Source of the DNA: Cytophagaceae bacterium ABcell3
GTDB lineage: Bacteria; Bacteroidota; Bacteroidia; Cytophagales; Cytophagaceae
Assembly (NCBI GenBank): GCA_030913385.1
Contig: CP133159.1
Location: 496,001-560,000 of the forward strand
Reading direction: 5' to 3'
DNA: 64,000 nt
Below are positions 1 to 64,000 of the stretch, one piece after another. Both the position numbers and the translations under genes were made by a program. How positions within the stretch are numbered: position 1 is the first letter of the stretch; every line of letters starts with the position of its first letter. The notes under the pieces were generated by a model. The model worked only from the letters and a program-made list of their open reading frames with translations. It was not told the DNA's origin and did not search any database.

Positions 1-589
1 TTTCAACCCTTCGGTTACGTTGTCTCCCATCTGGTGTATGGTTGTCGGCCACTGGTTTCAATTCGCCATGACCTTTTATCTTTATATGATCCCGATCTAT
101 GCCGCACGCTGCAATGGAAGAAGCCACTGACTTGGCCCTTCTCTCTGAAAGGTTCTGGTTATAATCAACTGGGCCGGTAAAATCTGTGTGTCCTTCTATC
201 AAAAGGTTGGAATTGTCATAGTTACTCATTATCCTACATAATGCAGAAATATTTTCCTTGGCTTCCGCAGTCAGATTGTCTGAGTCTACATCAAAAAATA
301 TTCCTGAATCAAAGCTGACCTTTATAGATTCCCCAACCTGTTCGACTTGCCCCTCCTTAAGCGTGCTCCGAATTTCAGAAACTTCTTTTGCTACAGAATC
401 TTTCTTTGAAAGGTGTGGCCCAGAAGTCAAATTGCTAGTTATATGAAAGGAGTCTATAACTGATAAAGCTGAATCTGAACTTGGCTTATGATATTCCTGA
501 TAATTGGACAAATTGCTGTTGCTGCACCCAATTGACAGCCATGAAACCATTCCTAATATTAACCATCCTAACGCCTCTAATCTTTCCAT
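1..589 (-). CDS. OmpA-family lipoprotein (3' end outside window)
   Basis: Translating the minus strand from the ATG at 589 gives an open frame to the window edge. The first 22 residues form a lipoprotein signal ending in SIGC (Cys22). After a Ser-rich linker of about 60 residues there is an OmpA-like peptidoglycan-binding domain: FFDVDSDNLTAEAKENI, then GHTDFTGPVDYNQNLSERRA, and NRRVE right at the edge. That last motif normally sits near the end of the domain, so probably only a few residues are missing. The family anchors outer-membrane lipoproteins to peptidoglycan through diaminopimelate binding. The specific partner is unknown. It is divergent from mfd. Confidence 0.85.
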   Translation of the reverse strand, partial: MERLEALGWLILGMVSWLSIGCSNSNLSNYQEYHKPSSDSALSVIDSFHITSNLTSGPHLSKKDSVAKEVSEIRSTLKEGQVEQVGESIKVSFDSGIFFDVDSDNLTAEAKENISALCRIMSNYDNSNLLIEGHTDFTGPVDYNQNLSERRAKSVASSIAACGIDRDHIKIKGHGELKPVADNHTPDGRQRNRRVE

Positions 590-1011
590 AAGCTGTAACC
601 ATTATATTAGTACAACCGGCGAAAAATTTATAATGTTATTAAAAAAGCAAAGGTTTTGGAGCTAAATTAAAAGAACTTATTTCTATTGATATTGATCATT
701 AAACACATAAATAAATAGATTTTAGGAATTGACAAAACAGCAAAACTGGCTCATAGTCATATTCCAGTACATCTTTATATAAGCCCATGCGTATTGTGAT
801 TTTTTCAGCAGATCCCTATAAAACCTAATTTTCTTTCCTATATATCAGGTAGGAGCCTTCCACAGCTCTTTTGAGCTTTATGAATAAAATCACAAATCAG
901 AAAGGAACAAAATGGACAAATGAAAGCTTATTTATATGTAAATTTGCCATTTGAGTCAATTTTTAAGCCTATACACTATATATTTGCATAATTAAACACA
1001 ATACCCTGATT
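590..1011. other. Intergenic region between divergent OmpA-like gene and mfd
   Basis: This AT-rich 422-bp gap holds no convincing gene. It should carry the promoters of both divergent genes. A match to the Bacteroidota -7 consensus TAnnTTTG is present just upstream of mfd; nothing else stands out. Confidence 0.6.
979..986 (+). promoter_or_regulatory. Candidate -7 promoter element for mfd
   Basis: The bases TATATTTG match the Bacteroidota primary-sigma -7 consensus TAnnTTTG, 26 bases upstream of the mfd start. TTTG occurs at 950-953, but its spacing of about 25 bp is longer than the usual 19-21 bp, so the -33 element is uncertain. Confidence 0.4.
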
Positions 1012-4000
1012 TTGAAAGCTAAGGATCTGATAAATATTTATAAGGAAGACCTGCAAGTAAAGACACTTGCTAACAAAGTAGAAAACGGCATTTCACGACT
1101 ACGGTTAAAAGGTCTTATCGGAAGCTTGGACAGTGTAATTTCTGCTACCTTATATACAAGCTTGAAAAAAAGCTTTGTCTTTGTTCTCCACGAAAAAGAA
1201 GAAGCTTTTTATTTTCAAAATGACTTACAGGGATTGCTGCCTGACCAAGAGGTGTTACTTTTTCCGGCTTCATACAAAAAAGCATGGAAATATGAAGAAA
1301 CAGACAATGCGAATGTGGTTATGCGTGCTGAAGTGCTCAACAGGTTGAACGATAACCCTCATGCTATAATAGTTACTTACCCAGAAGCGCTCACCGAAAA
1401 GGTAATTAACAAAAAGTCTTTAATAGAAAATACTTTCAAGGTCAATTTAGGAGATAAGTTGGATATAAACTTTTTATCCGAATTGCTGACTTCCTATAAT
1501 TTTGAAATAGCTGATTTTGTATATGAAGCAGGCCAGTTTGCCATACGTGGGGGGATTATTGATATATTTTCTTTCGCAAATGACCTACCATACCGTTTAG
1601 AGCTTTTTGATGACGAAGTAGAAAGTATAAGGATAATTGACCCTGAAACCCAATTATCAGTAGAGAATAAAAAATCCTTCAGCCTAATTCCTAATGTTCA
1701 GGAAAAGCTATCTTTGGAAGTACGTGAGTCTTTTCTGGACTTTATTCCTTCTGACAGCATTTTATGGTTCAAAGATATCCAACATGCATTGGATACTATT
1801 GAAAAACAATATGAAGGAATAGCGTCTACCTATGAAGAGATGCAGAAAACCACTGGTAATTCAGCATTAATAACCAAGCCTGAAATATTATTCGAAACCA
1901 AAGACTCTTTTGAAAAAGCTATATTAAAGCTTCAAATTATTGAGTTTGGTCGCCAATTCAAACATAAAAATGCGGAAACTTACGAATTTAATGCAGGACC
2001 ACAGCCTTCTTTCAACAAAGACTTTAACCTCCTGAGCGAAACTTTACGTGACTATCAGGAAAAAAACTATACAAACATAATTGTCTCTGACTCACATCAG
2101 CAATTAGACAGACTAACGGCAATTTTTGAGGAAATTGATCCTTTTCTAAAATTCAACCCGCTAAATTTATCTTTACGTGAAGGGTTTACAGATGAGGAAA
2201 ACAAAATTACCTGTTTTACTGACCACCAAATTTTTGAGCGGTACCACAGGTACAAAACCAAAGAACGCCAAACAAAGTCAAAGTCAATTACCCTTAAAGA
2301 ACTCAAAAGCCTATCTCCCGGCGACTACATAACACACCAAGATTATGGAATAGGAAGGTTTGCAGGACTTGAAAAAGTAGATATAGGTGGAAAGCAGCAA
2401 GAAGCTATACGCCTTATTTACAGAGACGACGATGTGCTTTTGATTAGCATCCACTCCCTCCACAAAATTTCGAAATACAGTGCAGGAGAGGGGCCGGCGC
2501 CATCTATGAGTAAACTGGGTTCTGGAGACTGGGAGGCTAAAAAGAAAAAGGCAAAAAGCAGGGTAAAAGATATTGCCAAAGAACTGATCAGCCTATACGC
2601 CAGACGTAAGGCCGCACCTGGATACGCTTATTCAAAAGATGGTTATTTACAGGCAGAGCTGGAGTCTTCCTTTATCTATGAAGACACGCCCGACCAAGCC
2701 AAGGCAACTGCCGACGTAAAACAAGATATGGAACAGCCACACCCTATGGACCGTCTGGTCTGTGGCGATGTAGGATTCGGGAAAACAGAAGTTGCCATCA
2801 GGGCCGCTTTTAAAGCTGTATGTGACAGCAAACAAGTAGCCGTACTTGTCCCTACGACCATACTTGCCATGCAACATTATAAAACATTCAAGAGTAGACT
2901 AGAAAATTTGCCCTGTACGATTGAGTATGTAAACCGCTTTAAAACAACTCAACAGATAAAGGAAACCCTCAAAAGAGTGGCAGAGGGGAAAACCAACATT
3001 CTAATAGGAACCCACAGGTTAATTAGCAAAGATATTAAATTCAAAGACTTAGGCCTGCTGGTCATTGACGAAGAACAAAAGTTTGGGGTAAAAGTAAAAG
3101 AAAAGCTTAAAGAATTAAGAGTTAACGTAGACACGTTGACACTTACTGCCACACCTATACCTCGAACCTTGCACTTTTCACTTATGGGTGCGCGCGACCT
3201 TTCGGTGATAGCTACCCCTCCTCCAAACAGGCAACCAGTAACCACAGAAATCCATGTTTTCAATGATGAAGTTATCAGGGACGCTGTAAGCAATGAAATA
3301 AAAAGAGGCGGGCAGGTATTTTTCGTGCACAATAGAATCAAAGACCTTGAAGAAGTCGCCTATAAAATAACCAAACTGGTTCCAGATGCTAAAGTAGCGG
3401 TAGCACACGGACAAATGGAAGGGGAGAAGCTGGAAAAAATAATGATGAAATTTGTAGACGGAGAATATGACATTCTGGTTTCTACCAATATTATAGAGTC
3501 TGGTTTAGACATTCCCAATGCCAATACTATTATCATCAACCGTGCCCACATGTTTGGCTTGTCTGACCTGCACCAAATGCGGGGTAGGGTAGGGCGCTCC
3601 AATAAAAAAGCCTTTTGCTATCTACTCACACCACCAGCAGTCACGCTTCCTGCTGATTCTAGAAAAAGGTTAGGTGCATTAGAAGAGTTTTCTGATTTGG
3701 GAGATGGCTTTAAGGTAGCCATGAGAGACCTTGACATTCGGGGCGCAGGAAATCTGCTAGGCGCCGAACAAACAGGATTTATTAACGACCTTGGTTTTGA
3801 AATGTACCACAAAATCTTAGATGAAGCGATTTCAGAACTGAAAGAAACAGAATTTAAAGAGCTATTCAGCAATCAACCAGAGACCGATAAGCTCAAAGAT
3901 ATGGTATCTGACTGTGTCATAGAAACAGATTTGGCAGTAGTTATCCCAGATCAGTATGTGACCAATATTTCTGAAAGGCTAAGTTTATATAATACGCTAG

Positions 4001-4377
4001 ACAATATAAAGAGCGATACAGAACTGCAAAAATTCAAAGAGTCGTTGATAGACCGGTTTGGCCCGATGCCGCCGGAAGTAGAAGACCTGACCAAAACAGT
4101 AGAGCTTCGTTGGATGGCTCAAAAACTAGGTTTTGAGAAATTAATGTTAAAAAATGATGCACTCAAAGCCTATTTTGGAAATTCAGACAATGAAGAATAT
4201 TTCCAATCAGAGACTTTCGGAAACATCTTATCCTTCGTACAGTCGAATCCTAAAAAATGCAGGCTAAAAGAAGCCAATAAAAAACCGATGGTGATCATTA
4301 ACGATGTGACCAGTATTGAAGATGCCATTGAAATACTCGAAAACATTTCTGCCAGTAAAGAAGTTTCTATCAAATAA
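1012..4377 (+). CDS. mfd: Transcription-repair coupling factor Mfd
   Basis: The 1121-residue protein has full Mfd architecture. A UvrB-like N-terminal module contains GGIIDIFSFANDLPYRLELF. An RNA-polymerase-interacting (CarD-like) domain reads LSPGDYITHQDYGIGRFAGL. A RecG-like helicase core follows, with Walker A GDVGFGKTE near residue 585, DEEQKFGV near 686, LTATPIPRTLHFSLMGARDL and QMRGRVGRS. A C-terminal TRCF domain ends the protein. Mfd displaces stalled RNA polymerase and recruits UvrA for transcription-coupled repair. The start is TTG at 1012, since no ATG fits the N-terminus. The length is normal. A -7 promoter motif lies just upstream and gldJ follows after a 229-bp gap, so it is probably monocistronic. 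Confidence 0.97.
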   Translation: MKAKDLINIYKEDLQVKTLANKVENGISRLRLKGLIGSLDSVISATLYTSLKKSFVFVLHEKEEAFYFQNDLQGLLPDQEVLLFPASYKKAWKYEETDNANVVMRAEVLNRLNDNPHAIIVTYPEALTEKVINKKSLIENTFKVNLGDKLDINFLSELLTSYNFEIADFVYEAGQFAIRGGIIDIFSFANDLPYRLELFDDEVESIRIIDPETQLSVENKKSFSLIPNVQEKLSLEVRESFLDFIPSDSILWFKDIQHALDTIEKQYEGIASTYEEMQKTTGNSALITKPEILFETKDSFEKAILKLQIIEFGRQFKHKNAETYEFNAGPQPSFNKDFNLLSETLRDYQEKNYTNIIVSDSHQQLDRLTAIFEEIDPFLKFNPLNLSLREGFTDEENKITCFTDHQIFERYHRYKTKERQTKSKSITLKELKSLSPGDYITHQDYGIGRFAGLEKVDIGGKQQEAIRLIYRDDDVLLISIHSLHKISKYSAGEGPAPSMSKLGSGDWEAKKKKAKSRVKDIAKELISLYARRKAAPGYAYSKDGYLQAELESSFIYEDTPDQAKATADVKQDMEQPHPMDRLVCGDVGFGKTEVAIRAAFKAVCDSKQVAVLVPTTILAMQHYKTFKSRLENLPCTIEYVNRFKTTQQIKETLKRVAEGKTNILIGTHRLISKDIKFKDLGLLVIDEEQKFGVKVKEKLKELRVNVDTLTLTATPIPRTLHFSLMGARDLSVIATPPPNRQPVTTEIHVFNDEVIRDAVSNEIKRGGQVFFVHNRIKDLEEVAYKITKLVPDAKVAVAHGQMEGEKLEKIMMKFVDGEYDILVSTNIIESGLDIPNANTIIINRAHMFGLSDLHQMRGRVGRSNKKAFCYLLTPPAVTLPADSRKRLGALEEFSDLGDGFKVAMRDLDIRGAGNLLGAEQTGFINDLGFEMYHKILDEAISELKETEFKELFSNQPETDKLKDMVSDCVIETDLAVVIPDQYVTNISERLSLYNTLDNIKSDTELQKFKESLIDRFGPMPPEVEDLTKTVELRWMAQKLGFEKLMLKNDALKAYFGNSDNEEYFQSETFGNILSFVQSNPKKCRLKEANKKPMVIINDVTSIEDAIEILENISASKEVSIK

Positions 4378-4606
4378 TTTTTGATAAATCGATATTTTTA
4401 CTTATTTTTCGATAACGTGCAGACAAAAAATTAGTTAGATAAGCACTCATTGGGAAGTAATATTTATGTGAATACACTCGTTAACAGAAATATTTATATT
4501 GTACTATAATAACATATAATATAAATGCTTCAAGTATTTGTGTAATTCTAATATTTTATTTAAATTGGCAAATCCATTTTGAAAATAAACTTACAATAAG
4601 CAGGTT

Positions 4607-5797
4607 ATGAAGAAAATTGTTAGAGTATTTAAAGGGATATCCTTTCTCATAGCAGGAGCAGCTATATTCTCCGCATGTCAGAAAGGACACCCCACAAGCA
4701 CCGGTCCGGGAAAGTCCAGTACGACTACCGGTCTTGCTTATAATGAAGAGGGAGGCTTTGAAGTCAAACCCTTCAGAGGCCAACCAGAAGGTCCAAACCT
4801 TGTATACATCGAGGGTGGCCGTACCGTACTTGGTTCTTTTGAAGAAGATTTGCTGAAAAGCGGAGACAACGTAGAAAGAACAGTAACGGTAAGTTCATTC
4901 TACATGGATGAAACTGAAGTTGCCAATATCCACTGGCTCGAATATCTTCACTACATACAAAGGGACTCTTCTCAAGAGTTTTATGAGTCAGCACTTCCTG
5001 ACACAAACGTATGGGCGAGTGAACTTGCCTATAATGACCCTTATGTAGAACACTATTTCAGGTATCCTGGTTTCAGGTATTTCCCTGTAGTAGGTGTTAA
5101 CTGGATTCAGGCAAATGACTACTGTATCTGGAGAACAAAAGTGGTAAACAACCAACTTGCACTTGATGCAGGTATCGAGATTCCTGAAGGTGGTGGAAGA
5201 ATCCCTCTTGAATCTGGTGTGGTACTTCCAAACTATAGACTTCCGTCTGAGGCAGAATGGGAATATGCAGCTCAGGCACTTATTGGAAGCCAGTGGCTTG
5301 ATGAAAACCAAACTCACAAAAGACTTTATCCTTGGGACGGACACGCGCTTAGAAATCCATACGGAAAACAAATGGGTGCTTTCCTTGCCAACTTTAAAAG
5401 AGGTCGTGGTGACTATGCCGGTATTGCTGGTAAACTTAACGATGGCGCTATGATCACTACCTATATCTATGAATATCCTCCAAACGATTTCGGTCTTTAT
5501 AATATGGCGGGTAACGTGAGCGAATGGGTATATGACGTTTACCGTCCGCTTTCTTTCCAGGACATGGATGACCTTAACCCTCTTAGAAGAAATGGTTTCC
5601 TTGATGAAGAGAAAGGTTATGACAAATCTGGATTCCAGTCTCTTATCGATGACCACGTAAGGGTATACAAAGGTGGTTCATGGAAAGATGTTGCTTACTG
5701 GTTGTCTCCTGGTACAAGAAGATATCTTGCTGAAGATTCATGTACTGCTACCATTGGCTTCAGATGCGCAATGATCCAAGCTGGTACAAACTACTAA
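4607..5797 (+). CDS. gldJ: Gliding motility lipoprotein GldJ (FGE-sulfatase fold)
   Basis: The 396-residue protein begins with a lipoprotein signal ending IFSAC (Cys24). It carries a formylglycine-generating-enzyme/sulfatase-modifying fold: NVERTVTVSSFYMDETEVAN near residue 90, LPSEAEWEYAA near 215, NMAGNVSEWVYD near 300 and YKGGSWKD near 350, with GFRCA at the end. The FSSFYMDETEVAN-type motif followed by HWLEYLH resembles GldJ more than its paralog GldK. In Flavobacterium GldJ is an outer-membrane lipoprotein needed to stabilise GldK and for T9SS-driven gliding. This protein is shorter than the roughly 560-residue Flavobacterium version. It ends at a strong terminator and appears to be a single-gene unit. 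Confidence 0.85.
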   Translation: MKKIVRVFKGISFLIAGAAIFSACQKGHPTSTGPGKSSTTTGLAYNEEGGFEVKPFRGQPEGPNLVYIEGGRTVLGSFEEDLLKSGDNVERTVTVSSFYMDETEVANIHWLEYLHYIQRDSSQEFYESALPDTNVWASELAYNDPYVEHYFRYPGFRYFPVVGVNWIQANDYCIWRTKVVNNQLALDAGIEIPEGGGRIPLESGVVLPNYRLPSEAEWEYAAQALIGSQWLDENQTHKRLYPWDGHALRNPYGKQMGAFLANFKRGRGDYAGIAGKLNDGAMITTYIYEYPPNDFGLYNMAGNVSEWVYDVYRPLSFQDMDDLNPLRRNGFLDEEKGYDKSGFQSLIDDHVRVYKGGSWKDVAYWLSPGTRRYLAEDSCTATIGFRCAMIQAGTNY

Positions 5798-5820
5798 TTC
5801 CAATTATATCTTTTCAAAAA

Positions 5821-5849
5821 AGCCGGTTGCTATTGTAACCGGCTTTTTT
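5821..5849 (+). terminator. Rho-independent terminator after gldJ
   Basis: AGCCGGTTGC pairs with GTAACCGGCT (one G-T pair) around a TATT loop. An A-tract precedes the stem and six T follow it. Confidence 0.9.
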
Positions 5850-5973
5850 CATTTTAGGCTTAGTGGAAACATCTAAAAGTATATCCGCTTATGGTAATAC
5901 CTGCTAAAACCCCATTAACTCGTAAAAGTATGTGCAAGTAATTGATAAATAAAATTTGGATTTTTAACCAGAA

Positions 5974-6663
5974 TTAAGAAGCATAAGCCAAGGATACGAT
6001 ACTAATTTTAGCTGCTCCCGCCTTTATCAAAGCCTCTACACATGATTCTAAAGTAGCGCCAGTGGTGATAACGTCATCCACCACTACAACATGTTTTCCT
6101 GATACTGCATGTGCGTCAGTTACTACAAATATCCGATCTACATTCAGCCAGCGCTCTAATCTCGATTTCTTTGTTTGGGTACTATTATTCAATACCCTTT
6201 GCATTAACTCAGGAAAAACAGGCTTATTCAAGGACGCTGCCAAACCAGACGCAAAATACTCACTTTGATTAAACCCTCTTTTTCTTTTTTTCGATTTATG
6301 CAGGGGAACAGGAATGAAAAAATCAGCATGCTGGTAAATAGGAGTATCACGCAATTTCTGACCATAACGCTGCCCTAAAAGGTATGCCAAATCTTTTCCA
6401 TCTCCATACTTTATCCTGTATAAGATCTTTTGGGTAGCATTACCTTTAATGTATTTCAAAAATGCATAGGTGTATGAAACAGAAGGAACACCCATAAACC
6501 TCTGCTTAAGGAAATCAGATTGTTCAAAATTGGAAAGCGTTAAACTATCAGAACAAAACAAACATAAAAATTCTTCCCCCTTCAAAAGTACCCTTGTACA
6601 GCATACACAATTTCGGGGGAAAACCACAGAAAGAAAATCACTAACAAAACCCTTTACGTCCAT
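5974..6663 (-). CDS. ComF family phosphoribosyltransferase
   Basis: The 229-residue protein has the ComFC layout. An N-terminal zinc ribbon with two Cys pairs reads RNCVCC and FLCLFC. A type I phosphoribosyltransferase domain carries the PRPP loop VVVVDDVITTGATLESC near residues 192-208. HKSKKRKRGFNQSEYFA is the other family signature. In naturally competent bacteria ComFC acts in uptake or processing of transforming DNA. In Bacteroidota the gene is common and its role is less clear. It is encoded 30 bp downstream of the T9SS substrate gene on the same strand, so cotranscription is possible. Confidence 0.9.
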   Translation of the reverse strand: MDVKGFVSDFLSVVFPRNCVCCTRVLLKGEEFLCLFCSDSLTLSNFEQSDFLKQRFMGVPSVSYTYAFLKYIKGNATQKILYRIKYGDGKDLAYLLGQRYGQKLRDTPIYQHADFFIPVPLHKSKKRKRGFNQSEYFASGLAASLNKPVFPELMQRVLNNSTQTKKSRLERWLNVDRIFVVTDAHAVSGKHVVVVDDVITTGATLESCVEALIKAGAAKISIVSLAYAS

Positions 6664-6693
6664 AAACGTCTAAATTGCTTTGCCAAAATTCTG

Positions 6694-8346
6694 TCACTGC
6701 TTTATAAACCTGAAAGATCCAGATGTCCGTTCATCACTCACCTGTAAGATATACACCCCAGGGGTCAGACTTTCAATATTCAGGCTACTTTTTCCAACAG
6801 ATGCTTCTTTATGTAAACTTCTACCATCTAAAGAAATGATTTCTACATTGACCAGACTGTTCCCATCACCATTGTCCACATAAAGAATGTTAGAAGCAGG
6901 GTTTGGATAAACATCAAAAGCGTCACTCGCTAATGCTTTTTGAACATTTACCGTAGTAAATTTTTTTCTAAATACATTATCATCCGGATGTATATCGATT
7001 TGGTTGTTTGGCGCTATAAGATAAAAATCATATTCTTGCCTTCGCTCATCGCCATTGACAGGTGTAACCCTTCTTCTAGGAACTGTAAAAGTCACACTTA
7101 CGGTACTAGTTTCCCCAGCTTCCATATCAAGTTCCTCTAGTAGCACATGACTTCTTTCAGGGTTAGAACAGACATTGACCTGAGGAACATGTGCATACAC
7201 AGAATGTAGACTGTCTTCACCCTTATTTTCTATTGTCACTTCAAATGTCAATTCATCAAATCCTTCTTCTGAACTTCTCGTTTCTCCCAAAAATTCTACA
7301 TCAACCAAAGCAACATCATATAAATCATCATAAGGTGATTCCTCACCCAACCCTTGAGAGAGTATAGAAGCTTGATCCATTCTAGAACCTATAAAAAAAG
7401 GATTACTATCATACACCGTAAACAGATCTTCCTTATCTGCCAAACTTATCTCTTTTTCTTCTACAAGCGTTAAGTCACTTGTCAACTTACTAACATATAT
7501 AGTATGCTCATCGTCTACCGTAACCGTCCTACTAACCCATAAGTGACCATCTGAGAAGGACATGCCAGTAAAATTGTCATTAGGTTCCATAGAAAAGTCT
7601 ATACTTTCAACCTCCTCGAGATGCTCATTTAAAAGCTTAACATAAGAACCCTCTATTACATAAATAGACCCTTGATCAATAATGGCCTTAAAAATTTCCT
7701 TATCATCACTGGATCCATACTTTTTCAAAACATTTTCACTTGTATGATCGGTAACATAAAGAGAATCTTTGGTAGTTATAAGAAGGCGGTTGTCTACAAA
7801 AAAATGGGCGCCAAGAATATTTTCATATGAAAGTTCATTTCTCCATTTATATGATAAATCCTCATTTAACTTTACAACATTAACGCTTGATCCTAATAAT
7901 ATTTCTCCTGAAGCATTAACATCCAAACTCTGGAGACTATAGAAAATATCATACAAGTATTCATTGTCTAAAAAAACATCTCCATTAAATAAAACTTCTC
8001 CTTGCAAACTAATAATAGTAAACGGAAAAGATTCTACCATGGCACAGGTACCACGATAGACTCTATTTCTACCGACAGCATAAATTTTGTCATCAAAAAT
8101 AGAAATAACATCAACACCCCTAGATTCATGCGTAGAAAGTGTCTTTCCTTCCTTATTGACAATAAATATATTCGATGAAGCACACGATTTCACATATGCA
8201 CCAACCGCAAAATATCCATCATCCGTTTGGGCCACAGAAACAGGTTGAGATAGCGATTCTGGATTGATTATTTTAAACCAAGATTCCTGAGCAAATAGGT
8301 TTCCGCTAAATAGAAGCGTAGTAACAAAAAGTAAGATACGTGCCAT
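6694..8346 (-). CDS. T9SS type A sorting domain protein
   Basis: This 550-residue protein has a signal peptide (residues 1-19, ending NLFAQ). Its long beta-rich region contains several short repeated strands of the WD/Kelch-like type (DDGYFAVGAYV, DDKIYAVGRN, VDNRLLITT), suggesting a propeller. A CARDB-like beta-sandwich follows at about 340-460. The C-terminus, from about residue 470 with AFDVYPNPASNILYV and LTPGVYILQV, is a type A sorting domain. It is therefore predicted to be exported by T9SS and released or attached at the cell surface. No catalytic motif was seen. Its function is unknown. Confidence 0.85.
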   Translation of the reverse strand: MARILLFVTTLLFSGNLFAQESWFKIINPESLSQPVSVAQTDDGYFAVGAYVKSCASSNIFIVNKEGKTLSTHESRGVDVISIFDDKIYAVGRNRVYRGTCAMVESFPFTIISLQGEVLFNGDVFLDNEYLYDIFYSLQSLDVNASGEILLGSSVNVVKLNEDLSYKWRNELSYENILGAHFFVDNRLLITTKDSLYVTDHTSENVLKKYGSSDDKEIFKAIIDQGSIYVIEGSYVKLLNEHLEEVESIDFSMEPNDNFTGMSFSDGHLWVSRTVTVDDEHTIYVSKLTSDLTLVEEKEISLADKEDLFTVYDSNPFFIGSRMDQASILSQGLGEESPYDDLYDVALVDVEFLGETRSSEEGFDELTFEVTIENKGEDSLHSVYAHVPQVNVCSNPERSHVLLEELDMEAGETSTVSVTFTVPRRRVTPVNGDERRQEYDFYLIAPNNQIDIHPDDNVFRKKFTTVNVQKALASDAFDVYPNPASNILYVDNGDGNSLVNVEIISLDGRSLHKEASVGKSSLNIESLTPGVYILQVSDERTSGSFRFIKQ

Positions 8347-8557
8347 GATTAAAAATTTTTCTACTATCTATATCCTTATTATACAATGCAGGATAAATAA
8401 AGTTAGATGTAATTTTAATAATAATCTACAAAAATACAATACTTATTAACACAAACGACATCGTGCAACACTAATTGGGATATAATTTTGAAATTATATA
8501 CGAAGTTGATTTGTTACAAGCAGTGATCTTATCTTAACTTTAAACAAAAAACAGAAA

Positions 8558-8893
8558 ATGGGACAGGTAGAAATAGATTTGGAATGGGAAAGTTTAGTAG
8601 CAAAACTGACCAAGACTTTAGGTAAAAAGCCCAATCTTGATGCAATTTTATATCTGATAGGTATACAAGAATTGGGTAAGGGTATCAGACGCTTTTCTAA
8701 AGAGCAAAAACAAGATTTAATGCACTTAGGCATATGTAAAGTATTGAGCCTAGCTGGGTACTATGTTTTTGAAGGAAATGACGATGATGGGTGGCCACAT
8801 TATAAATTACAAAAAAGCTTACCCCAATTTAAAATAGACGAGCAGGAAAAACTGCTTAAAATGTATATACTAGAATATTTTTCAGAATTGTAG
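8558..8893 (+). CDS. Conserved hypothetical protein, 111 residues
   Basis: I do not recognise the family. The protein has 111 residues, no signal peptide and no membrane segment. It starts MGQVEIDLEWESLVAKL and looks mostly helical, with a short acidic GNDDDGWPHY segment near residue 70. It sits 27 bp upstream of the exonuclease III gene on the same strand, so the two are probably cotranscribed. The frame has credible codon use and a plausible start after an A-rich leader. Confidence 0.7.
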   Translation: MGQVEIDLEWESLVAKLTKTLGKKPNLDAILYLIGIQELGKGIRRFSKEQKQDLMHLGICKVLSLAGYYVFEGNDDDGWPHYKLQKSLPQFKIDEQEKLLKMYILEYFSEL

Positions 8894-8920
8894 TAGCTTT
8901 CGGAAGCCTTATAAAATAAC

Positions 8921-9682
8921 ATGAAAATCGTCACCTTTAATATAAACGGCATCCGGGCTGCACTGAAGAAAGGTTTTGCAGATTGGCTGAAAGCAACAAA
9001 TGCAGATATAGTTTGCCTTCAAGAAGTAAAAGCCACGACTGAAGATTTCGATAAAAAAATTTTTATTGACCTAGGATATAAACTTTTTTGGCATTCTGCC
9101 GTAAAGAAGGGTTACAGTGGTGTAGCCATACTTTCTAAGCTAACACCGGAAAACTGTTGCATAGGTTGTGGCATAGAGAAATATGACAATGAAGGAAGAG
9201 TTATCAGGCTGGACTTTAAAACATTTTCAGTACTAAACGTCTATATTCCTTCAGGATCTGCAAGTGAAGAAAGGCATTGTTTCAAAATGCAGTATCTGGA
9301 CGATTTTATTTGCCATGTAAATGAGGTAAAGAAAAGTTGTCCTTCTTTAGTCATTTGTGGAGACTTTAACATTTGCCATAAGCCTATTGATATTCATAAT
9401 CCAAAGTCCAATGCTAAATCTTCAGGCTTTTTGCCCGAAGAAAGGAACTGGTTGAGCAGTTTCTTTGACAATGGCTTTATAGATACCTTTAGATATTTCA
9501 ATCAGCAACCGCACCATTATACATGGTGGAGCTATAGGGCTAACGCCAGAAATAAAAATTTAGGTTGGAGAATTGATTATCAGGTAGTTAGCAATAACAT
9601 GAAAGAAAGACTAAAAAGAGCGGTGATTTTGCCAGAAGCAAAATATTCTGACCATTGTCCCGTTTTACTTGAAATCGATTGA
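8921..9682 (+). CDS. xth: Exodeoxyribonuclease III (AP endonuclease)
   Basis: The 253-residue protein is a full-length ExoIII/APE1-type nuclease. It begins MKIVTFNINGIRAALKKGF, has the metal-binding Glu in CLQEVKA (residue about 36), the strand GYSGVAILSK, GDFNICHKPIDIHNP with the catalytic Asp-Asn pair, RIDYQVVS and the closing YSDHCPVLLEI. It cleaves abasic sites in base excision repair and has 3'-phosphatase and 3'-5' exonuclease activity. No signal peptide is seen, so it is cytoplasmic. It is probably in an operon with the small upstream gene. Confidence 0.95.
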   Translation: MKIVTFNINGIRAALKKGFADWLKATNADIVCLQEVKATTEDFDKKIFIDLGYKLFWHSAVKKGYSGVAILSKLTPENCCIGCGIEKYDNEGRVIRLDFKTFSVLNVYIPSGSASEERHCFKMQYLDDFICHVNEVKKSCPSLVICGDFNICHKPIDIHNPKSNAKSSGFLPEERNWLSSFFDNGFIDTFRYFNQQPHHYTWWSYRANARNKNLGWRIDYQVVSNNMKERLKRAVILPEAKYSDHCPVLLEID

Positions 9683-9770
9683 CTTATTAGATTAATAAGG
9701 AGTTTTTATTTATCTTGCTCAATTAAAAAAACCTATATAAACTGTTGTAAAACTTAATTTTTCAGCATAA

Positions 9771-11525
9771 ATGAAGAAGTTAGTACTATCGTCCTTTCTA
9801 TGTACGGCGCTATTCTTTAGTTCTTGTAACCCTTCACAGGAAACAAGTTCAAGAGATCAGGGCCTGCGGGAAGCAAAAGGTGGAAAATATTATGGTGAAG
9901 TTTTAAATATAAACGAATCCGATTATTTCAAAAACCTCTTCCCTCACCACATTATTGATGCAATATCCTACAGAATTGCCACTCAGGTATATGAGGGTCT
10001 GCTTAAATTCAATCCGGAAGACCTTACCTTAATGAAGGGCCTTGCAGAAGACTACACTGTAGACGCGAGCAATACAGTTTACACCTTCAAGCTTAAAAAA
10101 GGTGTCAAATTCCATGACGACGAATGCTTCGAAGGTGGAAAAGGGCGTGAACTAACAGCTGAAGACATTAAATATTGTTTTACTTTGTTATGCACCTACG
10201 ATGCTAACAATCAAGGTTTTACAGTATTTAAAGATATCTTAAAAGGAGCAAACGAATATTACGCTGCCACTAAAGCCAATGAAACTCCTAAAGAAGGTGT
10301 AGAAGGAATTAAAGTTATCGACAAGTATACCATCCAGTTTACACTCACAGAACCGAACAGTATTTTTGTATATAACCTTGCCAGACCGTTTACCTTTATT
10401 TTTCCTAAAGAAGCGGTTAACAAGTATGGTCTCGACATGAGATCAAAAGCAGTAGGTACAGGACCTTTTACTATTCACCATATAGATGAAGGAACTGCTG
10501 TAATCCTCAAAAAGAATGAAGCTTATCATGGTACAGACATCGATGGAAACAAACTTCCATACTTGGATGGCATAAAAGTTAGGTTCATTCGTGACAGGAA
10601 AACTGAGCTTCTTGAGTTCAAAAAAGGAAACCTTCACATGATGTACCGTCTACCAACAGACTATATCATTGAAATTTTAGAAGAGGCTAAAGGTAAAAAG
10701 GGAGAATATGGCAAGTATGAATTACAAAGCTCTCCTGAAATGGCTACGCACATTTATGCTTTCCTTCACGAAGGTGTATTTGACAATATAAATGTGAGAA
10801 AAGCTATGTCTTTTGCCATAGATAGAAACATGATCAAAGAAGCCGTTCTTAACGGTGATGGATTTGCTGCCGGATATCATGGTATTACGCCACCGACATT
10901 CTTAAACAGAGGATACGATATCGAAAAAATTAGAGGTTATAACAAAAACCTAGATTCTGCCAGATATTATCTTAAAAAAGCCGGTTACCCAGATGGAAAA
11001 GGCTTCCCTAAAATTGTGCTTGACCTGAACGCAGACGGTGAAAGAAACATACCTGTAGCAGAAGAGATCAAGAAGCAACTGAAAGAGAACCTTAACATCA
11101 ACATGGAGCTAAACCTTATACCACATGCTCAACTTGTTGAGAAAATGGTTACAGGACAGTCTCAGTTCTTCAGGGTAGGTTGGATCGCTGACTACCCGAA
11201 TCCAGAAAACTTCTTATGGTTGTTTTATGGAAAAACAGTGCCAGAAGACAAAAATGCTCAGTCATATCCAAACATGCTGAGATATAAAAATGATAAATTT
11301 GATGAATTATATGAAAAAGGCTTAAATGCCAAAAGCGACGAAGAAGCTTTTGCATATTTCATGAAAGCAGAAAATGCACTGATGGAAGATGCACCGGCCA
11401 TTATGCTTTGGTATGACGAGGGTTATAATTTATTGCAGAGGGAGATTAAAAACTTCCACACAAATGCTATGCAATATAGAGACTTCAGTGAAGTTTATAT
11501 AACCCCGGCACAAGAGCCATTGTAA
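9771..11525 (+). CDS. Peptide ABC transporter substrate-binding lipoprotein
   Basis: The 584-residue protein has a lipoprotein signal ending FFSSC (Cys19) and the family 5 (OppA/DppA) solute-binding fold. Seen are YRIATQVYEGLLKFNPEDL, TYTFKLKKGVKFHDDE-like strands, TAEDIKYCF, RPFTFIFPKEAV, GTGPFTIHH, and NVRKAMSFAIDRNMI. Such proteins capture oligopeptides, or sometimes sugars or nickel, for an ABC importer. No permease or ATPase lies nearby, so this is an orphan binding protein and its substrate cannot be assigned. A perfect terminator hairpin follows 30 bp after the stop. Confidence 0.9.
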   Translation: MKKLVLSSFLCTALFFSSCNPSQETSSRDQGLREAKGGKYYGEVLNINESDYFKNLFPHHIIDAISYRIATQVYEGLLKFNPEDLTLMKGLAEDYTVDASNTVYTFKLKKGVKFHDDECFEGGKGRELTAEDIKYCFTLLCTYDANNQGFTVFKDILKGANEYYAATKANETPKEGVEGIKVIDKYTIQFTLTEPNSIFVYNLARPFTFIFPKEAVNKYGLDMRSKAVGTGPFTIHHIDEGTAVILKKNEAYHGTDIDGNKLPYLDGIKVRFIRDRKTELLEFKKGNLHMMYRLPTDYIIEILEEAKGKKGEYGKYELQSSPEMATHIYAFLHEGVFDNINVRKAMSFAIDRNMIKEAVLNGDGFAAGYHGITPPTFLNRGYDIEKIRGYNKNLDSARYYLKKAGYPDGKGFPKIVLDLNADGERNIPVAEEIKKQLKENLNINMELNLIPHAQLVEKMVTGQSQFFRVGWIADYPNPENFLWLFYGKTVPEDKNAQSYPNMLRYKNDKFDELYEKGLNAKSDEEAFAYFMKAENALMEDAPAIMLWYDEGYNLLQREIKNFHTNAMQYRDFSEVYITPAQEPL

Positions 11526-11554
11526 AAATTTCAGTTCTCAAACTAAACAATGAT

Positions 11555-11597
11555 TATTACAGATCTGTTTGTATAAGCAGATCTGTAATATTTTTTT
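11555..11597 (+). terminator. Perfect 13-bp terminator after the binding-protein gene
   Basis: TATTACAGATCTG pairs perfectly with CAGATCTGTAATA around a 10-base loop, followed by seven T. Its position excludes the upstream TTG at 11569 as start of the next gene, since that codon lies in the loop. Confidence 0.92.
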
Positions 11598-11619
11598 ATC
11601 CCCAACGTTAATTTCCCTG

Positions 11620-14600
11620 ATGAGACAGGATGCATTCACAGAACTGATAGCAAAAATTAAATCTTACAAAAAGAAGTATTACCTAAATTTACTTCTTAAG
11701 GGATCCCTTTTTCTTCTTGCGCTATTAACAACCACCTACATACTTGTAACAACCCTTGAATATTATGGGCGCTTCAACACACTTGTACGCTTTGTCCTCT
11801 TTTCAGGATTTATAATACTTGCGGTTGGGGCTATTTTTAACTGGGTATTTATACCGCTCAGCAAATTATTCTCTCTAAGAAAACAGCTTTCGGACGAGGA
11901 AGCCGCAAAGCAAATTGGAACATACTTTCCAAATGTCAAGGACAAGCTTTTAAACACTATACAATTAGGCAGGCTCTCTGATGCTGACAATACTTTTATT
12001 GCTGCCAGTATAGAACAAAAAACCAAAGAACTTACCATTGTTGACTTTAACGAAGCTATCAACTTTGGCAAAAACAAAAAATATGTCAAATACATCAGTA
12101 TACCACTCATACTGTTACTGGCCATATTATTATTTACACCACAAATATTTACTGAAAGTACCGCCAGAATAATCAGGTACAACAAAGAATTTACCTATCC
12201 GGCACCTTTTGAATTTGTGCTTCAAAATGAAAAACTAAAGGCTTTCAGAAATGAGAACTTTGAAATAAAACTGGAAACAGAAGGAGACCAAATTCCAGAA
12301 GATGTATACCTCATCAATAATGGCAGAAGGTGGAAAATGAAAAAAGATTCTCCTACTACCTGGTCATATACCTTTAGGAACCTCCAAAGAACAGAAAACT
12401 TTACCTTCGAAGGAGCAGGATACTTTTCAGAAAACCATGAGCTCAGCGTTTATAGCAAGCCTGGTTTAAGGAATTCACAGGCCTCGCTCAAATACCCTTC
12501 GTACCTGAACAAAAAACCAGAAGTAATAAAAAATTCAGGCAACATTACCGTACCAGAGGGCACACAAATCACTTTTGACTTTTTTACAACAGATACTGAC
12601 CAATTACTAATAAAGTCAGGAGACTCTACTTTAAATGCCTCCAAAACCTCTAATGGCTTTAGGCATGTAGAAACCGCCAAGAAATCAAGAGAGCTTGGGC
12701 TTGAACTAGAAAACAAATACGCTGATGGAAAAGAACTGGCAGGGATACAAATAGAAGTTATCCCAGACCAATATCCGTCCATCAATGCAGAAAAGTTTAC
12801 GGATACAGTTTTATATAAGTTTATTAGCCTAGGAGGAAATATTTCTGATGACCACGGGCTTACTAAGCTACAGTTACATTATAAAATTTCCGAAACAGAC
12901 CAGCCTACTGCAAACAGTAAATACAAGTCTATTTCAATACCTATAGACACAAAAAGCAAGGCTTCAAACTTCTTCTTTGACTGGCAAGTAGACACACTGA
13001 AGCTGCAACCAGGACAAAACATAGATTTTTACCTGGAAGTATGGGACAACGATGCTTACAACGGCAACAAAAGCACCAAAACGTCTCATTTCAGCTTTAA
13101 GGTGCCAGAAAAGAAAGAGCTTAGAAAAGAGCTAAAGGAAGGTAGCAAAAAAGCAGAGAAAGATATCGAAAAGGCAGTTTCAAAAGCCAACCAATTACAA
13201 AAAGAAGTAAACCAGACACAAGAGAAACTCCGTTCCAAAAAAAATCTAGATTGGCAAGACAAAAAAATGCTGGAAGACCTGCTTAAAAAACACAATGAGC
13301 TGAACAAGGAGCTAGATCAAATAAAAGAAGAAAATAAAAAACTTAAGGAAAGAGAAGACAAGTTTTCTGAAGTAAACCCTGAGCTGAACAACAAAATGGA
13401 ACAGTTACAAAAGCTCATGGACGATTTGCTGGATGAAGACACAAAAAAATTGTACGAAGAGCTTCAAAAGCTACTGGAAGAAAATGCCAATAAAGACCAT
13501 ATCCAGAAGACACTGGATGAAATAAAAAAGAAGGACAACAACATGGAGAAAGAGCTGGAAAGAACATTAGAGATGTTCAAGGAACTCCAGTTCGAAAAGA
13601 AGTTGGACGAGTTGACCAAAGACCTGAAAGATATTTCTGAGAAGCAAAAAGAACTGTCTGAAAAAAGCAAAGACAAAAAGGCAGACAACGAAGCGCTTCA
13701 AAAAGAACAAGAGCAATTAAATGAAGATTTTGAGCAAATCAAAGAAGACCTTAAAGACCTTCAGGACCTCAATAAAACATTAGAAAACAAAAAAGACCTG
13801 TTCGATACTAAAGAAAAAGAAGAGGATATAAGCAATGATCTAAAGAACAGTTTAGAACAACTGCAAAAAAACCAGAACAAAAAAGCCGGTTCTTCGCAGA
13901 AAGATGCATCTGAAAAAATGAAGAAGATGAGCGAAGATATGCAAGCCATGCAAGAAGACATGCAGGAAGAGCAGGCACAAGAAAACTTGGATGACCTTAG
14001 GGCTATATTGGAAAACCTACTGACACTCTCTTTTGAACAAGAAGAGTTAATGAAGGAATTCAAAGCTATAAGCCAGTCGGATCCTCGCTATATTACCTTG
14101 TCACAACGTCAACTTAAACTGAGGGACGACAGTAGGATCATTGAAGACAGCTTGATGTCGCTGGCCAAACGAGTATTCCAAATCAGGTCATTTGTGACGC
14201 GTGAGGTAACACAGATGAAAGACCATATGGACGCCTCTATGGAAATACTCCGCGAAAGGCAACCAAGAGCCGCTTCAGGCAAGCAACAGTTTGCCATGAC
14301 GTCTATAAACAACCTAGCATTGATGCTTTCTGACGTCATGCAACAAATGCAAGAACAAATGGCCAACCAAATGTCAGGGCCAGGCAAAATGTGCCAGAAG
14401 AACAAAGGAAGCAAAGATGGCGAAGGAAAAAAACCTAACCTTGGAGACTTGCAAAAACAGCTGAACGAAAGGATTCAGCAACTCCAAAAAGAAGGAAAAG
14501 GAGGGGAGGGAATGTCCAAAGAGCTGGCAAAAATGGCTGCCCAACAAGAAATGATACGAAATGCAATGAAAGAAATGCAGAAGTCAGGAGGGAAAGAGGC

Positions 14601-14928
14601 AGGAAAAGAATTGAACGATCTGATGGAAAAAATGGAGGAAACAGAAACAGACCTCATCCATAAACGTATTACACAAGAAACGCTCAAGCGTCAAGAAGAA
14701 ATAATGACCAGGTTATTAGAAGCAGAGAAAGCAGAAAAAGAAAGAGAACTTGACGACGAAAGAGAGTCAAACACTGGAAAAGAACTCCAGAGAGAACTTC
14801 CTCCTTCGTTTGAGAAATATTTAAAAACTAAAGAACAACAAATAGACTTTTTAAAAACGGTCTCTCCGACACTTAACCCGTATTACAAGAACGAAGCAGA
14901 CCAATATTTTCAAAAGATTGAAAAATAA
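11620..14928 (+). CDS. DUF4175-type membrane/coiled-coil protein
   Basis: From the ATG at 11620 (MRQDAFTELI) the protein has 1102 residues. It has two N-terminal membrane helices (about 26-45 and 60-82) and a third at about 155-172, then beta-rich domains to about residue 480. A very long Lys/Glu/Gln-rich coiled coil runs from about 490 to 790 and continues in charged helices to the C-terminus. This layout matches the large DUF4175 proteins of Bacteroidota. Their function is not established. The gene is followed after 33 bp by an RsbW-like ATPase and then ybeY, forming a tight operon. The earlier TTG at 11569 is rejected because it falls in a terminator. Confidence 0.8.
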   Translation: MRQDAFTELIAKIKSYKKKYYLNLLLKGSLFLLALLTTTYILVTTLEYYGRFNTLVRFVLFSGFIILAVGAIFNWVFIPLSKLFSLRKQLSDEEAAKQIGTYFPNVKDKLLNTIQLGRLSDADNTFIAASIEQKTKELTIVDFNEAINFGKNKKYVKYISIPLILLLAILLFTPQIFTESTARIIRYNKEFTYPAPFEFVLQNEKLKAFRNENFEIKLETEGDQIPEDVYLINNGRRWKMKKDSPTTWSYTFRNLQRTENFTFEGAGYFSENHELSVYSKPGLRNSQASLKYPSYLNKKPEVIKNSGNITVPEGTQITFDFFTTDTDQLLIKSGDSTLNASKTSNGFRHVETAKKSRELGLELENKYADGKELAGIQIEVIPDQYPSINAEKFTDTVLYKFISLGGNISDDHGLTKLQLHYKISETDQPTANSKYKSISIPIDTKSKASNFFFDWQVDTLKLQPGQNIDFYLEVWDNDAYNGNKSTKTSHFSFKVPEKKELRKELKEGSKKAEKDIEKAVSKANQLQKEVNQTQEKLRSKKNLDWQDKKMLEDLLKKHNELNKELDQIKEENKKLKEREDKFSEVNPELNNKMEQLQKLMDDLLDEDTKKLYEELQKLLEENANKDHIQKTLDEIKKKDNNMEKELERTLEMFKELQFEKKLDELTKDLKDISEKQKELSEKSKDKKADNEALQKEQEQLNEDFEQIKEDLKDLQDLNKTLENKKDLFDTKEKEEDISNDLKNSLEQLQKNQNKKAGSSQKDASEKMKKMSEDMQAMQEDMQEEQAQENLDDLRAILENLLTLSFEQEELMKEFKAISQSDPRYITLSQRQLKLRDDSRIIEDSLMSLAKRVFQIRSFVTREVTQMKDHMDASMEILRERQPRAASGKQQFAMTSINNLALMLSDVMQQMQEQMANQMSGPGKMCQKNKGSKDGEGKKPNLGDLQKQLNERIQQLQKEGKGGEGMSKELAKMAAQQEMIRNAMKEMQKSGGKEAGKELNDLMEKMEETETDLIHKRITQETLKRQEEIMTRLLEAEKAEKERELDDERESNTGKELQRELPPSFEKYLKTKEQQIDFLKTVSPTLNPYYKNEADQYFQKIEK

Positions 14929-14961
14929 AATAAATTGCAGAAAAATTTTTTAGCACCGAAA

Positions 14962-15363
14962 ATGGACTCCTTAAAAATTCAAATACCGTCACTGCCAGAA
15001 AACATTCGCATTGTAGAAAGCTTTATAGACAATGTAAAAGAAAAGTTCAATATCACAGATGATATTTATGGCAACATTATGGTAGCTGTTACCGAATCGG
15101 TAAACAACGCCATCAAGCATGGGAACAAAGAAGACAAGTCAAAAAATGTGACCCTTTCTGTAGATTGCGAAGATGACAGTTTAATATTCCATGTCATAGA
15201 TCAAGGGGAAGGTTTTGACTATGCAAACCTTCCAGACCCAACAGCACCAGAAAACTTGGACAAACCAGGCGGTAGGGGCATATTCCTCATGAAACACTTG
15301 GCGGACGAAGTAAACTTCAAAGAGGAAGGAAAAACTGTTGAATTAATTTTTTATTTTGACTGA
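14962..15363 (+). CDS. Anti-sigma factor-like ATP-binding protein (RsbW/HATPase_c_2)
   Basis: From the ATG at 14962 this is a 133-residue GHKL ATPase. The N box reads VAVTESVNNAIKHGN, the G1 box VIDQGEGFDY, and the G2 box GGRGIFLMKHLADEV. The small single-domain layout is that of RsbW/SpoIIAB serine kinases. These bind or phosphorylate partner-switch proteins and control sigma factors. No STAS-domain antagonist is visible nearby, so its partner is unknown. A TTG start at 14935 would add nine residues and is less likely. Its stop overlaps the ATG of ybeY by one base (TGATG), which suggests translational coupling. Confidence 0.85.
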   Translation: MDSLKIQIPSLPENIRIVESFIDNVKEKFNITDDIYGNIMVAVTESVNNAIKHGNKEDKSKNVTLSVDCEDDSLIFHVIDQGEGFDYANLPDPTAPENLDKPGGRGIFLMKHLADEVNFKEEGKTVELIFYFD

Positions 15364-15797
15364 TGCCTTCTGAAAAAATACTGTTTTTCTCGGAGGACAT
15401 CGACTTCCGGTACAAGGAAAAACAAAAGACAAGAAAATGGATCAATACCATTGTTTCTCAGGAAAACAAAAAACTCCGGAGTCTGAATATCATATTTTGT
15501 TCAGACTCCTTTCTTCTTTCTATCAATCAGGAATATTTACAGCACGACACATACACTGATATAATAACCTTTGAATATTCAGAAGACGATACCTATATAG
15601 AAGGAGATATCTATATCAGTATAGACCGCATATCAGAAAACGCCAAAAATTTAGACAACACTTTTGAAACAGAACTTAAAAGGGTAATCATTCACGGAGT
15701 ATTGCACCTGTGCGGCTATGCGGACAAAACAGAGAAAGAACAACAGGAAATGAGAACCAAGGAAGACATTTCCTTACAAATATTCAATACAATCTAA
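15363..15797 (+). CDS. ybeY: Endoribonuclease YbeY
   Basis: The 144-residue protein is YbeY, the metal-dependent endoribonuclease used in 16S rRNA 3'-end maturation and ribosome quality control. The C-terminal signature is VIIHGVLHLCGYADKTE. The first two zinc-ligand histidines of HGxxHxxGxxH are present and the third is Asp. From memory of the family, this substitution is usual in Bacteroidota YbeY. The N-terminal half (ITFEYSEDDTYIEGDIYISIDR) also fits. The gene overlaps the ATPase gene by one base. The following gap of about 740 bp carries the parS-like sites. Confidence 0.92.
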   Translation: MPSEKILFFSEDIDFRYKEKQKTRKWINTIVSQENKKLRSLNIIFCSDSFLLSINQEYLQHDTYTDIITFEYSEDDTYIEGDIYISIDRISENAKNLDNTFETELKRVIIHGVLHLCGYADKTEKEQQEMRTKEDISLQIFNTI

Positions 15798-16346
15798 GCG
15801 CTTACCACAATCCCCCCTCTATAAAGAACAGGGGTGAGTTAAATAAGTAAAGATTAGATTGAACAAACCTGTATTTTTCAAATGCATTGCTTTTTTACAA
15901 TTCCAATTACCGGGATCAAATAAAAGGTATATAAAAGAAAGGTTATACTAATTTTTATACAAGAGCAAACCATTAAACCAAGCGCTACAAAACAAACACT
16001 AGAAGTTACAGAAATGGGGACACTCCAAAACAAACCAAACTTCAATCAAAATACAAAAACAACAAGTATTGTTTCAGGTAACACCAAACACCGCCATAAA
16101 AACAACCCCAGTACTTCACACTACACAACCACTTTCTTAAAGGGAATTACCATACAAAAAACTCAAAAACACTATCCGATACCTAAGAAAAAACAAAACA
16201 GTACAACTACACTTACAAAGAAACAATACACACATAAACAACAAAACACATACGACCTTCAATCAAACAAAAGAACACTATACAAAAACTATATTAACAA
16301 GACACTAAAAAATAAACAACACACAATCAAATTAAAAAACACCAAC

Positions 16347-16360
16347 GTTCCACGTGGAAC
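16347..16360. promoter_or_regulatory. parS: parS-like site 1
   Basis: GTTCCACGTGGAAC is a perfect 14-bp palindrome matching the broadly conserved ParB binding site (core variants of TGTTnCACGTGnAACA). It is the first of three within 149 bp. Confidence 0.85.
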
Positions 16361-16385
16361 ACCTAAATCAAACAACCCTACACAT

Positions 16386-16399
16386 GTTCCACGTGGAAC
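16386..16399. promoter_or_regulatory. parS: parS-like site 2
   Basis: This second perfect GTTCCACGTGGAAC is flanked by T and A, giving the full 16-bp TGTTCCACGTGGAACA. It begins 39 bp after the start of site 1. Confidence 0.88.
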
Positions 16400-16481
16400 A
16401 CTTTGTTTTATTAATCACAATTCATCGTTCTATATGAAATTATAAAAAACTATAAACAAACACTATAATAAAACATATACT

Positions 16482-16495
16482 GTTCCACGTGGAAC
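16482..16495. promoter_or_regulatory. parS: parS-like site 3
   Basis: This is the third perfect GTTCCACGTGGAAC, with a T before it. It lies 46 bp upstream of the mnmG start, so ParB bound here could also affect mnmG transcription. Confidence 0.85.
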
Positions 16496-16510
16496 GTTAA
16501 TACAATATAC

Positions 16511-16540
16511 CTTTAAAATACTTTAAAATACTTTAAAATA
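16511..16540 (+). repeat. Three tandem CTTTAAAATA repeats abutting mnmG
   Basis: Three exact copies of the 10-mer CTTTAAAATA end at the base before the mnmG ATG. Their role is unknown. They could be a promoter/leader element or an easily melted tract, and no Shine-Dalgarno sequence is visible between them and the ATG. Confidence 0.85.
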
Positions 16541-18403
16541 ATGTTCAAAGAATATGATGTAATAGTAGTAGGTGCGGGACATGCAGGATGTGAGGCTGCC
16601 GCTGCTGCTGCAAATATGGGTTCAAAGGTTTTACTTGCTACCATGAACATGCAAACAATTGCTCAAATGTCATGCAACCCGGCTATGGGCGGTGTGGCCA
16701 AAGGGCAGATTGTTCGCGAGATTGATGCCATGGGGGGTATCTCAGGTATTATTACAGATAAATCTGCCATACAATTCAGAATGCTCAATAAATCCAAAGG
16801 CCCTGCTATGTGGAGTCCTAGGACTCAAAATGACAGGATGCGCTTTGCGGAAGAATGGAGGATCGCATTAGAGAATATAGAAAACATTGACTTCTGGCAA
16901 GAAATGGTTGCTGGGATTATTGTCAAAAAAGGAAAAGCCATTGGCGTACGTACCGGTATGGGGTTGGAGATACCTGGAAAGGCTGTTATATTGACTAATG
17001 GTACTTTTCTTAATGGGATTATCCATATAGGTGAAAAGCGTTTTGGAGGGGGAAGGTCTGGAGAAAGGGCAGCAAAAGGTATCACGGAGCAATTGGTGGA
17101 ACTCGGTTTTGAGTCTGGAAGAATGAAAACAGGTACGCCACCTAGAATCGATGGCAGGTCGTTAAACTATGATATCATGGAGGAGCAAAAGGGAGATGAG
17201 GCTCCTACTAAGTTTTCCTATACAGATACCTTGCCTTTGAGCAACCAAAGAAGTTGCCATATAACATATACAAATACAAAAGTACACGAAGTACTGAAAA
17301 CCGGTTTCGAGAAATCGCCAATGTTCACTGGTAGGATAAAGGGGTTGGGGCCTAGGTACTGCCCTTCGGTGGAGGACAAGATTAACCGCTTTGCAGACAA
17401 AGATAGACACCAGATTTTTGTAGAACCGGAAGGATGGAATACGGTGGAGGTTTATGTAAATGGGTTTTCTACATCCTTGCCCGAAGATATCCAACTAAAG
17501 GCTTTAAGGCTCATAAAAGGATTTGAAAATGCTAAAATGTTCAGGCCTGGTTATGCCATAGAATATGATTTTTTCCCTCCAACGCAATTGAAGCATACGC
17601 TGGAAACAAAAATCATAGATAACCTTTATTTCGCAGGACAGATAAATGGTACAACGGGATATGAAGAAGCAGCTTCGCAGGGGTTAATGGCTGGAATGAA
17701 TGCACATTTAAAAATCAATGAACAAGATCCTATTATACTGAAAAGGTCTGAAGCTTATATCGGTGTATTGATAGATGACTTGATTAGCAAAGGCACAGAC
17801 GAACCTTACCGTATGTTTACCTCTAGGGCAGAATATCGAATCTTGTTGAGGCAAGACAATGCAGACTTAAGATTGACGGAACTGAGCTACAACAAAGGAC
17901 TGGCTTCAGAAGAAAGGTTTAAAAACGCTAAACAAAAAGAAACCAACAGGGATCTTACCATAAAACTATTCAGCGAGATTAAATTAACACCTGACAAAGC
18001 TAACCCATTCCTGGAACAAAAAGGTAGCGCCCCTATAAGAGAAAAAGCCAGTATTTATAACCTTATCAAAAGGCCAGGAATAGAACCTGAACATTTTATA
18101 GAAGCATCCGATAAGCTGAAACAGCTTTTTGAATCGTATGGAAACGAAGTGGTAGAACAGGCTACGATAGAAATAAAGTACAAAGACTATATAGAAAAAG
18201 AAGAAAGCAATGTAAAACGGATGGCAGGGGTGGAGAATATGACCATTAGTGAAAACATGAACTATGACAATATCCCTGCGTTGTCAGCTGAAGCTAAAGA
18301 AAAGTTCAAAAAGATAAAGCCTACAACCATAGGACAGGCATCTAGGATAAGCGGTGTTAAGCCGGCCGATATTTCTGTTTTAATGATCTACATGGGAAAA
18401 TAA
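16541..18403 (+). CDS. mnmG: tRNA uridine 5-carboxymethylaminomethyl modification enzyme MnmG
   Basis: The 620-residue protein is full-length MnmG (GidA). The FAD-binding motif is VIVVGAGHAGCEAAAAAANMG at residues 6-26. Also seen are CNPAMGGVAKGQIVREIDAMGG, RMKTGTPPRIDGRS, GPRYCPSVEDKI, GYAIEYDFFPPTQL, and the C-terminal LSAEAKEKFKKIKPTTIGQASRISG. With MnmE it installs the cmnm5 group on wobble U34 of several tRNAs. In many bacteria this gene lies next to oriC and parS, and that agrees with the neighbouring signals. Two bases separate it from the methyltransferase gene, so the three genes to 20898 are likely one operon. Confidence 0.97.
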   Translation: MFKEYDVIVVGAGHAGCEAAAAAANMGSKVLLATMNMQTIAQMSCNPAMGGVAKGQIVREIDAMGGISGIITDKSAIQFRMLNKSKGPAMWSPRTQNDRMRFAEEWRIALENIENIDFWQEMVAGIIVKKGKAIGVRTGMGLEIPGKAVILTNGTFLNGIIHIGEKRFGGGRSGERAAKGITEQLVELGFESGRMKTGTPPRIDGRSLNYDIMEEQKGDEAPTKFSYTDTLPLSNQRSCHITYTNTKVHEVLKTGFEKSPMFTGRIKGLGPRYCPSVEDKINRFADKDRHQIFVEPEGWNTVEVYVNGFSTSLPEDIQLKALRLIKGFENAKMFRPGYAIEYDFFPPTQLKHTLETKIIDNLYFAGQINGTTGYEEAASQGLMAGMNAHLKINEQDPIILKRSEAYIGVLIDDLISKGTDEPYRMFTSRAEYRILLRQDNADLRLTELSYNKGLASEERFKNAKQKETNRDLTIKLFSEIKLTPDKANPFLEQKGSAPIREKASIYNLIKRPGIEPEHFIEASDKLKQLFESYGNEVVEQATIEIKYKDYIEKEESNVKRMAGVENMTISENMNYDNIPALSAEAKEKFKKIKPTTIGQASRISGVKPADISVLMIYMGK

Positions 18404-18404
18404 T

Positions 18405-19289
18405 ATGGAAACACTGAACCAATGCCCGTCGTGTACGGGCACAACGTTTACAGATTACTTAAAACTGCGGGATTATAGCATTACCAAGGAAAGGTTTCAA
18501 TTAGTAAAATGCACGAAATGTGGACTGATCTTTACAAACCCTAGACCCCCAGAAAGCGAAATAGGGAGATATTACAAATCGGAGGAATATGTATCTCACT
18601 CTGATTCTAATAAAGGACTGATCAACTTTTTATATCACCAAGTAAGGAAGTTTACCCTAAAAGGTAAAACCAATTTGATCAATAGGCTTTCTGATAAAGG
18701 GGCCGTACTGGACATAGGCTGCGGAACTGGATACTTCTTGGCAGCTTGTAAAAAGGAAGGGTGGGAGATAACAGGAACAGAACCCGATGCCAAGGCAGCG
18801 GAAATTGCAGCAAAAAATACCAATAGCTCCATTTATCCAAACCTGTTCAGTGTTCCTAATAGAAGCTATGAAATAATAACCCTATGGCATGTACTTGAAC
18901 ATATACATGAGCTGAAGAAAAGTATGGCCAAAGTAAAAAGTTTGTTGGCAGACCAAGGAACGCTTATAGTAGCAGTACCAAACTGCCAATCGTACGATGC
19001 CAAAGTTTATAAGGAAAAATGGGCAGCATATGATGTACCAAGACACCTATACCATTTCGTTCCTGAAAGCATGGAATACCTAATGAAATCGGAAGGATTG
19101 GAAATAACGGATATTAAACCCATGTACTTCGATTCATTTTATGTATCCATGATTAGTGAAAAATATAAACGAACAGGATCAGTAGGGCTAATCAAAGCCG
19201 TTATCAATGGAATGCTGTCTAACCTAAAAGCAGGCAAAAGTAAATATTCAAGTCTGATTTATATCATTAAAAAGAGTCAAAATGCGTAA
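18405..19289 (+). CDS. Class I SAM-dependent methyltransferase with N-terminal zinc ribbon
   Basis: The 294-residue protein begins with a zinc-ribbon-like segment (CPSC at residues 8-11 and CTKC at about 36-39). It then has a class I methyltransferase domain with the SAM loop VLDIGCGTGYFLAACKKEGW near residue 103, and the acidic ribose-binding TGTEPD. LWHVLEHIHELKKSM is typical of the Methyltransf_23 group. The substrate is unknown; relatives act on sugars or small molecules. Its 3' end overlaps the next gene by 8 bp, which supports cotranscription with mnmG and the Ig-like lipoprotein. Confidence 0.88.
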   Translation: METLNQCPSCTGTTFTDYLKLRDYSITKERFQLVKCTKCGLIFTNPRPPESEIGRYYKSEEYVSHSDSNKGLINFLYHQVRKFTLKGKTNLINRLSDKGAVLDIGCGTGYFLAACKKEGWEITGTEPDAKAAEIAAKNTNSSIYPNLFSVPNRSYEIITLWHVLEHIHELKKSMAKVKSLLADQGTLIVAVPNCQSYDAKVYKEKWAAYDVPRHLYHFVPESMEYLMKSEGLEITDIKPMYFDSFYVSMISEKYKRTGSVGLIKAVINGMLSNLKAGKSKYSSLIYIIKKSQNA

Positions 19290-20898
19290 TATAAAAGTAG
19301 CCATTTGTACAATCGTTTACTTAATCCTTTACGGATGTGCTAACGTACAACCTCCAACAGGTGGACCCGTTGATGAAACTCCTCCTAAGATTGTGCAACA
19401 GACTCCCCAGCAAAATGAAATAAACTTTAGAGAGCAACATATGGAAATTGTTTTTGATGAAGCCATTAATTTACAAAACATCCAAAACAATTTAATGATT
19501 ACTCCCCTGACAGAAATAGAATATGAAGCCCATGTCAGAAGGAATGTACTTACCCTGGACTTTGAAGAACCGTTTGAGGAAAACACCACATACACTTTCA
19601 ACTTTAGAGAAGCGATAAGGGACGTTACAGAAAACAATGTAGCAGAAAATCTTCAGTTTGCCTTTAGCACGGGACCATATTTGGATTCCATTATCGTAGA
19701 AGGTACCGTAAAAGATCTCTTGACTAACCAACCACTTCCTGATATCAATGTTTCACTATACCATGCAGGGGATACAAACGATATCACTAACTCTAGACCT
19801 GTATATTTATCAAAAACAGATAACAATGGAAGGTATAGGATCACAAATATTAAAAATGGCCATTACGATATATATGCGCTGGAAGATGAATCCAACAACA
19901 TGTTGTATGAAAAAGAAAGCGAAAGAATTGCGTTCAAAAAAAATTTAGATTTAAATGTAAACCAAAGTGGGGTAAATTTATCTGTCGCAAAGTTCATAAC
20001 TACTCCTCCGAATATCAGTAGCACGACATCTATCGATAATAATATAAGAATCGTTTTTGATAGAGGTTTAGAATCGTTGGAGCTGACCTTACTGGAGGAT
20101 ACTGCACATACCTTATATTATAACCCAGGGGAAGAAGGAAAAACATTTACCTTGTACAATACAGTGCAACATGACGACAGTCTTGATTTAGGTGTGGTAG
20201 CAACTGACTCTAGCTTGAATGTTTTAAGGGACACGGTAAGAGTGGCCTTTGACACAAGAACAAAAAAGCTTAAAGAAGAGGTAATACGAAATATTAAGCC
20301 AACAAATAATAAATTGAACCCAAACGAACCTTTTATAGAAATTTTGTTTTCTAAGCCCGTTGTTTCTGTATTGCATGATAGTATAAATTTATCAATAGAT
20401 ACATTAGATATACCTATTGATAATCAACAATATTCATTTAACCAATATAGAAATATTTTAATATTCGACAATATTGAAAGCTTCCGAGATTCCATTATTC
20501 TAGAACTTCACGCACAATCCTTCATAAACGTGACTGGTGACACGAGTGCAAGCCGTCAAGCAAAGTTCACTCCCTACAATGGAGATGAGCTTGGGCTTAT
20601 CAGTGGCAGGGTCGAAACGGAAGATGAGAATTTTATTTTAGAATTGCTCAATACCAGACATCAGGTAATAACTAGAGTCATTAACGCTACTACTTTTAAT
20701 TTCCCTTTCCTAGAGCCTGGTCAATATCAGTTAAGATACATTCAAGACTTAAATGCCAACCAAAGGTGGGATAGTGGTAATTTATTAGAACAAAGACAGC
20801 CTGAACCGGTTATATTCTATCGAGAGACCATCAATGTGCGTGCTAATTGGGAAATAAGGGATATAGTGTTCGATGTAAGCGCCAAAAAAGGGCAATAA
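19282..20898 (+). CDS. Ig-like (SbsA-type) domain lipoprotein
   Basis: The 538-residue protein has a lipoprotein signal ending LILYGC (Cys19), followed by NVQPPTGGPVDETPPKIV. That opening introduces a Big_5/SbsA Ig-like domain (QQNEINFREQHMEIVFDEAINLQN). A carboxypeptidase-regulatory-like strand set (VEGTVKDLLTNQPLPDINVSL) follows at about 138-200, with a further Ig-like region near 330-425. It is predicted to be an outer-membrane or periplasmic lipoprotein. The position behind mnmG and a methyltransferase is one I associate with Bacteroidota genomes generally, but function is unknown. Its stop codon directly abuts the first DnaA box. Confidence 0.82.
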   Translation: MRNIKVAICTIVYLILYGCANVQPPTGGPVDETPPKIVQQTPQQNEINFREQHMEIVFDEAINLQNIQNNLMITPLTEIEYEAHVRRNVLTLDFEEPFEENTTYTFNFREAIRDVTENNVAENLQFAFSTGPYLDSIIVEGTVKDLLTNQPLPDINVSLYHAGDTNDITNSRPVYLSKTDNNGRYRITNIKNGHYDIYALEDESNNMLYEKESERIAFKKNLDLNVNQSGVNLSVAKFITTPPNISSTTSIDNNIRIVFDRGLESLELTLLEDTAHTLYYNPGEEGKTFTLYNTVQHDDSLDLGVVATDSSLNVLRDTVRVAFDTRTKKLKEEVIRNIKPTNNKLNPNEPFIEILFSKPVVSVLHDSINLSIDTLDIPIDNQQYSFNQYRNILIFDNIESFRDSIILELHAQSFINVTGDTSASRQAKFTPYNGDELGLISGRVETEDENFILELLNTRHQVITRVINATTFNFPFLEPGQYQLRYIQDLNANQRWDSGNLLEQRQPEPVIFYRETINVRANWEIRDIVFDVSAKKGQ

Positions 20899-20907
20899 TT
20901 ATCCACA
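20899..20907 (+). promoter_or_regulatory. DnaA box TTATCCACA
   Basis: This is an exact consensus high-affinity DnaA box, starting at the base after the stop codon of the Ig-like lipoprotein gene. Confidence 0.85.
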
Positions 20908-20969
20908 ATTAATGTTAATTAGACTGGTAACAAAATAAGTTTTAGTTCTGGATATAAATACAGGTCAGG

Positions 20970-20978
20970 TTATACACA
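20970..20978 (+). promoter_or_regulatory. DnaA box TTATACACA
   Basis: Exact match to TTATNCACA, same orientation as the first box and 71 bp away. Confidence 0.82.
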
Positions 20979-21138
20979 TTTTCAGGGCCTGGTTAATGTG
21001 AAGAAAAAAGAATAATTAATAGTTTATCAAGCAGATTCCCACATTAACCAAAAACTTTACAAATTGTTTAAAAATGAGCTTGAATGTTAACAATTATTTT
21101 AAATTGCTAATATTCAAGCAACGTACAAAAACCTAGCA

Positions 21139-21147
21139 TGTGCATAA
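21139..21147 (-). promoter_or_regulatory. DnaA box TTATGCACA (minus strand)
   Basis: The plus strand reads TGTGCATAA, the complement of an exact DnaA box. Confidence 0.82.
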
Positions 21148-21214
21148 TAGCTGAATAACCTCTGTTTTATAAACTTCTTAAAAAAACAAGATGTATATAA
21201 ACTGACTTTTCAAC

Positions 21215-21223
21215 TTATGCACA
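21215..21223 (+). promoter_or_regulatory. DnaA box TTATGCACA
   Basis: Exact match to TTATNCACA, next to the AT-rich tract that precedes the TPR gene. Confidence 0.82.
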
Positions 21224-21274
21224 CCATAATAAAGAAGAATAAAATAAAATTTTAAAAATTTAACTATTATTTAA

Positions 21275-23110
21275 ATGAGGAGATATCTGTTTAAAACTTT
21301 ACTAACCCGGAATCTTCTTTTTTGTTTATTTTTTTTTATAATAATATTTAAAGGGGTTGCGCAGCCCGGGGACGCGGACCTGGCTGACGCATATTTCCAT
21401 GATGGGGAATTTGAAAAAGCTAAAGACATTTATGAAAAATTAGCTAGAAAAAAAGACAATATCCCTTTTATTTACAGCAAGTACCTTCAAAGTTTGCACC
21501 AGTTGGGGGAATTGTCGGATGCAGAAAAGTTTCTAAAGAAGTCTGTTAAAGCATATCCTGACAATCATATTTATCGCATTGACTACTATCTTGTTAAAGT
21601 TGAACAAGATGGTGTGGATAAATCAGAGAAAGAATGGGGGCGTATAGTGGATGATATTAAAGATGATGAATCGGCTGTAAAACTTGTTGGCGATTACCTT
21701 TCACGGAAGGACATGCTAAACCAAACTGTTGAACTTTATCTTGCCTCTAGAAAAGCTCTTTCTGATCATGTGGGGTATGCCATGGAATTGGCTTCTGTTT
21801 ATGATCTACAAAATAAAACCAGTGAACTTGTAGAAGAGTTATTGTCGCTCGTTAAGTATAAGCCTTCTGCTGTCAATGATGTAAAGAACACCTTTCAAAA
21901 TTTGCTGGATGAGGAGGAGAAAATGCAGGTACTCGAAACAAAGCTTTATGAGTGGGTGCAAAAAGAAGCAGGCGAAATAGCATACAACGAGCTATTGTTG
22001 TGGTTGCATATGCAGAATAAGAATTTCAACAAAGCTTTTATGCAGGCCAAAGCTATTGATAAACGTCAGAAAGGAGGGGGAAGTAAACTGATAGATGTTG
22101 GTAAAATTGCATTTGAGAATAAAGATTACAAAAGCGCTATTAAGTATTTTGAATATGTTACCAATGAATATAAAAGTGGTGTTCAGTATTCGCTTGCCAG
22201 AAGGTATTTATTAAATGCCAGAGAGGAGTTGATCAAAAACTCTTATCCTGTAGACCATGATCAAATCAAAATACTTTTGACGGAGTATGATGCGCTGGTG
22301 GAAGAAATGGGCAAGAACCTGCATACTTTTGACGCTATACGTAGAATGGCCTTGTTATATGCGTTCTATATGGACAGGAGGGATACGGCTATAGTTTTAT
22401 TAGAAGATGTTATAGCTAGAGGAAAAAACGACAGGAAGTTCCTGGCCCAGGCAAAAATGGATTTAGCAGATATTTACTTGTTGGATGGAGAGCCTTGGGA
22501 AGCAAGTTTAATGTATTCACAGGTGGAAAAAGCGCAGAAAGATGATCAGTTAGGTCATTTGGCAAAATTTAAGAATGCTAAACTAGCTTATTATAAAGGG
22601 GAATTTGAGTTAGCGCAGGCCCATTTGGATATTTTGAAAAATGCAACGAGTAGGGAAATTGCCAACGATGCCATGGAATTAAGTATTTTGATACAGGACA
22701 ATGTGGCCCTCGATACTACAGATGAAGCGATGAGGGAGTATGCAGCAGTAGATTTGCTATTGTTCCAAGATAAAAATGATAAAGCCATTGATAGGTTAAA
22801 CCAGATGCTAAAGGATTTCCCTGACCATTCTCTTACGGATGAGATTTATATGCAGAAAGCCCGCATATACAAAAAGACCGGTCAGCATGAAAAGGCTTAT
22901 GAAGCGCTGGAATATATATACACAAACCATGGATTTGATATTTTGGGAGATGATGCTTTATTTATGATGGCAGAAATGATGGAGGAGAAATTTTCTGATA
23001 AAGACAAAGCGACAGAACTGTACCAGGATTTGTTGATTAAATACCCAGGAAGTATTTATACAGTGGAAGCAAGAAAGCGTATTAGGAAAATGCGTGGTGA
23101 TAAAATTTAG
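21275..23110 (+). CDS. Secreted/periplasmic TPR-repeat protein
   Basis: The 611-residue protein has an N-terminal hydrophobic signal (residues 13-29, ending GVAQ). At least ten TPR-like helix pairs span its length, for example ADAYFHDGEFEKAKDIYEKL near residue 36, AFENKDYKSAIKYFEYV near 290, and ARIYKKTGQHEKAYEALEYI near 530. It ends GSIYTVEARKRIRKMRGDK. It is predicted to be a periplasmic scaffold; no catalytic domain is visible. It starts right at the AT-rich edge of the candidate origin and carries a fifth exact DnaA box within its coding sequence. A terminator follows. Confidence 0.85.
   Translation: MRRYLFKTLLTRNLLFCLFFFIIIFKGVAQPGDADLADAYFHDGEFEKAKDIYEKLARKKDNIPFIYSKYLQSLHQLGELSDAEKFLKKSVKAYPDNHIYRIDYYLVKVEQDGVDKSEKEWGRIVDDIKDDESAVKLVGDYLSRKDMLNQTVELYLASRKALSDHVGYAMELASVYDLQNKTSELVEELLSLVKYKPSAVNDVKNTFQNLLDEEEKMQVLETKLYEWVQKEAGEIAYNELLLWLHMQNKNFNKAFMQAKAIDKRQKGGGSKLIDVGKIAFENKDYKSAIKYFEYVTNEYKSGVQYSLARRYLLNAREELIKNSYPVDHDQIKILLTEYDALVEEMGKNLHTFDAIRRMALLYAFYMDRRDTAIVLLEDVIARGKNDRKFLAQAKMDLADIYLLDGEPWEASLMYSQVEKAQKDDQLGHLAKFKNAKLAYYKGEFELAQAHLDILKNATSREIANDAMELSILIQDNVALDTTDEAMREYAAVDLLLFQDKNDKAIDRLNQMLKDFPDHSLTDEIYMQKARIYKKTGQHEKAYEALEYIYTNHGFDILGDDALFMMAEMMEEKFSDKDKATELYQDLLIKYPGSIYTVEARKRIRKMRGDKI
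21613..21621 (-). promoter_or_regulatory. DnaA box inside the TPR gene
   Basis: TGTGGATAA on the plus strand is the complement of TTATCCACA. It is intragenic, so it may be chance, but it lies 390 bp from the intergenic cluster. Confidence 0.5.
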
Positions 23111-23145
23111 TGTGCTGATAGTGTGTATTGAAAAAAATAAAATTT

Positions 23146-23166
23146 CCGGCTTCGCCGGTTTTTTTA
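23146..23166 (+). terminator. Terminator after the TPR gene
   Basis: CCGGC-TTC-GCCGG hairpin followed by seven T. Confidence 0.88.
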
Positions 23167-23246
23167 TTTATGATTTATAAAATTTACTCTCTATTTTTAA
23201 TATTTAAAGCAAGTTAGCTTTACGTTCATGTACAAAACAAATAAAT

Positions 23247-24179
23247 ATGAAAATTAACAATTTGTGTTCAATGTTGCTGATCGGAGGTTTTTTTGTTGCT
23301 TGCAATGGCCAACAAGAAGAAGCCTCTAATAAAGCAGTTGAAGAAGATTTACCAGAGGAAATCAATTATTCATTAAGGATGCACAACCAATCTCTTGACT
23401 TAGATCCAGAGGTGGGAGGTAGAATTGCTTCATTGACCATAAATGGCAAGAACTTTTTAACAGGGCCTGAGATCAATGAAGACAACTGGGGGTCTACTTT
23501 TTGGCCTGCACCTCAAAGCGCATGGGGATGGCCACCATCTGAACAAATTGATAAAGATCCTTACACTTTTGAAAAAGATGGAGACGTGCTTAGGCTTACC
23601 AGTAAAAAAGATGAGCAACAAGGAATTCTCCTAACCAAAGAGTTTGAAGCTTCAGAGGCTGATACAAGTTTTATAATCAATTACACCATGACCAACGAAT
23701 CAGGGGAGGATCTTTCTGTTGCCCCTTGGGAAATCAGTAGGGTAGCACCTGGTGGCCTCACTTTCTATCCTACAGGAGAAGGGGAAAAAAGGGGGGATCT
23801 GGTACCTTTGATGAAAGATACGCTAGGGGTTACCTGGTTTGAGTATGATGTGGAGAAAATACCTACCGGCGTTCCTAAATTGCTTGCTGATGGCTCAGAA
23901 GGGTGGATGGCACAAGTAAACGGAAACTACATTTTGGTTAAAAAATTTAAAGATATCTCTCCAGAGGAAACCGCACCAGAAGAAGGTGAAATTGAAATTT
24001 ATGCCAATCCAGACAGGACATATATAGAAATTGAGCAACAAGGAGCTTATGAAACCTTGGCGCCAGATGCCTCAACCACATGGACTGTGCGATGGTACTT
24101 GAGAGAGCTGCCCGATCATATTTCAGGAGAATCAAGTAATCAGGCATTGTTAGATTTTGTCAGAAACATAGTTGAATAA
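23247..24179 (+). CDS. DUF4380-like lipoprotein
   Basis: The 310-residue protein has a lipoprotein signal ending FFVAC (Cys19). It then shows a beta-sandwich of the aldose-epimerase-like kind: LDLDPEVGGRIASLTINGKN near residue 51, STFWPAPQSAWGWPP near 87, and WEISRVAPGGLTFYP near 165. These features resemble the DUF4380 family, whose fold is related to galactose mutarotases. The enzymatic role is unproven. It is flanked by terminators on both sides, so it is a single-gene unit. Confidence 0.75.
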   Translation: MKINNLCSMLLIGGFFVACNGQQEEASNKAVEEDLPEEINYSLRMHNQSLDLDPEVGGRIASLTINGKNFLTGPEINEDNWGSTFWPAPQSAWGWPPSEQIDKDPYTFEKDGDVLRLTSKKDEQQGILLTKEFEASEADTSFIINYTMTNESGEDLSVAPWEISRVAPGGLTFYPTGEGEKRGDLVPLMKDTLGVTWFEYDVEKIPTGVPKLLADGSEGWMAQVNGNYILVKKFKDISPEETAPEEGEIEIYANPDRTYIEIEQQGAYETLAPDASTTWTVRWYLRELPDHISGESSNQALLDFVRNIVE

Positions 24180-24187
24180 ATAAAAAG

Positions 24188-24208
24188 CCGGTTTTTACCG
24201 GTTTTTTT
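24188..24208 (+). terminator. Terminator after the DUF4380-like gene
   Basis: CCGGT-TTTT-ACCGG hairpin followed by seven T. Confidence 0.85.
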
Positions 24209-24401
24209 ATGTACCTGCTGAAAATTCATAAGCAGAATGCGAGAGCATTGCTTCATTAATGGCTCTTTTTTTCTAACGACAGCATATACCTCACCTAATA
24301 AGTTCCGCTGAAAACTTCTTTTGACTCAAGTAAAATCTTTGTGCTTTTATATAGAAGCTTATTAACCTAATTTTTATATAGCCATCATTATATATTTCAG
24401 G

Positions 24402-24980
24402 TTAAAAGTCCCGTATCAACCTAATGTTTAGTTGAGTGATAAGACCTTGAAAAGTTTCATCTGACCTGAAGAGGCTCAATGGGGTGTACTCGCCTCTTAG
24501 CCTAAATAACCTACCCGACTTTGGTAAATATGCGAGTTCACCAGTAATAATAGGTGTAACATAGGCAAAAGAATAAGGCACAGGTCGCATGTTATTGATC
24601 CAACTATTTATGAAGCTAAGAAAAGCACCAGCTCCCATTCCGAACCCAAAAGTTCTACTTGATTTGTCCGACGATCCTGCGCCATATCTGGCTGTTAATA
24701 ATAGGGGAATATCTGTAGCGACCGTTGCGGACAAAGAACCCATAGACAGTCCGGGATTAAAGCCAAAGACTATTTCATTGTTGGGTGAATGTATGGGTAT
24801 ATGGGCTGAGACCATCGCGTTAAAAATAAAACGGTCTTCAACTACAGGCTCATAAACCGGGCTTGTCACATCTGCTCCTCTAAAGCTGATAAATTGTATG
24901 CCAGTACCTATCTCAAAATTTTGCCCGTAAGAGATTACATTTATAGTGGATAATATAAATAAGATAAAGAATTTCTTCAT
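24402..24980 (-). CDS. Outer-membrane beta-barrel-like protein
   Basis: I do not recognise a named family. The 192-residue protein has a signal peptide (residues 1-19, ending VISYGQ) and alternating amphipathic strands such as NFEIGTGIQFISF, MGAGAFLSFINSW and RLFRLRGEYTPLSLF. It ends with an aromatic residue (LIRDF), typical of outer-membrane barrels. It is on the minus strand, divergent from the carbonic-anhydrase-like gene, with 53 bp between them. Confidence 0.65.
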   Translation of the reverse strand: MKKFFILFILSTINVISYGQNFEIGTGIQFISFRGADVTSPVYEPVVEDRFIFNAMVSAHIPIHSPNNEIVFGFNPGLSMGSLSATVATDIPLLLTARYGAGSSDKSSRTFGFGMGAGAFLSFINSWINNMRPVPYSFAYVTPIITGELAYLPKSGRLFRLRGEYTPLSLFRSDETFQGLITQLNIRLIRDF

Positions 24981-25033
24981 TGATTGTATAACTTATCTTT
25001 ATTAAGTTTATTGGATAATAAAATCCAAAACTT

Positions 25034-25567
25034 ATGGCCATTATTAGAGAAGTACGTGGTAAAAAGCCTTTAGTAGGTAAAAATGTTTATATAGCTGACA
25101 ATGCCACCATTGTAGGAGAAGTAGAAACAGGAGATGAGTGTTCTTTTTGGTTCAATTCAGTTGTGCGTGGTGACGTTCATTATATAAAAATGGGTGACCG
25201 GGTAAATGTCCAGGATGGGGCGGTAATCCATTGTACTTATGAAACAGCACCTACAAATATTGGAAACAATGTTTCTATAGGCCATAATGCTATTGTTCAC
25301 GGATGCACTATAGAAGACAATGTCTTGATCGGAATGGGTGCTATTGTCATGGATCATGCAGTTATTGGAAAAAACTCTCTGATTGCGGCCGGTGCGGTTG
25401 TTTTAGAAAATACCATAGTGGAGCCAGGAAGCATTTATGCGGGTGTTCCTGCCAAAAAAGTGAAGGAAGTAGGGCAGGAGCATATGGAAGGACTGATAGG
25501 AAGGATAGCTGGAAATTATGTCATGTACTCCGGATGGTTTAAAGAAGAAGACAACAAAGGAAAGTAG
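25034..25567 (+). CDS. Gamma-carbonic anhydrase family protein
   Basis: The 177-residue protein is a left-handed beta-helix hexapeptide-repeat protein of the YrdA/CaiE/gamma-carbonic anhydrase type. The repeat runs from VFIADNATIVGEV-like strands to PGSIYAGVPAKKVKEV. Three metal-ligand histidines appear in the right order: GAVIHCTYE, IGHNAIVHGC. These trimers bind zinc or iron. Whether this one hydrates CO2 is not known; many family members lack measurable activity. It is cytoplasmic and monocistronic by spacing. Confidence 0.88.
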   Translation: MAIIREVRGKKPLVGKNVYIADNATIVGEVETGDECSFWFNSVVRGDVHYIKMGDRVNVQDGAVIHCTYETAPTNIGNNVSIGHNAIVHGCTIEDNVLIGMGAIVMDHAVIGKNSLIAAGAVVLENTIVEPGSIYAGVPAKKVKEVGQEHMEGLIGRIAGNYVMYSGWFKEEDNKGK

Positions 25568-25692
25568 CCGCTTGTAATTATTGACTTTTTTAACCTGAAT
25601 TATGCGATATGTGAGCGAAGCGGCTGATTTGAAGTTATTTTGCTACGTAATAGAAAGTTCTATTGCATATTTCAGATTTAATGCACCATAAG

Positions 25693-25735
25693 GCCATTCA
25701 TCTTGTTTCTTACATAATGAATGGCTTTGCCATTT
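25693..25735 (+). terminator. Possible hairpin terminator upstream of polA
   Basis: GCCATTCAT pairs with ATGAATGGC around a 15-base loop, followed by TTTGCCATTTTT. The T-tract is interrupted, so termination is only likely, not clear. Confidence 0.5.
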
Positions 25736-25782
25736 TTATTTGTTAATTTTCTCCCCCTTTTCAAGAATATATAATTTACTAG

Positions 25783-28590
25783 ATGGAACAGGAAAAAAAA
25801 TTGTTTTTAATTGATGCAATGGCGTTGATATACCGTGCGCATTTTGCATTCAGTAAGAACCCCCGTATAACTTCTACTGGCATCAACACAAGTGCTATTT
25901 TTGGATTTACCAATTCATTGCTTGAGGTTTTATTTAAAGAAAAGCCTAGTCATATTGGAGTGGCAATAGATACGGCGGCTCCCACTTTCAGGCATGAAAA
26001 CTTTAAAGAGTATAAAGCCAATCGTCAGGAGCAACCCGAAGATATCTCTATAGCCATTCCATACGTGAAAAAACTCTTGGATTGCTTTAACATTCCTTTG
26101 CTTGGTATAGATGGATATGAAGCCGATGATGTCATAGGGACTTTATCTAAAATGGCTTGTAAGGAGGGTTTTCAGGTATATATGATGACCATGGACAAAG
26201 ATTATTGTCAGCTTGTGAATGACTGCGTATTTCTATATAAACCATCTTATATGGGCAATGGGGTAGAGGTATATGATGTAAACCGGGTTTTAGAAAGGTT
26301 TAATGTAGAAAAAGTTGATCAGGTAAGGGATATTTTAGGCCTTCAGGGCGACGCTAGTGACAACATACCTGGAATACCGGGTGTAGGGGAGAAAACCGCA
26401 CAGAAGCTTATAAAGGAGTTTGGAAATGTGGAAAATTTGATTGACAATGCAGAATCCTTAAAAGGTAAGTTGAAAGAAAGGATTATAGAGCATGGCGCTC
26501 AAGGTGTTTTGTCCAAAGAACTTGCCACCATCTATACAGAAGTACCTGTTACATTTGATGAAGAGGTTTTTCGGTATAAAGGGCCAGACGAAGAAAAAGT
26601 GGGTGCTTTTTGCGATGAGTTGGAATTTCGTACCCTTCGAAAAAGGATACTAGGTGATGGAGGAGAAACGGAAAAAAAACCGGTTAGGTCTACTAAGTCC
26701 GAAGGTAATCAGATGTCTTTGTTTGCTGATACTGCCGAAGAAACTAAAACGGAAGAGGAAGTAGTAACAGCTAAAGATACCATTGATACGGTTGTCCATG
26801 ATTACCATTTAATGGATACCCCTGAACTTCAAGAGCAGCTTTTGGAGTATTTGCTATTGCAGAAAGAAGTCAGTTTTGATACAGAGACTACTGGACTTGA
26901 GGCTTATGAGGCGGAGATGATCGGAATCGCCTTTTCATACCGCGCACAAGAAGCTTACTATGTACCAGTGCCTTTGGAGAGAGATCAGGCCAAGCAGGTT
27001 ATTGATAGGTTTAAGCCATTTTTTGAAAACAAAGAAATTGTGAAAATTGGCCAGAACCTAAAGTATGACCTTATTGTCTTGGAAAAATATGGAGTTCACG
27101 TGGCTGGGACTTTGTTTGATACTATGTTGGCCCATTACCTGATCGAACCTGACATGAGGCACAGTATGGATTTGTTGGCTGAAGCTTATCTTAACTATGT
27201 CCCTGTTTCAATAGAATCTTTGATAGGAAAGAAAGGCGTGAGGCAGAAGAACATGAAGGATATACCGGTAGACAAAGTTGCTGCCTATGCTGCTGAGGAT
27301 GCTGATATTACCTTTTGTCTCAAACAACAGTTGGAACCCTTGTTGAAAGAGCAAGGTACTAGGAAGCTTTTTGATGAGGTTGAAATTCCTTTGCTTTCTG
27401 TATTGGCAGAAATGGAATGTGCCGGTGTAAAAATTGACAAAGACGCATTAAAAGAATTTTCTGAAGTCTTGGAAAAAGAAGTTTCTGCCATTGAAAAGTT
27501 GATCTATGAAGAGGCTGGGGCAGAGTTTAACATAGCTTCTCCAAAGCAACTTGGAGAGATACTTTTCGACAAGTTAAAAATTGATCCTAAAGCAAAAAAG
27601 ACCAAGAAGTCAGGTCAGTATGCCACAGGCGAGGAGGTACTTTCTAAACTGGCAGAAGAGCATACCATTGCACGTCAAATTTTAGAATACCGTGAGCTTC
27701 AAAAGTTGAAGAGCACTTATGTAGATGCGCTTCCGCTGTTGATCAGTCCGCGCGATGGAAGGATTCATACATCTTACAACCAGGCAGTGGCCGCTACCGG
27801 ACGTTTGAGCTCTACCAACCCTAACTTGCAGAACATTCCTATTAGGACAGACAGGGGTAGGGAAATAAGAAAAGCTTTTGTGCCAAGAAATGATGATTTT
27901 TTGATACTTGCGGCTGACTACTCTCAGATAGAACTGCGAATTATGGCTTCCTTTAGTAAAGAAGCCAATATGGTGGAAGCTTTTAGGCAAGGAAGGGATA
28001 TTCATACGACGACAGCAAGTAAAGTGTACAAAGTCTCTCAGGAAGAGGTTACTTCTGAAATGCGTCGGAAAGCTAAAATGGTCAACTTTGGTATTATATA
28101 CGGCATTTCTCCTTTTGGTCTTTCACAGCGTTTGAACATACCAAGGAAAGAGGCTGCTGATATTATCGATGCTTACTTTACGGAATTTCCTGCCATAAAA
28201 TCGTATATGGATGAGGTGGTAAATTTTGCCCGTGAACATCAATATGTTGAAACGATCTTGGGCAGAAGACGGTATTTGCGTGATATTAACTCTCGTAACA
28301 TGACTATGAGGGGCTATGCAGAAAGGAACGCGATCAATGCACCTATTCAGGGAAGTGCGGCAGATATGATCAAAGTAGCCATGGTCAATATCCATGAATG
28401 GCTGAAGAAAGAAAAGCTACAATCTAAAATGGTCATGCAAGTGCATGATGAACTTGTCTTTGACGTATATAAAGATGAAGTGGATTATGTAAAGCAGAAG
28501 GTGGAATATTTTATGCAAAATGCCATTAGCATGGAAGTACCCTTAGAAGTGGGTATGGGTGTAGGAGATAATTGGTTAAAAGCACATTAA
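25783..28590 (+). CDS. polA: DNA polymerase I
   Basis: The 935-residue protein has all three domains. The 5' nuclease (FEN) domain spans about residues 1-290, with LFLIDAMALIYRAHFAF and GDASDNIPGIPGVGEKTA. The 3'-5' proofreading domain is about 330-520, with active-site FDTETTGLE and YAAEDADITF, so it looks active. The family A polymerase domain carries DYSQIELRIMASFS (motif A), RRKAKMVNFGIIYGISPFGL (motif B) and MVMQVHDELVFDV (motif C). Pol I fills gaps in excision repair and removes Okazaki primers. It converges on serS and the two share a bidirectional terminator. Confidence 0.97.
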   Translation: MEQEKKLFLIDAMALIYRAHFAFSKNPRITSTGINTSAIFGFTNSLLEVLFKEKPSHIGVAIDTAAPTFRHENFKEYKANRQEQPEDISIAIPYVKKLLDCFNIPLLGIDGYEADDVIGTLSKMACKEGFQVYMMTMDKDYCQLVNDCVFLYKPSYMGNGVEVYDVNRVLERFNVEKVDQVRDILGLQGDASDNIPGIPGVGEKTAQKLIKEFGNVENLIDNAESLKGKLKERIIEHGAQGVLSKELATIYTEVPVTFDEEVFRYKGPDEEKVGAFCDELEFRTLRKRILGDGGETEKKPVRSTKSEGNQMSLFADTAEETKTEEEVVTAKDTIDTVVHDYHLMDTPELQEQLLEYLLLQKEVSFDTETTGLEAYEAEMIGIAFSYRAQEAYYVPVPLERDQAKQVIDRFKPFFENKEIVKIGQNLKYDLIVLEKYGVHVAGTLFDTMLAHYLIEPDMRHSMDLLAEAYLNYVPVSIESLIGKKGVRQKNMKDIPVDKVAAYAAEDADITFCLKQQLEPLLKEQGTRKLFDEVEIPLLSVLAEMECAGVKIDKDALKEFSEVLEKEVSAIEKLIYEEAGAEFNIASPKQLGEILFDKLKIDPKAKKTKKSGQYATGEEVLSKLAEEHTIARQILEYRELQKLKSTYVDALPLLISPRDGRIHTSYNQAVAATGRLSSTNPNLQNIPIRTDRGREIRKAFVPRNDDFLILAADYSQIELRIMASFSKEANMVEAFRQGRDIHTTTASKVYKVSQEEVTSEMRRKAKMVNFGIIYGISPFGLSQRLNIPRKEAADIIDAYFTEFPAIKSYMDEVVNFAREHQYVETILGRRRYLRDINSRNMTMRGYAERNAINAPIQGSAADMIKVAMVNIHEWLKKEKLQSKMVMQVHDELVFDVYKDEVDYVKQKVEYFMQNAISMEVPLEVGMGVGDNWLKAH

Positions 28591-28663
28591 GAAGAGGGAA
28601 AAGAGAACAATAAATGAGTTGAGAGTAACTTTTTTCTTAATTTATCGGCTCAACAGATTTAAG

Positions 28664-28692
28664 AAAAAAAGGCGGTATAACCGCCTTTTTTT
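28664..28692. terminator. Bidirectional terminator between polA and serS
   Basis: GGCGGT-ATA-ACCGCC with seven A before and seven T after, so it can end transcription from both convergent genes. Confidence 0.92.
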
Positions 28693-29959
28693 ATATTTTA
28701 TCAAATCCTGTATAAGGAACCAATACCTCAGGAATTTTAATTCCGTCCGGAGTTTGGTTGTTTTCTAGTAGAGCAGCTACAATTCTTGGCAGTGCGAGCG
28801 CACTTCCATTTAAGGTATGCAATAGCTTAGTTTTACCTTCAGATTTATATCTAAGTTTCAAACGATTTGACTGATAAGTCTCAAAATTACTTACAGAGCT
28901 TACTTCCAGCCACCTTTTTTGTGCGGCGGAGTAAACTTCAAAATCAAATGTAAGGGCAGAAGTAAAACTTAAATCTCCTCCACAAAGTCTTAATATCCTA
29001 TAAGGCAGGTTTAGGCTTTTCAGTAAACCTTGTACATGGTTTTTCATTTCTTCAAGAACTTCGTACGACTTTTCCGGAAGGGTGATCTGTACAATTTCCA
29101 CTTTGTCAAATTGATGCAAACGGTTTAACCCTCTAACATCTGCGCCCCATGAACCAGCTTCACGGCGAAAGCATGGTGTATGCCCTGCATGTTTAACGGG
29201 AAGATCATTTTCTTTCAAAATCACATCGCGGTACATGTTGGTAATAGGAACTTCAGCCGTAGGTATTAAATATTGATTATCAGCCTCCATGTGGTACATT
29301 TGGCCATCCTTGTCAGGTAGTTGACCAGTTCCAAAACCAGAATCTGGGTTTATGACAACAGGCGCTTGTATTTCTACATAACCAGCTTCTTCTGCCTTAT
29401 CCAAGCAATAGCTGATAATGGCCCTTTGTAATCTTGCACCTTTACCTTTATAAAAAGGGAAACCGGCGCCACTCACTTTATTTCCTAGCTCAAAATCTAT
29501 GATATCGTATTTTTTGATAAGATCCCAATGAGGCAATGCACCTTCAGAAAGTTCTGGGAGATTTTCTACTTGAAATTCAGTGACATTATCTTCTGCACTT
29601 TTGCCTGCTGGAACTGATTCATGGGGTAGGTTTGGCAAAAGTACCAATAGTTCATGAAGTTCTGTTTCGTAAGTGTTCAGCTTATCGCCTAGCGTTTTGG
29701 CCTTATTTTTTAATTCTGTTGTTTCTTGCTTAATCTTTTCAGCTTCATCTTTTTTTCCTTCCTTCATCAGAAGGCCTATTTTTTTGGAAATTGACTTAGA
29801 GTTAGCAAGAACAGCATCCAACTCATGTTGGGTTTCTCTGCGCTGTTTATCAACTTCTATGACTTTTTGAGTGATTTCTTCGGCTTGCTGGAAATTTTTT
29901 TTCCGTAGGCCTGCTAAAACTGCTGCGGTATTTTCTTTTATTTCAGAGACTAATAACAT
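28691..29959 (-). CDS. serS: Seryl-tRNA synthetase
   Basis: The 422-residue protein is a class II synthetase of normal length. The N-terminal antiparallel coiled-coil arm that clamps the tRNA(Ser) variable arm spans about residues 28-105. Motif 2 is FRREAGSWGADVRGLNRLHQF near residue 265, and motif 3 is NGSALALPRIVAALLENNQ near 385. It charges tRNA(Ser), and tRNA(Sec) where present. It converges on polA and is divergent from rho across a 383-bp gap. Confidence 0.97.
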   Translation of the reverse strand: MLLVSEIKENTAAVLAGLRKKNFQQAEEITQKVIEVDKQRRETQHELDAVLANSKSISKKIGLLMKEGKKDEAEKIKQETTELKNKAKTLGDKLNTYETELHELLVLLPNLPHESVPAGKSAEDNVTEFQVENLPELSEGALPHWDLIKKYDIIDFELGNKVSGAGFPFYKGKGARLQRAIISYCLDKAEEAGYVEIQAPVVINPDSGFGTGQLPDKDGQMYHMEADNQYLIPTAEVPITNMYRDVILKENDLPVKHAGHTPCFRREAGSWGADVRGLNRLHQFDKVEIVQITLPEKSYEVLEEMKNHVQGLLKSLNLPYRILRLCGGDLSFTSALTFDFEVYSAAQKRWLEVSSVSNFETYQSNRLKLRYKSEGKTKLLHTLNGSALALPRIVAALLENNQTPDGIKIPEVLVPYTGFDKI

Positions 29960-30342
29960 AATATATGATCTTCAGATAATGGTGCAAAATTATATTTTTT
30001 CGAAACAAATACCGTTATTTTTTAAAAATAGGACTAAAACAAATGAATTTTTTTAGTTAAAAAAAGATTATGCCTACATATAAAACATCAAAGGTTTTAA
30101 TCCGTAATAGAAACAGATGTTGACAAATTAAATTTAAAATTTGTTTCTTATAAATACTTGATTTAATATTGCATTACCAATAACAATTTTTGAGCTTAAT
30201 CTAAACAAGTTCATTTCTTTTTAGTTTTAAACATAACCTTACTGAAATCAAATTTTAATCTTATCGGGGCGTAAGATCATTGCGTCGTGTATTTTATTTT
30301 TAAATCCGGAAGATTTATAGTAATACTATTATATATTCATTT
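29960..30342. other. Divergent serS-rho intergenic region
   Basis: The 383-bp AT-rich gap has no gene. It must contain promoters for serS and rho, and leaves a long potential rho leader. A weak hairpin, CAAATT/AATTTG near 30124-30142, is visible. No riboswitch was recognised. Confidence 0.6.
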
Positions 30343-31932
30343 ATGTATAACATTGAAGAATTAGAAGTGCGGCTATTATCCGAGCTGAAGGAGATAGCTG
30401 AGGAAATGGGGATTGATAATTATAAAAAGTTACAGAAGAAAGATCTTATTTATAAGATACTCGATCAGCAGGCTGTGATGCCAGAGAGCCAAATCCCAGA
30501 GAAAAAAACCAGAACAGCTACAAAAGCACGCCAAGAGGTTACCCAAGAAGCAGGCGAAGAAAGAGTTAGGAGACCGCGGGTGAAAAGGGTGAATGTAAAA
30601 CAAATGGATCCTTCTGATGCAGATATCTTGGCTGCTGAAAATGGTAATGGAGACGAAGACATCAAACCTAAGGCAAAAGAGAAAGAAAAGGAAAACCCAA
30701 CCAGTAAAGAACCTACTGGCGAGAAGGAGCAGAAAGAAATCAGGGAAGCATCATCGGGGTCAAGTAGGGGGCGTCGCAATTCTTCATCCGCACAGCAAAA
30801 TGCAAGCATTCGTGAATTTGATGGTATTATAGTTAACTCAGGTGTTCTGGAAATTATGCAGGATGGATACGGTTTCCTTCGCTCTGCAGATTATAATTTC
30901 CTCGCCAGCCCTGATGATATTTATGTTTCTCCTTCTCAAATCAAGTTATTTAACTTAAAAACCGGAGATACAGTAAAAGGGCAGATAAGACCTCCAAAAG
31001 AAGGAGAAAAATATTTCGCCTTGTTAAGGGTTGAAAGTGTTAACGGAAAGACTACAGAAGAAATTCGTGACCGCATACCTTTTGAATACCTTACCCCACT
31101 TTTCCCTAATGAAAGATTAAACTTAAGCACACGCAACAATCAACTTTCTACCCGTATACTGGATCTTTTTGCCCCTATAGGTAAAGGTCAAAGAGGTATG
31201 ATTGTAGCCCAGCCAAAGACTGGTAAAACAGTTCTTCTGAAAGAAATTGCCAACGCAATTGCAGAAAATCATCCAGAAGTTCATTTAATGATCCTTTTGA
31301 TCGATGAGAGACCGGAAGAAGTAACTGATATGGCCAGAAATGTTAAGGCTGAAGTTATCTCATCTACTTTTGATGAAACAGCAGACAGACATGTGAAGAT
31401 TGCCAGCATTGTTTTGGAAAAAGCAAAAAGAATGGTAGAGTGTGGACATGATGTTGTTGTCCTGCTAGACTCTATTACCAGGCTTGCCAGGGCTTATAAC
31501 ACAGTTGTACCTTCTTCAGGAAAAATACTTTCTGGTGGTGTTGATGCCAATGCCTTGCATAAACCTAAAAGGTTTTTCGGAGCGGCTAGAAATGTCGAGC
31601 ATGGAGGTTCATTGACTATTATAGCCACTGCCCTTATTGAAACCGGTTCTAAAATGGACGAGGTTATCTTTGAAGAATTTAAGGGTACTGGTAACATGGA
31701 GCTTCAACTAGATAGAAAACTTTCTAACAAGAGGGTTTACCCTGCTATCGACGTTCCTGCTTCTGGTACTAGAAGAGAAGACCTGTTGATGGACAAAGAC
31801 GAGCTTTCAAGAGTTTGGATCCTCAGAAAGTTTATGTCAGATATGACATCTATGGAAGCTATGGAATTTTTGATAGACAGAATGAAAAACACCAAAGACA
31901 ATTCAGAGTTTTTGGTTTCCATGAACAATTAA
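30343..31932 (+). CDS. rho: Transcription termination factor Rho
   Basis: The 529-residue protein is Rho. An N-terminal helical RNA-binding subdomain ([18 protein letters not shown]) comes first. A charged, low-complexity insertion at about residues 45-155, rich in Lys, Glu and Arg, follows. The cold-shock-like RNA-binding domain ([30 protein letters not shown]) precedes the RecA-type ATPase with Walker A AQPKTGKT, the Q-loop region [14 protein letters not shown] and the R-loop [17 protein letters not shown]. The length is about 110 residues over the E. coli protein because of the insertion, which I believe is typical of Bacteroidota. Rho terminates untranslated transcripts and usually autoregulates. 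A strong intrinsic terminator follows. Confidence 0.97.
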
Positions 31933-31960
31933 ATGAGCATAAACTTATAATAGTATACAA

Positions 31961-31989
31961 AAGGAGCAGAGAGATTTGCTCCTTTTTTT
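31961..31989 (+). terminator. Terminator after rho
   Basis: AAGGAGCA pairs with TGCTCCTT around an 8-base loop and is followed by a run of T. Confidence 0.9.
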
Positions 31990-32017
31990 GGTATCAAATT
32001 TTCTTGTTCTAGAAAGG

Positions 32018-32232
32018 TGATATGTTTAATAATAGCTTCTGAAGAAGCAACCTTTGTTACAGGGAGTTTGTACAAAGTTGAGGGTGAAATGACATACAGG
32101 CTTGGTAGGTGAAAAAGCTTGCGACGAAGTTAAGGAATACCCTAAAGATAAACTCATACTTAAGAATGAAGTAAAGCCAGAGCAGACGTACACTGTTCAA
32201 AAAAATTTTTTCGGGCCCTCCGGCCCTTTTTT
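32018..32232 (+). pseudogene. Decayed duplicate of the SDR gene 3' end with its terminator
   Basis: This segment aligns base-by-base with 33814-34010, the last codons of the intact SDR gene plus its terminator. Readable fragments are ASEEATFVTGSLYKVEGEM, then after a 5-bp deletion GLVGEKACDEVKEYPKDK and NEVKPEQTYTV. The original TAA stop is CAA here. No start or upstream portion remains. It is a partial copy of the nearby gene that has lost its frame. Confidence 0.88.
32213..32232 (+). terminator. Terminator hairpin of the SDR remnant
   Basis: GGGCC-CTCC-GGCCC followed by six T. It corresponds to the terminator of the intact SDR gene. Confidence 0.8.
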
Positions 32233-32289
32233 ATTATTAATGAATTGTATCGGTTTTATATTCTAAAATGAGACATCTGGAAACTTTCA

Positions 32290-32895
32290 TTAATCTTGTA
32301 TAACTTCTTTAAGTCTTTCTTTAGCTTCTGATTCGCTACCTTTTTCTGGTTTATTTTCATTATTATTTATAATTTCATATGTATCAATGTTTTCAATAAT
32401 TCGCTTTATTTCCATACGGCTTTTTTCAGTTACTATTTGTTGTCTTTGGTTAAGTTCTAAAGTATCATTGTAATTTAGCTCTCTTCCCAATTTTTCCATC
32501 CAATCATTTACTTTTGGAGGAAAACCTCCTGCAATAGCATTGCTCCTTTTTTCTTCAATTAGAGTAATGTAAAAGTCATTTTCCATTAAAAAGTACCCTG
32601 AAAAAGTAGAAGGTATGCTATCTCTAGTGAGCAGTTTATGTTTATGCCAGATTACATAAGTTTCTGAGTCAGGGACTTTTTTACCTTTTCGTGAAGTATA
32701 ACCTTCTTGAAAATGATCAAATGCTATTTCCTCATAACTTTTAGGATATAAGGCATATTTTTGAATCCATTGTTTAACAGAATTTTCAGCTTTTTCCTGT
32801 TTTTCTTCCAATTCTTTTATCTCTTCTTCTGATAAGAAACTTATACAGCTCGTGTTTATAAGGAGTAATGCGATGAAAATAATGGAAGGTTTCAT
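32290..32895 (-). CDS. Hypothetical lipoprotein, 201 residues
   Basis: I do not recognise a family. The protein has a lipoprotein signal ending LLINTSC (Cys17), then a charged helical stretch (EEEIKELEEKQEKAENSVKQ at about 23-42) and a beta-containing middle (FSGYFLMENDFYITLIEE). The last 40 residues are rich in Lys, Glu and Asn. It is located between the SDR remnant and the intact SDR gene, transcribed opposite to both. Confidence 0.65.
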   Translation of the reverse strand: MKPSIIFIALLLINTSCISFLSEEEIKELEEKQEKAENSVKQWIQKYALYPKSYEEIAFDHFQEGYTSRKGKKVPDSETYVIWHKHKLLTRDSIPSTFSGYFLMENDFYITLIEEKRSNAIAGGFPPKVNDWMEKLGRELNYNDTLELNQRQQIVTEKSRMEIKRIIENIDTYEIINNNENKPEKGSESEAKERLKEVIQD

Positions 32896-33125
32896 AAAGT
32901 GTTTAGGTTTTATAAAATCAATATACCATATTTTTAATATTAATCCATTTAGTATAATATAGCTTTATCAAGCAGCACTTTATGTTTTGCTCTTATACTT
33001 TTCTGTTCTGCAGTTCATGTTCGCTTTTCCTTTATAACCATCAAAAGGAATGCCCTTACTGCATATATAAACATATATCTATCTCACAGGGTAATTTTTA
33101 TAAAGGATAGAAAATATAGGAAAGT

Positions 33126-33986
33126 ATGAGATTTGAAGGAAAAGTGGCTATTGTTACAGGAGGTGCTACAGGTATTGGTGAGGCGGTTGCTAAAAAGATC
33201 GCTTCTGAAGGTGGTAAAATTATTATAGTAGGTCTGTCTGATGACCCTGTTAAGGAAGTTGTTGATGAAATTAGAGAGGATTATAAGGCAGAAGCTATTG
33301 GGTTGATCAAAGACCTTGGAAATAAAAAAGAGGCTAAAGAAGTTGTAGAAGCAGCCATAGACAGGTTTGGCAAGTTAGATGTGTTAATTTCTAATGCGAG
33401 TATATTGCCAGAATACAGTCCGTTGGCAGCGTATGAGGACGAGAATTTTGAAAACTTGATCCACGCTAATATCAGAAGTACTTATTATACCATTAAGGCA
33501 GCTCTGCCGGAATTGAGAAAGTCTAAAGGAAGCATAGTAGCATCTGGCTCTGTGGCTGGTATAGATGGCTTGCCACAGTCAGCTTCTTATGCAGGAACAA
33601 AAGCTTTTATACATGCATTTGTTAAATCTGTAGCGGTGGAAGAAGGCCCTAATGGCATACGTGCCAATGTGGTTTGCCCAGGACCAATAACTACAGAAAT
33701 GACTAGCCCAGAAAAAGGTGCTATGAATGAAGAGTTAAATAAACAAATGAAGAACGGCACTGTTTTCGGACGCAAGGGAACGGCAGAAGAAGCGGCTAAT
33801 GTGTATGCTTTTCTAGCTTCTGAAGAAGCTACTTTTGTTACAGGTAGTTTGTACAAAGTCGATGGTGCCATGACTCTAACTACTGGCTTGGTAGGCGAAA
33901 AAGCTTCCGACGAAGTTAAAGAGAACCCAAAAGGTAAACTCATGCTAAAGCATGAAGTAGAGCCAGAGCAGACGTACACAGTTTAA
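33126..33986 (+). CDS. Short-chain dehydrogenase/reductase
   Basis: The 286-residue protein is a classical SDR. The cofactor loop is VTGGATGIGEAV (TGxxxGxG) at about residues 10-21. SNAS at about 90 replaces the usual NNAG. The catalytic Ser lies in VASGSVAG and the Tyr/Lys pair in YAGTK near residue 156. RANVVCPGPITTEM is the usual PG motif. A C-terminal extension of about 40 residues (GLVGEKASDEVKENPKGK onward) is unusual for the family. Its substrate cannot be assigned. A degraded copy of its 3' end sits 1.8 kb upstream. Confidence 0.9.
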   Translation: MRFEGKVAIVTGGATGIGEAVAKKIASEGGKIIIVGLSDDPVKEVVDEIREDYKAEAIGLIKDLGNKKEAKEVVEAAIDRFGKLDVLISNASILPEYSPLAAYEDENFENLIHANIRSTYYTIKAALPELRKSKGSIVASGSVAGIDGLPQSASYAGTKAFIHAFVKSVAVEEGPNGIRANVVCPGPITTEMTSPEKGAMNEELNKQMKNGTVFGRKGTAEEAANVYAFLASEEATFVTGSLYKVDGAMTLTTGLVGEKASDEVKENPKGKLMLKHEVEPEQTYTV

Positions 33987-33995
33987 AAAATTTTC

Positions 33996-34013
33996 GGGGC
34001 CTTCGGCCCCTAT
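33996..34013 (+). terminator. Terminator after the SDR gene
   Basis: GGGGCC-TTC-GGCCCC hairpin, T-poor downstream; it sits between the convergent SDR and PorP/SprF genes. Confidence 0.75.
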
Positions 34014-34901
34014 TTATTTTGCTATTAAAAAATTTAATGCCAGTTCAATGGTGTTTGCTGGAATATTTACTGATTGGGCTTGAGAAACCATATATGAAAA
34101 GGTAAGGTTAAAGTTTCCTGAAAATAAATCTATATCTTCTAAACCTACTAAGAATACATAACCTTGATGAAGTCTGTACATAGTGCCAGCAGATAACTTG
34201 TCCTGCATTATAAATACAAGGCCGGAATTTATGGAATAGTAGTTTTGACTCGCTAAAGTAATAGCTGCCATTGGCATAATTTTTAATTGATGGTTGAGCG
34301 TAAAGGTGTAATCACCAGTGAAGAGATAGTGGCGGAAGAGTGTAGTTTCCTCATCAATGGGTCTTAGGGTAGCATTGGGAAAGTCATTAATAGAAGCGCC
34401 AAAGTGAAAATTGTCACCGTAAAGCCATAAACCAGTATTTCCGGTAAAAGAAATATCACTGCCACTAACGCCTGCGGTAGAGCTTCTATAATTATAACTT
34501 ACAAAACCTAAAGATGTGCCTGCGGATATAAACGTATTTTCTGATAGTTCTAAATGAAAAGCGTAATTCAAATAGCTGCGAGACCTTCTAAAGTATTCTC
34601 CTTCTTTATCTCCAAAAAGGGTAAGACCTAAAACATGCTTTTGGCCGTTCTCAGATACATTTACGTTGGCATTCGCGCTGGTGTAATAAGTATTGACTTG
34701 AGAAAAGACCCCCGTTAGCGTTCTGTAACCAGAATGAATGCCTAGATTGGTGTTTGCTCCAATACTAGCTGGGTTTATTAAAGGATAATTTTTATAAAAT
34801 AAATTGAACTTGTCTGCATAATCTGAAAAATGCTGCGCATGTCCATAATGGTTTATGAGCCATAACTTTAAAAACAGTAAGAATAGGGTGTTTTTTAGCA
34901 T
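34014..34901 (-). CDS. PorP/SprF-family outer-membrane protein (copy 1)
   Basis: The 295-residue protein has a signal peptide (ending NHYGHAQ, about residue 22) and then FSDYADKFNLFYKNYPLINPASIGA, the N-terminal hallmark of PorP/SprF proteins. Beta-barrel strands continue to the C-terminal ALNFLIAK. PorP/SprF proteins sit in the outer membrane, and type B T9SS substrates are known to attach to such partners, often encoded next door. Here the gene is divergent (115 bp) from an ECF sigma factor operon that encodes a type B substrate, which suggests a joint system. It converges on the SDR gene. Confidence 0.85.
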   Translation of the reverse strand: MLKNTLFLLFLKLWLINHYGHAQHFSDYADKFNLFYKNYPLINPASIGANTNLGIHSGYRTLTGVFSQVNTYYTSANANVNVSENGQKHVLGLTLFGDKEGEYFRRSRSYLNYAFHLELSENTFISAGTSLGFVSYNYRSSTAGVSGSDISFTGNTGLWLYGDNFHFGASINDFPNATLRPIDEETTLFRHYLFTGDYTFTLNHQLKIMPMAAITLASQNYYSINSGLVFIMQDKLSAGTMYRLHQGYVFLVGLEDIDLFSGNFNLTFSYMVSQAQSVNIPANTIELALNFLIAK

Positions 34902-35016
34902 TTATCGACCTCAGTATCTGTAAAATTTAAAATTTTACATAAATAATGCAATTCATTTTGAAAAGAAATAATAAATTATTGTTTACAACAAAGCTTTCTG
35001 AATGTATTGAAGGAAA

Positions 35017-35601
35017 GTGCTAGAGGAAATGCAAAACACTGATGGAAAAGAAATAATTGACGCTATTAAGTCGGGCAATAATCAGTTTGTATTGGCTAGG
35101 TTATATAAAACTGTTCTTCCCAATGTACTTAATTATATAATCAAAAACAGTGGGGACGAGGAGGAGGCTAAGGATATTTTTCAGGACGCTGTTTTGGTGT
35201 TTTATAATCAAGTAAAAATGGGAAAGTTCAATGAGAAATATGAAATAGGTGGATTTATCTTTACTGTTGCCAAGAATCTTTGGATTAATCGGGCAAAAAG
35301 AAAGAGTCGGATGTCGAGGATGTTAGCTGATACAGATGTGTTTGATGACAATAATGTTTTAAAAGATCTGATAACCAAAGAAAAATCTTCGGCCATTTCT
35401 GAAATGCTGGGAAAAATTGATAAAGATTGTAGAAAACTTCTGAGGTATTCCACTTATGAAAAATTGAGCATGAAAGAGATTTGTGCAAAGATGGGTTTTT
35501 CAAGTGAAAATGTTGCCAAAACCTATAATTATAGGTGCAAGCAGAAGCTGGTAAAGCTGGTAAAGAATAACCAAAGTGTAATGGAATTATTTAGATCATG
35601 A
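35017..35601 (+). CDS. ECF-type RNA polymerase sigma factor
   Basis: The 194-residue protein has sigma region 2 at about 20-90 (DEEEAKDIFQDAVLVFYNQV, then GGFIFTVAKNLWINRAKR) and region 4 at about 125-185 (LLRYSTYEKLSMKEICAKMG with a helix-turn-helix SSENVAKTYNYRCKQKL). It lacks other domains, so it is an extracytoplasmic-function sigma factor. The GTG at 35017 is the assigned start; ATG at 35029 is an alternative. Its TGA overlaps the ATG of the next gene (ATGA), showing translational coupling to its likely anti-sigma partner. It may activate this locus and possibly other surface genes. Confidence 0.9.
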   Translation: MLEEMQNTDGKEIIDAIKSGNNQFVLARLYKTVLPNVLNYIIKNSGDEEEAKDIFQDAVLVFYNQVKMGKFNEKYEIGGFIFTVAKNLWINRAKRKSRMSRMLADTDVFDDNNVLKDLITKEKSSAISEMLGKIDKDCRKLLRYSTYEKLSMKEICAKMGFSSENVAKTYNYRCKQKLVKLVKNNQSVMELFRS

Positions 35602-36779
35602 ACCCTAGGTATCAACATACTGAAGATATAGACAATTACTTAAATGGAAGAATGTCCGAAGAGGAAAAGAAAACTTTTGAACAAAGGCTTGATTCCGACC
35701 CGGATTTCTCCTTAGAAGTTGAGGCGCAGCGTATTGCCAATCAAATGATTATTGGCAGTGAATTAATGGAACTTAAAGAGCAAATGCGTAAAGATTTACG
35801 TAATAAGCCTTCTGGCTTCAAGTATACCAGATTTTTTCTTCCTCTTCTCATTACCTTATTGGGTTTGGGGGCTTATGTATATTTAGGTAGCGGTGAAACA
35901 ATCACAGATAGTAGTGGGGGTGCCCCTATAAAAACAATGCAATACCACGATCTGAAAACTATATTGGAAGATCTTGAGACTAGAGGGAGTATAAATTCAG
36001 TAAATGGACCTGTAGAAGAAAGTCCGCATCTTTTAGTAGAGGTTAAAAAGCATACGGTGGATAGTATAACATCTATCAGTAAATCTAAAAATCAACCTGT
36101 TGATACTATAGCAAAAGCCACCATTGAAGAAGTGACGAATATAGCTGAACCCTCAAACAATTCTGATATCGATACCACGGGACATCAAAAAATGGAGGAT
36201 ACTTTAAGTACTGAAGGCTCGCCAAAAGAATCAGTAAGCCAAGAAGAGGTAGATCTTTGTGCGTCTATAGACATTTCTGGCAGGGTGGAGGTTAAGGAAA
36301 CTTGTAGTGGAGAAAATTCTGGAGAAATTGAAATTGTATCAACAAGTTTGACCGGTGGCAAATCGCCTTACCACTTTAGTTTAAATGATACGTCTGCTTT
36401 CAAAGATTATGGGAATTTTGCTTATTTACATGCTGGTAACTATAGCATTTATGTAAAAGACGCAAATGGATGCGTTAGTCTTTTGGCAGAAGACATAGAG
36501 GTATCAGAGAAAGACTGCCGGAATAATTTAGATTTAACATTTGCTCCATCAAGGGAATACTCTATTAAGGTGCCAGTAAAAGACAATGCTTCTGCCACCT
36601 TTAAAGTGTTTTCTAAAACTGGCGCTTTGGTTTATCAATCTAGGGTAGGCAATGGAGGAGTTGATGAATGGGATGGCAATGACCTGAGCGGAAGAGCTGT
36701 TTCTTCAGGATATTATATTTTTATTTTAGAATATATGGACGGTAAAACAGAGCAAGGTTCTATTACCATAATGAGATAG
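35598..36779 (+). CDS. Membrane-spanning anti-sigma-like protein with SprB-like repeat and type B sorting-like domain
   Basis: The 393-residue protein has an N-terminal cytoplasmic region DNYLNGRMSEEEKKTFEQRL (about 12-31), the pattern of Bacteroidota anti-sigma factors. A single membrane helix is at about 78-97. A Ser/Thr-rich periplasmic linker runs to 220. An SprB-like repeat domain occupies about 221-307 (VKETCSGENSGEIEIVSTSL, GGKSPYHFSLND, NYSIYVKDANGC). The last 84 residues resemble a type B T9SS C-terminal domain (FKVFSKTGALVYQSR, DEWDGNDLSGRAVSSGYYIF), but FSPNGDG is replaced by FAPSREYS. There is no signal peptide, so it is probably a sensor/anti-sigma protein rather than a secreted substrate. 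This is inference. It overlaps the sigma gene by four bases. Confidence 0.7.
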   Translation: MNPRYQHTEDIDNYLNGRMSEEEKKTFEQRLDSDPDFSLEVEAQRIANQMIIGSELMELKEQMRKDLRNKPSGFKYTRFFLPLLITLLGLGAYVYLGSGETITDSSGGAPIKTMQYHDLKTILEDLETRGSINSVNGPVEESPHLLVEVKKHTVDSITSISKSKNQPVDTIAKATIEEVTNIAEPSNNSDIDTTGHQKMEDTLSTEGSPKESVSQEEVDLCASIDISGRVEVKETCSGENSGEIEIVSTSLTGGKSPYHFSLNDTSAFKDYGNFAYLHAGNYSIYVKDANGCVSLLAEDIEVSEKDCRNNLDLTFAPSREYSIKVPVKDNASATFKVFSKTGALVYQSRVGNGGVDEWDGNDLSGRAVSSGYYIFILEYMDGKTEQGSITIMR

Positions 36780-36781
36780 AA

Positions 36782-38653
36782 ATGGTAAATTATAAACTCA
36801 TAATGACAAGCTTTTTGCTGTTCTTTGGCATGAATGTTTTTGCTGAGGGTACCAAAGAAATGCGTCCTGAAAAGGAACACTATGGTGCGCCTATTTTAAT
36901 TAATCACCATCAGTACACAACGTTCGGTCAGTATGGAGCACCAGATGAACAGCAAATTAAGGTTAAGGTTGGCGCTACTGATGAAGTGGTATACTTTGGG
37001 TTTAATAACAGGCGGAAAGAAGGTGGCTTTTTGGAAATTCCGTACAGGTGGGTTTCGCCTTCTGGCATTGTGGTAGTGGAAGGTATTATGCAAGACGAAG
37101 GTCAGGGTTGTATAAACACTTGGGAAGAAGCTGTGGCCGGACCAAAGCGATTTTCGGAGCAAGGATATGATGCCCTGTATTTTGAGCCAGAAGAAACCGG
37201 AAATTATGTGTTGGAGTTTGACCTTTCTGATAAACCTGAAGAAGAAGCATACCTTTATTTATTTGATATATCTGTAGCCAATGCAGATGGACAAATCGTT
37301 CCAGGCAGGTTACATTGCAAAGAGTGGCAGTTGACGACAGAATCGCAAGAAAATGAATATTTTGGTAAAGTTTATCCTTATACTGAAAATGGAGTGGTTT
37401 ATGAAGTTGACCTTAACCGGATTCAGCCATTTACTTTTGCTTTTTTTGTAAACTCTAAAGGTACTACAGATTCTGGCGATTTCTTTGAAGACCGAAAGTC
37501 CCGAATGGGTAAGCATCTTTTGCCGGAATATGATGTATTTTTAAATCCTCCTGATGAAAAACTTTTTCCAACGCAACAATTTAACTTTAAGTATCAAAGT
37601 AAAATCAATAAGCAGTCTTGTCCTGGGAGCGATTTTTGTATTGAGTATGAATCAGACATTAGTGGCCATGTAGAAGGGTTTATTGATTTAAACCAGAATG
37701 GCGTATTTGACAGTGATACAGATTTTTATTTTTTCAAAGAAGTAAAAGGCGGAGGTGCGGGCTGTATAGAATGGGATGGGCTGGATTTGTCAGGAAGACC
37801 TCTGGCAGATCAAGAGTTTCAAGTGTTCTCTGATTTTCGTCATGGCCTGACTAACTTCCTATTGTATGACGTGGAGCATAATAAACATGGCATAAAAGTT
37901 CAAATGATACGTCCAGAAGGAGTAAAAAAGCCTCTTTTGTACTGGGATGATTCTTTGATAGAAGATGGGCAAACAGTAGACGGAGACCCTTTGGTCAATA
38001 CAGACGGGTGTAAGTCGAATGAACTAGGTTGTCATAGATGGGAGAATCGTGGTGGTTTAGAAGGGCCTAGGGTAAACCAAGAAACCATTAACACTTGGTG
38101 GTATGCAGGTACTTTTTATGATACTGTGACATTGGATTTTAGTGAAGCATATGCAGTAATTGACCAAAGCTGGGAAAAAAATGTAGCACCTTCGTATCAT
38201 ATTGAAGAACATGGCTGCAATGAAGCATCTTCAGTTATCATTCAACCGGACAATGAAGAGGTAAGATCCTTTCAGTTTACACTAAAAAGAAGAAATTCAA
38301 ATGATTTATTTACCTCCTCAGATAATATCGTAGATGTGAGTGAAGGTGTGTATGACTTGATTATTACAGATAACGCAAGTTGTGAAGTTAACCTGAGAAA
38401 CTACATATCAGTGCCCCGTCCATCAAATTGCGATCAAGCCTTTTCGCCTAATGGTGATGGTATTAGTGATACTTATTACATCAGCACTCCCGGAATAGCC
38501 AAAATTTACAATAAACAAGGTGTTTTGGTAAAGGAGCTACAAACCCCTACGGAATGGGATGGTACTGATAATATGGGCAGTATTGTGCGTTCGGGTTTGT
38601 ATGCCATTATCATCAATGGGAATACCGTTTCACATGTTTCGGTAATTAAATAA
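36782..38653 (+). CDS. T9SS type B sorting domain surface protein (module copy 1)
   Basis: The 623-residue protein has a signal peptide (about 1-21, ending NVFA). A conserved module of about 460 residues contains GAPDEQQIKVKVGATDEVVYFGFNN, EGFIDLNQNGVFD, VEHNKHGI and NRGGLEGPRVNQETINTWWY. An Ig/SprB-like segment follows (HGCNEASSVIIQPDNEE). The type B sorting domain begins at about 550 with AFSPNGDGISDTYY and ends VSHVSVIK. Type B proteins are exported by T9SS and held at the surface. The module recurs in the 55237 gene. Two bases separate it from the anti-sigma-like gene, so it is the third gene of that operon. Confidence 0.85.
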   Translation: MVNYKLIMTSFLLFFGMNVFAEGTKEMRPEKEHYGAPILINHHQYTTFGQYGAPDEQQIKVKVGATDEVVYFGFNNRRKEGGFLEIPYRWVSPSGIVVVEGIMQDEGQGCINTWEEAVAGPKRFSEQGYDALYFEPEETGNYVLEFDLSDKPEEEAYLYLFDISVANADGQIVPGRLHCKEWQLTTESQENEYFGKVYPYTENGVVYEVDLNRIQPFTFAFFVNSKGTTDSGDFFEDRKSRMGKHLLPEYDVFLNPPDEKLFPTQQFNFKYQSKINKQSCPGSDFCIEYESDISGHVEGFIDLNQNGVFDSDTDFYFFKEVKGGGAGCIEWDGLDLSGRPLADQEFQVFSDFRHGLTNFLLYDVEHNKHGIKVQMIRPEGVKKPLLYWDDSLIEDGQTVDGDPLVNTDGCKSNELGCHRWENRGGLEGPRVNQETINTWWYAGTFYDTVTLDFSEAYAVIDQSWEKNVAPSYHIEEHGCNEASSVIIQPDNEEVRSFQFTLKRRNSNDLFTSSDNIVDVSEGVYDLIITDNASCEVNLRNYISVPRPSNCDQAFSPNGDGISDTYYISTPGIAKIYNKQGVLVKELQTPTEWDGTDNMGSIVRSGLYAIIINGNTVSHVSVIK

Positions 38654-38950
38654 TGGGCTTGGTTTGTAGTGCTGTAGCTGGAGGCTGTAGCGTATAAGGG
38701 TTAAATTCAAATTTGGTAGCCACAGGCTGCGTCTTTGTTTGGTAGTACGGGTTGTAAATTGCCACAGATTGTCAGAAGTTCCGCCCCCCTCCTGTTAATT
38801 CTATAATCCTGAAAATTCTGATTCAGACAAATAATTCCCGGAGGGTTTTTCCGGAGACAGCTATTTTGTGTGCGAGTGGCCGCTCTATTAATTGTTGGTC
38901 GTAGGATCGCTAACGCATAACTTACCACCATAAGATTTCAATGATCGCTG
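38654..38950. other. Intergenic region containing dispersed repeat copy A
   Basis: No gene is visible. About 170 bp of it is repeat copy A (38757-38924). The rest is AT-rich and holds nothing recognised. Confidence 0.6.
38757..38924 (+). repeat. Dispersed intergenic repeat, copy A
   Basis: The copy includes the conserved strings CCTGTTAATTCTATAATCCT, GAAAATTCTGATTCAGACAA, an imperfect hairpin CCGGAGGGTTTTTCCGG, and ATTAATTGTTGGTCGTAGGA. Copies B, C and D share these in the same orientation. Confidence 0.85.
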
Positions 38951-39934
38951 TTACTCTGTCCACACAAATTCCCCTTTAGTATTGATATACCCTTTTTGTT
39001 TATTTTTATGGACATAAGCAAGGCCATTGCAAAATGGTAAAGCAATATCAATATGTTTAATGATAAGCTCACCTTGTGGATTAATAAACCCTTTCTTTTT
39101 GGATCCAAAATGTTGGACAAGGGAAAGACCCTCGGAAAACCAGAGCGCATATTCAAATTGAGGTTTGATGACCCAATCACCTGAAGAACTTATAAAACCA
39201 ATACATTCCATTTCCGGATCATATACACCTGCCAAGCCTTCTGAAAATGAAGTTGACTGTAAAGAAACCTGTTCAAACGGAATCTCTCCTTCTTTATTTA
39301 TAAAGTAATATTCACCAAAATCCCCTTCCCCAGTTACCATTGCGAACCCTTCCGAAAATGGATTAGCCTTAATAAATGGCCCCTCAATTACCGCTTTTCC
39401 TTGTGAATCGATGTAATGCAAATTTCCTTCATCTTCATTACCAAACCTTGCAAGTGCCAAACCTTCTGAAAACCGACAATCCATAGGGTCTAATGGAGGC
39501 TCACCAAATTGACAAGGTGTAATTTCCTTTCCTAATAAATCTATATATCCATATAAGCCATTGCGTTTTACTAAAGCTCTGCTTTCAGAAAATGGAAAAG
39601 CATTTTCATAGATTGGGTCTGTGATAGGATCCCCATTCTTATCAATAAAAAACTTCTTTTTATTATCAGGCAACTTTACAGGAGCATAGCCTTGAGAAAA
39701 ATAAACAGAAGGAAACATATTGTATAGAGGTAAACCTGAGTAAACAGGTTCTATTACCCACTCACCCGACTCATTGATAAAGCCGGCTAACTCCTTATTG
39801 TCAACTTTAACAGATGCAAAAGCAAGCCCATCACTGAATTTCAATGCTTTTTCAAACTGTGGTTGTATAACTAGATCCCCATGTTTATTTATAAAACCAG
39901 ATTTCCCTTTTACTTTTATTTCAAACAAAGCCAT
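38951..39934 (-). CDS. WG-repeat protein
   Basis: The 327-residue protein is built almost entirely of about nine WG repeats of roughly 35 residues, each with a GFIN..G..VI.P.F core followed by SEGLA (for example GFINKHGDLVIQPQF and GFISSSGDWVIKPQF). No signal peptide was seen; it starts MALFEIKVKGKSGF. WG repeats are predicted beta structures and their molecular function is unclear. It is bordered by dispersed repeats on both sides, so it may belong to an accessory island. Confidence 0.88.
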   Translation of the reverse strand: MALFEIKVKGKSGFINKHGDLVIQPQFEKALKFSDGLAFASVKVDNKELAGFINESGEWVIEPVYSGLPLYNMFPSVYFSQGYAPVKLPDNKKKFFIDKNGDPITDPIYENAFPFSESRALVKRNGLYGYIDLLGKEITPCQFGEPPLDPMDCRFSEGLALARFGNEDEGNLHYIDSQGKAVIEGPFIKANPFSEGFAMVTGEGDFGEYYFINKEGEIPFEQVSLQSTSFSEGLAGVYDPEMECIGFISSSGDWVIKPQFEYALWFSEGLSLVQHFGSKKKGFINPQGELIIKHIDIALPFCNGLAYVHKNKQKGYINTKGEFVWTE

Positions 39935-40633
39935 ACTTAAATATATATCAATAATTGCTTAGTTTTATCAAACATAGATTAATAATATGTACAAATCAAT
40001 CCTTATTGTAGAAAACTACTTCATGTTTATCCTCAATTCTGCGATTTTTAATTCGTCCTAGATAAATCTATGAACCAGAATAAACCCTTAAATCCATTAA
40101 GGTTTGCGGAGTCTATTTGAAAAAATCTGCCACACCGGCTTGTGTCCTCACAAACCGAAAAAGCATTGCCCCCATTGAGTTGCAGTACGTAAGAAAAGGC
40201 ACGACGCCACCAGCAAAAAAGCTCTGTCCCCATCCTGTTAATTCTTTAATCCCTGAAAATTCTGATTCAGACAAATAATGCCGGTGGGTTTTGTCGGATA
40301 CAGCTATGTTGTGTGCGAGCGGATGTTCTATTAATTGTTGGTCGTAGGATCGGTAGTGCTTAACCTACGGCTAAGTTGGTACGTTTTCTAAATGACTTGT
40401 CTTCAAACATTTACTACTTAATGGACGTGTTTTAATAAATTGCTTTTGACCTTTTTATCATCTATTTTTGTTCAATATTCATATTTAACTCATACATGTG
40501 ATGCTTTAATGAATTTTTAGAAAGGCGGTAAAAATATGCCATAAAACAATTTATGTCTTTAGTGGCACCATAATGGGATTTTCATAAAAACAAAGCAGGC
40601 ATTAGGTCGTAACATTATAAATGGCTAATTGAT
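39935..40633. other. Intergenic region with repeat copy B
   Basis: About 700 bp with no credible gene. Copy B of the dispersed repeat (40219-40365) is in the middle. AT-rich sequence on both sides shows no recognised element, and the last 11 bp lead into the broken antitoxin. Confidence 0.6.
40219..40365 (+). repeat. Dispersed intergenic repeat, copy B
   Basis: It shares CATCCTGTTAATTCT, GAAAATTCTGATTCAGACAA, the CCGGTGGGTTTTGTCGG hairpin and ATTAATTGTTGGTCGTAGGA with copy A. Confidence 0.85.
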
Positions 40634-40842
40634 ATGAAAGTATTGCTTGATATAAAAGATAGTAAAGCAGAGTTTGTAATGGAGCTGTTTAACAACCTTT
40701 CCGACTATGTAAAGGCAAAACCTCTTACAGAGCCTAAGGCCCAGATGATGGAGGAGTTAGCGAAGCGGTAAAAGAAATGAAGCTAATCAGGGAAGGTAAA
40801 AAGAAAGCTAGGAATGCAGACGATTTTTTAAATGAGCTATAA
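40634..40842 (+). pseudogene. Frameshifted antitoxin-like gene
   Basis: From ATG at 40634 the frame reads MKVLLDIKDSKAEFVMELFN and stops after MMEELAKR with a TAA at about 40769. In another frame the same gene continues EAVKEMKLIREGKKKARNAD and DFLNEL, ending at TAA 40842. Joined, the two segments make one roughly 69-residue protein of the type encoded before RelE/ParE-type toxins. One small indel therefore breaks the gene. It overlaps the toxin reading frame by 11 bp. Confidence 0.82.
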
Positions 40843-41161
40843 TATTAAGACGATTGGTGTTTTTGAAAGGTAGGCTAAAAGGCTTGCAAAAAAACACATC
40901 ACCCTTAAAAATGACCTGTTGGCTCTTGTTCAGGAGCTTAAAGAAAATCCGGTAAAGGGTACAGCTCTTGGAAATAATTGTTACAAAATACGTATTCCCA
41001 TTGCCTCTAAAGGAAAAGGAAAGTCTGGGGGTGCACGGGTTATCACTAATTTCGTCATCAGTGAGAAAAACGTATATCTACTTTCTATTTACGATAAATC
41101 AGAAAAAGATAACCTCTCTGATAAAGAATTAAAAGAACTGCTTAAAGGCATACCCAAATAA
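40832..41161 (+). pseudogene. RelE/ParE-superfamily toxin gene with in-frame stop
   Basis: The frame reads MSYNIKTIGVFER, a TAG at 40871-40873, then AKRLAKKHITLKNDLLALVQ, GNNCYKIRIPIASKGKGKSG, GARVITNFVISEKNVYLLSI and YDKSEKDN. This is a type II toxin of the RelE/ParE superfamily. The stop sits where relatives have Gln (ERQAKRL), so a CAG to TAG change would explain it. Translation from an internal TTG at 40919 would lack the N-terminal helices. With the antitoxin also broken, the module looks dead. Confidence 0.85.
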
Positions 41162-41293
41162 ACCTCCATACCTCCCGGATTTGTTATATATTAAAGGTAC
41201 GAGTTACAAGCTCATACCAGCAGCTGAACAAAAAAAATATAAAGATATCCATCTTTTGCCCCTGCTATTGAAAAACAGGGAAAAGCTAATAGC

Positions 41294-41370
41294 CAATTGC
41301 CACAGATTGTGCGTAGCTCCGCCCCCATCCTGTTAATTCTGTAATCCTGAAAATTCTGATTCAGACATAT
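41294..41370 (+). repeat. Dispersed intergenic repeat, copy C (truncated)
   Basis: Only the first half of the unit is present, including CATCCTGTTAATTCTGTAAT and GAAAATTCTGATTCAGACA. It breaks off before the hairpin. Confidence 0.8.
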
Positions 41371-41491
41371 TGAAGTACGAATAGCAAGCAAGTGCATTCC
41401 AGCAGCTGAGCCTAAAGCCACCTAATCCATACCAGGTTATTCCCTTAGAAATCTAAAAGGCAATTATTCTGATAGTAAAATCCACCAGCAT

Positions 41492-41534
41492 AAAAAAGCC
41501 AGCCCCTCTGCTTTTGCACATCGGTGAGCCGGCC
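41492..41534 (-). terminator. Terminator after the cupin gene (minus strand)
   Basis: On the minus strand GCCGGC pairs with GCTGGC (one G-T pair) around about 24 bases and is followed by six T. Confidence 0.6.
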
Positions 41535-41563
41535 ATAAATGTTTATCCCGTTCCTTAGGAGGC

Positions 41564-42316
41564 TTATTTTTTACCGGCAGGTTCTGCCAAAGATGCTGGT
41601 GCTTCCCTTAGTCTTGGATCGTCTTCAGGGTTAATATAATTAATGACCCAAGGCCCAATGGTTTTTAATTGGATTATGGTCTCTCTTTCTGCAATGGCAA
41701 AATGAGGCATCTCCGGCGGAAGTGAAAAATAGCTTCCCGCCTCAAGTGCTTCTGCGGCATCTTCGTCCAACGTCTCACCGTGGCCGAGGTTAAAAGTGCC
41801 TGCTAACACGGTTACCCTTTCCACATTTGGGTGGGTATGCGGGGCAATAACGAACCCATCAGGCATTTTTATGCGCATGTTAAAAACACCCGTATCTCCC
41901 GGGTCACCTTCCAAAACCGCAAACTCCGAACCAGGCTCGAAAGATTCCGGCCCTTCTTGCCATACCACATCATCCGGACGGACAATGATTGCCTGCTCTG
42001 GCGGAGTATCACGCATTTGCGCAGGCTCCTCGCCATGCACCACAGGGTCGCAGGAGGTGGCAAAAAGCATTGACAACAGTCCTGCAAACAATAAAATATA
42101 ATGATCAGGGGATGGTATTCTAATTTTCTTTATAAATGAACACCCTTTTACCAGACGGTTTCCCTGAACAGGCACCAACAAACATTTCTTCAATTCAGAA
42201 TATTGTAAAAACGCCTCTTTAACATACTCAAAACCTTTTACTTTTTGTTGCATATGTTTCATTGGTTTTTGTTTCTGATATTGAAGCTGTAACAGAGAAG
42301 CGACCTGAAGGTTCAA
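41564..42316 (-). CDS. Cupin-domain lipoprotein with unusual N-terminal extension
   Basis: The 250-residue frame has a hydrophobic stretch and lipobox LLSMLFATSC ending at Cys89. A single cupin domain follows with metal ligands HTHPNVE (His160, His162, Glu166) and His205 in PPEMPHFAIAE. The C-terminus is Pro/Ala-rich. Cupins of this kind bind a metal; many are dioxygenases or sensors. The 70 residues before the lipoprotein signal are unlike a normal export signal. A start closer to the hydrophobic segment is possible but no clear ATG is present there. It is followed by a terminator. Confidence 0.65.
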   Translation of the reverse strand: MNLQVASLLQLQYQKQKPMKHMQQKVKGFEYVKEAFLQYSELKKCLLVPVQGNRLVKGCSFIKKIRIPSPDHYILLFAGLLSMLFATSCDPVVHGEEPAQMRDTPPEQAIIVRPDDVVWQEGPESFEPGSEFAVLEGDPGDTGVFNMRIKMPDGFVIAPHTHPNVERVTVLAGTFNLGHGETLDEDAAEALEAGSYFSLPPEMPHFAIAERETIIQLKTIGPWVINYINPEDDPRLREAPASLAEPAGKK

Positions 42317-42405
42317 AAAAATAATAGGTTACCCACTTAGATATCTTATGTATTATTAGCTTACTTAGGCTCGCTAAGTTACTTTTTGCCTCGCCGGCAG
42401 GGCCT

Positions 42406-42432
42406 TACTTTTTTTCTTAGACAAAAAAAGTA
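42406..42432. repeat. Perfect 10-bp hairpin at edge of the palindromic element
   Basis: TACTTTTTTT pairs with AAAAAAAGTA around a 7-base loop. With a run of T on one strand and A on the other it could act as a bidirectional terminator. Confidence 0.8.
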
Positions 42433-42446
42433 AGCAAAAAAGTCAA

Positions 42447-42586
42447 GGCCTGTGATGAAATTTGCTAAACTTTATAACCATTACGCTAAAAAATTTGAAA
42501 CTCACCCTCCTTGCGTCGGGCTCAAACAGCAAATTTTTTGGCCGCTCCATGTTTATAAAGTTCTTAACGCAATTTCATCAATGGCC
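42447..42586. repeat. Nested palindromic element
   Basis: Outer arms: GGCC, TGATGAAATTTGC and ACTTTATAA on the left meet TTATAAAGT, GCAATTTCATCA and GGCC on the right. Inner arms: GCTAAAAAATTTG (42485-42497) meets CAAATTTTTTGGC (42530-42542). The total fold is about 140 bp. It resembles dispersed intergenic elements of Bacteroidota genomes that often yield a spurious small ORF. Only one copy is in this window. Confidence 0.7.
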
Positions 42587-42793
42587 GCTTTATTTTCTAA
42601 CAATGGCACATATCGCTATTTAATAAGAAAAGCAGTTTAAAGCATTTTATCGTACAAAAAAAACTTATTACTTTCTAGAGACTTTCAGGTAATCCTAAAA
42701 AATAATTACCTGAAAGTCATTAAAAGCGGAGTGTTTCCTTTTGAATAAACATTCATAAAAATCAAACTGTTGATTAGATAAACAGGATGTTTT

Positions 42794-43225
42794 ATGGAAG
42801 CAATAAAATCAATAGCAGGTGGTCTGACGGGAGCAACAGCATTAACGGCTGTTCATGAAATACTGAGAAAAAACATTAAAAACGCTCCAGAAGTGGATAA
42901 ATTGGGAATGCAGGCGATAAAGAAAATTGCAGGAAAAAAAGCTCCGGAAAAAAAAGAAAACCTTTACAGGTTAGCACTGGCCTCAGATATCATTTCCAAT
43001 ACATTGTACTATTCTCTGACCGGCACATCTAAGCGTCCGGTGCTGACTGGTCTGATGCTTGGTGCAGGTGCCGGCGCTGGTGTTATACTTATCCCTGCAC
43101 TGACCGGACTTAATGAAAAATACTCAACCCGGACTTTTAAAACCGCCGCCATGAGTTTTGGGTACTACTTTATGGCTGGTTTAGTTAGTGGCGGAATAAT
43201 AAAATTGCTAAGATCCGTAAAATAA
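42794..43225 (+). CDS. Hypothetical membrane protein, 143 residues
   Basis: No family recognised. The protein opens with a small-residue amphipathic helix (IKSIAGGLTGATALTAVHEI) and has two probable membrane helices: LMLGAGAGAGVILIPALTGL near 85-105 and MSFGYYFMAGLVSGGIIKLL near 118-138. The charged middle stretch includes GKKAPEKKENLYRLALASD. The frame has normal codon use and a clear ATG. It is bounded by the palindrome upstream. Confidence 0.65.
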   Translation: MEAIKSIAGGLTGATALTAVHEILRKNIKNAPEVDKLGMQAIKKIAGKKAPEKKENLYRLALASDIISNTLYYSLTGTSKRPVLTGLMLGAGAGAGVILIPALTGLNEKYSTRTFKTAAMSFGYYFMAGLVSGGIIKLLRSVK

Positions 43226-43499
43226 TTCCTCCTTCCCCCTCAACCTTTCATATTTCTGTATAACTTCATAATTGATTCTTTTTTCCCTTTTATCCAACAG
43301 AAGATCATCTCTCCTTCATTGCATGACTCTTTCTGCTGTGAATTCAGAAACTGGTTATTAAAATCACACACAATTCCATAGAATTCATTATAAATTAATG
43401 CCAGTAGCAGCGTTCCTTTCTTGTTTATGTCATGTTTAACGGGTATTTTAGAGACTATGTCTGTTTTTTCATGTTTTGGCGATGGTAGGAAGGATTTCA

Positions 43500-44294
43500 A
43501 TGGGTAAACCTTATATTTTTTTGTTCTTGCTTTTTTTGTTCCTTCGTCCGGTTAGTGCTCAAAATTTTCTCGAGTTAGGGTATGCTCATAGTTTTGGTTT
43601 ATCGGATATGGCTAATGGTATAACTGGAAGTCATGGATTTTCGGGAGGTTATTATACCTATATAAATAAGGATGCCTATAACCATGTTTTTTTTATTGGA
43701 GGAATTGCATCGTTTAACCGGTATGGAAGGACAAAGAGAAGTATGGTGCCTTATGTTCGGGATAATTATGTGCATGATTTAGCTAATATTGAAAATATGC
43801 ACAACTACTTTTTTGTGGGCCCTGTAATCAGATATCAGGCAGACAGGTTATGCGCTATTGTTAAACCTTTTTTAGAAGCAGGCGCAGGTTTGGGTATACA
43901 TTACTCGTTATGGAGGGCTAGGGATCCTTATAGGGGATTTAGTGATGATTGCGAAGGATATTCTCATCAAGAATCAATTAACACAAGCGCCACTCTTTAT
44001 GCAATGGCGGGCATAGGCGTAGCTTTTAAGGTAAAGCGTGGAGTGCTATTGTCTTTGAGTACTAATGTACAGCGTGGCGGAAATATCAGTTATCGAAATT
44101 CCCAGATCGAGCCTGATCAGTTTTCGTATAGTTCAGGGGTTTATATAGATAAAGATAACGGGAGAGGGCATGAACAGGTAGGGGAGTCCCATGCTCCTGA
44201 TTTCCGGGCCAGACATTTTTTAATGACTTTTAACCTTAGGGTTCAGGTCAATTTTAATAACATTTCGGTAGCAAAGGATGATGAGGATAATTAG
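43500..44294 (+). CDS. Outer-membrane beta-barrel-like protein
   Basis: From the ATG at 43500 the protein has 264 residues and a signal peptide (MGKPYIFLFLLFLFLRPVSA, then QNFLELGYAHSFGL). Alternating strands such as GGIASFNRYGRTKRS, YFFVGPVIRYQADRL and FLMTFNLRVQVNFN suggest a beta-barrel of the porin/OmpW-like class. No named family is recognised. A TTG start at 43476 would add eight residues and is less likely because the signal begins at 43500. Confidence 0.7.
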   Translation: MGKPYIFLFLLFLFLRPVSAQNFLELGYAHSFGLSDMANGITGSHGFSGGYYTYINKDAYNHVFFIGGIASFNRYGRTKRSMVPYVRDNYVHDLANIENMHNYFFVGPVIRYQADRLCAIVKPFLEAGAGLGIHYSLWRARDPYRGFSDDCEGYSHQESINTSATLYAMAGIGVAFKVKRGVLLSLSTNVQRGGNISYRNSQIEPDQFSYSSGVYIDKDNGRGHEQVGESHAPDFRARHFLMTFNLRVQVNFNNISVAKDDEDN

Positions 44295-44913
44295 CGGCTT
44301 GCTCTCTGAAATCTTTTATTCTGAATGTTTAGGTTACAGGGATGATTTTAAGAATTTTATAATTAATTAGTTAAAGGTGTAGTAGCGCTTACCTGAAATC
44401 AAGTGGCGGTTATTTCACTAAATATTTAAAAGTTGTATTCACTATAAATAAGTTATCATCTGGGTAGCTGCAAGCTACCTTTAGCATATGGCTTTATTAA
44501 CAAGGTTGGGGTGAGGATCGGATTTCCGGATACGGCAAGTGAACAGGGTAGCGAATTACCACAGACTGTGAAAAGCTCTGCCTTCATTCTGTTAATTCTA
44601 TAAAATATGGCCTTCTAGGATAGACTGTGAGAAGCCATGCCTCCATTCTGTTAATTCTATAATCCTGAAAATTCTGATTCAGACAAATAATGCCGGAGGG
44701 TTTTGTCAGAGACAGCTATTTTGTGTGCGAGCGGATGCTCTATTAATTGTTGGTCATAGAATCGCTAGCGCTTAACTTAAGACCAGGTGGGGCAGGTCTT
44801 GGGATAAGGTGCTGGCTCAGATATTATTTTGGGTCTATTTGAGCGTTGTATCAGTATACCGTTTTGTATCCTATTTTTTACTTATAAGTGTTTGCTTATC
44901 TGTTTTGTATACC
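44295..44913. other. Intergenic region with repeat copy D and left direct repeat
   Basis: No gene. It contains repeat copy D (44554-44780) and the start of the diverged direct repeat (44808 onward) that also covers the end of the following minus-strand glycosyltransferase gene. Confidence 0.65.
44554..44780 (+). repeat. Dispersed intergenic repeat, copy D
   Basis: The first part of the unit is present twice in tandem (about 44554-44608 and 44622-44660), then the full unit: TCTATAATCCTGAAAATTCT, GATTCAGACAAATAATGCCG, and ATTAATTGTTGGTC. The hairpin is degenerate. Confidence 0.85.
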
Positions 44914-44935
44914 CTATAACTGTCTCTGTGAACTG
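44808..44935 (+). repeat. Diverged direct repeat, left copy
   Basis: It shares ATAAGGT.CTGG.TCAGATA, ATAAGTGTTT.CTTATCTGTT and CTCTGTGAA with the copy at 46258-46416. ATAAGT and ACTTAT-type arms form a small hairpin. The last codons and stop of the glycosyltransferase gene lie within this copy. Confidence 0.65.
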
Positions 44936-46173
44936 AATAATTTGGAATACACAAAAACAGAATAATAAACCAGCAAAGGTAACACTGGTAGGTGGAACCT
45001 CCCAAGACCATAAAAAGGGATAGAATATATAGCTGTGTTAATGATTAGGATGCTTAGAAAAAATACATCAATTTTGTCCAGCCCTATTGTTCTTAGTTTT
45101 ATAATTACCCCTGTTAAGCTTATGGCTAAATAGACCCAGTAAATAATTAGGTAAATACCATGCTTATATTTGCCATACCAAGGCCACAGCTCATCGCTGA
45201 ACAAGCTTTTTATCTGTAATCCGGTTTTAATTTCAACCTGTCCGGTGTAGAAATCCATACTTCCTGGTAATAGCCAAAGTTTTCCTGCTTTTAAAGGGAT
45301 GGTTTTAATTTGGTCTATATAGCTGTTTTTCCAAGCATCTAGAGCCATTTTTTTATAAAACTTATCTTTCTCAATGCAGCTATGTTGAGCGCTCAGTTGG
45401 ATGATTGAATCCATAGAAGCCTCATGTTTTTTGGGTATATAGTTTTTAGTTATTCCGTAAATATGCCAAGAACCATCTAAGTTTGTATTGTTTCCTCCAT
45501 AAATGACTGTTCCTGAACCAAAAGAAGTAGGTTGAAAAACTCCAAAAACGTGTTTGTTTTTTAACCCATTCATTGTAAGGCATATTCCTAAAAGGATGAC
45601 GCTTAGTGAAAGAGTTTTAAACTTCTTTTCATATAAAAAGATGCACAATAAAATGATTACAACATATAAATATTCAAATTTTACTAGAGCCAAACTAATA
45701 GGGGCGATGATAAGTATCAGGTGATCTGTTTTCTTTTTAAAATTAACAATGGCTCCGCCTATAAGCAGAAGAAGAGATGCACATATAGACTCTGTAAAGG
45801 TGCTTCCGTTTGCGTGGATAAACTCTGGAAATACCATGAAGAAAGCTAATAAAAAGAAGGCCGCATTATCAGACAGATTATACTTGTTTTTTACTGAATT
45901 TATAAAGTAAAGGGTAGAAAAAACGAATATAATGGATTGTATTATAGCTACTACATACTTGTTGTGGCCAGTAATAACCTTAATAATGGCCAAAAACAAG
46001 GGATATCCAGGTGCTGTGTTGCAATTGAACTCTGGTGTTAGTTCTAGAGCAAGAAACTCATTTGAAATGGCTATATATCTAATAGCGTCTGAAGTTTGTT
46101 GGTAATTGAAAACTACCATGAAAAGTATCACTAAGAATAAGTGAAAAGCAGTTATCAGGTAAGTATTTTTCAT
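44914..46173 (-). CDS. Polytopic membrane glycosyltransferase-like protein (GT39-type fold)
   Basis: The 419-residue protein has about ten membrane helices. The first loop, SDAIRYIAISNEFLALELTP, then EFNCNTAPGYPLFLAIIK, carries the Asp and PGYP pattern of GT-C/GT39 lipid-linked sugar transferases. A periplasmic loop lies at about 215-310. The C-terminal helices include IIYWVYLAISLTGVIIKL. Such proteins move sugars from polyprenyl-phosphate donors to lipids or proteins at the outer face of the inner membrane. This assignment is by topology and motif only. It lies between two diverged direct repeats. Confidence 0.65.
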   Translation of the reverse strand: MKNTYLITAFHLFLVILFMVVFNYQQTSDAIRYIAISNEFLALELTPEFNCNTAPGYPLFLAIIKVITGHNKYVVAIIQSIIFVFSTLYFINSVKNKYNLSDNAAFFLLAFFMVFPEFIHANGSTFTESICASLLLLIGGAIVNFKKKTDHLILIIAPISLALVKFEYLYVVIILLCIFLYEKKFKTLSLSVILLGICLTMNGLKNKHVFGVFQPTSFGSGTVIYGGNNTNLDGSWHIYGITKNYIPKKHEASMDSIIQLSAQHSCIEKDKFYKKMALDAWKNSYIDQIKTIPLKAGKLWLLPGSMDFYTGQVEIKTGLQIKSLFSDELWPWYGKYKHGIYLIIYWVYLAISLTGVIIKLRTIGLDKIDVFFLSILIINTAIYSIPFYGLGRFHLPVLPLLVYYSVFVYSKLFSSQRQL

Positions 46174-46437
46174 AGTTCCTGAAGGATAGAATATATAGAA
46201 CGGATTTTTAAGGGTTATCTGTAAATTAACCTATGCAATTTAATTAATATGTAGTAGCATATAAGGTACTGGTTCAGATAACACATTTTTTAATTATCTA
46301 AAAGATCTATAAAAACGGTTTCATACAATTCACATGTGCTGAAAATTTTTTGCGCATAAGTGTTTACTTATCTGTTTTTGAATTGTATGTACCTTATAAC
46401 ATACTCTGTGAATCAACTACTTTAACAAATTTTTTTT
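46174..46437. other. Intergenic region with right direct-repeat copy
   Basis: The 264-bp gap separates divergent genes. It contains the right copy of the direct repeat (46258-46416) and presumably the promoter of the large secreted protein gene. Confidence 0.6.
46258..46416 (+). repeat. Diverged direct repeat, right copy
   Basis: It aligns with 44808-44935 over most of its length, including ATAAGTGTTTACTTATCTGT and TATAAC...CTCTGTGAA. It lies in the leader of the 46438 gene. Confidence 0.65.
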
Positions 46438-49400
46438 ATGAAAAAAATCTACGCCTTATTTTTTGCTTTCTTGTTAATAATTTCCAGCAAGGCTTTTCTT
46501 TTTGCCCAAGCGGAAGTAACCCGTGCAGGCAGTACGTGGACAGCAACTGTTAATGGGTCTAGTGTCTATACAGGTTCGGATATGATTGCAGCCATTCAAT
46601 CTGCAGCGAATAATCTTACCTCAGGGCGGACTAGCAAAGAAACAATTAATGTTCGGAACTCCGGTTCTACCGGTAGTACTAATTCTTTAAAAACATTTGA
46701 CATCCCTTCTTTTACCATTCTAGATTTTCATGGTAATACTATGGATGTCAATGATACGGGAGATGACTTGATAGTTCCTGTGCGAGGCATTCGCTCAGAC
46801 AATATTGAGATACGTAATATGACTATTACCGGTAATCCGAGATATGGGATTTGGTTGCACGGGTGTGCTAATGTTGTTTTATCTCAAATTCATATATCTA
46901 TACCTGAGGCACGCAACATAGGTTTAGGTATACGAATTGAAGGTAGAAATGATACCAGGTCGCAAAATGTGGAAATTGATTATGTATTTGCCGAACACTG
47001 TGCCCATCATGCAGTGGAAATATGGGATACCGATAATGTTACGATTGGAACCATAGAAACACGGAATACTGGCGGTTGTGGACTTTTGCTTAATAGGTCG
47101 ACAAATGCAACTGTTGAACTGATAGACGCCTATCGGGCCAATCACGGTGGCGGTTATGCCGCTTTTAGAACGGCCAATAATGCAGGGCCGGATATCCATG
47201 TGAAAAAAGTAATAGCCAGAGAATGTGGCCGTGGTATATTTGGTGTTTCTCAAAGTCGTGGGGTTACTATAGACTGGGTGGATATTGAGAACTCTAATTC
47301 TGCTGGTATTTTTATTGAAGATAGTTGGGATTATACCATCAACGGTGGCATTATTAGCGGTTCTAGGGGAGAAGGGGTAAGAATTGCCTCAAGAACCAAC
47401 GAACATCAACCCGCTCAGAATGTAACCATTCGAAATTTGTGCATTTCAGGAGATCATTCTTATGGAATCCGTGAAACTTCTTCAGGGAGTGGCTTTGGAA
47501 ATACTAACAACAACCGGTTTATTGATAATGATCTTAGAGGTAGTGCCTCTAATCCTGCTAATGAAATTTCCATCCAAGGCTCCCAAAGTATTGCGGAAGG
47601 CAATTGTGTAACAGGTGGCCCTGTTTATGAAGACTGTGGTTGTGAAGGTGGTGAAGGCGGAGAGCCCGATTGTAATGATATACCAGGTGGTACTGCCGTA
47701 TTAGACGACTGTGAAGAGTGTGTTGGAGGAAATACCGGCAAGCAACCATGTACAATGGCTTTCGAAGAAGGATATTATCAGATAAGGCCTTATCACTCTG
47801 ACCTGTGCCTTCACCCTGGTGACATAGTAACTCAAGAAGCCTGTTCTGAAACCAGTAATGAGGTTTGGCAAATCACCCAAAGTGGGTCTGGCTATCACAT
47901 TTCTTCTGTTACAGAAGACCTTTTCCTCAGTTATGGCGACGGTAGTCAAGAGAATACACTTACGCTTTCGGAAACCCCTTCAACTTTTAGGATAGAAACA
48001 TTAGGTGATGGAACTTATCATTTGGCGGTAGAAAATAATACAGATTTAGTCATTGATATGCATGGCAATTCTGTAGAACCCGGTCGTCAGGGTTTGCTAT
48101 GGGTTAGAAATGGACAGGATAATCAGAGGTTTACTTTTGCTGAAATGGAACCTTCATTTGATTGCAATGGAGATTTAGAAGGAGCTGCCACAGAAGATGA
48201 TTGTGGAGATTGTGTCGGAGGGAATACCGGTAAAACCGCATGCGCTGGCTTTGTTGATGGCCCCGATGCTTGTGTATATGAAGGGGCGGTTGAAGCCGAA
48301 CATGATGGGTTTATGGGCAATGGTTATCTTAATGGTGATAATGCACTTGGAAATACCATTTTGTATGTTATAAATAGTGAAAATGCCCAATCGGCAACAT
48401 TATCTTTTCGTTATGCCAATGGTAGTAGTCTAAACCGGGCTATGGAAGTAAAAGTTAATGGCGAAACTCAAGTGGAAGCGCTGGGCTTCAATTTTACCGG
48501 AGCCTGGAGTGACTGGGAAATAGCATCTGTTTCCCTTGACCTTTCTCAGGGTAACAATAGAATTGAACTTGTATCCTTGACCGAAGAGGGAGGGCCTAAT
48601 TTTGATCTTATAGGCTTTGATAGTCCAAATATTATTTTAGGCAGTTGTGAGGAAGATTGCCATGGAGATATTGCTGGTACGGCCTTCGAAGATGAGTGTG
48701 GAATTTGCGCAGGCGGGAATACCGGCATAGAACCTGGGGCGTCGTGCGAAGATCCAAGCATTAGTGATTTTGTTGTACCTGAAGGGGAAATTTTTACGGG
48801 CGATCCTTTTATTTTAAGTGTAAATTCCAGTGGCCCTGGTGAACTCACTTTCCAGTGGTATTTCAATGGGGATCCCATAGCGGATGCCACCGGTAGCAGC
48901 TATACAGTTGACAGTTCAATATCTTCGGTCCACAGCGGAGCATACCATGTAGTGGTAAGCAACGAATATGGCGAAACGTCAAGTGAGGTAATTGAAATAG
49001 ATGTCCAACCTATACTAGATTGTAACGGTGACCCTGACGGTACCGCTTTTGAGGATGAGTGTGGCGTATGCGCAGGCGGCAATACCGGTATAGAACCAGG
49101 CTCATCGTGCGAAGAACCGACCATCAGTGAGCTGGTTTTGCCTGAAGGGGGTATTTTTACTGGCGATCCGTTTGGTTTAAGTGTAAATTCCACAGGCCCT
49201 GGAGAACTTACTTTCCAGTGGTATTTCAATGGGGATCCCATAGCGGATGCCACCGGTAGCAGCTATACAGTTGACAGTTCAATATCTTCGGTCCACAGCG
49301 GAGCATACCATGTAGTGGTAAGCAACGAATATGGCGAAACGTCAAGTGAGGTAATTGAAATAGATGTCCAACCTATACTAGATTGTAACGGAGATCCTGA

Positions 49401-50808
49401 CGGCGCCGCTTTCGAAGATGAATGTGGCATTTGCGCAGGCGGGAATACCGGCATAGAACCAGGCTCATCGTGCGAAGAACCAAGCATTAGTGAGCTGGTT
49501 GTTCCTGAAGGGGAAATTTTTACCGGCGATCCTTTTATTTTAAGTGTAAATTCCAGTGGCCCTGGTGAACTTACTTTCCAGTGGTATTTCAATGGGGATC
49601 CCATAGCGGATGCCACCGGTAGCAGCTATACAGTTGACAGTTCAATATCTTCGGTCCACAGCGGAGCATACCATGTAGTGGTAAGCAACGAATATGGCGA
49701 AACGTCAAGTGACATAATAGATGTAAATGTCCAACCGAAACCTGACTGCAATGGTGATCCTGATGGTAGCGCCTTTGAAGACGCATGTGGAATTTGCGCA
49801 GGCGGGAATACCGGCATAGAACCTGGATCCAATTGCGAACCCCCAGTGATTATATCTGTAGAGTATCCAGAAGAAGGCCTCTATACAGGAGATGCATTGG
49901 CAATGACAGTAAACTATGAAGGTCCTGGAACCATATCTTACCAATGGTACCATAATGGATCGCCTATATCTGGGGCAACCTCGCGTACCTACGAAGTAGA
50001 TAGTTTATATTCCGGGCAGCACAGCGGATCTTACCATGTAGTGGTGAGCAACGAGTTTGGAGAAACGGCAAGTGATGTAATAGAAATTGTTGTTAATGCA
50101 GTAACTGATTGTAACGGTGATCCAGATGGTACAGCTTATGAAGATGCTTGTGGAGAGTGCGTGGGTGGCAATACAGGTGAAGTTCCTTGTGAGGAAGACT
50201 GTAACGGGGCATATGGTGGCACAGCTTCTATAGATTCATGTGGTGTCTGTGCCGGTGGGAACACCGGAGTGGCCTTTGGCTTTTCTTGTGCACTTCCTGA
50301 AATTTCAGATATGGCCGATGCATATGAAGTAAACGTAGGAGATGAATTGGTATTGGAGGTTGATGTTTCCGGACCGGGAAACAATACCTATCAGTGGTAT
50401 TTTAATGGAGAACCAATTGAGGGGGCTACTGAAAGTTCATTTGCTATTTCTGATGCATCATCCGATGATGCGGGTGTTTACTACGTGGTGGTTAATAATG
50501 ATAATGGAGAAACCAGGAGTGATGATATACATGTGTCAGTAGCTGATATTACGGGACTGTCCCGCTTAAACAGCCAAACTGAACTAAAGGTATACCCTAA
50601 CCCTGCCCATGACAGGATACATGTTGCATATAAAGTGGCTGGTAACCGGGATATAAGAATTTTTAATGGACTAGGTACCCAAGTTTATTTTGAGTCTACA
50701 TTTGAGCAAACAAAATTGCTTGATATTTCTTCTCTTCCTGCTGGAATATATTTCTTAAGGCTGGAAGTAGGAGAGGAGACAAAACAACATCCTTTTATTG
50801 TTGAATAA
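46438..50808 (+). CDS. Large T9SS type A secreted protein: beta-helix, ricin-type lectin, CBM6-like, Ig-like repeats
   Basis: The 1456-residue protein has a signal peptide (1-24, ending FLFAQ). A right-handed beta-helix (about 60-400) has repeated turns such as NIEIRNMTITGNPRYGIWLH. A ricin-type lectin fold is at about 445-570 (YYQIRPYHSDLCLHPGD). A CBM6/35-like domain is at about 610-735 (GAVEAEHDGFMGNGYLNGDN). Five Ig-like domains of about 80 residues (LTFQWYFNGDPIADATGSSY) lie between about 776 and 1370. Cys-rich linkers DCNGDPDG..ED.CG.CAGGNTG separate them. A type A sorting domain ends it (KVYPNPAHDRIHV). Domains 1-3 of the Ig set are nearly identical. It is probably an extracellular polysaccharide-binding or -degrading protein; no lyase residues were verified. 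Confidence 0.85.
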   Translation: MKKIYALFFAFLLIISSKAFLFAQAEVTRAGSTWTATVNGSSVYTGSDMIAAIQSAANNLTSGRTSKETINVRNSGSTGSTNSLKTFDIPSFTILDFHGNTMDVNDTGDDLIVPVRGIRSDNIEIRNMTITGNPRYGIWLHGCANVVLSQIHISIPEARNIGLGIRIEGRNDTRSQNVEIDYVFAEHCAHHAVEIWDTDNVTIGTIETRNTGGCGLLLNRSTNATVELIDAYRANHGGGYAAFRTANNAGPDIHVKKVIARECGRGIFGVSQSRGVTIDWVDIENSNSAGIFIEDSWDYTINGGIISGSRGEGVRIASRTNEHQPAQNVTIRNLCISGDHSYGIRETSSGSGFGNTNNNRFIDNDLRGSASNPANEISIQGSQSIAEGNCVTGGPVYEDCGCEGGEGGEPDCNDIPGGTAVLDDCEECVGGNTGKQPCTMAFEEGYYQIRPYHSDLCLHPGDIVTQEACSETSNEVWQITQSGSGYHISSVTEDLFLSYGDGSQENTLTLSETPSTFRIETLGDGTYHLAVENNTDLVIDMHGNSVEPGRQGLLWVRNGQDNQRFTFAEMEPSFDCNGDLEGAATEDDCGDCVGGNTGKTACAGFVDGPDACVYEGAVEAEHDGFMGNGYLNGDNALGNTILYVINSENAQSATLSFRYANGSSLNRAMEVKVNGETQVEALGFNFTGAWSDWEIASVSLDLSQGNNRIELVSLTEEGGPNFDLIGFDSPNIILGSCEEDCHGDIAGTAFEDECGICAGGNTGIEPGASCEDPSISDFVVPEGEIFTGDPFILSVNSSGPGELTFQWYFNGDPIADATGSSYTVDSSISSVHSGAYHVVVSNEYGETSSEVIEIDVQPILDCNGDPDGTAFEDECGVCAGGNTGIEPGSSCEEPTISELVLPEGGIFTGDPFGLSVNSTGPGELTFQWYFNGDPIADATGSSYTVDSSISSVHSGAYHVVVSNEYGETSSEVIEIDVQPILDCNGDPDGAAFEDECGICAGGNTGIEPGSSCEEPSISELVVPEGEIFTGDPFILSVNSSGPGELTFQWYFNGDPIADATGSSYTVDSSISSVHSGAYHVVVSNEYGETSSDIIDVNVQPKPDCNGDPDGSAFEDACGICAGGNTGIEPGSNCEPPVIISVEYPEEGLYTGDALAMTVNYEGPGTISYQWYHNGSPISGATSRTYEVDSLYSGQHSGSYHVVVSNEFGETASDVIEIVVNAVTDCNGDPDGTAYEDACGECVGGNTGEVPCEEDCNGAYGGTASIDSCGVCAGGNTGVAFGFSCALPEISDMADAYEVNVGDELVLEVDVSGPGNNTYQWYFNGEPIEGATESSFAISDASSDDAGVYYVVVNNDNGETRSDDIHVSVADITGLSRLNSQTELKVYPNPAHDRIHVAYKVAGNRDIRIFNGLGTQVYFESTFEQTKLLDISSLPAGIYFLRLEVGEETKQHPFIVE
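48846..49735 (+). repeat. 363-bp tandem coding repeats (Ig-like domains)
   Basis: Corresponding bases recur every 363 bp (CCAGTGGTATTTCAATGGGG at 48852, 49215 and 49578). Copies 1 and 2 are identical by eye from 48846 to 49028 (about 182 bases). The period is 121 codons, one Ig-like domain plus one Cys linker. Confidence 0.88.
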
Positions 50809-50822
50809 AAGCTGTGTTTTAC

Positions 50823-50855
50823 GGGGCTGTTACAAAGCATGTACAGCCCCTTTTG
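50823..50855 (+). terminator. Terminator after the beta-helix/Ig protein gene
   Basis: GGGGCTGT pairs with ACAGCCCC around a 12-base loop and is followed by TTTTGTTTTT. Confidence 0.88.
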
Positions 50856-50888
50856 TTTTTTAAGAAGTGCAGGGTTCAAAAATGATTA

Positions 50889-51503
50889 TCAGTTCTCTGT
50901 AAGGCCATTCAAAAAATCTTTCATCTCTTTGGAATCATAATTGGCCATTCCTTCATGTTTAGCAACCACTTGCCCTTTAGGAGATATGATAAAGGTAGCA
51001 GGTACCACATTCGAAGCAAACGCTGCCGGCAGGGGATTGGCTGGTAGATAAACTGGAAAGGTGTAGCCTTTTCTCTCGATAAACCTATTTACCTTCTCGC
51101 TTCCTTTTTCATCTATGGAAAGCATGACAAAAACTATTTTTTCAGGATCTACTTTTTTATATAGGCTCTGTATGTTGGGCATTTCTGCAATGCATGGCGG
51201 GCACCACGTTGCCCAAATATTTAGAAAGATGACTTTTCCGTGTAGGTTTTCAAAATTTACAGGTGTACCGTTAAGGTCTGTCATTTGAAATCCTGCACCT
51301 GCCATGTTTTTCTCTGTTAAACTCGCTTTTTCACCTTCAGCTTGGTGGGGTAGGCTTGGTTTTATAAGCCCAGTGGCCAGCACGACCCTTTGAGCTTGAC
51401 CTATTACCTCTGTATGGTAGCCAGTAATATATAAAATCCCAATGATGGCCAAGGTTATCACCCAACCGGGGATATCTTTTAGGGAAAACTTTCTTTTGTT
51501 CAT
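50889..51503 (-). CDS. TlpA-like thioredoxin-fold protein
   Basis: The 204-residue protein has an N-terminal membrane anchor (about 14-30, WVITLAIIGILYITGY) and a periplasmic TlpA/ResA-type domain. The active site is WATWCPPCIAEMPNI near residue 97. The cis-Pro loop is VVPATFIISPKGQVV near 170. Such proteins reduce disulfides in the periplasm, commonly in cytochrome c maturation or protection of exported Cys proteins. The neighbours export unusually Cys-rich repeats, so a role in their folding is possible but unproven. It converges on the 46438 gene. Confidence 0.9.
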   Translation of the reverse strand: MNKRKFSLKDIPGWVITLAIIGILYITGYHTEVIGQAQRVVLATGLIKPSLPHQAEGEKASLTEKNMAGAGFQMTDLNGTPVNFENLHGKVIFLNIWATWCPPCIAEMPNIQSLYKKVDPEKIVFVMLSIDEKGSEKVNRFIERKGYTFPVYLPANPLPAAFASNVVPATFIISPKGQVVAKHEGMANYDSKEMKDFLNGLTEN

Positions 51504-51798
51504 GCGCTATACCTGTAGGTGGTTGATAATATTACCGAAAAGTTGAAATATCTCGAAAGGTTAACATTCTTTTTTAGGACCAAGATTCTGTTTATAAACA
51601 TTTTCTTTTTTCATTTATGTGAATTCTTCAAGTGCTAGTGCTTTTTTAAGCCTCTTTTTGCGTAAACCATGAAGTAAACTTTAGTTCTAATTGTTCAGCG
51701 ATAATGGCTTTTTGAGGGGTAAACTCTAAAAATACTTATCTGCATTGTTTACTTTTTTATCGTCAAGTTGTAAAGGAGATACAATAACAAATATTTTT

Positions 51799-54700
51799 AT
51801 GAAGAAAATACTACTACCACTCTTATTTCTTTATGGTCTATTTATGACCTTAAGTATTTCTGCACAACCCACAGGGTTGCGGACTTTTTACGTTGCACCG
51901 GATGGTAATAATAACAACTCTGGTTCCGTAGAAGCACCTTTTGCTACTTTAAACCATGCAATTAGTATATCTCGTCCCGGAGATGTATTTATCATGCGGG
52001 GTGGCACTTATCAGCATTCCGGAACCATACAGATACCTTCAAGCCGGAGCGGTACATCGGAGCAACCGATAATTGTATATGCTTATTCTGGGGAGACTCC
52101 CGTGTTGGATTTCAGTTCTCAATCCATTGGAAGCAATAACAATGGCATTAGGCTTAATGCGAGTTACTGGCAGATTGTGGGTATTACTATTAAAAATGCT
52201 GGTCACAATGGTATACGTATGGATGGAAGCCATAACATTCTTGATAGGATGACGGCCCACGGATGTAATGATACTGGGATACATATGGCAGGTGGAGCCT
52301 CTCACAATCTAGTTAAAAACTGCGACAGCTATCAAAACTTCAATGTTACCGGTAATATAGGTAACAACGCTGATGGCTTTTCAGCAAAATTTGATGTAGG
52401 TCCAGGCAATAAATTTTATGGCTGCCGCTCTTGGGAGAACTCTGATGATGGTTTCGACCTCTGGAGGGCACAAAGTACAGTAACTATTGAAAATTGTTGG
52501 GTTTTTGGTAATGGTGATGCTTCTGTATTTGGAAATCCTGAAGGTTTTCGGGGCAATGGCAATGGTATAAAACTCGGTGGTGACGGTGTCCCGGGCGATC
52601 ATATCGTAATTCGCAATTTGGCTTTTGATAACAAGGATAAAGGGTTTGATCATAATAATAATTCAGGTGCGCTGACCCTTTTGCACAACACTGCTTATAA
52701 CAACGGGCGTAACTATTATTTCCCTAACGATCCGTCGGACGGCAGTAAACGTCATATTTACCGAAATAATCTTAGTGCGGTTTCTAATGTTATTGCGTCT
52801 CTGTCCCCAAATGCTATAGAGGAAGGAAATAGTTGGCAGGTAAGCAGCGAAGTAACTGAAGACGAATTTTTAAGTGTCAATACTGCACTGGCAAAATCGC
52901 CAAGACAGCCTGATGGTTCTCTTCCTGAAATAGATCTTTTAAGGCCTAAGCCTAGTAGTTTTTTGATAAATGCTGGTGTGGATTTAGGAGAACCTTATAA
53001 CGGATCTGGGCCTGATATCGGAGCCTTTGAGCTTGGCGAGGAGACAACGGAGGTGGTGTTGTCAGAGCTGTTGGTATATGGAGCATTGATTGATGGCTTT
53101 AGCCCTAACCTGAATAGTTATACAATTGAAATAGAAGAAGGGGAGGAGATTCCTTTAGTGGATGCTGTAGCACAGGATGGGGTTAGTTTTACCATAACTC
53201 AAGCTTCTTCTGTTCCTGGTGAGGCAAGTGTTTTAGCTACTGATAATGATGGTATAGAAAATACCTATACTGTTTCCTTTATAAGACCAGCGGATTGTGC
53301 CGGTGAGCCAGGTGGAGAAGCATTTATAGATGATTGTCAGGTGTGTGCGGGAGGGAATACAGGTATAGAGCCTAATAACTGCTCCAGGATTTTTGTCTTT
53401 ACAAATAACAGTGGTGACCGAGAGTGGGACAATCCTGCTAACTGGGATCAAGGGCGGGTGCCGGCAGCTGGTGATACTGCAATCGTTCCGCAAGGGGAAC
53501 TTTTGACGTCTGAAGCTACAATAGAAGCAGTGGTTAGTATAGTGGGAGAAGGAAGTGTTCGTATAATGGATGAAAGGGTAATTGAAAATATCCTTCTAGA
53601 TGGTGGTGAACTCCGGCTCATAACTGGTGGAAATGAAACTTTTTTGACTTCAAGTATAGAAGTTGTATCCAGCAGCAGGATTCAATCAAGGACAGAGCAG
53701 GCTTTTTTAACACTTTATGGGAGTATCTCAGGAGAAGCCAGCCTTACAACGCTTGGCTCTGGTGAAATTATATTGTCTAATGACGGCTCTCAGTTTTCGG
53801 GTGATTGGGATATTACTGAAGGAACTGTCAGGGTTGTTGATGTGTCTGCTTTAGGTTCCGGTGAAGTATCTGTCAGACCTGGTTCGAGCCTGTATATTGA
53901 AAATGATGGGGTAGAAATTTCCTCACTTTCACTTGAAGGGTCTTTGCATCTTTCGAATAGTGTTTCAATTGAAGAAATCTACATTAATGGTACAGAAGTA
54001 GGCCCTGGAACTTATACAGCGGAAGATTTTCCTGATTTTATATTTGGTGATGGTACTCTTACTGTACCTGGAGAGCCTTGGGAGCAAGATTGTAACGGAG
54101 ATATTGGCGGTACGGCCAGCATAGACGACTGCGGAGAATGTACCGGAGGTGAAACAGGCAAAGAGCCGAACAGCAGTTGTGAACAAGATTGTAATGGAGA
54201 CTTTGGCGGTACTGCCAGTATAGATGATTGTGGAGAATGTACGGGTGGCGATACAGGCAAAGAGCCAAACAGCAGTTGTGAACAAGATTGTAACGGCGAC
54301 TTTGGTGGCGCTGCCAGTATAGATGATTGTGGAGAGTGTACGGGAGGCGATACAGGTAAAGATCCGAACAGCAGTTGCGAGCAAGATTGTAACGGAGATT
54401 TTGGTGGCACTGCCAGTATAGATGATTGTGGAGAGTGTACGGGAGGCGATACAGGCAAAGAGCCGAACAGCAGTTGTGAGCAAGATTGTAACGGAGATTT
54501 TGGCGGCACCGCCAGTATAGATGATTGTGGAGAGTGTACGGGAGGCGATACAGGCAAAGAGCCGAACAGCAGTTGCGAGCAAGATTGTAACGGAGGTTTT
54601 GGTGGCACTGCCAGTATAGATGATTGTGGAGAGTGTACGGGAGGCGATACAGGTAAAGATCCGAACAGCAGTTGTGAACAAGATTGTAACGGAGATTTTG

Positions 54701-55224
54701 GTGGCACTGCCAGTATAGATGATTGTGGAGAGTGTACGGGAGGCGATACAGGAAAAGAACCTAACAGTAGCTGTGAACAAGATTGTAACGGCGACTTAGG
54801 CGGCACTGCCAGTATAGATAATTGTGGAGAGTGTACCGGAGGCGATACGGGTAAAGAAATTAACTACAGCTGTGCGCAAGATTGTAATGGTGACTGGGCG
54901 GGTGAGGCCTATATTGACGAGTGTGGTGAATGTGTTGGAGGAAATACTGGTGAAGAGAACTGTACTCCTACTTCTGTTAATGAGGCCGATTTCGCTTCTG
55001 TTCAGATGTACCCAAATCCTTTCAATAGTGAAATCCATTTAAAAACAGATGGTCTTATAACATCTGTAAGGGTGGAAATCTGCGATATGTCTGGAAAGGT
55101 TGTTTACACAGCCGAAGTGTCTGGTAATAATAAGATCAGTGCTGCGTCCTGGCCAGTAGGGCCTTACTTCGTAAGGCTTAGTTCTGATACAGATGTACGG
55201 ATTTATAAGCTTATTAAGCAATAA
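51799..55224 (+). CDS. PL9-type pectate lyase with Cys-rich repeat array, T9SS type A
   Basis: From the ATG at 51799 the protein has 1141 residues with a signal peptide (1-23, ending SISAQ). The PL9 beta-helix spans about 30-400. The calcium Asp cluster of the family is visible: Asp192 (NADGF), Asp216, Asp217 and Asp220 (SDDGFD), plus a Lys near 258 (GNGIKLGG) at the catalytic position. A cadherin-like sandwich (about 415-490) and an autotransporter-like beta region (about 520-755) follow. Eight 33-residue Cys repeats start at about 762, then one divergent copy. A type A sorting domain (QMYPNPFNSEIHL) ends it. It is predicted to cleave pectate outside the cell. A TTG start at 51745 would precede the signal and is rejected. 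Confidence 0.88.
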   Translation: MKKILLPLLFLYGLFMTLSISAQPTGLRTFYVAPDGNNNNSGSVEAPFATLNHAISISRPGDVFIMRGGTYQHSGTIQIPSSRSGTSEQPIIVYAYSGETPVLDFSSQSIGSNNNGIRLNASYWQIVGITIKNAGHNGIRMDGSHNILDRMTAHGCNDTGIHMAGGASHNLVKNCDSYQNFNVTGNIGNNADGFSAKFDVGPGNKFYGCRSWENSDDGFDLWRAQSTVTIENCWVFGNGDASVFGNPEGFRGNGNGIKLGGDGVPGDHIVIRNLAFDNKDKGFDHNNNSGALTLLHNTAYNNGRNYYFPNDPSDGSKRHIYRNNLSAVSNVIASLSPNAIEEGNSWQVSSEVTEDEFLSVNTALAKSPRQPDGSLPEIDLLRPKPSSFLINAGVDLGEPYNGSGPDIGAFELGEETTEVVLSELLVYGALIDGFSPNLNSYTIEIEEGEEIPLVDAVAQDGVSFTITQASSVPGEASVLATDNDGIENTYTVSFIRPADCAGEPGGEAFIDDCQVCAGGNTGIEPNNCSRIFVFTNNSGDREWDNPANWDQGRVPAAGDTAIVPQGELLTSEATIEAVVSIVGEGSVRIMDERVIENILLDGGELRLITGGNETFLTSSIEVVSSSRIQSRTEQAFLTLYGSISGEASLTTLGSGEIILSNDGSQFSGDWDITEGTVRVVDVSALGSGEVSVRPGSSLYIENDGVEISSLSLEGSLHLSNSVSIEEIYINGTEVGPGTYTAEDFPDFIFGDGTLTVPGEPWEQDCNGDIGGTASIDDCGECTGGETGKEPNSSCEQDCNGDFGGTASIDDCGECTGGDTGKEPNSSCEQDCNGDFGGAASIDDCGECTGGDTGKDPNSSCEQDCNGDFGGTASIDDCGECTGGDTGKEPNSSCEQDCNGDFGGTASIDDCGECTGGDTGKEPNSSCEQDCNGGFGGTASIDDCGECTGGDTGKDPNSSCEQDCNGDFGGTASIDDCGECTGGDTGKEPNSSCEQDCNGDLGGTASIDNCGECTGGDTGKEINYSCAQDCNGDWAGEAYIDECGECVGGNTGEENCTPTSVNEADFASVQMYPNPFNSEIHLKTDGLITSVRVEICDMSGKVVYTAEVSGNNKISAASWPVGPYFVRLSSDTDVRIYKLIKQ
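54082..54960 (+). repeat. 99-bp tandem coding repeats (8 copies plus a divergent ninth)
   Basis: Units start at 54082, 54181, 54280, 54379, 54478, 54577, 54676 and 54775, each exactly 99 bp, then a diverged copy from 54874. The encoded unit is EQDCNGDFGG, TASIDDCGEC, TGGDTGKEPNSSC. Most copies differ by only a few bases. Confidence 0.93.
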
Positions 55225-55236
55225 ACTTAAAGACGT

Positions 55237-58200
55237 ATGAAGAAATATATTGCATTGGTATATATGCTCAATGCCTGTATCTTTCATTTGATGGCTGAAG
55301 GAACCAGAGAGTTTCGTCCGACAGAAAATGATTGGGGTGCTCCTACCATTATGGACCACCCTGACTATTCCGACTTTGGGCAATATGGAGCTCCTGATGA
55401 ACAGCAAATTAAAATTAGGGTCAATGATCTGGACGAGACCATATATTTTGGCTTTAATAACCGTACCAAAAACGGAGGTTTTCTCTCCGGAATGCCTTAT
55501 AGAGTAGTTTCCCCTTCAGGTAATATAGTTTACGAAGGGGAAACTCAGCAAGGTGGTGCTGGACATATAAATAATTATGATGAAGCTGTTAGTGGACCTG
55601 CCCAAACTGGAGTAGCGGGTGGCTATAATGCCATTGAGCTTCCTGTAGATGAAACAGGGGATTATGTTCTGGAGTTTAATTTAGACCCTTTTCCTGGGGA
55701 GGAAGTCTATCTGTATTTGTTTGATGTTACCGTTGCAGATGCAAACAATCAACCCATTAATGGTAGGCTGCATAGTCAAGGGTGGCAGATCTCTACAGAG
55801 GCTCAGGTAAACCCATTTAGGGGAGTTGTGTATCCCTATGTCGAAAACGGAGTGGTATATGAAGTGGACATGAACGGTATGCAGCCTTATACCTTTATCA
55901 TTCAATTAAATTCCACGGGTCTTCAAGATACAGGGGAGTTTTTAGATGATAGGGTGTCCAGAGTGGGCAACTATAGTGTTCCTGAATTTCCAGTTTTTCT
56001 AAACCCGCCAGATGAAGAAACTTTTCCAACCAGTGATATTGTGGTTTCACTGCAAAGCCATGTTACTGCAATATCTTGTTCTGGGTATGACTTCTGCTTT
56101 CTATATATGGCAGACGCCTATGGTCACCTTGAAGGGTTTATTGATTTAAACCAAAATGGAGTGTATGATGAAAACATTGATATACACTTTGCCAAAGAAA
56201 TAGAGCCTGGCGATTCAATTTGTGTAGATTGGGACGGGCGGGATAATGATGGCAACTTGGTGGATATGGAGGAGTATGCTATTTATTCTACGTTTGGCTT
56301 CGGATTGACGCACATGCCTTTGTATGACGTAGAGCATAACATGGAAGGGTATAGGGTAAACATACTTAAACCAGAAGGACTTGACTCCCCTTTGCTTTTC
56401 TGGGATGATTCAGAGATTGAATATGGACAGACGGTCGGAGGTGATGGACTAGTTAATCTGGAAGGCTGTTTGTCTGAAACAGATGGCTGCCACAGATGGC
56501 AAAATAGAGGTGGTCTTGAAGGTGGTCGTGCGACACAAGAAACAATTAACACTTGGTGGTATGCTAAAATGTTATACGATACGCTTTCGCTGGACATGAG
56601 AGAATTCGCTCCTGTTCAATTAAGCTATAATGCTGACACTTTAATTGCTGGTGATACAACTGTCTGCAAAGGCGATGATCTTTGGGTGCATATCGTTGAT
56701 TATGGTACAGGGCATTATGACAATGACAGGTATACCTATGAATGGTATTTTGATTCAAATCTTCTACAAGGGGAGGCAGCCTCGCAACTTTTTACTATTG
56801 AAGAAAATTCTGAGATTGTTATTAAAGCTATTGATAATGAAAACGAAGGGTGTATTACTTTTGACACCTTGCATGTAGAAATAGTTAATCCTGTTCAGAT
56901 TGATGCCGAAGTGGAGGATGAGCTCTGTGACCCTGGAACCGGTGCTATAGAGGTTAACCTTATAGACGGCCCTCCCAACCCTCAGTTCTTTTGGCAGGAG
57001 TTTCCGCAAGTAGAATCAGGGTCTATTAGCGGGCTAGATGCGGGAAATTATCATTTGCAAATAAGGGATACTTTGTACTCGGAGGGGTGTATGCTGGACA
57101 CAAGCTTTACTATTGTTCCGGCTATAATTATAGCTATCGACCAGTTAGATATTTCTCACACGCCTTGTTATTCACATGATGGTAAAGCGGCGATAACGAT
57201 GGAAGATACCAGCAGGAGCTATGCATTTTTATGGAGTGGGAGTGTAGGGGAGTACGTAATAGATACACTTGCTCCTGGAAACCATACCGTGCATATAACA
57301 GACGTAGAAACTGGTTGCGATACGGACAGTAGCTTTAGTGTTACAGGTTTACCCTTTACTGTAGAAATAGCTACACAAGATGAAATTTGTGCTGGCAGCC
57401 AAGGGACAGTTTCGCTTACGCTTCCTGATGGAGATTTTAGTATAAGCTACAATGGAGAAGCTGGAAATGTCTTTTATGACAATTTATCATCAGGAAATTA
57501 TGATATATCAGTCGTAGCAGATATTGACCAGGATTGCCGGGTGGATACTTTTGCTTTGATCAATGACAGCATTTATACGGTTTCCATAGAACACCTGGAT
57601 TTGGAGCATACGCCATGTTATGAGCATAACGGGTCCGCGGCGGTGACTATGGCAGAGCCTTCACGGGATTATGGTTATCAGTGGAATGGCAATGTAGGAA
57701 CGAATCAGGTTAGCAATCTTGCTCCTGGAAACCATGCCGTGCATATAACAGACATAGAAACTGGTTGTGACACGGACAGTAGCTTTACTATTTCTGAAAA
57801 GCCCTTCTTAATAGGGGTTTCTTTGGAAAGTGAAGTTTGCAGTGATGGGTCAGGGGCTATTTCTCTTGAGGTCCCCAATGGTGATTTTGAAGTTTATCTT
57901 GATGGTGCACGCGGAGATCGTGTAAATGAAAACCTTTCTGCAGGAAACTATGAAATCTCGGTCGTATCTATACTTGATAATAGTTGCCGGACAGATACTA
58001 GTGTTTTTCTTAGTGACAGCACCTATACCCTTGATGTCGAATTTGAAATAGAGCCTCTTTCAGGAATCATAGAAACTGATGCGGAGCTTCAATTTACAGC
58101 TCAAAGCTACCCTGTTGCCGAAAAATATGAATGGGATTTTGACAATGGGGATTTTTCAGAAGAACAAGCGCCTATAGTGGTTTTTACAGATGAAGGGGTG

Positions 58201-58563
58201 TTTGAAGTTTCTCTGTTGGTGACCGATGGGCGTGGATGCCAGGGGATAACCCGCAAAACTTTTGATATTCCCTTACATGTGCCTTGTGAAGTCAATATTC
58301 CGACAGCTTTTTCCCCTAATGGTGATTATGTAAATGACGATATAGGAGTTTTGGGGAATGCAGAGTCGATAGATCTTAAAATCTTTAACCGGTGGGGAGA
58401 AGTCATTTTTCGCTCACGTGACATAGGTAATAGGTGGGATGGGACATATCAGGGAAAGCAATCCCCTATTGGCGTGTATCCTTTTATTCTCGATTACGAG
58501 TGCCCTACCGATGGAGCACCTGACAAAAAGCGGATCATTGGAGAAATAACTTTGGTAAGATGA
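55237..58563 (+). CDS. T9SS type B sorting domain surface protein (module copy 2)
   Basis: The 1108-residue protein has a signal peptide (1-20, ending HLMA). Its first 460 residues match the 36782 protein (GAPDEQQIKIRVNDLDETIY, EGFIDLNQNGVYD, NRGGLEGGRATQETINTWWY). Two copies of a roughly 150-residue SprB-like block follow (about 640-790 and 790-940; each with NHTVHITD or NHAVHITD, ETGCDTDSSF). A PKD-like domain is near 950-1010. A canonical type B sorting domain starts with IPTAFSPNGDYVNDDI and ends EITLVR. The last codons overlap the next gene as ATGA. Only 12 bp separates it from the pectate lyase gene, so they probably share a transcript. Confidence 0.87.
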   Translation: MKKYIALVYMLNACIFHLMAEGTREFRPTENDWGAPTIMDHPDYSDFGQYGAPDEQQIKIRVNDLDETIYFGFNNRTKNGGFLSGMPYRVVSPSGNIVYEGETQQGGAGHINNYDEAVSGPAQTGVAGGYNAIELPVDETGDYVLEFNLDPFPGEEVYLYLFDVTVADANNQPINGRLHSQGWQISTEAQVNPFRGVVYPYVENGVVYEVDMNGMQPYTFIIQLNSTGLQDTGEFLDDRVSRVGNYSVPEFPVFLNPPDEETFPTSDIVVSLQSHVTAISCSGYDFCFLYMADAYGHLEGFIDLNQNGVYDENIDIHFAKEIEPGDSICVDWDGRDNDGNLVDMEEYAIYSTFGFGLTHMPLYDVEHNMEGYRVNILKPEGLDSPLLFWDDSEIEYGQTVGGDGLVNLEGCLSETDGCHRWQNRGGLEGGRATQETINTWWYAKMLYDTLSLDMREFAPVQLSYNADTLIAGDTTVCKGDDLWVHIVDYGTGHYDNDRYTYEWYFDSNLLQGEAASQLFTIEENSEIVIKAIDNENEGCITFDTLHVEIVNPVQIDAEVEDELCDPGTGAIEVNLIDGPPNPQFFWQEFPQVESGSISGLDAGNYHLQIRDTLYSEGCMLDTSFTIVPAIIIAIDQLDISHTPCYSHDGKAAITMEDTSRSYAFLWSGSVGEYVIDTLAPGNHTVHITDVETGCDTDSSFSVTGLPFTVEIATQDEICAGSQGTVSLTLPDGDFSISYNGEAGNVFYDNLSSGNYDISVVADIDQDCRVDTFALINDSIYTVSIEHLDLEHTPCYEHNGSAAVTMAEPSRDYGYQWNGNVGTNQVSNLAPGNHAVHITDIETGCDTDSSFTISEKPFLIGVSLESEVCSDGSGAISLEVPNGDFEVYLDGARGDRVNENLSAGNYEISVVSILDNSCRTDTSVFLSDSTYTLDVEFEIEPLSGIIETDAELQFTAQSYPVAEKYEWDFDNGDFSEEQAPIVVFTDEGVFEVSLLVTDGRGCQGITRKTFDIPLHVPCEVNIPTAFSPNGDYVNDDIGVLGNAESIDLKIFNRWGEVIFRSRDIGNRWDGTYQGKQSPIGVYPFILDYECPTDGAPDKKRIIGEITLVR

Positions 58564-59588
58564 GGAAAACTTTACTGATAATATTGTGCTTTACATGTTT
58601 AATAGCAAAGGCACAGGATCCACAGTTTTCACAGTATTACAACGCCCCTTTGCTGTTAAACCCTGCTATGGCAGGAGCAACTGACTGTTACCGCGCAGGA
58701 CTAAACAGCAGGGTTCAATGGGCGGGACTTGTCGGAAGCTTTAGAACGCATGCTGCTTTTGCAGATTTGAATGTTCCTGATATGCGCAGTGGATTTGGTT
58801 TGTCTGTGCTTTATGATGACATAGGCGTTGCTGGCCTTTCTTCTAGTGATATTAGTGGTTATTACAGCTATCTTGTTCCTGTTACCGATCAGTTTAATTT
58901 ACGTTTTGGCTTACAGGCTTCTTATGTTTCGAGAAACATAAATTACGGTTCATTATTATTTGAAGACCAGTTTTATGGAACGGTTCCAGTGCAGGGTTTT
59001 ACCATCGATGAGGTGGCCATGCATAACCGGGTAAATTACATGGACATTTCTTCGGGAATTTTTATGTATGGCGAAGATACTTGGTGGTTTGGTATGGCAG
59101 TTCATCACCTAAGTCGACCACAGCAAGAGTTCTTTCTTAGAGACAGTCGCCTGCCTGTAAGGTTATCTGTACATGGCGGTTACAATTTTTACGTGAAACA
59201 ATATCACCACCAGCCGGCTGAAGAAGCCTTGCGGGTGGTACCAACTTTCTTGTACAAAAGACAGGCTGGTTTTCAGCAAGTGGACTTCGGGGTTTATACC
59301 ATAAAGGCACCTATCATGCTCGGGCTTTGGTACAGAGGAGTTTTTGTTGAACAACATGAGGAAATTTACCAAAGCGACGCGATTATTGCCCAAGCAGGTT
59401 TCCGGTACAAAGACTTTGCGTTTACCTATAGTTATGACTTTACCATTTCAAAGCTACAGCATCGCAATACCCATGGTAGCCATGAGGTTTCCATTATATA
59501 TTTATTCTGTCTTGACTGGCCTCCACGCAAAAAGACAAGCAGGAGGGTGAAAAGACTTCCTTGCCCAGATTTTCAGCGGGGGAGGTGA
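58560..59588 (+). CDS. PorP/SprF-family outer-membrane protein (copy 2)
   Basis: The 342-residue protein has a signal peptide (1-18, ending LIAKAQ) and then the PorP/SprF hallmark DPQFSQYYNAPLLLNPAMAG. Barrel strands continue through the protein, and the Arg/Lys-rich tail ends PCPDFQRGR. It is translationally coupled (ATGA) to the type B substrate gene, which supports a dedicated substrate-anchor pair. It is more canonical than copy 1, with a closer match to the QYYxxPLLLNPAxxG motif. Confidence 0.9.
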   Translation: MRKTLLIILCFTCLIAKAQDPQFSQYYNAPLLLNPAMAGATDCYRAGLNSRVQWAGLVGSFRTHAAFADLNVPDMRSGFGLSVLYDDIGVAGLSSSDISGYYSYLVPVTDQFNLRFGLQASYVSRNINYGSLLFEDQFYGTVPVQGFTIDEVAMHNRVNYMDISSGIFMYGEDTWWFGMAVHHLSRPQQEFFLRDSRLPVRLSVHGGYNFYVKQYHHQPAEEALRVVPTFLYKRQAGFQQVDFGVYTIKAPIMLGLWYRGVFVEQHEEIYQSDAIIAQAGFRYKDFAFTYSYDFTISKLQHRNTHGSHEVSIIYLFCLDWPPRKKTSRRVKRLPCPDFQRGR

Positions 59589-59992
59589 GGGTAAAAAATG
59601 TAGTGGGCCACATTCATGGCGTCAGGGGGTTAGTACAGGAAGCGCTTTAGTAAGGCCATAAAGTAGATTGTGCGCTTGTGGCTAGCCCAAAAAAAGTATT
59701 GAATTAAAAGTCTCTCAATTTACTGTGCACGGTAAATTAAGAAATAACCGAAAAACCCTTGCTCCTATCCCTCATAATTTTTACACAAATATAAATAAGC
59801 CAACATTTTGGGCGTTTTTCAGCTCGCCCTATGATAAGCCTGGTGGTTCCCGGGATTTACTTTATGAAGCTGTCAATACACCAAATACAAGCTCACATTG
59901 GGATGATCTGACGGTCAGCTATTCATTATGGTTTTATTTGGGGATGTACAGGGGGTGAAAAAAGTAATGCTTCACCCCCTTACATCTGAACT
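59589..59992. other. Intergenic region, possible gene remnant
   Basis: The 404-bp gap is mostly unassigned. One short open frame (59725-59958) reads FFSSPYDKPGGSRDLLYEAV, NTPNTSSHWDDLTV; it might be a fragment of a lost gene but no family is recognised. A 9-bp perfect hairpin, GGGGGTGAA/TTCACCCCC (59951-59979), separates it from the next gene. Confidence 0.5.
59951..59979. terminator. Hairpin between convergent transcripts
   Basis: GGGGGTGAA pairs perfectly with TTCACCCCC around an 11-base loop. Neither strand has a strong T-tract after it, so intrinsic termination is uncertain. Confidence 0.55.
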
Positions 59993-62185
59993 TTACTTAA
60001 TAACCAGCAACCTCCAACCTTCAGGCGCATTTTTCCAGTTTACCCCCACCATATCATTGCTGTCATGCCTTATAATTTCCAGGTCAGTATATTGGTTGCC
60101 CAAAGGAAGCCTCTTGATTTTGATGAATTTTAAGTAAGGAGGTAAAAATGGTTTATTAAACGAAACCTCCTTCTTCTCAGGAGATATGTCTATTTGTAAT
60201 ATAGCTTGCAAAAGCAAGTAAACAGCGGCTACGGACCATGCTTGTGGCGAGCATGCGACAGGGTAAGCTGTAGGTGCCTCTCCTTTTCTTTTTTCAAACC
60301 CGCAGAATAACTCTGGCAGCCTCTGTAGTGGTATAAATAAAGAAGCATCGAATAGACCGGTCATTAACATTGCTGCTTCCTCGCGAAACCCATTGTTTGC
60401 CATACCCCAGGCAATTAAGGCAACATCATGTGGCCATACTGACCCATTGTGGTATGACATGGGGTTATACTGCTTCTCTTGGGAAGAGAGGGTTCTTATG
60501 CCCCACCCGCTGAACATGTCAGACCCCATCAGACTTTTTACCAGTTTTTCTGCTTTTTCTGAGTCTGTTATACCTGTAAACAGCAAATGGCCTGCATTGG
60601 AGGACTTTACCCGACACGGTTTTTTATTTCCATCCAGAGCCAGGTAATATATACCATTTTCCTCATCCCAGAACTTTTCGTTAAACAAGGTTTTTAGGTT
60701 TGTGGCTTCCCGCCCCCATTTTTCAGCCAATTGTGGCTCATTCATCAGCTCTGCTAAGTTTGCAGCATATTTTTTTGCCGCATATACATACCCCTGAACT
60801 TCGCACAGTGCAATGGGTGGCTCTGCAAGTTTGCCTGTTTTATAGGAAACGGAATCATGACTGTCTTTCCAGCCTTGGTTTGTAAGTCCGTTGGCGGCTT
60901 TGTGCTGGTATTCTACAAATCCGTCTTTGTCAAAATCTCCATAATTGTTTATCCATTCTACGGCAGCTTTAATGTTGGGCCATAATTCTTTGATTAGCTC
61001 TTTATCCTGTGTCCGCTGGTAGTAGGTACCTGCCAGTAAAACGAACAGAGGGGTGGCATCTATAGTGCCATAGTACTTCCTGAAAGGAACCTCATTGAGG
61101 TTTACCATTTCTCCGCCCCTGGTTTCGTGTAATATCTTTCCGGGTTCTGCATCAGAGGCAGGGTCATTTTCAGTAGCCTGGTTGGTAGCAAGGAATTTTA
61201 GCACATCTCTAGAGATTTCTGGTGCTACCCACAAAGTCTCGAGTGCGGTAATAATGCCATCCCTTCCGAATGCGGTATTGTACCAAGGCACCCCTGCATA
61301 AGGGTATTTTCCTTGTGGGGTGTCTGCAAGCAAAGAAACTAGGTCTGCCTTCGAGCGATTGATCCAATGAGTGAAGTGCTCATTAAAAGTTTCAATTGTT
61401 GGAAATAAATTTTTTATACTTTCCAGCTCTGGGTTTATTAGTTTTTTGGCAGTTGAGTAACTTGTGGCTTTATCTTCTTGGCTGCCTTCTCTGAAAAGAA
61501 TCGAATATTGTAATTTTATTGGCTGCTTTGGCTGGAGTTGTAATCTGAAAGTTAGTTTTCCGGAACTGTCGCAGATATCGTCATAAGGCATTGAGAATCT
61601 TATCTCTGACTTTCTTATTATATTATCTAGTCCTTTGTAGGAAATATATAAAGTATTGTTTTCTGGATGTTCATATCCTAATACTTTACCTCTATGTTTT
61701 CTTTCAATTCCTCTTACTTCAAATATGTGTTTAAAATCTCCTTCAAACTTTAAGGACAGGTTTAACAAGTGTGTTTTATCGGTAAAGTTTTCTAAGACAA
61801 TTTCGTCATAAAACTGGTGCTCTCTAATGAACTGGCTTCTTCTTATGTGCATAGTTCCATGGTGTATTATTTCACCTGGCCTTACCTCCAGTTCAGGGTT
61901 AGTTAAATCTATAGAAAGAATTTCATTCTCTTCTTTAATATTTGAGCTTAACAAGGTTGGTCTATGGTCATTGACCCTTAGTTCGATTTTGCTAATAAAC
62001 CTGGTATCTTTATGGTACAACCCTTGTACCTCTTTGCCAAGCGGGGTAATATCACCCCACCTGTCCATTATTCCAAAAGTGTCGCAGTGGTTCAGTACCT
62101 GGACACGATCATCTGCATAAGTAGAGTCTGCAGAAATATAATATTTGTCATCTTCCAGCTGAATGAACTTTTCTTTAGCGGTCAT
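59993..62185 (-). CDS. Glycogen debranching-like enzyme (amylo-alpha-1,6-glucosidase family)
   Basis: The 730-residue protein has the N-terminal glycogen-debranching domain (about 1-230; NHCDTFGIMDRWGDITPLGK, GLYHKDTRFISKIELRV), and then an (alpha/alpha)6 glucosidase-type domain. Motifs are GVPWYNTAFGRDGIITALET near 300, NSNAGHLLFTG-like SSNAGHLLFTGITD near 530, and SYHNGSVWPHDVALIAWGM near 580. No signal peptide was seen, so it is cytoplasmic. The family removes alpha-1,6 branches or hydrolyses related oligosaccharides. It lies 19 bp downstream of a family 4 glycosyltransferase on the same strand, an operon suggesting alpha-glucan or glycoside metabolism. Confidence 0.85.
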   Translation of the reverse strand: MTAKEKFIQLEDDKYYISADSTYADDRVQVLNHCDTFGIMDRWGDITPLGKEVQGLYHKDTRFISKIELRVNDHRPTLLSSNIKEENEILSIDLTNPELEVRPGEIIHHGTMHIRRSQFIREHQFYDEIVLENFTDKTHLLNLSLKFEGDFKHIFEVRGIERKHRGKVLGYEHPENNTLYISYKGLDNIIRKSEIRFSMPYDDICDSSGKLTFRLQLQPKQPIKLQYSILFREGSQEDKATSYSTAKKLINPELESIKNLFPTIETFNEHFTHWINRSKADLVSLLADTPQGKYPYAGVPWYNTAFGRDGIITALETLWVAPEISRDVLKFLATNQATENDPASDAEPGKILHETRGGEMVNLNEVPFRKYYGTIDATPLFVLLAGTYYQRTQDKELIKELWPNIKAAVEWINNYGDFDKDGFVEYQHKAANGLTNQGWKDSHDSVSYKTGKLAEPPIALCEVQGYVYAAKKYAANLAELMNEPQLAEKWGREATNLKTLFNEKFWDEENGIYYLALDGNKKPCRVKSSNAGHLLFTGITDSEKAEKLVKSLMGSDMFSGWGIRTLSSQEKQYNPMSYHNGSVWPHDVALIAWGMANNGFREEAAMLMTGLFDASLFIPLQRLPELFCGFEKRKGEAPTAYPVACSPQAWSVAAVYLLLQAILQIDISPEKKEVSFNKPFLPPYLKFIKIKRLPLGNQYTDLEIIRHDSNDMVGVNWKNAPEGWRLLVIK

Positions 62186-62204
62186 AATACCTCCTTTTTA
62201 AATA

Positions 62205-63299
62205 TTATGCTACTAATTTTTTGCCATTTTCTTTTATAATTGATTGGTGCATTGGGATAAAAGTCCTAGGTCTCTTAGTCCTTGGCAGTAGTTCATAAAT
62301 GTTTAAATAGTTTTTTGCCATTATAGTAGCACTAAACCTTTCCTCGAATATTTGACGGACAGTTGTTCGGTTTAGCATGTTGATATTTTCAAGTGCTGTA
62401 ACCGCTTGAGATATATTTTCTACAACATATCCTGACTGACCATTGTCTATGACTTCAGGAACAGAACCATTGTTATAGGCAATGACAGGTGTGCCACATG
62501 CAATAGATTCGATCATTACCATTCCGAAAGGCTCTGGCCAGTCTATAGGAAAAAGCAATGCTTTGGCTTTTCCAAGGAAATCACCCTTTTCTTTTTCACC
62601 TATTTCACCAATGAACTCCACATGAGATTGGTCTAGGAGCTTCTGGATGTGATTTTTAAAATACTCATTGTCGGCCTTGTCTATTTTAGCAGCAATTTTT
62701 AGCTTAATGCCAGCCATTTTGGCTATTTCTATAGCTCTATCAGGTCTTTTTTCAGGCGAGATTCTACCAATAAAAGCAACATAATCACCATCGCCTTTGC
62801 CCTTTTTGTAAAGGTCGAGTGGTAGACCGTGGTATACGGTCCCGACCCAGTTTGCTCTAGGCAAAGGGTTTCTTTGGGCGTTTGATATGGATACCACTGC
62901 TTTTTTATTAAACTTTTTGTAGACCGGCTTTAAGTCTGGTATGTCCAGTCTACCATGGAGAGTGGTTATATTGGGTATATTTATGAAGTTAGTGAATGGA
63001 AAATGTAGGTAATCAGTATGGAAGTGTAGTACATCAAACTCATGCGCCCTTTCTGCCACATCTTGCATTTGAATTATATGATGTGCTAAGGGATCCTGCA
63101 CTTTACTGTCTAGCCTTAGGGCCTCTTTGTTGTGACTGATTAAATTTGCCGAAGTTTTAGAGTCTCCGGATGCAAAAAGGGTAACACTGTGCCCCAGTTT
63201 AACAAGCTCTTCGGTCAGATATGACACGACTCTTTCTGTACCTCCGTATAATTTTGGTGGCACGGACTCATATAAAGGAGAAATTTGTGCGATTTTCAT
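62205..63299 (-). CDS. Glycosyltransferase family 4 protein
   Basis: The 364-residue protein has a GT-B fold. The N-terminal MKIAQISPLYESVPPKLYGG includes the conserved Gly-rich acceptor loop, followed by TERVVSYLTEEL. The C-terminal half has FIGRISPEKRPDRAIEIAK and the GT4 EPFGMVMIESIACGTPVIAY, with the Glu-x7-Glu signature (donor nucleotide-sugar binding), then GSVPEVIDNG. No membrane segment is visible. The substrate is not determined. It is first in an operon with the debranching-like enzyme. Confidence 0.88.
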   Translation of the reverse strand: MKIAQISPLYESVPPKLYGGTERVVSYLTEELVKLGHSVTLFASGDSKTSANLISHNKEALRLDSKVQDPLAHHIIQMQDVAERAHEFDVLHFHTDYLHFPFTNFINIPNITTLHGRLDIPDLKPVYKKFNKKAVVSISNAQRNPLPRANWVGTVYHGLPLDLYKKGKGDGDYVAFIGRISPEKRPDRAIEIAKMAGIKLKIAAKIDKADNEYFKNHIQKLLDQSHVEFIGEIGEKEKGDFLGKAKALLFPIDWPEPFGMVMIESIACGTPVIAYNNGSVPEVIDNGQSGYVVENISQAVTALENINMLNRTTVRQIFEERFSATIMAKNYLNIYELLPRTKRPRTFIPMHQSIIKENGKKLVA

Positions 63300-63382
63300 A
63301 ATCTATCATTAGTGTTAACAATTTCATATAAAATCACTTTTATTTGCTATAACTTTATTTTATTGTTACGGGTTTAATTTAT

Positions 63383-63420
63383 AACCACAAATAGCAGCCA
63401 ATTAGCTGCTATTTGTGGTT
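63383..63420. terminator. Perfect 16-bp hairpin at the 3' end of the Hsp20 gene
   Basis: AACCACAAATAGCAGC pairs perfectly with GCTGCTATTTGTGGTT around a 6-base loop. It overlaps the Hsp20 stop codon on the minus strand. The T-tract is poor. Confidence 0.75.
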
Positions 63421-63720
63421 ATGATATGTGTATTGTCCTTACCGGTTTTTTCTTTGCGTCCTCTTTCTTAGGTATCGTAAGGCGAAGAATGCCATCGGTA
63501 TATTGGGCTTCAATTTTATCAGTATCTACTGTTTTAGGTAGTTGGAATGACCTTTTAAAGTAAGTTAAATTATACTCCCTCAGCGTATACCTTTGATCGC
63601 TGTTTTCGACCTCATTTTGATCTGCCTGTACATTCAAGGTTTCATTTTCCAGTTCAATTATAAAATCCTCCTTATGATATCCTGGAGCAGCAATTTCGAT
63701 CATAAAATGTTCATTGGTTT
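63419..63720 (-). pseudogene. Hsp20/alpha-crystallin gene truncated at its 5' end
   Basis: The remaining frame reads KTNEHFMIEIAAPGYHKEDF, then FKRSFQLPKTVDTDKIEAQY, GILRLTIPKKEDAKKKP. This is the alpha-crystallin domain of a small heat-shock chaperone, including its hallmark GILRLTIPK. The roughly 50 N-terminal residues are missing. The homologous frame ends near 63720, where the sequence becomes that of an IS3-type end, with a stop codon slightly upstream. An internal ATG at 63703 could give a 94-residue stub. The missing 5' part is probably beyond the right edge, on the far side of the insertion. Confidence 0.75.
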
Positions 63721-64000
63721 TATAATACTCCCCAATTTTCAGACCACTACTTTAATTGATTTATAATCGTTAAATTAGTGAAATATGAAAGGAAAAAGAA
63801 GAAAGTTTACTGCCGCATTCAAAGCACAAGTTGCTGTTGAAGCTTTAAAAGAAAGAGATAGCTTGGCAGATTTGGCAAGTCGTTTTGAGGTTCACCCTAA
63901 TATGATCAGTAAGTGGAAGCAAGAGTTTCTTGAAAGGTCCTCAGCAGTCTTTGAGAAAGACAGTTCAGAGCAAAATCAGGAGCCTTCTATTGATCCTGAA
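63715..64000. mobile_element. IS3-family element, left end (right end outside window)
   Basis: It contains the start of an IS3-type orfA at 63785. The likely left end lies at 63715-63730, where TGGTTTTATAATACTCCCCA resembles an IS3-type terminal inverted repeat beginning TG. The right end and any target duplication are outside the window, so the exact boundary is not proved. Confidence 0.7.
63785..64000 (+). CDS. IS3-family transposase OrfA (partial)
   Basis: Seventy-two codons are present before the window ends: MKGKRRKFTAAFKAQVAVEA, LKERDSLADLASRFEVHPNM, ISKWKQEFLERSS. This is the HTH_Tnp_1 DNA-binding protein encoded first in IS3 elements, normally joined to OrfB by programmed frameshifting. 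The frame is complete at its 5' end. Confidence 0.9.
   Translation, partial: MKGKRRKFTAAFKAQVAVEALKERDSLADLASRFEVHPNMISKWKQEFLERSSAVFEKDSSEQNQEPSIDPE

Follow-up and report, generated by a model that had tools for sequence, protein, structure and literature searches.

A conserved four-gene unit joins a PorP/SprF carrier, an ECF sigma factor and an anti-sigma-like protein with a type B-like C-terminal domain: a candidate cell-surface signalling module

The window, that is, the whole stretch of 64,000 nucleotides analysed here, contains a confirmed four-gene unit in which a minus-strand PorP/SprF gene is followed by a divergent ECF sigma factor gene, a gene for a protein with one transmembrane helix, and a gene for an exported type B protein (Table 1). 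On balance, the sequence comparisons slightly favour the reading of this unit as a cell-surface signalling module built on a T9SS carrier, in which the anti-sigma-like protein would dock on PorP by means of a C-terminal domain (CTD) that mimics that of the substrate. Since the tail of the restrainer copies the delivery tag of the exported protein, surface events are probably read via that carrier. The sigma and anti-sigma-like genes overlap by 4 bp, the gap between the latter and the substrate gene is 2 bp, and a paralogous copy of the module lies 43 kb away in the same genome. The layout is not a product of chance, because it recurs in relatives.

Table 1. Features of the module and related elements in the 64,000-nucleotide window
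Feature	Position	Strand	Basis
PorP/SprF-family outer-membrane carrier, 295 aa	34014..34901	-	PF11751 E 1e-35; TIGR03519 above cut-off
Element GTTTAC-N16-TGTA, promoter-like, 10 bp 5' of the sigma start codon	34981..35006	+	family motif
ECF sigma factor of 194 aa, start codon GTG	35017..35601	+	TIGR02937 69.1 bits; Sigma70_r2
One-pass anti-sigma-like protein, 393 aa, ending in a SprB-like domain and a type B-like CTD	35598..36779	+	
Putative anti-sigma-like region at the N-terminus, predicted cytoplasmic, residues 1-70 (approximate)	35598..35807	+	family consensus; 4/30 relatives weakly match the NCBIfam anti-sigma model
Single transmembrane helix, residues 79-97 (approximate)	35832..35888	+	hydropathy across 68 relatives
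Periplasmic tether without conservation	35889..36257	+	helix-to-first-cysteine spacing in 68 relatives
SprB-like domain, four conserved cysteines (residues 221, 236, 292, 307)	36258..36521	+	PF13573 E 8e-4
Type B-like CTD, NGD loop lost	36522..36776	+	PF13585 above cut-off; hhalign E 4.5e-20
Substrate, an exported protein of 623 aa with type B CTD	36782..38653	+	sequence and domain matches
Substrate type B CTD with FSPNGDGISD	38429..38650	+	PF13585 E 5e-8
Second GTTTAC-N16-TGTA element	46362..46387	+	50 bp 5' of the start codon for a T9SS protein with signal peptide (ORF 46438-50808)
Third GTTTAC-N16-TGTA element	51747..51772	+	26 bp 5' of the start codon for a pectate-lyase-like T9SS protein with signal peptide (ORF ending 55224)

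The comparison set, drawn from 19 genomes, comprised 68 CTD-bearing anti-sigmas, all non-redundant. All 68 have a sigma factor as neighbour, 65 have a PorP, and in 54 the substrate lies directly downstream. Related bacteria carry up to eleven module copies per genome, and a twentieth genome (G472) keeps all four genes in a rearranged order. A phylogenetic tree separates the PorPs of the module from ordinary PorP/SprF proteins by a branch with SH-aLRT 92. The preliminary description of this DNA had proposed that a regulator ending, on the periplasmic side, in a type B-like domain is tied to PorP/SprF, a sigma factor and a type B substrate, and had called for a search of other genomes for the same fusion; these results bear the association out as a conserved module. 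Furthermore, PorP was found in none of the stretches fetched around 19 loci whose homologous sigma-linked anti-sigmas lack a SprB or CTD match. There are also exceptions: in three loci (L110, L123, and L129), sigma, a type B substrate and PorP are all present, and the SprB-like domain is the last part of the anti-sigma; at L150, PorP accompanies sigma and anti-sigma, and there is no CTD; and four loci (L208, L217, L086, and L091) have a CTD-bearing anti-sigma with PorP missing from the stretch fetched. L208 and L217 are independent PKD-CTD fusions that retain an NGD-like loop. Comparable genes lacking PorP/SprF or sigma neighbours had been named beforehand as evidence against the idea; such genes exist as regards PorP, in this minority of four, and a sigma factor accompanies every member of the set. 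A scan of genome contigs with a single protein gave one locus, L040 (Confluentibacter), with a 27-residue match.

The C-terminus of the anti-sigma-like protein is the most informative part of the module. In the window protein it matches CHU_C (PF13585) with 28.4 bits (Pfam cut-off 27; profile positions 24-86 of 86) and scores under the model cut-off of TIGR04131; among 30 relatives, TIGR04131 is matched in 14 (E up to 0.01) and CHU_C in 24. When profiles are compared with hhalign, the anti-sigma CTD matches canonical type B CTDs with an E value of 4.5e-20, against 4.7e-8 for type A, and it also matches the C-terminus of GhpA (E 2e-21). Judged by these matches, the tail is a true relative of the type B CTD, type B-specific rather than generic. 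The NGD motif A, kept in 43 of 50 substrates, is absent from 67 of the 68 anti-sigmas and from the window protein, and the strand motifs are retained. In F. johnsoniae, secretion needs all five CTD motifs, CTDs pair with cognate PorP/SprF proteins, and a mutation of motif A blocked secretion of the SprB CTD (PMC12618676). The tail is better described as a domain relative that, with motif A gone, would probably no longer serve as a sorting signal, and the "type B-like sorting domain" first noticed at the end of the regulator holds up in that sense.

The remaining regions of the protein are less well marked. The N-terminal region shows a conserved family pattern (Y..Id.Yl.g.L...E...Fe) and weak matches to the NCBI anti-sigma model NF052375 in four of 30 relatives (best E 9.7e-5); no match above cut-off to curated anti-sigma families was obtained, nor any Pfam anti-sigma match. 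Residues 1-70 are predicted to be the anti-sigma domain from the operon coupling, the topology and these weak matches. The gene adjoins the sigma gene in 68/68 cases, and hydropathy indicates a cytoplasmic N-terminus, one helix (starting at residues 73-104 across the 68 relatives) and a periplasmic C-terminus. The tether from helix to first cysteine measures 85-132 residues in all 68, and its missing conservation suggests disorder. The SprB-like domain, weakly matched in the window protein, is matched in 15 of 30 relatives, and its cysteine columns are at least 90% conserved. An AlphaFold model of the SprB-CTD part of the window protein, made without an alignment, was too poor for use (pLDDT 42), and a Foldseek search with it, which returned mixed Ig-like folds and one T9SS CTD at rank 24, was likewise not usable.

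The sigma factor scores well above the TIGR02937 cut-off of 42.9 bits, so family membership is clear, and its region 4 model remains below its own cut-off (E 2e-4). Among 62 divergent intergenic regions, the element GTT(T)AC-N15-17-[TC]GT[AC] is found upstream of sigma in 42, against two on the other strand and a mean of 0.3 in shuffles. It is oriented toward the sigma operon and away from PorP; co-regulation of PorP is therefore not required. The window PorP/SprF protein scores 124 bits with PF11751 and 108 bits with TIGR03519, both above cut-off, and no further Pfam domain was found in its 295 residues. A C-terminal CxC is found in none of 65 module PorPs, so an attachment to gliding tracks like that of SprF is not supported. 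Gene linkage, co-resemblance and published CTD-carrier pairs suggest that PorP would act as carrier of its type B substrate; the literature searched attributes no part in sigma signalling to PorP/SprF. The substrates are mostly LRR-Ig proteins in relatives, with LRRs in 21 of 22 scanned; the passenger of the window substrate, by comparison, has none.

The CTDs also resemble each other within modules. The anti-sigma CTD is closer to the CTD of its own substrate than to those of others in eight of nine settings (p 0.002-0.04; the remaining one p 0.15), a small effect that persists under within-genome shuffling (p 0.003-0.01) and is absent from the SprB-region control (p 0.67). This fits a shared binding partner. 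A partial Mantel correlation of 0.47 links PorP with the C-terminal region of the anti-sigma when sigma and the N-terminus of the anti-sigma are controlled for. Because modules are inherited as units, co-phylogeny by itself says little about contact.

According to the favoured docking model, the type B substrate would be exported and then held on the surface by its dedicated PorP/SprF, in line with the published pairs. The one-pass protein would be the cognate anti-sigma, retaining sigma in the cytoplasm through its N-terminal domain; its helix would span the inner membrane and its unconserved tether of about 105 residues the periplasm, so that the SprB-like and CTD end could dock onto the same PorP as the substrate. 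With the NGD loop lost and the strand motifs kept, this CTD should mimic a substrate, binding and yet staying unexported. Whenever loading, unloading or the binding of a ligand changed the complex of PorP and substrate, the docking contact would be altered and sigma set free, and sigma would then drive transcription of the operon that encodes it, starting at the conserved promoter. We infer both the state that is sensed and the sign of the response: a ligand on the substrate, usually an LRR protein, or a failure of secretion fits as well as substrate occupancy. The fuller picture of a two-part trans-envelope sigma switch, in which the docking plug is a secretion-signal copy that cannot be exported, the carrier is read inside and a surface receptor (often LRR) stands outside, with up to eleven sets per genome keeping their own pairings, is more tentative and falls somewhat short of an even chance. 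Against docking, substrate CTDs may occupy the outer face of PorP, out of reach of an inner-membrane protein that does not cross the outer membrane; the four PorP-linked anti-sigmas without a CTD and the four CTD-bearing ones without PorP also count against it.

These last four loci speak for regulation in which anti-sigma and PorP never touch, the Ig/SprB-like periplasmic end sensing something else and PorP and substrate being sigma targets or mere neighbours. The FlgD_ig matches, which make the CTD fold a common Ig-like one, and the orientation of the promoter element point the same way. Nonetheless, the type B specificity of the CTD, the dedicated PorP branch, the retention of four genes despite rearrangement, and an own-substrate resemblance confined to the CTD make this explanation unlikely, at perhaps one chance in five in our estimation. 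Still less probable is a secretion checkpoint, in which accumulated unexported substrate in the periplasm and the anti-sigma CTD would compete for PorP or the translocon, and sigma would match expression to export capacity with no extracellular ligand. It would account for the homologous SprB-CTD ends of anti-sigma and substrate and for the placing of the substrate gene in the operon of sigma, downstream of a promoter of the sigma type, and a CTD protein of P. gingivalis already feeds the PorXY-SigP pathway (PMC7712824); however, LRR passengers and a module number that reaches eleven in one genome suggest separate receptors more than checks on a single machine. A working T9SS signal on the anti-sigma, whose tail would cross the outer membrane, be displayed on PorP and sense the outside directly, ranks lowest and is very improbable because motif A is lost, its mutation having blocked secretion in F. 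johnsoniae; the inner-membrane-anchored protein would, moreover, need to remain threaded through the translocon. The tether is nevertheless long enough to cross the periplasm, the two PKD-CTD fusions keep an NGD-like loop, and Dma anti-sigma factors do extend through both membranes and have a disordered tether and a C-terminal beta-barrel of their own (PMC13088901).

The module shares with the Dma system the ECF sigma partner, a predicted N-terminal anti-sigma domain, the single helix and a long tether that would extend to the outer membrane (PMC13088901), and differs in ending in SprB-like and type B-like domains, the barrel being a separate PorP/SprF protein. The pairs SprB-SprF and Fjoh_3952-Fjoh_3951 likewise place a type B CTD protein beside PorP/SprF (PMC12618676, PMC12635249); the module adds sigma and a CTD-bearing anti-sigma, its substrate CTDs miss part of the canonical end, and its PorPs lie on another branch without the CxC of the SprF C-tail. 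In Porphyromonas gingivalis, the CTD protein PorA influences, via the two-component system PorXY, the ECF sigma SigP that controls T9SS genes (PMC7712824); a CTD protein is thus tied to an ECF sigma there too, in a system without anti-sigma or PorP-linked fusion. With FecA-FecR-FecI, the module has in common an outer-membrane protein, a one-pass anti-sigma with a periplasmic reader, an ECF sigma, and an apparently autoregulated operon. FecA is a TonB-dependent transducer, a barrel with an N-terminal signalling domain that deals with imported cargo; the module, in contrast, has neither transducer nor such a domain, and its cargo is exported. PorP/SprF-family T9SS carriers are known as export shuttles and anchors. 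If the docking model is true, they would also be the outer-membrane half of receptors, and exported adhesin-like proteins would let Bacteroidota detect surfaces or ligands, in parallel to TonB-dependent signalling. This would partly explain the large paralogous sets of PorP, and what surface proteins report would become testable.

A genome-wide regulon drawn from the promoter motif alone was rejected (17 matches, against 14 with the reversed pattern). Within the window, the genes behind the second and third elements are possible regulon members, on evidence that is suggestive only; the pectate-lyase-like gene among them is followed by a type B protein and a PorP.

The preliminary description had placed a PorP/SprF gene, an ECF sigma gene, a gene for a one-pass protein and a type B substrate gene in one unit at positions 34014-38653, and all four were found in the arrangement claimed (see the table). 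The last 85 residues of the one-pass protein (the anti-sigma, named for its N-terminal region) pass the Pfam cut-off for CHU_C, a C-terminal sorting domain (CTD), and a weak SprB match lies just N-terminal of it. Leucine-rich repeats precede the tail in 21 of the 22 substrates scanned, many also having an Ig-like domain; the window substrate is the only exception, with a different passenger and the tail retained.

The single contig of the ABcell3 genome contains 26 PorP/SprF matches and a second full copy of the module with identical layout (L039), whose four genes share 27-35% identity with those of the window, the substrates aligning mainly in their tails. The unit belongs to a family: matches were found in 24 of 59 relatives searched, and one genome alone (G005) has eleven modules. 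Profile typing of about 80 fetched loci gave 68 non-redundant anti-sigmas with a CTD. Sigma is directly upstream in 68/68, PorP adjoins sigma in 65 (divergently in 62 of these), and a protein of >300 residues lies within 60 bp downstream of the anti-sigma in 54/68. Regarding the three loci without an adjoining PorP, L138 is truncated by its contig, a PorP fragment lies about 4 kb away in L078, and no PorP is present in the L091 locus examined; a type A CTD protein takes the usual PorP place in the last two. Where no substrate follows the anti-sigma, a CTD protein is in several cases encoded behind PorP (L079, L092, L108). Wider surveys beyond the order (phylum, 395 genomes; class, 295; E 1e-14) added one full-length relative, G472, in which PorP, a 226-residue CTD protein, sigma and the CTD anti-sigma follow in a new order on one strand.

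Coordinates of module genes, promoter pattern copies and variant loci (L, fetched loci)
Feature	Location	Arrangement or remark
PorP/SprF gene	within 34014-38653	- strand
ECF sigma gene	within 34014-38653	divergent from PorP/SprF gene
One-pass protein gene		4-bp overlap with ECF sigma gene
Type B CTD protein gene		2-bp gap after one-pass protein gene
Promoter pattern copy	34981-35006	before sigma of module
Promoter pattern copy	46362-46387	just before exported T9SS beta-helix protein; type A tail, lectin and CBM6 matches
Promoter pattern copy	51747-51772	just before exported T9SS beta-helix protein; type A tail, pectate-lyase-like
Anti-sigma ending after SprB-like domain	L110 6255-6995; L123 6314-7054; L129 6110-6844	
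Third sigma, anti-sigma, PorP operon	L150 6016-8168	ABcell3, ~980 kb
Anti-sigma/PKD-like/type B CTD fusion	L208 1674-3062; L217 6041-7519	sigma adjoins
Split anti-sigma genes	L088 7297-8407; L133 6454-7568; L136 6211-7339; L137 6127-6865	genome G018
Type A CTD protein	L126 15243-17486; L118 1329-3566; L078 8280-10859; L091 2342-3715	

The tie between PorP and ECF signalling exists in more than one form and does not strictly require the CTD, as follows from the L110 group and L150. In L110, L123, L129 and the broken L137, sigma, PorP and a canonical type B substrate are retained on one strand, the anti-sigma going no further than the SprB-like part; in the first three, these genes form an operon. 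L073, L094 and L143 have the CTD and lack the SprB match. The PorPs of these variants fall among canonical PorPs in the tree. The L150 anti-sigma (252 aa) lacks the CTD and ends in a basic tail, and its PorP sits on a very long branch. In the G018 genome, anti-sigma genes lie in two frames, as if broken or misassembled, beside an intact sigma. The place of the usual type B substrate or PorP is in some modules taken by a type A CTD protein, located either next to sigma or some 300 bp past the anti-sigma.

No PorP was found within the fetched stretches, a few of them short, of 19 sigma-linked loci that share the N-terminal part of the anti-sigma without a SprB or CTD match. Since the sets compared differ in taxonomy, this contrast is suggestive and not a controlled one. 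The separate PKD-like fusion of L208 and L217, with an NGD-like loop in its CTDs, likewise had no PorP in the stretch fetched.

In profile comparisons, the anti-sigma tail is closest to the canonical type B CTDs, with E 4.5e-20 over 89 columns; the substrates' CTDs come second (1.5e-14) and type A last (4.7e-8). Against the PDB, its profile matches the grappling-hook protein of Aureispira at the C-terminus (E 2e-21). A shorter FnPxxGExW replaces FSPNGDGxND in the alignment, and the NGD pattern is missing in 67/68 anti-sigmas versus 7/50 substrates. PMC12618676 found each of the five CTD motifs necessary, be it for secretion or for recognition, and specific pairing of CTDs with carriers; its motif A would, in our reading, be the NGD loop. 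Loss of NGD with strand motifs retained is what would be expected of a copy that binds and is not exported. Gene composition and order, homology, the promoter element and the PorP branch are observed. In the most likely mechanism the anti-sigma would bind sigma and dock on PorP, the main doubt being topology, namely whether the periplasm gives access to the CTD site of PorP; what the module senses we likewise infer.

If both ends bind one PorP, the anti-sigma CTD should resemble that of its own substrate. It is indeed slightly closer (22 clusters, p 0.006). Varying the alignment and clustering gave p 0.002-0.04 in eight of nine settings and 0.15 in the remaining one, and shuffling within genomes gave p 0.003-0.01; the adjoining SprB part shows no such likeness (p 0.67). 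Gene conversion could give a likeness of the same sign. Module PorPs occupy one side of a single branch (support 92), and PorP tree distances correlate with those of the anti-sigma C-terminal region beyond sigma and the anti-sigma N-terminus (partial r 0.47), a correlation weakened by the co-inheritance of whole modules.

Several known systems are comparable. The FecIRA barrel is TonB-dependent, whereas the outer-membrane partner here is PorP. Dma anti-sigmas join like parts, but carry the barrel in the same protein (PMC13088901), and PorA feeds PorXY-SigP (PMC7712824). No description of the module turned up in the titles and passages covered on sigma or anti-sigma factors in connection with PorP/SprF, with CTDs of the T9SS or with LRR proteins, which, coverage being partial, is weak evidence of novelty.

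The element GTT(T)AC-N15-17-[TC]GT[AC] precedes sigma in 42 of the 62 divergent regions (2 on the other strand; shuffled regions, 0.3 on average, maximum 3), although these are not 42 independent events, because the pattern was derived from the sequences scored and related loci were counted separately. Across the genome, the strict form of the window pattern shows no enrichment (17 matches, 14 in the control). Only four of the 17 are clear of long open frames and no more than 100 bp ahead of a start: those before the window module, before two T9SS proteins (11 and 17 kb farther downstream) and before one small gene. Both T9SS proteins are only candidate targets of sigma; the pectate-lyase-like one heads a type B and PorP run to 59588.
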